Positions 1 to 8,708 of a DNA stretch of 8,708 bases are shown in pieces; within the stretch, counting starts at the first letter, position 1; each line of letters starts with the position of its first letter. The translations under genes were made by a program, and so were the position numbers. This DNA is from an uncultured Lentisphaeria bacterium. GTDB taxonomy: Bacteria > Verrucomicrobiota > Lentisphaeria > JABSQK01 > CAJWLW01. Below the pieces are notes generated by a model, which saw only the letters and a program-made list of their open reading frames with translations, had not been told where the DNA came from and searched no databases. The stretch is from assembly GCA_913042885.1 (NCBI GenBank), contig CAJWLW010000201.1, forward strand, positions 1 to 8,708, in the 5' to 3' direction.

Positions 1-268
1 CGGCGTAATCCACCCAACCGTTGGCGTCGACATGCTTCTTCAGCAACGTGTCCAGCGCCGAATGGTCGAAACTCGGGCTGTCCAGCTTGTCCTTGTATGC
101 CTCGCGGAGTTTGACTGCGGGCGGACCGAACAATTGGCTGATGAAGCTTTCGACCGCACTACGGTTAGCCGCTGCACATGCTCCAAAAACAATCGTCAGG
201 ACGATTACAACCAGTGCTGCCCACAAAGCCCTGCGCCCGTTTTTTGTGCCTTCATGTCGGGATGTCAT
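1..268 (-). CDS. Exported DUF547-family protein, N-terminal part (runs off the left edge)
   Basis: The reverse strand from ATG at 268 to the window edge stays open for 89 codons; the C-terminus lies outside the window. Seen: a basic N-terminus (residues 1-13), a hydrophobic segment at about 14-30 (ALWAALVVIVLTIVFGA), then C31. This is either a lipoprotein signal with an imperfect lipobox (F-G-A-C) or a Sec signal cleaved nearby. After a linker, FDHSALDTLL (67-76) and GWVDYA (84-89) match the characteristic start of DUF547 domains. The function of DUF547 is not established; members are usually periplasmic or surface-attached and have been compared with cysteine-protease/transglutaminase folds. 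The ribosome site before the ATG is weak (GAGACGAAAG). The gene is divergent from the MFS gene and nothing links it to the sugar genes. The family call rests on only about 23 residues of domain. Confidence 0.7.
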   Translation of the reverse strand, partial: MTSRHEGTKNGRRALWAALVVIVLTIVFGACAAANRSAVESFISQLFGPPAVKLREAYKDKLDSPSFDHSALDTLLKKHVDANGWVDYA

Positions 269-321
269 CTTTCGTCTCTGTGGTTTTATGGAATATACGT
301 TGGCCTTGTGGATTATGCCTG

Positions 322-350
322 TTGAATAATTCACGCGTCTGCCAGATAGT
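322..350 (+). promoter_or_regulatory. Possible sigma-70-type promoter for the MFS gene
   Basis: In the 112-base gap between the divergent DUF547 and MFS genes, TTGAAT (322-327) and GATAGT (345-350) are separated by exactly 17 bases. Each hexamer matches the consensus at four of six positions. The placement would give a short 5' leader of about 25 bases before the ATG at 381. This is a match by eye only; AT-rich gaps often contain such pairs by chance. Confidence 0.25.
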
Positions 351-380
351 AGTCAGGCAATTTACCAAATTGTGTACCCG

Positions 381-1577
381 ATGACTATCAAACGCCAACT
401 CTATGTTGTGACTTTCCTGATCGATGCTACGTGCGGAACATTTATTTTTGCTGTCGGGCGTCTACTGGCCGAGGAAAGTGCCGGCCTGCTCAGCCTGGGT
501 GTTGTTGGTGCCGTTGCCGCTGCCGGCTGGGCGATCATCGCTCTGCCGGCGGGTCAACTGAGCGACCGCTGTGGTCGCCGCTTCACCACGCTGCTCGGTG
601 CCTCGCTGCTGTTGATCAGCACTGTGGGTTCCCTTGCCTTCCAGAACTTCCGTGGGCCTTTCCTGGCCTTCTATTTCCTCTGCGGCGTCGGTGCCGGTGC
701 TTCTTATGCCGGCCTCATTCCCTGGCTTGGCGATCTTGACAGCGGCGCGTCGCGCAAGGACAAAACGCGCACACTGATGATATTCTGTTTTGCCTGGAAC
801 CTGGGGTTACTTGGTGGCAAAACTGTTGCCGGCCTCCTTTTCGTCGTCAACACGTTCGCTCCGATCGTCCTTGCCGTATTGCTCTCGGGCGCGGTCCTGA
901 TCTTGTTGTTGCGCCTGCCATCAGATGCCAGTGCGCCTGAGTCTGAGCCGGCGCTGCCGCCCATGGCAGTAGACCAGCGGCTGTCCGTTGCGTTTGGCCG
1001 CATGTGCTGGGTCGCCAATATCGCCGGCACCTGCTGCGTCGGCATTGTCATGTACCTCTTGTCCGACCTTGCCGTTGCTCTTGACGTGTCGGCACCCGGC
1101 CAGGGTTTGATCCTGGGGACCATGCGTGTTGCGGTCATGGTCACCTATCTGGCGATGCATCACTCTGATTTCTGGCATCATCGCTTGGGAGCCATCATTG
1201 GCGCCCGTATCCTTGGGCTTGCCGGCCTGGCTGTCGTCTGTGTCGCCACTGGTCCTTTCGGACTCCTGATCGGGCTGAGCAGCCTTGGCTGCATGTTGGG
1301 CTTCAACTACTTCTCCAGCCTCTACTATGCTATCTCTGGCAGCAGCGATTGCCGGCGCGGCCGTGCTTGTGCCGTTGTCGAATTCACCCTCTCGTTAGGT
1401 GTTGTCATGGGCACTCTCCTGGGCGGCTTTACCGGCGCGGCCTTAGGGGTTCGGGCCCCCTATCAGACGGGGTTCGTTGTCGTTGTTGTCATGTTTATCC
1501 TCGAGTTACTCGTTTTTCTATTCTACGTCGCCCCGGTTCACGCCGCCGTCAAAAAAACGAATTCCCGACACTTCTAA
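381..1577 (+). CDS. MFS transporter, 12 transmembrane helices, substrate unknown
   Basis: A 398-residue inner-membrane carrier if started at ATG 381; an in-frame GTG at 372 would add three residues. Neither start has a clear Shine-Dalgarno; ATG is preferred as the stronger codon. Seen: about twelve hydrophobic segments spread over the whole length. The loop between helices 2 and 3 carries the major facilitator motif A as G-Q-L-S-D-R-C-G-R-R (residues 58-67 from this ATG). A longer polar loop follows helix 6 (roughly residues 180-203, rich in S, P, E), the usual divide between the two six-helix halves. Length is normal for the superfamily. No substrate subgroup could be recognised. It converges on the dehydratase gene and is divergent from DUF547, so it is probably its own transcription unit. 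Uptake or export of a sugar acid would fit the neighbourhood but is inference only. Confidence 0.88.
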   Translation: MTIKRQLYVVTFLIDATCGTFIFAVGRLLAEESAGLLSLGVVGAVAAAGWAIIALPAGQLSDRCGRRFTTLLGASLLLISTVGSLAFQNFRGPFLAFYFLCGVGAGASYAGLIPWLGDLDSGASRKDKTRTLMIFCFAWNLGLLGGKTVAGLLFVVNTFAPIVLAVLLSGAVLILLLRLPSDASAPESEPALPPMAVDQRLSVAFGRMCWVANIAGTCCVGIVMYLLSDLAVALDVSAPGQGLILGTMRVAVMVTYLAMHHSDFWHHRLGAIIGARILGLAGLAVVCVATGPFGLLIGLSSLGCMLGFNYFSSLYYAISGSSDCRRGRACAVVEFTLSLGVVMGTLLGGFTGAALGVRAPYQTGFVVVVVMFILELLVFLFYVAPVHAAVKKTNSRHF

Positions 1578-1632
1578 CAAAGACAAGTGGAATAGCTGAG
1601 TGAGCGTAAAGCTTGCATCTCTTGAAAAGACA

Positions 1633-1656
1633 CCTTAAAAGACAGGTAACTTAAGG
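1633..1656 (-). terminator. Weak hairpin between convergent genes, possible terminator of the dehydratase unit
   Basis: CCTTAA (1633-1638) and TTAAGG (1651-1656) can form a 6-bp stem with a 12-base loop. Read on the minus strand, 17 bases beyond the dehydratase stop, the stem is followed by the T-rich stretch TGTCTTTTC. The stem is short and AT-rich, and the U-tract is interrupted. Read on the plus strand it is followed by CGGGGG, so it should not terminate the MFS transcript. The remaining 95-base gap shows nothing else. Confidence 0.2.
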
Positions 1657-1672
1657 CGGGGGATAAAGCATA

Positions 1673-4312
1673 TCAGAGAGAGCAGCCGAGACGGCCTCGG
1701 GCGAGTTGGAAGGCGGTCAGTTCGGAGGAATTGAGGTAGGGTTCGTAGTCGCCACACACACAGCTCGCACACAATTCCAGCAATGCCTGCTGATCGTGTG
1801 CCGCATCGCCTGAAAGATGGAGGTCGGCGTCAGTATCGGGCGTTGTCGAGATCAGCAGGGTGGGAATCATCGGATTCGCCTGGGACAACTCGCTGTCGGT
1901 GACGACGCAGATGACTTGAACCCCGGCAGCGCCTATACCACTTAGAAGTTCTATGTCGTCGCTGTTGGGTGCGTCCATTATGTGAAAGCCGGCACGTTCG
2001 TTTGCCCGTCCATAGGCCATCGTCGGCTGCACTGTCTCGAGACCCAGTCTCGAACAAAAAACATCGGATGCCAGGATAGAAGCATTGGCTGTCAGGACGA
2101 TTGTGCCACCACCGGCGACGATGGTGGCGGCGACAATTGCAAGTGCCTCCGCGGTCGTGTCAGTGACAGGCTCCAGGCTGTGCAACCCGACGCTGCAGCC
2201 GGCAGGGGCGGTAGCAGGCAGCCCCTGCTGCAGGCGGTCAATGACCCATTGCTCGATTTTCTGTGTTACGGCGTCGATTCCACCGTCGAGCTGAATGCTG
2301 CCCCAGCCGAATGCGGTTGGATCGACACCGCGCGTTGCGAGGAGATCTTCAAAAAAGTCGTTGTGGAATTTCTCGCAGCCATGCTCGAGCAGGACGCCGA
2401 CCTGCACGTAGGGATGCACGAGATATCCGGCGAGAGTACGCGCGGCGATGTCGTCCTCGCCGGAGGAGCACCCACAGCCCTCGGTGTGGGGCAATGCCAC
2501 GTACTGCCGGACGCCGGCATCCGCGCCGATTGCTTTGTCCTGGAGCGACGCGGCGATGAGGCCGGCGACCTGACTGGAGCACAGGCTGTTTGGCAGGATC
2601 AGGCCGAGTTTTCGCGGCACGTCGCGCCAGGGTTGCCAGTCGGCTGCGGCTGCGGTGTCGATTTCCAGTGGCTGGTCATCGAACTTTTCCCCGGCTGCGA
2701 TTGCGGCGGGGGAAGCGCCGGGCGCCTGCATCCAGTCCCGCCAGATCTGCACCTGTGAATGGTTGGCGCGCTCGCCGGCGGTACGCTTGCCGCCGGCAAC
2801 GGCTATCGATTCCTCGAGAGTACCCTGGGTCAACGTCGGCATGTCGATGCCATCGAGGTATCGGCCGGCGTTGATGTCCATTTCGTTTTCCAACAGCTCA
2901 TAGCGTCCGGTGGTGGTTACGACTTTGACAGTCGGGACGAACGGGAAATTGGTGATCGAGCCGTTGCCTGTGGTGAAGAAAATCAGGTTGCCGCCGCCGG
3001 CGACCTGTCCGGCGATACTCTCGAGGTCATTGCCGGGCGTGTGCATGAAATAATAGCCGGGCTCGGCCATCAATTCGGCGTAATCGATCGAGTAATCCAG
3101 CCGCATATCGGGTGTTTTTTTGCGGGCGGCACCAATGGATTTTACGATGATGTTGTAGAGACCGCGCAAGCGGTTTCCTCCGGATGGGTTGCCTTCGGCG
3201 CTTTGTCCGTGCCACGATGCAAGGGCGCGGAATTCTTCTATGTACTCGAGGTATTTCCTGGCGGTCTGGTGATCGCGCACATTGCTGAGCATGTAGGGTT
3301 CGGCACCGATGAGTTCAGTGGTTTCGGCGATACAGGCTTTACCGCCGTATTGCACGATCGACTTTGCCAGGGCGCCGATGAGGGGGTTGGCGGAGATGCC
3401 GGAGAAGGCATCCGACCCGCCGCACTGCAGGGAAAGGTTGAGGTTGGCGATGGATTGCGGTGTGCGCCGGGTACGATCAACGTCGTCGAGCCAGGCGAGA
3501 ATCGTTTTTCGTCCATCGGCAATTACCTGCTTAACGCTTTTGCCGCCGGCGCTCTGAAAGGCGACCGGATGACTGCACCAGTTGTAGGCCTGCGTCTCGA
3601 GAAAGTTACGCAGGCTGTCGTTGTTGACGGGTTCGTCGCCGACATCGACGGCGAGCACGGCGCCGACGTTGGGGTGGACGACAAAACCGGCCAGTGCCCG
3701 CACGAAAAAGTCTTGATTGTTCGGCATCTCTCGGCTGCCGCCTTCGGTATGCATCACCGGCACAACGCCATCGATGTTCGGGTGGCTGGAGTCGATCGAG
3801 GCGACGATACGTTTGACGACGGCATTGGTGCGCGAAGTGGTGGCGAGAACGACGATGTAATTGCGGGTACCGACACCGCGTCCGTTGGCACGGAGGTATC
3901 CGTCGAACGTCCGGTCAGTGGGCAGGCGTGGTAATTGTTTGCCGATGTTCAGCGTGGCGGTGTCGAGGTGGTATGGCTCGGCGAAATCATCGAAGTTCGC
4001 GGATTCCGGCAGCGATAAATCGAGGCGTCGTCCTTGCAACGACTCGAGCATGAGATCGTTGCACAGGTATTCGCCGGGTGTGATGTCTCGTCTGGTGGTC
4101 CCGAACGGCAGGCCCCAGGACAAGACTTTGGCCCCTGCGGCGATTGCGGAGTCCGCAAAACGGTGGCCTTCGAGGACGGTGTGGGACAGCGTGTAGCGGG
4201 CGTTGTCACGGGCGATTTCGGTACCGGCTTCGAGGCGGCGGATAGTGATCGCGACGTTGTCGGCGGGATCGGCCAGGCGGGCAACGTCATTAAATGCGAC
4301 AGCTTTTGCCAT
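1673..4312 (-). CDS. Altronate/galactarate dehydratase-family (UxaA-like) protein with a tandemly duplicated catalytic core
   Basis: This 879-residue protein is nearly twice the ~500 usual for UxaA. Family members dehydrate sugar acids (altronate to 2-keto-3-deoxygluconate, galactarate similarly). Domains read by eye: SAF about 13-92 (EGHRF 48-52, PGEYL 79-83); middle domain 1 about 135-280 (GTRNY 148-152, HPNVGAVL 213-220); C-domain 1 about 284-534 (LQCGGSDAFSG 295-305, MHTPGND 423-429); middle domain 2 about 565-700 (LPHTEGCGC 607-615, LAGYLVHP 627-634, EHGCEK 643-648); C-domain 2 about 700-875, shortened (MDAPNSDD 779-786). Middle domain 1 lacks the three family cysteines; middle domain 2 has them (C578, C613, C646). 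C-domain 2 lacks CGGSD. AGGAG at 4320-4324, seven bases before the ATG, fixes the start. It is coupled to the upstream nucleotidyltransferase (1-nt gap). Family membership is firm; substrate and activity are not. Confidence 0.92.
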   Translation of the reverse strand: MAKAVAFNDVARLADPADNVAITIRRLEAGTEIARDNARYTLSHTVLEGHRFADSAIAAGAKVLSWGLPFGTTRRDITPGEYLCNDLMLESLQGRRLDLSLPESANFDDFAEPYHLDTATLNIGKQLPRLPTDRTFDGYLRANGRGVGTRNYIVVLATTSRTNAVVKRIVASIDSSHPNIDGVVPVMHTEGGSREMPNNQDFFVRALAGFVVHPNVGAVLAVDVGDEPVNNDSLRNFLETQAYNWCSHPVAFQSAGGKSVKQVIADGRKTILAWLDDVDRTRRTPQSIANLNLSLQCGGSDAFSGISANPLIGALAKSIVQYGGKACIAETTELIGAEPYMLSNVRDHQTARKYLEYIEEFRALASWHGQSAEGNPSGGNRLRGLYNIIVKSIGAARKKTPDMRLDYSIDYAELMAEPGYYFMHTPGNDLESIAGQVAGGGNLIFFTTGNGSITNFPFVPTVKVVTTTGRYELLENEMDINAGRYLDGIDMPTLTQGTLEESIAVAGGKRTAGERANHSQVQIWRDWMQAPGASPAAIAAGEKFDDQPLEIDTAAAADWQPWRDVPRKLGLILPNSLCSSQVAGLIAASLQDKAIGADAGVRQYVALPHTEGCGCSSGEDDIAARTLAGYLVHPYVQVGVLLEHGCEKFHNDFFEDLLATRGVDPTAFGWGSIQLDGGIDAVTQKIEQWVIDRLQQGLPATAPAGCSVGLHSLEPVTDTTAEALAIVAATIVAGGGTIVLTANASILASDVFCSRLGLETVQPTMAYGRANERAGFHIMDAPNSDDIELLSGIGAAGVQVICVVTDSELSQANPMIPTLLISTTPDTDADLHLSGDAAHDQQALLELCASCVCGDYEPYLNSSELTAFQLARGRLGCSL

Positions 4313-4313
4313 G

Positions 4314-5228
4314 TCAATTCTCCTCCCAGAGGTTCGCGGGGTAGGTGCCTTCGTTGATGAAGCTTTGGACAGCGGCCATGACCAGCGGCTTATCCAGCTG
4401 GTAGGTGATGCCGTGCCAGCGTTCCTGTGAGTGCAGAACAGTCAATTGGGCGCGGCTCTCGCCGATGAGTTCGTCGATGATCACGGGCAGGAGAAATTCA
4501 GACTTCGGGTCTTTGCCGTGTTTCTCCAGGAACGGCACGAATCGTTCCTGCAACTGTTCGAATACGCGCGGCATGAAGCCCCAGAAATTCATCGATGTCG
4601 GTTCGTTACCGGTGAACTCGGTGGTTGTGCGGTTTTCCTCCTGCATGCGGGCGCCGCCGTTGCAGCGCTCGATTTTGAGGCACTCGCGGACGGTTTGCAG
4701 ATATCCGTCCTCGCTGACCTTGCAGATACCGCGCGCGACGGTGCCGTGGTCGGAGAGCGTGTTTCCGAGACGGAAGGCCACCAAAGCGTATGTCGGCGCG
4801 TTGAGGTCTTGGAGCGTTGCGAGGTGCTCTGCGAGAACGGCATACGTGGTGCGTCCGTAAAAATCATCAGCGTTGATCACGGCAAAGGGTTCGTTGACGT
4901 GGCCGCGACAGGCCAGCACGGCGTGGCCGGTGCCCCAGGGCTTGGTCCTGTCTGCTGGAGCGACAAAAGGTTCGGGCAGTGCGTTGATCTCCTGAATGAC
5001 ATAGTGTGTATCGATCTGCGACTCGAAACGCTGGCCGATATGTGTTCGAAAGTCTGCTTCGATGGTGCTATTGACGATCATCACCAGCTTGCCGAAGCCG
5101 GCCCGCAAGGCGTCATAGATCGAGTAGTCGATGATGATCTCGCCGGCCGGTCCGATCGGATCGATCTGCTTGCAGCCGCCGTAGCGGCTGCCAATCCCGG
5201 CGGCCATGATGACCAGTGTTGGTTTCAT
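4314..5228 (-). CDS. Sugar-phosphate nucleotidyltransferase (MdsB-like NDP-sugar pyrophosphorylase)
   Basis: A 304-residue cytoplasmic enzyme expected to join a sugar-1-phosphate to an NTP, giving an NDP-sugar and pyrophosphate. Seen: the nucleotide-binding loop MAAGIGSRYGGCKQ (8-21) with R15 and K20; KPWGTGHAVL (96-105); the metal-binding INADDFYG (118-125), where one Asp should hold Mg2+; SEFLLPVIIDELI (243-255); and a C-terminal HGITYQLDKP (272-281). From memory, this family often sits beside NahK/MdsC-like kinases, and such a kinase lies on the same strand at 7251-8339. ATG 5228 is chosen because family homology starts with the strand leading into MAAG. The frame is open upstream to a GTG at 5306, but that extension shows no family features. 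The ribosome site is weak. Its last codons (W-E-E-N-stop) contain the ribosome-binding site of the dehydratase gene. Base and sugar specificity cannot be read. Confidence 0.9.
   Translation of the reverse strand: MKPTLVIMAAGIGSRYGGCKQIDPIGPAGEIIIDYSIYDALRAGFGKLVMIVNSTIEADFRTHIGQRFESQIDTHYVIQEINALPEPFVAPADRTKPWGTGHAVLACRGHVNEPFAVINADDFYGRTTYAVLAEHLATLQDLNAPTYALVAFRLGNTLSDHGTVARGICKVSEDGYLQTVRECLKIERCNGGARMQEENRTTTEFTGNEPTSMNFWGFMPRVFEQLQERFVPFLEKHGKDPKSEFLLPVIIDELIGESRAQLTVLHSQERWHGITYQLDKPLVMAAVQSFINEGTYPANLWEEN
4320..4327 (-). promoter_or_regulatory. Strong Shine-Dalgarno of the dehydratase gene, inside the preceding gene
   Basis: On the minus strand GGGAGGAG lies 7 bases before the ATG at 4312. 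It is made from the last sense codons of the nucleotidyltransferase gene (TGG GAG GAG AAT TGA). Together with the single base between stop and start, this indicates translational coupling and one shared transcript. Confidence 0.75.
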
Positions 5229-5381
5229 TGTTTCTGGACAAACGTAGAATGATAAGATGCCAGGTGGGGAGACGAACGGCTGCACGTGAAGGTAGTCGCG
5301 GTCCACTGATTTTTAAAGTTACGGATTCATGTGCCGCCGTTCTGGCGCTATTGTATGCCGCGAATCTTTGGAGTCCAAGAC
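5229..5381. promoter_or_regulatory. Divergent intergenic region expected to carry promoters for both sugar-activation units
   Basis: These 153 bases separate the minus-strand nucleotidyltransferase-dehydratase unit from the plus-strand GHMP kinase-GalU unit, so both must be transcribed from here or be read through from neighbours. On the minus strand TATCAT (5249-5254) is one base from the -10 consensus, but no good -35 lies 16-18 bases behind it. On the plus strand TATTGT (5349-5354) is a weak -10 candidate. The ribosome site GGAG at 5370-5373 ends 8 bases before the ATG at 5382. No convincing operator repeat was seen. Confidence 0.35.
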
Positions 5382-6389
5382 ATGCTCATCAAAACCAGAT
5401 CATACGCGCGAGCGGGGTTGCTTGGCAATCCGTCCGACGGTTTTTTCGGCAAGACCATTTCCTTCACGATGTCGAACTTCGTGGCGGACCTGGAGTTGTG
5501 GGAGAGCCCGGAGATTCATTTCGTCACGGGCGCTGTGGAAGACCTCCGATTCGATAGCCTGGACAATCTTCTGACCGAGATCGGGCTGTACGGGTACTAC
5601 GGGGGCATTCGTCTGCTGAAAGCGACGACCAAGGTGTTTGTTACCTGGTGCCGTGAGAACGGTGTAGAACTGCCAAACCGGAATTTCACTGTTCGTTACC
5701 TGTCGACAGTCCCGCGCCTGGTGGGCATGGGCGGGTCCAGCGCCCTGTGTACGGCGATGTTCCGGGCGTTGATGAAGTTCTACGAGATCGATGTGCCGAT
5801 GCAGATCATTCCGACTCTGTGTCTGCGGGCAGAGACCGAGGAGTTGACGATCCAGGCGGGGTTGCAGGATCGAGTCATCCAGGTGTACAACGGCGTGATG
5901 TTCATGGATTTCGACGAGCAGCTCATCAAGTCACGTCAGTACGGCGACTACAAGCGCATCGACAAAGCCAGCATGCCGAACGTCTATGTGGCCTACGACC
6001 GGGTACAGGCGGAAGTCTCGGGCAAGTACCACGGTGATCTGCACAGCCGCTTCGACCGTGGCGACAGCGCCGTGATCGATGCGATGCACGAATTTGCGGA
6101 TATCGCACAGCGCGGCTACGAATGTCTGACGCAAGGGCGGCCGCACGAATTGTCAGCGCTGGTGGATCAGAACTTCGACGTCCGCGAACGCATCTCCGGC
6201 AACGGCATCTCCCCGGCCAACCGCAACATGGTCTCGGTCGCACGTGATGCCGGTGCATCTGCGAAGTTCGCAGGCAGCGGCGGGACGATCGTCGGAACGT
6301 ACAAAGACGACACGGCACTGCAAGTGTTACGCGAGCGTCTTGAGGCGATCAACTGCGAAGTCGTCGTACCGGAAATCCCGGACGTATGA
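5382..6389 (+). CDS. GHMP kinase, glucuronokinase-like
   Basis: This 335-residue enzyme would phosphorylate a sugar at C1 with ATP. All three GHMP motifs are visible: RAGLLGNPSD (10-19); the ATP loop PRLVGMGGSSAL (111-122); and AKFAGSGGTIVG (294-305). The catalytic Asp is expected at D163 in AGLQDRVIQVYNG (159-171). As recalled, plant glucuronokinase has almost the same AGLQDRVAQVYGG, GLLGNPSD and NFDIRRR segments (here NFDVRER, 264-270), so glucuronate (giving glucuronate-1-phosphate) is the leading substrate. Other uronic acids or heptoses remain possible. ATG 5382 is chosen because GGAG lies 8 bases upstream and homology begins at once; an in-frame GTG at 5331 would add 17 unremarkable residues. 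Its stop overlaps the galU-like start in ATGA, so the two products are likely made together. The kinase family is certain; the substrate is inferred. Confidence 0.9.
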   Translation: MLIKTRSYARAGLLGNPSDGFFGKTISFTMSNFVADLELWESPEIHFVTGAVEDLRFDSLDNLLTEIGLYGYYGGIRLLKATTKVFVTWCRENGVELPNRNFTVRYLSTVPRLVGMGGSSALCTAMFRALMKFYEIDVPMQIIPTLCLRAETEELTIQAGLQDRVIQVYNGVMFMDFDEQLIKSRQYGDYKRIDKASMPNVYVAYDRVQAEVSGKYHGDLHSRFDRGDSAVIDAMHEFADIAQRGYECLTQGRPHELSALVDQNFDVRERISGNGISPANRNMVSVARDAGASAKFAGSGGTIVGTYKDDTALQVLRERLEAINCEVVVPEIPDV

Positions 6390-7201
6390 CAGCGGTGCGT
6401 ACAGCCATTCTGCCCGCCGCCGGCCTGGCGACGCGCTTTCTGCCGGTCTCCAAGGCTGTGCCCAAGGAGCTTTTGCCGTTGGGCAACAAGCCGGTGATCC
6501 ACTGGATTGTCGACGAAGCGGTGGCGGCGGGCGTTGAAGAGATTGTCCTGGTGATCAGTCCGGACAAGACGGCTATTCGCGAATACTTCTCGCCGGCCCC
6601 GGCGTTGGACGATATTCTGCAGGCGCGCGGCAAGTCCGAACTATTGGACGAACTGAACCGCCTGCTCGATCGTGTCGCCTTTACCTTTGTCATCCAACAT
6701 GAGCCGAGTGGCCTGGGGCATGCCGTGCTTTGCGGCCGCGACGCGGTCGGAGATGAACCCGCGCTGGTATTGCTCGGCGACGCACTGATCACCGCAGAGG
6801 TGCCGGTTGCGCGTCAGCTTGTCGCCGTATTCGAACAGGTCGGCAACAGTGTGCTCGGCCTGGAAGAAGTCCCGGACGAAAAGGTGATGTCGCGCGGAAT
6901 TGTCGCTGCCGAAACAACGCCGGACGGCTTCCTTCGTGTCAGCGCTGTCGTCGAGAAACCGCCAGTTGCGGAGGCTCCAGGCAATCTTGCCATCTCCGGC
7001 CGTTACCTGTTGACGCCGGCGGTGTACGGCTATTTGGAATCTGCGGCGCCACGGGCGGACGGGGAGATTTGTCTGACGTCGGGGATTGCCGGTCTGATTG
7101 CGGACGAGGCGGTGTATGGCTGTATCTTCGACGGCGTGCGTCACGACACCGGCACACCGGCCGGGTATTTGAAGCTTCTGAATACGCTGGTGACGCAGTA
7201 G
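6386..7201 (+). CDS. galU: UTP-glucose-1-phosphate uridylyltransferase family (GalU-like)
   Basis: A 271-residue cytoplasmic enzyme that would make a UDP-sugar from UTP and a sugar-1-phosphate. Seen: the GalU signature AAGLATRFLP (11-20) followed by SKAVPKELLP (22-31); SGLGHAVLCG (108-117); the metal-binding LLGDALI (129-135) with D132; VVEKP (188-192); SGRYLLTP (204-211); and a C-terminal G-V-R-H-D-T-G-T-P-A-G-Y-L. It is a little shorter than the usual ~290-300 residues. The nucleotide loop has Ala where GalU commonly has Gly (AAGLGTR). The start overlaps the preceding kinase stop by ATGA and has no good ribosome site of its own, so translation probably depends on the kinase. Context suggests its substrate is that kinase's product, possibly glucuronate-1-phosphate rather than glucose-1-phosphate. 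The family is secure; sugar specificity is inference. The 49-base gap after it, before the convergent kinase gene, shows no clear terminator. Confidence 0.9.
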   Translation: MTAVRTAILPAAGLATRFLPVSKAVPKELLPLGNKPVIHWIVDEAVAAGVEEIVLVISPDKTAIREYFSPAPALDDILQARGKSELLDELNRLLDRVAFTFVIQHEPSGLGHAVLCGRDAVGDEPALVLLGDALITAEVPVARQLVAVFEQVGNSVLGLEEVPDEKVMSRGIVAAETTPDGFLRVSAVVEKPPVAEAPGNLAISGRYLLTPAVYGYLESAAPRADGEICLTSGIAGLIADEAVYGCIFDGVRHDTGTPAGYLKLLNTLVTQ

Positions 7202-7250
7202 TGACGAAATGAACGGCGGCAGTGGCCTGTTCTGCTTGCCTGCAGTTGTG

Positions 7251-8339
7251 TCAGACATACCTGTCGATGATCGCGCCGAGTTGATCGACTTTTTCTTCGA
7301 TATCCTTGACCAGGCAAAATTGGGTGTGGGTGCGGTCGAGATTTTCCTCGGCGTAATGAATCTTGTAATAGGTGTCGCCGTTGAGGTAATCGGCCAGGAA
7401 GCGGATGCCGTTCTCGAAAGTCATGAGAAAACCGGCATGCGGCAGCAGTTCAATCTCCCGCGGCTGCAGAAATGACTTTGCTTCGCCGACGTAGCCGCGC
7501 ACCAGCGCTTCGTAGCGTTCGATGTCGAGTGACACTTTGCCAAGGTCCTTTTCATTCTCGGCGAAGTCGCCGGTCGAGGTCCGGACCAGTTCACCGAAGT
7601 CATACAGAAGCGAACCTGCCATGACCGTGTCCAGGTCGATGACGCAAACACCGGCACCGGTTTTAACGTCGAGCAGGACATTGTTTATCTTTGTGTCGTT
7701 GTGCGTGACGCGCACGGGAATCTCGCCGGATTCCAGGCCGTCGGTAACGATCCGGACCGTGTCTTTGCGGGCCAGCGCGAAATTGATTTCGTCGCGGCAT
7801 TGGGCGACTCGCCCGGCGGTGTCTGCGGCGATAGCGGATTCGAGTGCCGCCATGCGTGAGGGCGTATGATGGAAGCCGGGAATCGTTTCGTTGAGATCGT
7901 TGGCGTCGAGGTCGACGAGCATCCCTTGAAACCTGGCAAATGCGAAGCCGGCCGCCTCCGCCTGGCCCGGGTTTTGGACGAAGTCGTGATACTCAGTGTT
8001 CTCGACGAAAACGTAGGTGCGCCAGTAGTAGCCGTCGGCGTCGCGGCACAACGTGTCGCCGTTGCGTGCCTTGACGATTTCCAGCACCTGCTGCGGACCC
8101 GAGTCGAGTTTGCTGCCGAGATGTTCGCAGACCCGGACAATGTTGCGCATCATGCCGACGGGATCCTTGAAGACGTGATGGTTCAGCCGCTGGTGGATGA
8201 ACCGCCTGGAACCGTCGCCATCCCTGTAGGTCGCGGCGTAGGTGTCGTGGATATGACCGTTGCCGTAGGGTGTGCAGTCGACGAGGTCGCCCTCGATCGC
8301 GAAACCGGCCAGTACGTTTTTGATATCATCCGGAACCAT
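7251..8339 (-). CDS. Phosphotransferase-family anomeric sugar kinase, NahK/MdsC-like
   Basis: A 362-residue kinase of the aminoglycoside-phosphotransferase fold, very close in length to N-acetylhexosamine 1-kinase (NahK, about 359). Seen: the ATP-binding turn YGNGHIHDTY (25-34), the catalytic loop THNDTKINN (212-220) with D215 as expected base, the metal-binding VIDLD (233-237), and a C-terminal NGIRFLADYLNGD (310-322) typical of NahK relatives. NahK makes GlcNAc-1-P or GalNAc-1-P; relatives are often misannotated as 'mucin desulfatase MdsC'. The substrate here is unknown. ATG 8339 is chosen because homology starts just after it; a TTG at 8420 would add 27 residues encoded by an intergenic-looking A-tract and repeat. 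The ribosome site is weak (AGTGG). It is convergent with the GalU-like gene and on the same strand as the MdsB-like transferase 2 kb downstream, its probable functional partner. Confidence 0.88.
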   Translation of the reverse strand: MVPDDIKNVLAGFAIEGDLVDCTPYGNGHIHDTYAATYRDGDGSRRFIHQRLNHHVFKDPVGMMRNIVRVCEHLGSKLDSGPQQVLEIVKARNGDTLCRDADGYYWRTYVFVENTEYHDFVQNPGQAEAAGFAFARFQGMLVDLDANDLNETIPGFHHTPSRMAALESAIAADTAGRVAQCRDEINFALARKDTVRIVTDGLESGEIPVRVTHNDTKINNVLLDVKTGAGVCVIDLDTVMAGSLLYDFGELVRTSTGDFAENEKDLGKVSLDIERYEALVRGYVGEAKSFLQPREIELLPHAGFLMTFENGIRFLADYLNGDTYYKIHYAEENLDRTHTQFCLVKDIEEKVDQLGAIIDRYV

Positions 8340-8511
8340 GCCACTGAACGTAAGTGCGAACAGTTCACGAGTCAAGATTGCCGTGCCCGGAGATGCCGTC
8401 AAAAAAAAAGATGCTGTCAAGTGTAACCTTAGCGTCCTTGCCGACGACTAAGGAGGGTGAGCGCTCGATTCCCGCAATCACACATTCAACTCAAACTCGA
8501 AGAGGTTTCCG
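8340..8511. promoter_or_regulatory. Divergent intergenic region between the NahK-like kinase and the exported protein
   Basis: These 172 bases should hold promoters for both flanking genes. A perfect -35 hexamer TTGACA reads on the minus strand at 8420-8415, but the hexamer 17 bases on (GGCATC) is a poor -10. The region includes an A-tract with flanking direct repeats (8392-8420) and an orphan strong ribosome-site sequence AAGGAGGG (8450-8457). GAAGAGG at 8499-8505 is the likely ribosome site for the ATG at 8512. Confidence 0.4.
8392..8420. repeat. Tandem 11-bp direct repeat around an A-tract, candidate operator
   Basis: GATGCCGTCAA (8392-8402) and GATGCTGTCAA (8410-8420) differ at one position and are separated by seven A residues, for an 18-base repeat period. 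They lie 53-81 bases upstream of the NahK-like start, in the divergent gap, and overlap the TTGACA hexamer on the minus strand. That position suits a paired binding site for a regulator. No regulator gene is in the window. Confidence 0.55.
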
Positions 8512-8708
8512 ATGAAATCCAAGCTGCTGATCGTCTGTTTCGCCGTTACTATCGCTGTCACCGGCCTGGCGCACGGAGAGTTGATGGGCTTGCGCCGGGA
8601 GCATCAGCCGCAGATCGATGCGATCACCCAGCGGGCGATTAACGAGCTTGCGGCGCATCTGGATACCGGCCAGCACAACAAACTGGAAATCATCTACGCG
8701 GCGGCTCA
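8512..8708 (+). CDS. Exported protein of unknown function, N-terminal part (runs off the right edge)
   Basis: From ATG 8512 the frame stays open for 65 codons to the window edge. Residues 1-22 (MKSKLLIVCFAVTIAVTGLAHG) form a typical Sec signal: two lysines, a hydrophobic core and likely cleavage after LAHG or nearby. The mature start is polar and probably helical (REHQPQIDAITQRAINELAAHL, about residues 29-50). The ribosome site is GAAGAGG, ending 6 bases before the ATG. No family could be recognised from so short a piece. It is divergent from the NahK-like kinase and shares the gap containing the tandem repeat. There is no evidence that it belongs to the sugar pathway. Confidence 0.7.
   Translation, partial: MKSKLLIVCFAVTIAVTGLAHGELMGLRREHQPQIDAITQRAINELAAHLDTGQHNKLEIIYAAA

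Follow-up and report, generated by a model that had tools for sequence, protein, structure and literature searches.

A fused double-core protein of the UxaA/GarD superfamily with its four conserved cysteines divided between the two halves

Escherichia coli UxaA and GarD (PDB 6u7l) have one core carrying all four conserved cysteines of their superfamily. In the account of conservation given for D-arabinonate dehydratase, only Cys134, Cys173, Cys208 and Cys276 are conserved superfamily-wide, with sulfolactate sulfo-lyase as the exception (PMC6336799). The authors of that account proposed, from conservation and EPR, that these four cysteines are the iron ligands of a rubredoxin-like site and asked for more analysis; to that extent the kind of metal site present in UxaA/GarD dehydratases is unsettled (PMC6336799). 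We take the four to be the same as C132, C166, C199 and C264 (UxaA numbering), which are present in 24/24 aligned rows of single-core relatives, because their spacing agrees (139/175/210/278 in the Paracoccus row, 136/171/206/274 in the Rhizobium row), an assignment made from spacing rather than by direct alignment with the enzyme of PMC6336799. Eighteen of the 24 rows are from phylum relatives, and the other six are E. coli UxaA and GarD and one protein each from Paracoccus, Rhizobium, Priestia and Escherichia albertii. The 18 come from 23 loci with single-core or similar genes (L011–L033), after exclusion of L012, L021, L023, L026 and L030, in which a stop interrupts the matched stretch. A probable SuyB row was counted apart.

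The window, the whole 8,708-nucleotide stretch of DNA analysed here, encodes a protein with two such cores on one chain (Table 1). Judged from its sequence, this protein is a variant within the known superfamily, and what is new is the splitting of the four-cysteine set across two halves. In the whole protein, Pfam finds one SAF domain and two stretches each of GD_AH_second and GD_AH_C. Residues 1–535 searched alone score over the cut-off for SAF, GD_AH_second and GD_AH_C, the three-domain set of the UxaA/GarD superfamily (COG2721); residues 536–879 alone give 48.0 bits for GD_AH_second (cut-off 27.3) and 22.4 bits for GD_AH_C, under the cut-off of 26.8. The original prediction had claimed a tandem-duplicated core, which both Pfam and a profile self-comparison bear out: copy 1 matches copy 2 with 99.7% probability (E 1.2e-25), M1 matches M2 with 98.7% and C1 matches C2 with 97.6%, and the mismatched controls give 0.1% (M1–C2) and 0.4% (C1–M2). 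The match of residues 565–870 to the GD_AH domains, on which that claim was staked, is present, with the C-domain Pfam score under cut-off. A loss of about 55 residues from copy 2 was also anticipated correctly, the equivalent of residues 345–399 (55 residues) being absent; the shorter C2 lacks CGGSD as well.

Table 1. Positions in the window of the double-core gene, its domains and key codons, and the adjacent gene.
Feature	Positions	Strand	Basis or remark
UxaA/GarD-family double-core gene, 879 aa (SAF-M1-C1-M2-C2)	1673..4312	minus	ATG at 4312; Pfam
SAF domain, residues 18–83	4064..4261	minus	Pfam PF08666, 26.2 bits, cut-off 21
Middle domain 1 (M1), residues 138–272	3497..3901	minus	Pfam PF04295, E 5.3e-26
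C-domain 1 (C1), residues 289–527	2732..3448	minus	Pfam PF20629, E 3.7e-74
C297 codon, fourth conserved cysteine	3422..3424	minus	Cys in 224/224 aligned rows
Middle domain 2 (M2), residues 571–686, cysteine triad	2255..2602	minus	Pfam PF04295, E 1.8e-12 (536–879 alone)
C578 codon, triad cysteine 1	2579..2581	minus	223/224 rows; exception is the shortened P0151
C613 codon, triad cysteine 2	2474..2476	minus	223/224 rows; exception is P0151
C646 codon, triad cysteine 3	2375..2377	minus	EHGC[EW] in 222/223 homologues, exception P0151; the alignment tally of 224/224 rows counts a doubtful P0151 row
Q674 codon	2291..2293	minus	Residue retained alongside the triad
C-domain 2 (C2), residues 701–879	1676..2212	minus	Pfam PF20629, E 8.5e-5 (536–879 alone), under cut-off
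Nucleotidyltransferase gene	4314..5306	minus	PDB 3pnn match, E 1.7e-91

Three of the four family cysteines occur only in M2 (C578, C613 and C646) and one only in C1 (C297); the set that the superfamily (COG2721) holds in one core is complete here only across both copies. By motif tallies, M1 retains GTRN (148–151) and HTEG (188–191) without the three cysteines, and C1 retains QCGGSD with C297 and most of the family-invariant residues. The motifs behind the predicted split lie exactly where they had been placed, both in copy 1 (TSRTN 159–163, HTEGGS 188–193, VGDEP 224–228, LQCGGSDAFSG 295–305) and in copy 2 (LCSS 577–580, HTEGCG 609–614, HGCEK 644–648, SVGLHSLEP 707–715); what had been missed is that the cysteine within CGGSD completes the conserved set of four.

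The split is invariant among fused homologues. Two overlapping searches (best 120 of 4049 and best 120 of 3872 matches, totals that may include single-core proteins, as lengths of at least 0.55 times the query were admitted) gave 223 homologues, and because CGGSD occurs exactly once in every one of the 223 listed, the pattern is not due to chance. The copy-2 triad is complete in 222/223, the exception being P0151, a truncated protein of 552 aa, and none of the 223 carries both motif sets in each half, which would have counted against the original prediction. QCGGSD is invariant in the 224 aligned rows, with many further C1 residues nearly so, and at the three positions of copy 1 aligned with the triad (161, 192 and 226) none of these rows has a cysteine; P0056 has one at 224, two residues off the third position. 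Nine fused rows were also read from genomes and plasmids, among them a near relative of the window's gene (L004) and P0121 (L035): eight are full length with both motif sets, and the ninth is cut by its contig end, leaving M2–C2 alone visible.

The same division is found in separate archaeal proteins. Searching with the Pantoea soli member of the family (39.6% identity to the window protein) led to Haladaptatus plasmids bearing three adjacent 'UxaA family hydrolase' genes, and searching with the third of these gave 16 haloarchaeal records at identities of at least 46%, each with two matching places. At all eight loci read, out of the 16, the gene order is A (M–C core), SAF, B (M–C core); every A protein carries the cysteine of CGGSD but no triad cysteine, and every B protein carries the triad without CGGSD, one of the eight B rows aligning a cysteine at the fourth position in another context. 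In a larger set of 121 B-type proteins (best 120 of 855 matches plus the query), the triad is kept in 121 and CGGSD is found in none, with a cysteine aligned at the fourth position outside CGGSD in four. The products of these operons look like obligate heteromers with complementary sites, hidden by annotation, and our literature search found no functional paper on them. The double-core layout, for which the original prediction knew of no characterised enzyme, is widespread and has an unfused haloarchaeal version with the same split, both of which that prediction had missed.

The eight operons lie at L041:9980–12554 and in L042–L048, and every gene is annotated 'UxaA family hydrolase'. In one of them, the start of the Halostagnicola larsenii B gene (L046:4882–6089) is probably misannotated: the annotation begins at 5067, in-frame homology begins at about 5001, and a small 'hypothetical' ORF lies at 4882–5070.

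We propose, with a probability of about 0.7, that the window protein is a fused UxaA/GarD pseudo-dimer with one active site in place of two, located at the C1–M2 interface. A composite site of this kind, built from middle domain 2 and C-domain 1, had been predicted and is the best-supported reading of the data. Copy 1 (SAF-M1-C1) would supply the C-domain that binds the substrate and, with C297 of QCGGSD, one of the cysteine ligands of the metal, and copy 2 (M2-C2), its own C-domain decayed, would supply the ligand cysteines C578, C613 and C646 together with Q674. We infer that the four cysteines of the window protein converge at the C1–M2 interface and hold an iron centre that would dehydrate a sugar acid to a 2-keto-3-deoxy acid, leaving the matching M1–C2 site dead; the gene product is described here as a probable sugar-acid dehydratase. 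The strongest evidence for the composite site is the recurrence of the 3+1 split in the fused and archaeal systems.

For structure prediction, 144 of the 223 homologues plus the window protein were used. The models are consistent with adjacency of the cysteines: the full-length model is confident and a model of the C1–M2 fragment reaches a pTM of 0.84, with pLDDT in this uncontrolled run of 64–67 around HTEGC and 76 around CGGSD. In the model, copy 1 takes the shape of a GarD protomer and packs as GarD does, which is the fold of the superfamily (COG2721). Covariation analysis, at a Neff of 102, was uninformative.

Losses beyond the cysteines run parallel in the two systems. Residues identical in at least 23/24 single-core rows were taken as family invariants and counted as kept when present in at least 90% of rows. 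Of 50 such residues in the C-domain, haloarchaeal A proteins keep 46, copy 1 37, haloarchaeal B proteins 14 and copy 2 six; of 16 in the middle domain, the corresponding figures are 12, seven, 14 and nine, so that neither M1 (7/16) nor M2 (9/16) amounts to a full middle domain. The A proteins have lost from their middle domain only the three cysteines and Q225. This glutamine is retained in B and M2, lost in A and partly lost in copy 1.

The GarD-like shape of modelled copy 1 and its 37 retained C-domain invariants would also fit an enzyme formed by copy 1 alone, triad-free as in SuyB-type proteins, with copy 2 in a regulatory or structural role and the triad binding an iron or Fe-S cluster of its own. 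The metal (calcium) site of GarD reportedly lies in the C-terminal domain alone. Moreover, one probable SuyB row (L053:2986–4152, identified from its neighbours hisD and a putative sulfate exporter) preserves the fourth cysteine, within NCATSD, but lacks all three triad cysteines; on the strength of this single row, a C-domain cysteine can serve without the triad, and this member of the superfamily likewise departs from the rule of four cysteines in one core. We nevertheless regard this alternative as unlikely, since triad loss in one core is paired with triad retention in the other in 222/223 fused proteins and in 8/8 archaeal operons read, and since in A, B and M2 alike Q225 tracks the triad. 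Nor would a cluster with a purely structural role need a CGGSD-only partner, yet both systems have one.

Double-core genes are widespread. A search of 387 phylum relatives gave matches in 110, seven of them double-core (six full, one cut by a contig end) and the remainder matching over a single core or less; in the nearest genome examined (G001, 84% complete), the sole PF20629 gene found is the double-core one. Named search matches come from Lentisphaeria, Chloroflexota, Verrucomicrobiota, Paenibacillus, Bacillus, Arthrobacter, Brevibacterium, Kocuria, Paracoccus, Yersinia and Pantoea. Where the source annotation names these proteins, it is mostly as 'UxaA family hydrolase' or altronate dehydratase/hydrolase, and so wide a layout under such names means that transfer of UxaA function may mislead.

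The gene neighbourhoods together point to sugar or sugar-acid use without indicating a single substrate. The Pantoea soli gene has a GntR regulator on one side and, on the other, an FAH-family hydrolase and a 2-keto-3-deoxygluconate permease. A GntR regulator also neighbours the Rubrobacter gene, where genes for a four-carbon acid sugar kinase and PdxA are found several kilobases away. Five phylum relatives have mixed neighbours (a cyclase; an aldehyde dehydrogenase and a TIM-barrel protein; a LacI regulator; a PhyH protein; a gene with no Pfam match). The archaeal neighbourhoods vary too: an FAH- or DHDPS-family gene is present at 5/8 loci, and ABC or TRAP transporters, LUD proteins and a glycoside hydrolase occur at others. 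In the window, the likely operon partner is the nucleotidyltransferase gene, which shares the strand and is separated by one base on the upstream side, and whose Pfam NTP_transferase match is weak and under cut-off; the other neighbours are a GHMP sugar kinase, a GalU-like enzyme, an N-acetylhexosamine-kinase-like protein and an MFS transporter.

These window neighbours, sugar kinases and nucleotidyltransferases with no classic hexuronate genes, would suit a protein that has abandoned dehydratase chemistry, its decayed copy 2 and altered M1 being used for a different reaction or for sensing within the nucleotide-sugar cassette. The protein also misses the cut-off of the galactarate dehydratase equivalog (NCBIfam GarD, TIGR03248) with 160 against 730.85 bits. 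Such a change of function is nonetheless highly improbable given the invariance of QCGGSD in 224 rows, the near invariance of many other C1 residues, and the company of the Pantoea homologue, an FAH hydrolase and a KDG permease; the 'new function' that the original prediction had offered as its alternative is not needed.

The window's sugar-activating cassette at 4314–8420 (the 3pnn-like nucleotidyltransferase, GHMP sugar kinase, GalU-like uridylyltransferase and N-acetylhexosamine-kinase-like protein) is a likely nucleotide-sugar salvage path. The neighbourhood differs between close relatives: in the near relative L001 (6945–8222, compared with window positions 372–1577) a URO-D-domain gene separates the dehydratase gene from the MFS gene, and the window has no such gene.

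A tree of 89 cores, for which 24 of the 224 fused proteins and eight B rows were taken (the larger B set has n=121), placed copy 1, copy 2, haloarchaeal A and haloarchaeal B each on one side of a branch (support 100/97, 100/100, 100/100 and 100/100). Copies 1 and 2 fall together (82/96), and A and B fall among single-core enzymes whose SAF gene is separate (82/99), the bootstrap of 82 on both deep branches being below the usual 95. In AU tests with clade groups named after the tree had been seen, a clade of A with copy 1 was rejected (p 0.030), also after removal of the four cysteine columns and Q225 (p 0.015), and a clade of B with copy 2, where branches are long, was not rejected (p 0.48). 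The triad was thus probably lost twice, and the tree favours two fully independent splits, one bacterial and one archaeal; this stays short of demonstration because of the p of 0.48, the post hoc groups and the bootstrap of 82. A single ancient duplication could instead have produced an A/B heterodimer whose parts stayed separate in haloarchaea and became fused in bacteria, with the split inherited rather than repeated. This history is compatible with the B plus copy 2 clade, and the long branch to copy 2 (2.18) blurs the deep tree, but the rejection of A with copy 1 and the two deep placements tell against it as far as post hoc groups and bootstraps under 95 allow. We consider it possible though the less probable course; it bears on the history alone and does not affect the proposed composite site.

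Since haloarchaea divide the same parts over two proteins, ordinary family enzymes may also have a site between subunits, and we infer that in single-core enzymes the same site is built from two protomers. Whether such a site, with three cysteines from the middle domain of one protomer and one from the C-domain of the other, is family-wide and twice became a one-site arrangement after duplication (the bacterial fusion and the archaeal heteromer) is in our judgement evenly balanced. An invariant 3+1 split, seen both within a fused protein and across separate subunits in archaea, suggests one answer for the metal site, namely that it is shared between subunits, and a one-site enzyme and separable half-sites offer simple tools for testing it.

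Compared with GarD and UxaA, then, the window protein has two cores in place of one, 1+3 cysteines and a decayed C-domain in copy 2. The D-arabinonate and D-idonate dehydratases belong to the same superfamily as the window protein and are described as having a known substrate, four conserved cysteines as proposed iron ligands and a 2-keto-3-deoxy acid as product (PMC6336799); their related proteins aligned here are single-core, and the pathway described for them includes FAH-family enzymes (PMC6336799), as found beside the Pantoea homologue. Sulfolactate sulfo-lyase SuyAB, of the same superfamily, is described as heteromeric (PMC6336799). At the probable SuyB locus, SAF and a single core are encoded by two genes, the core lacking the triad and keeping the C-domain cysteine; the window protein departs from this heteromeric plan in having SAF and two cores on one chain. 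The haloarchaeal A-SAF-B operons are closest in plan, with two cores and a complementary 3+1 cysteine split, but they use three separate genes rather than one fused gene, their B C-domain is less decayed (14/50 invariants against 6/50 in copy 2), and A and B occupy a different position in the tree from the fused copies.
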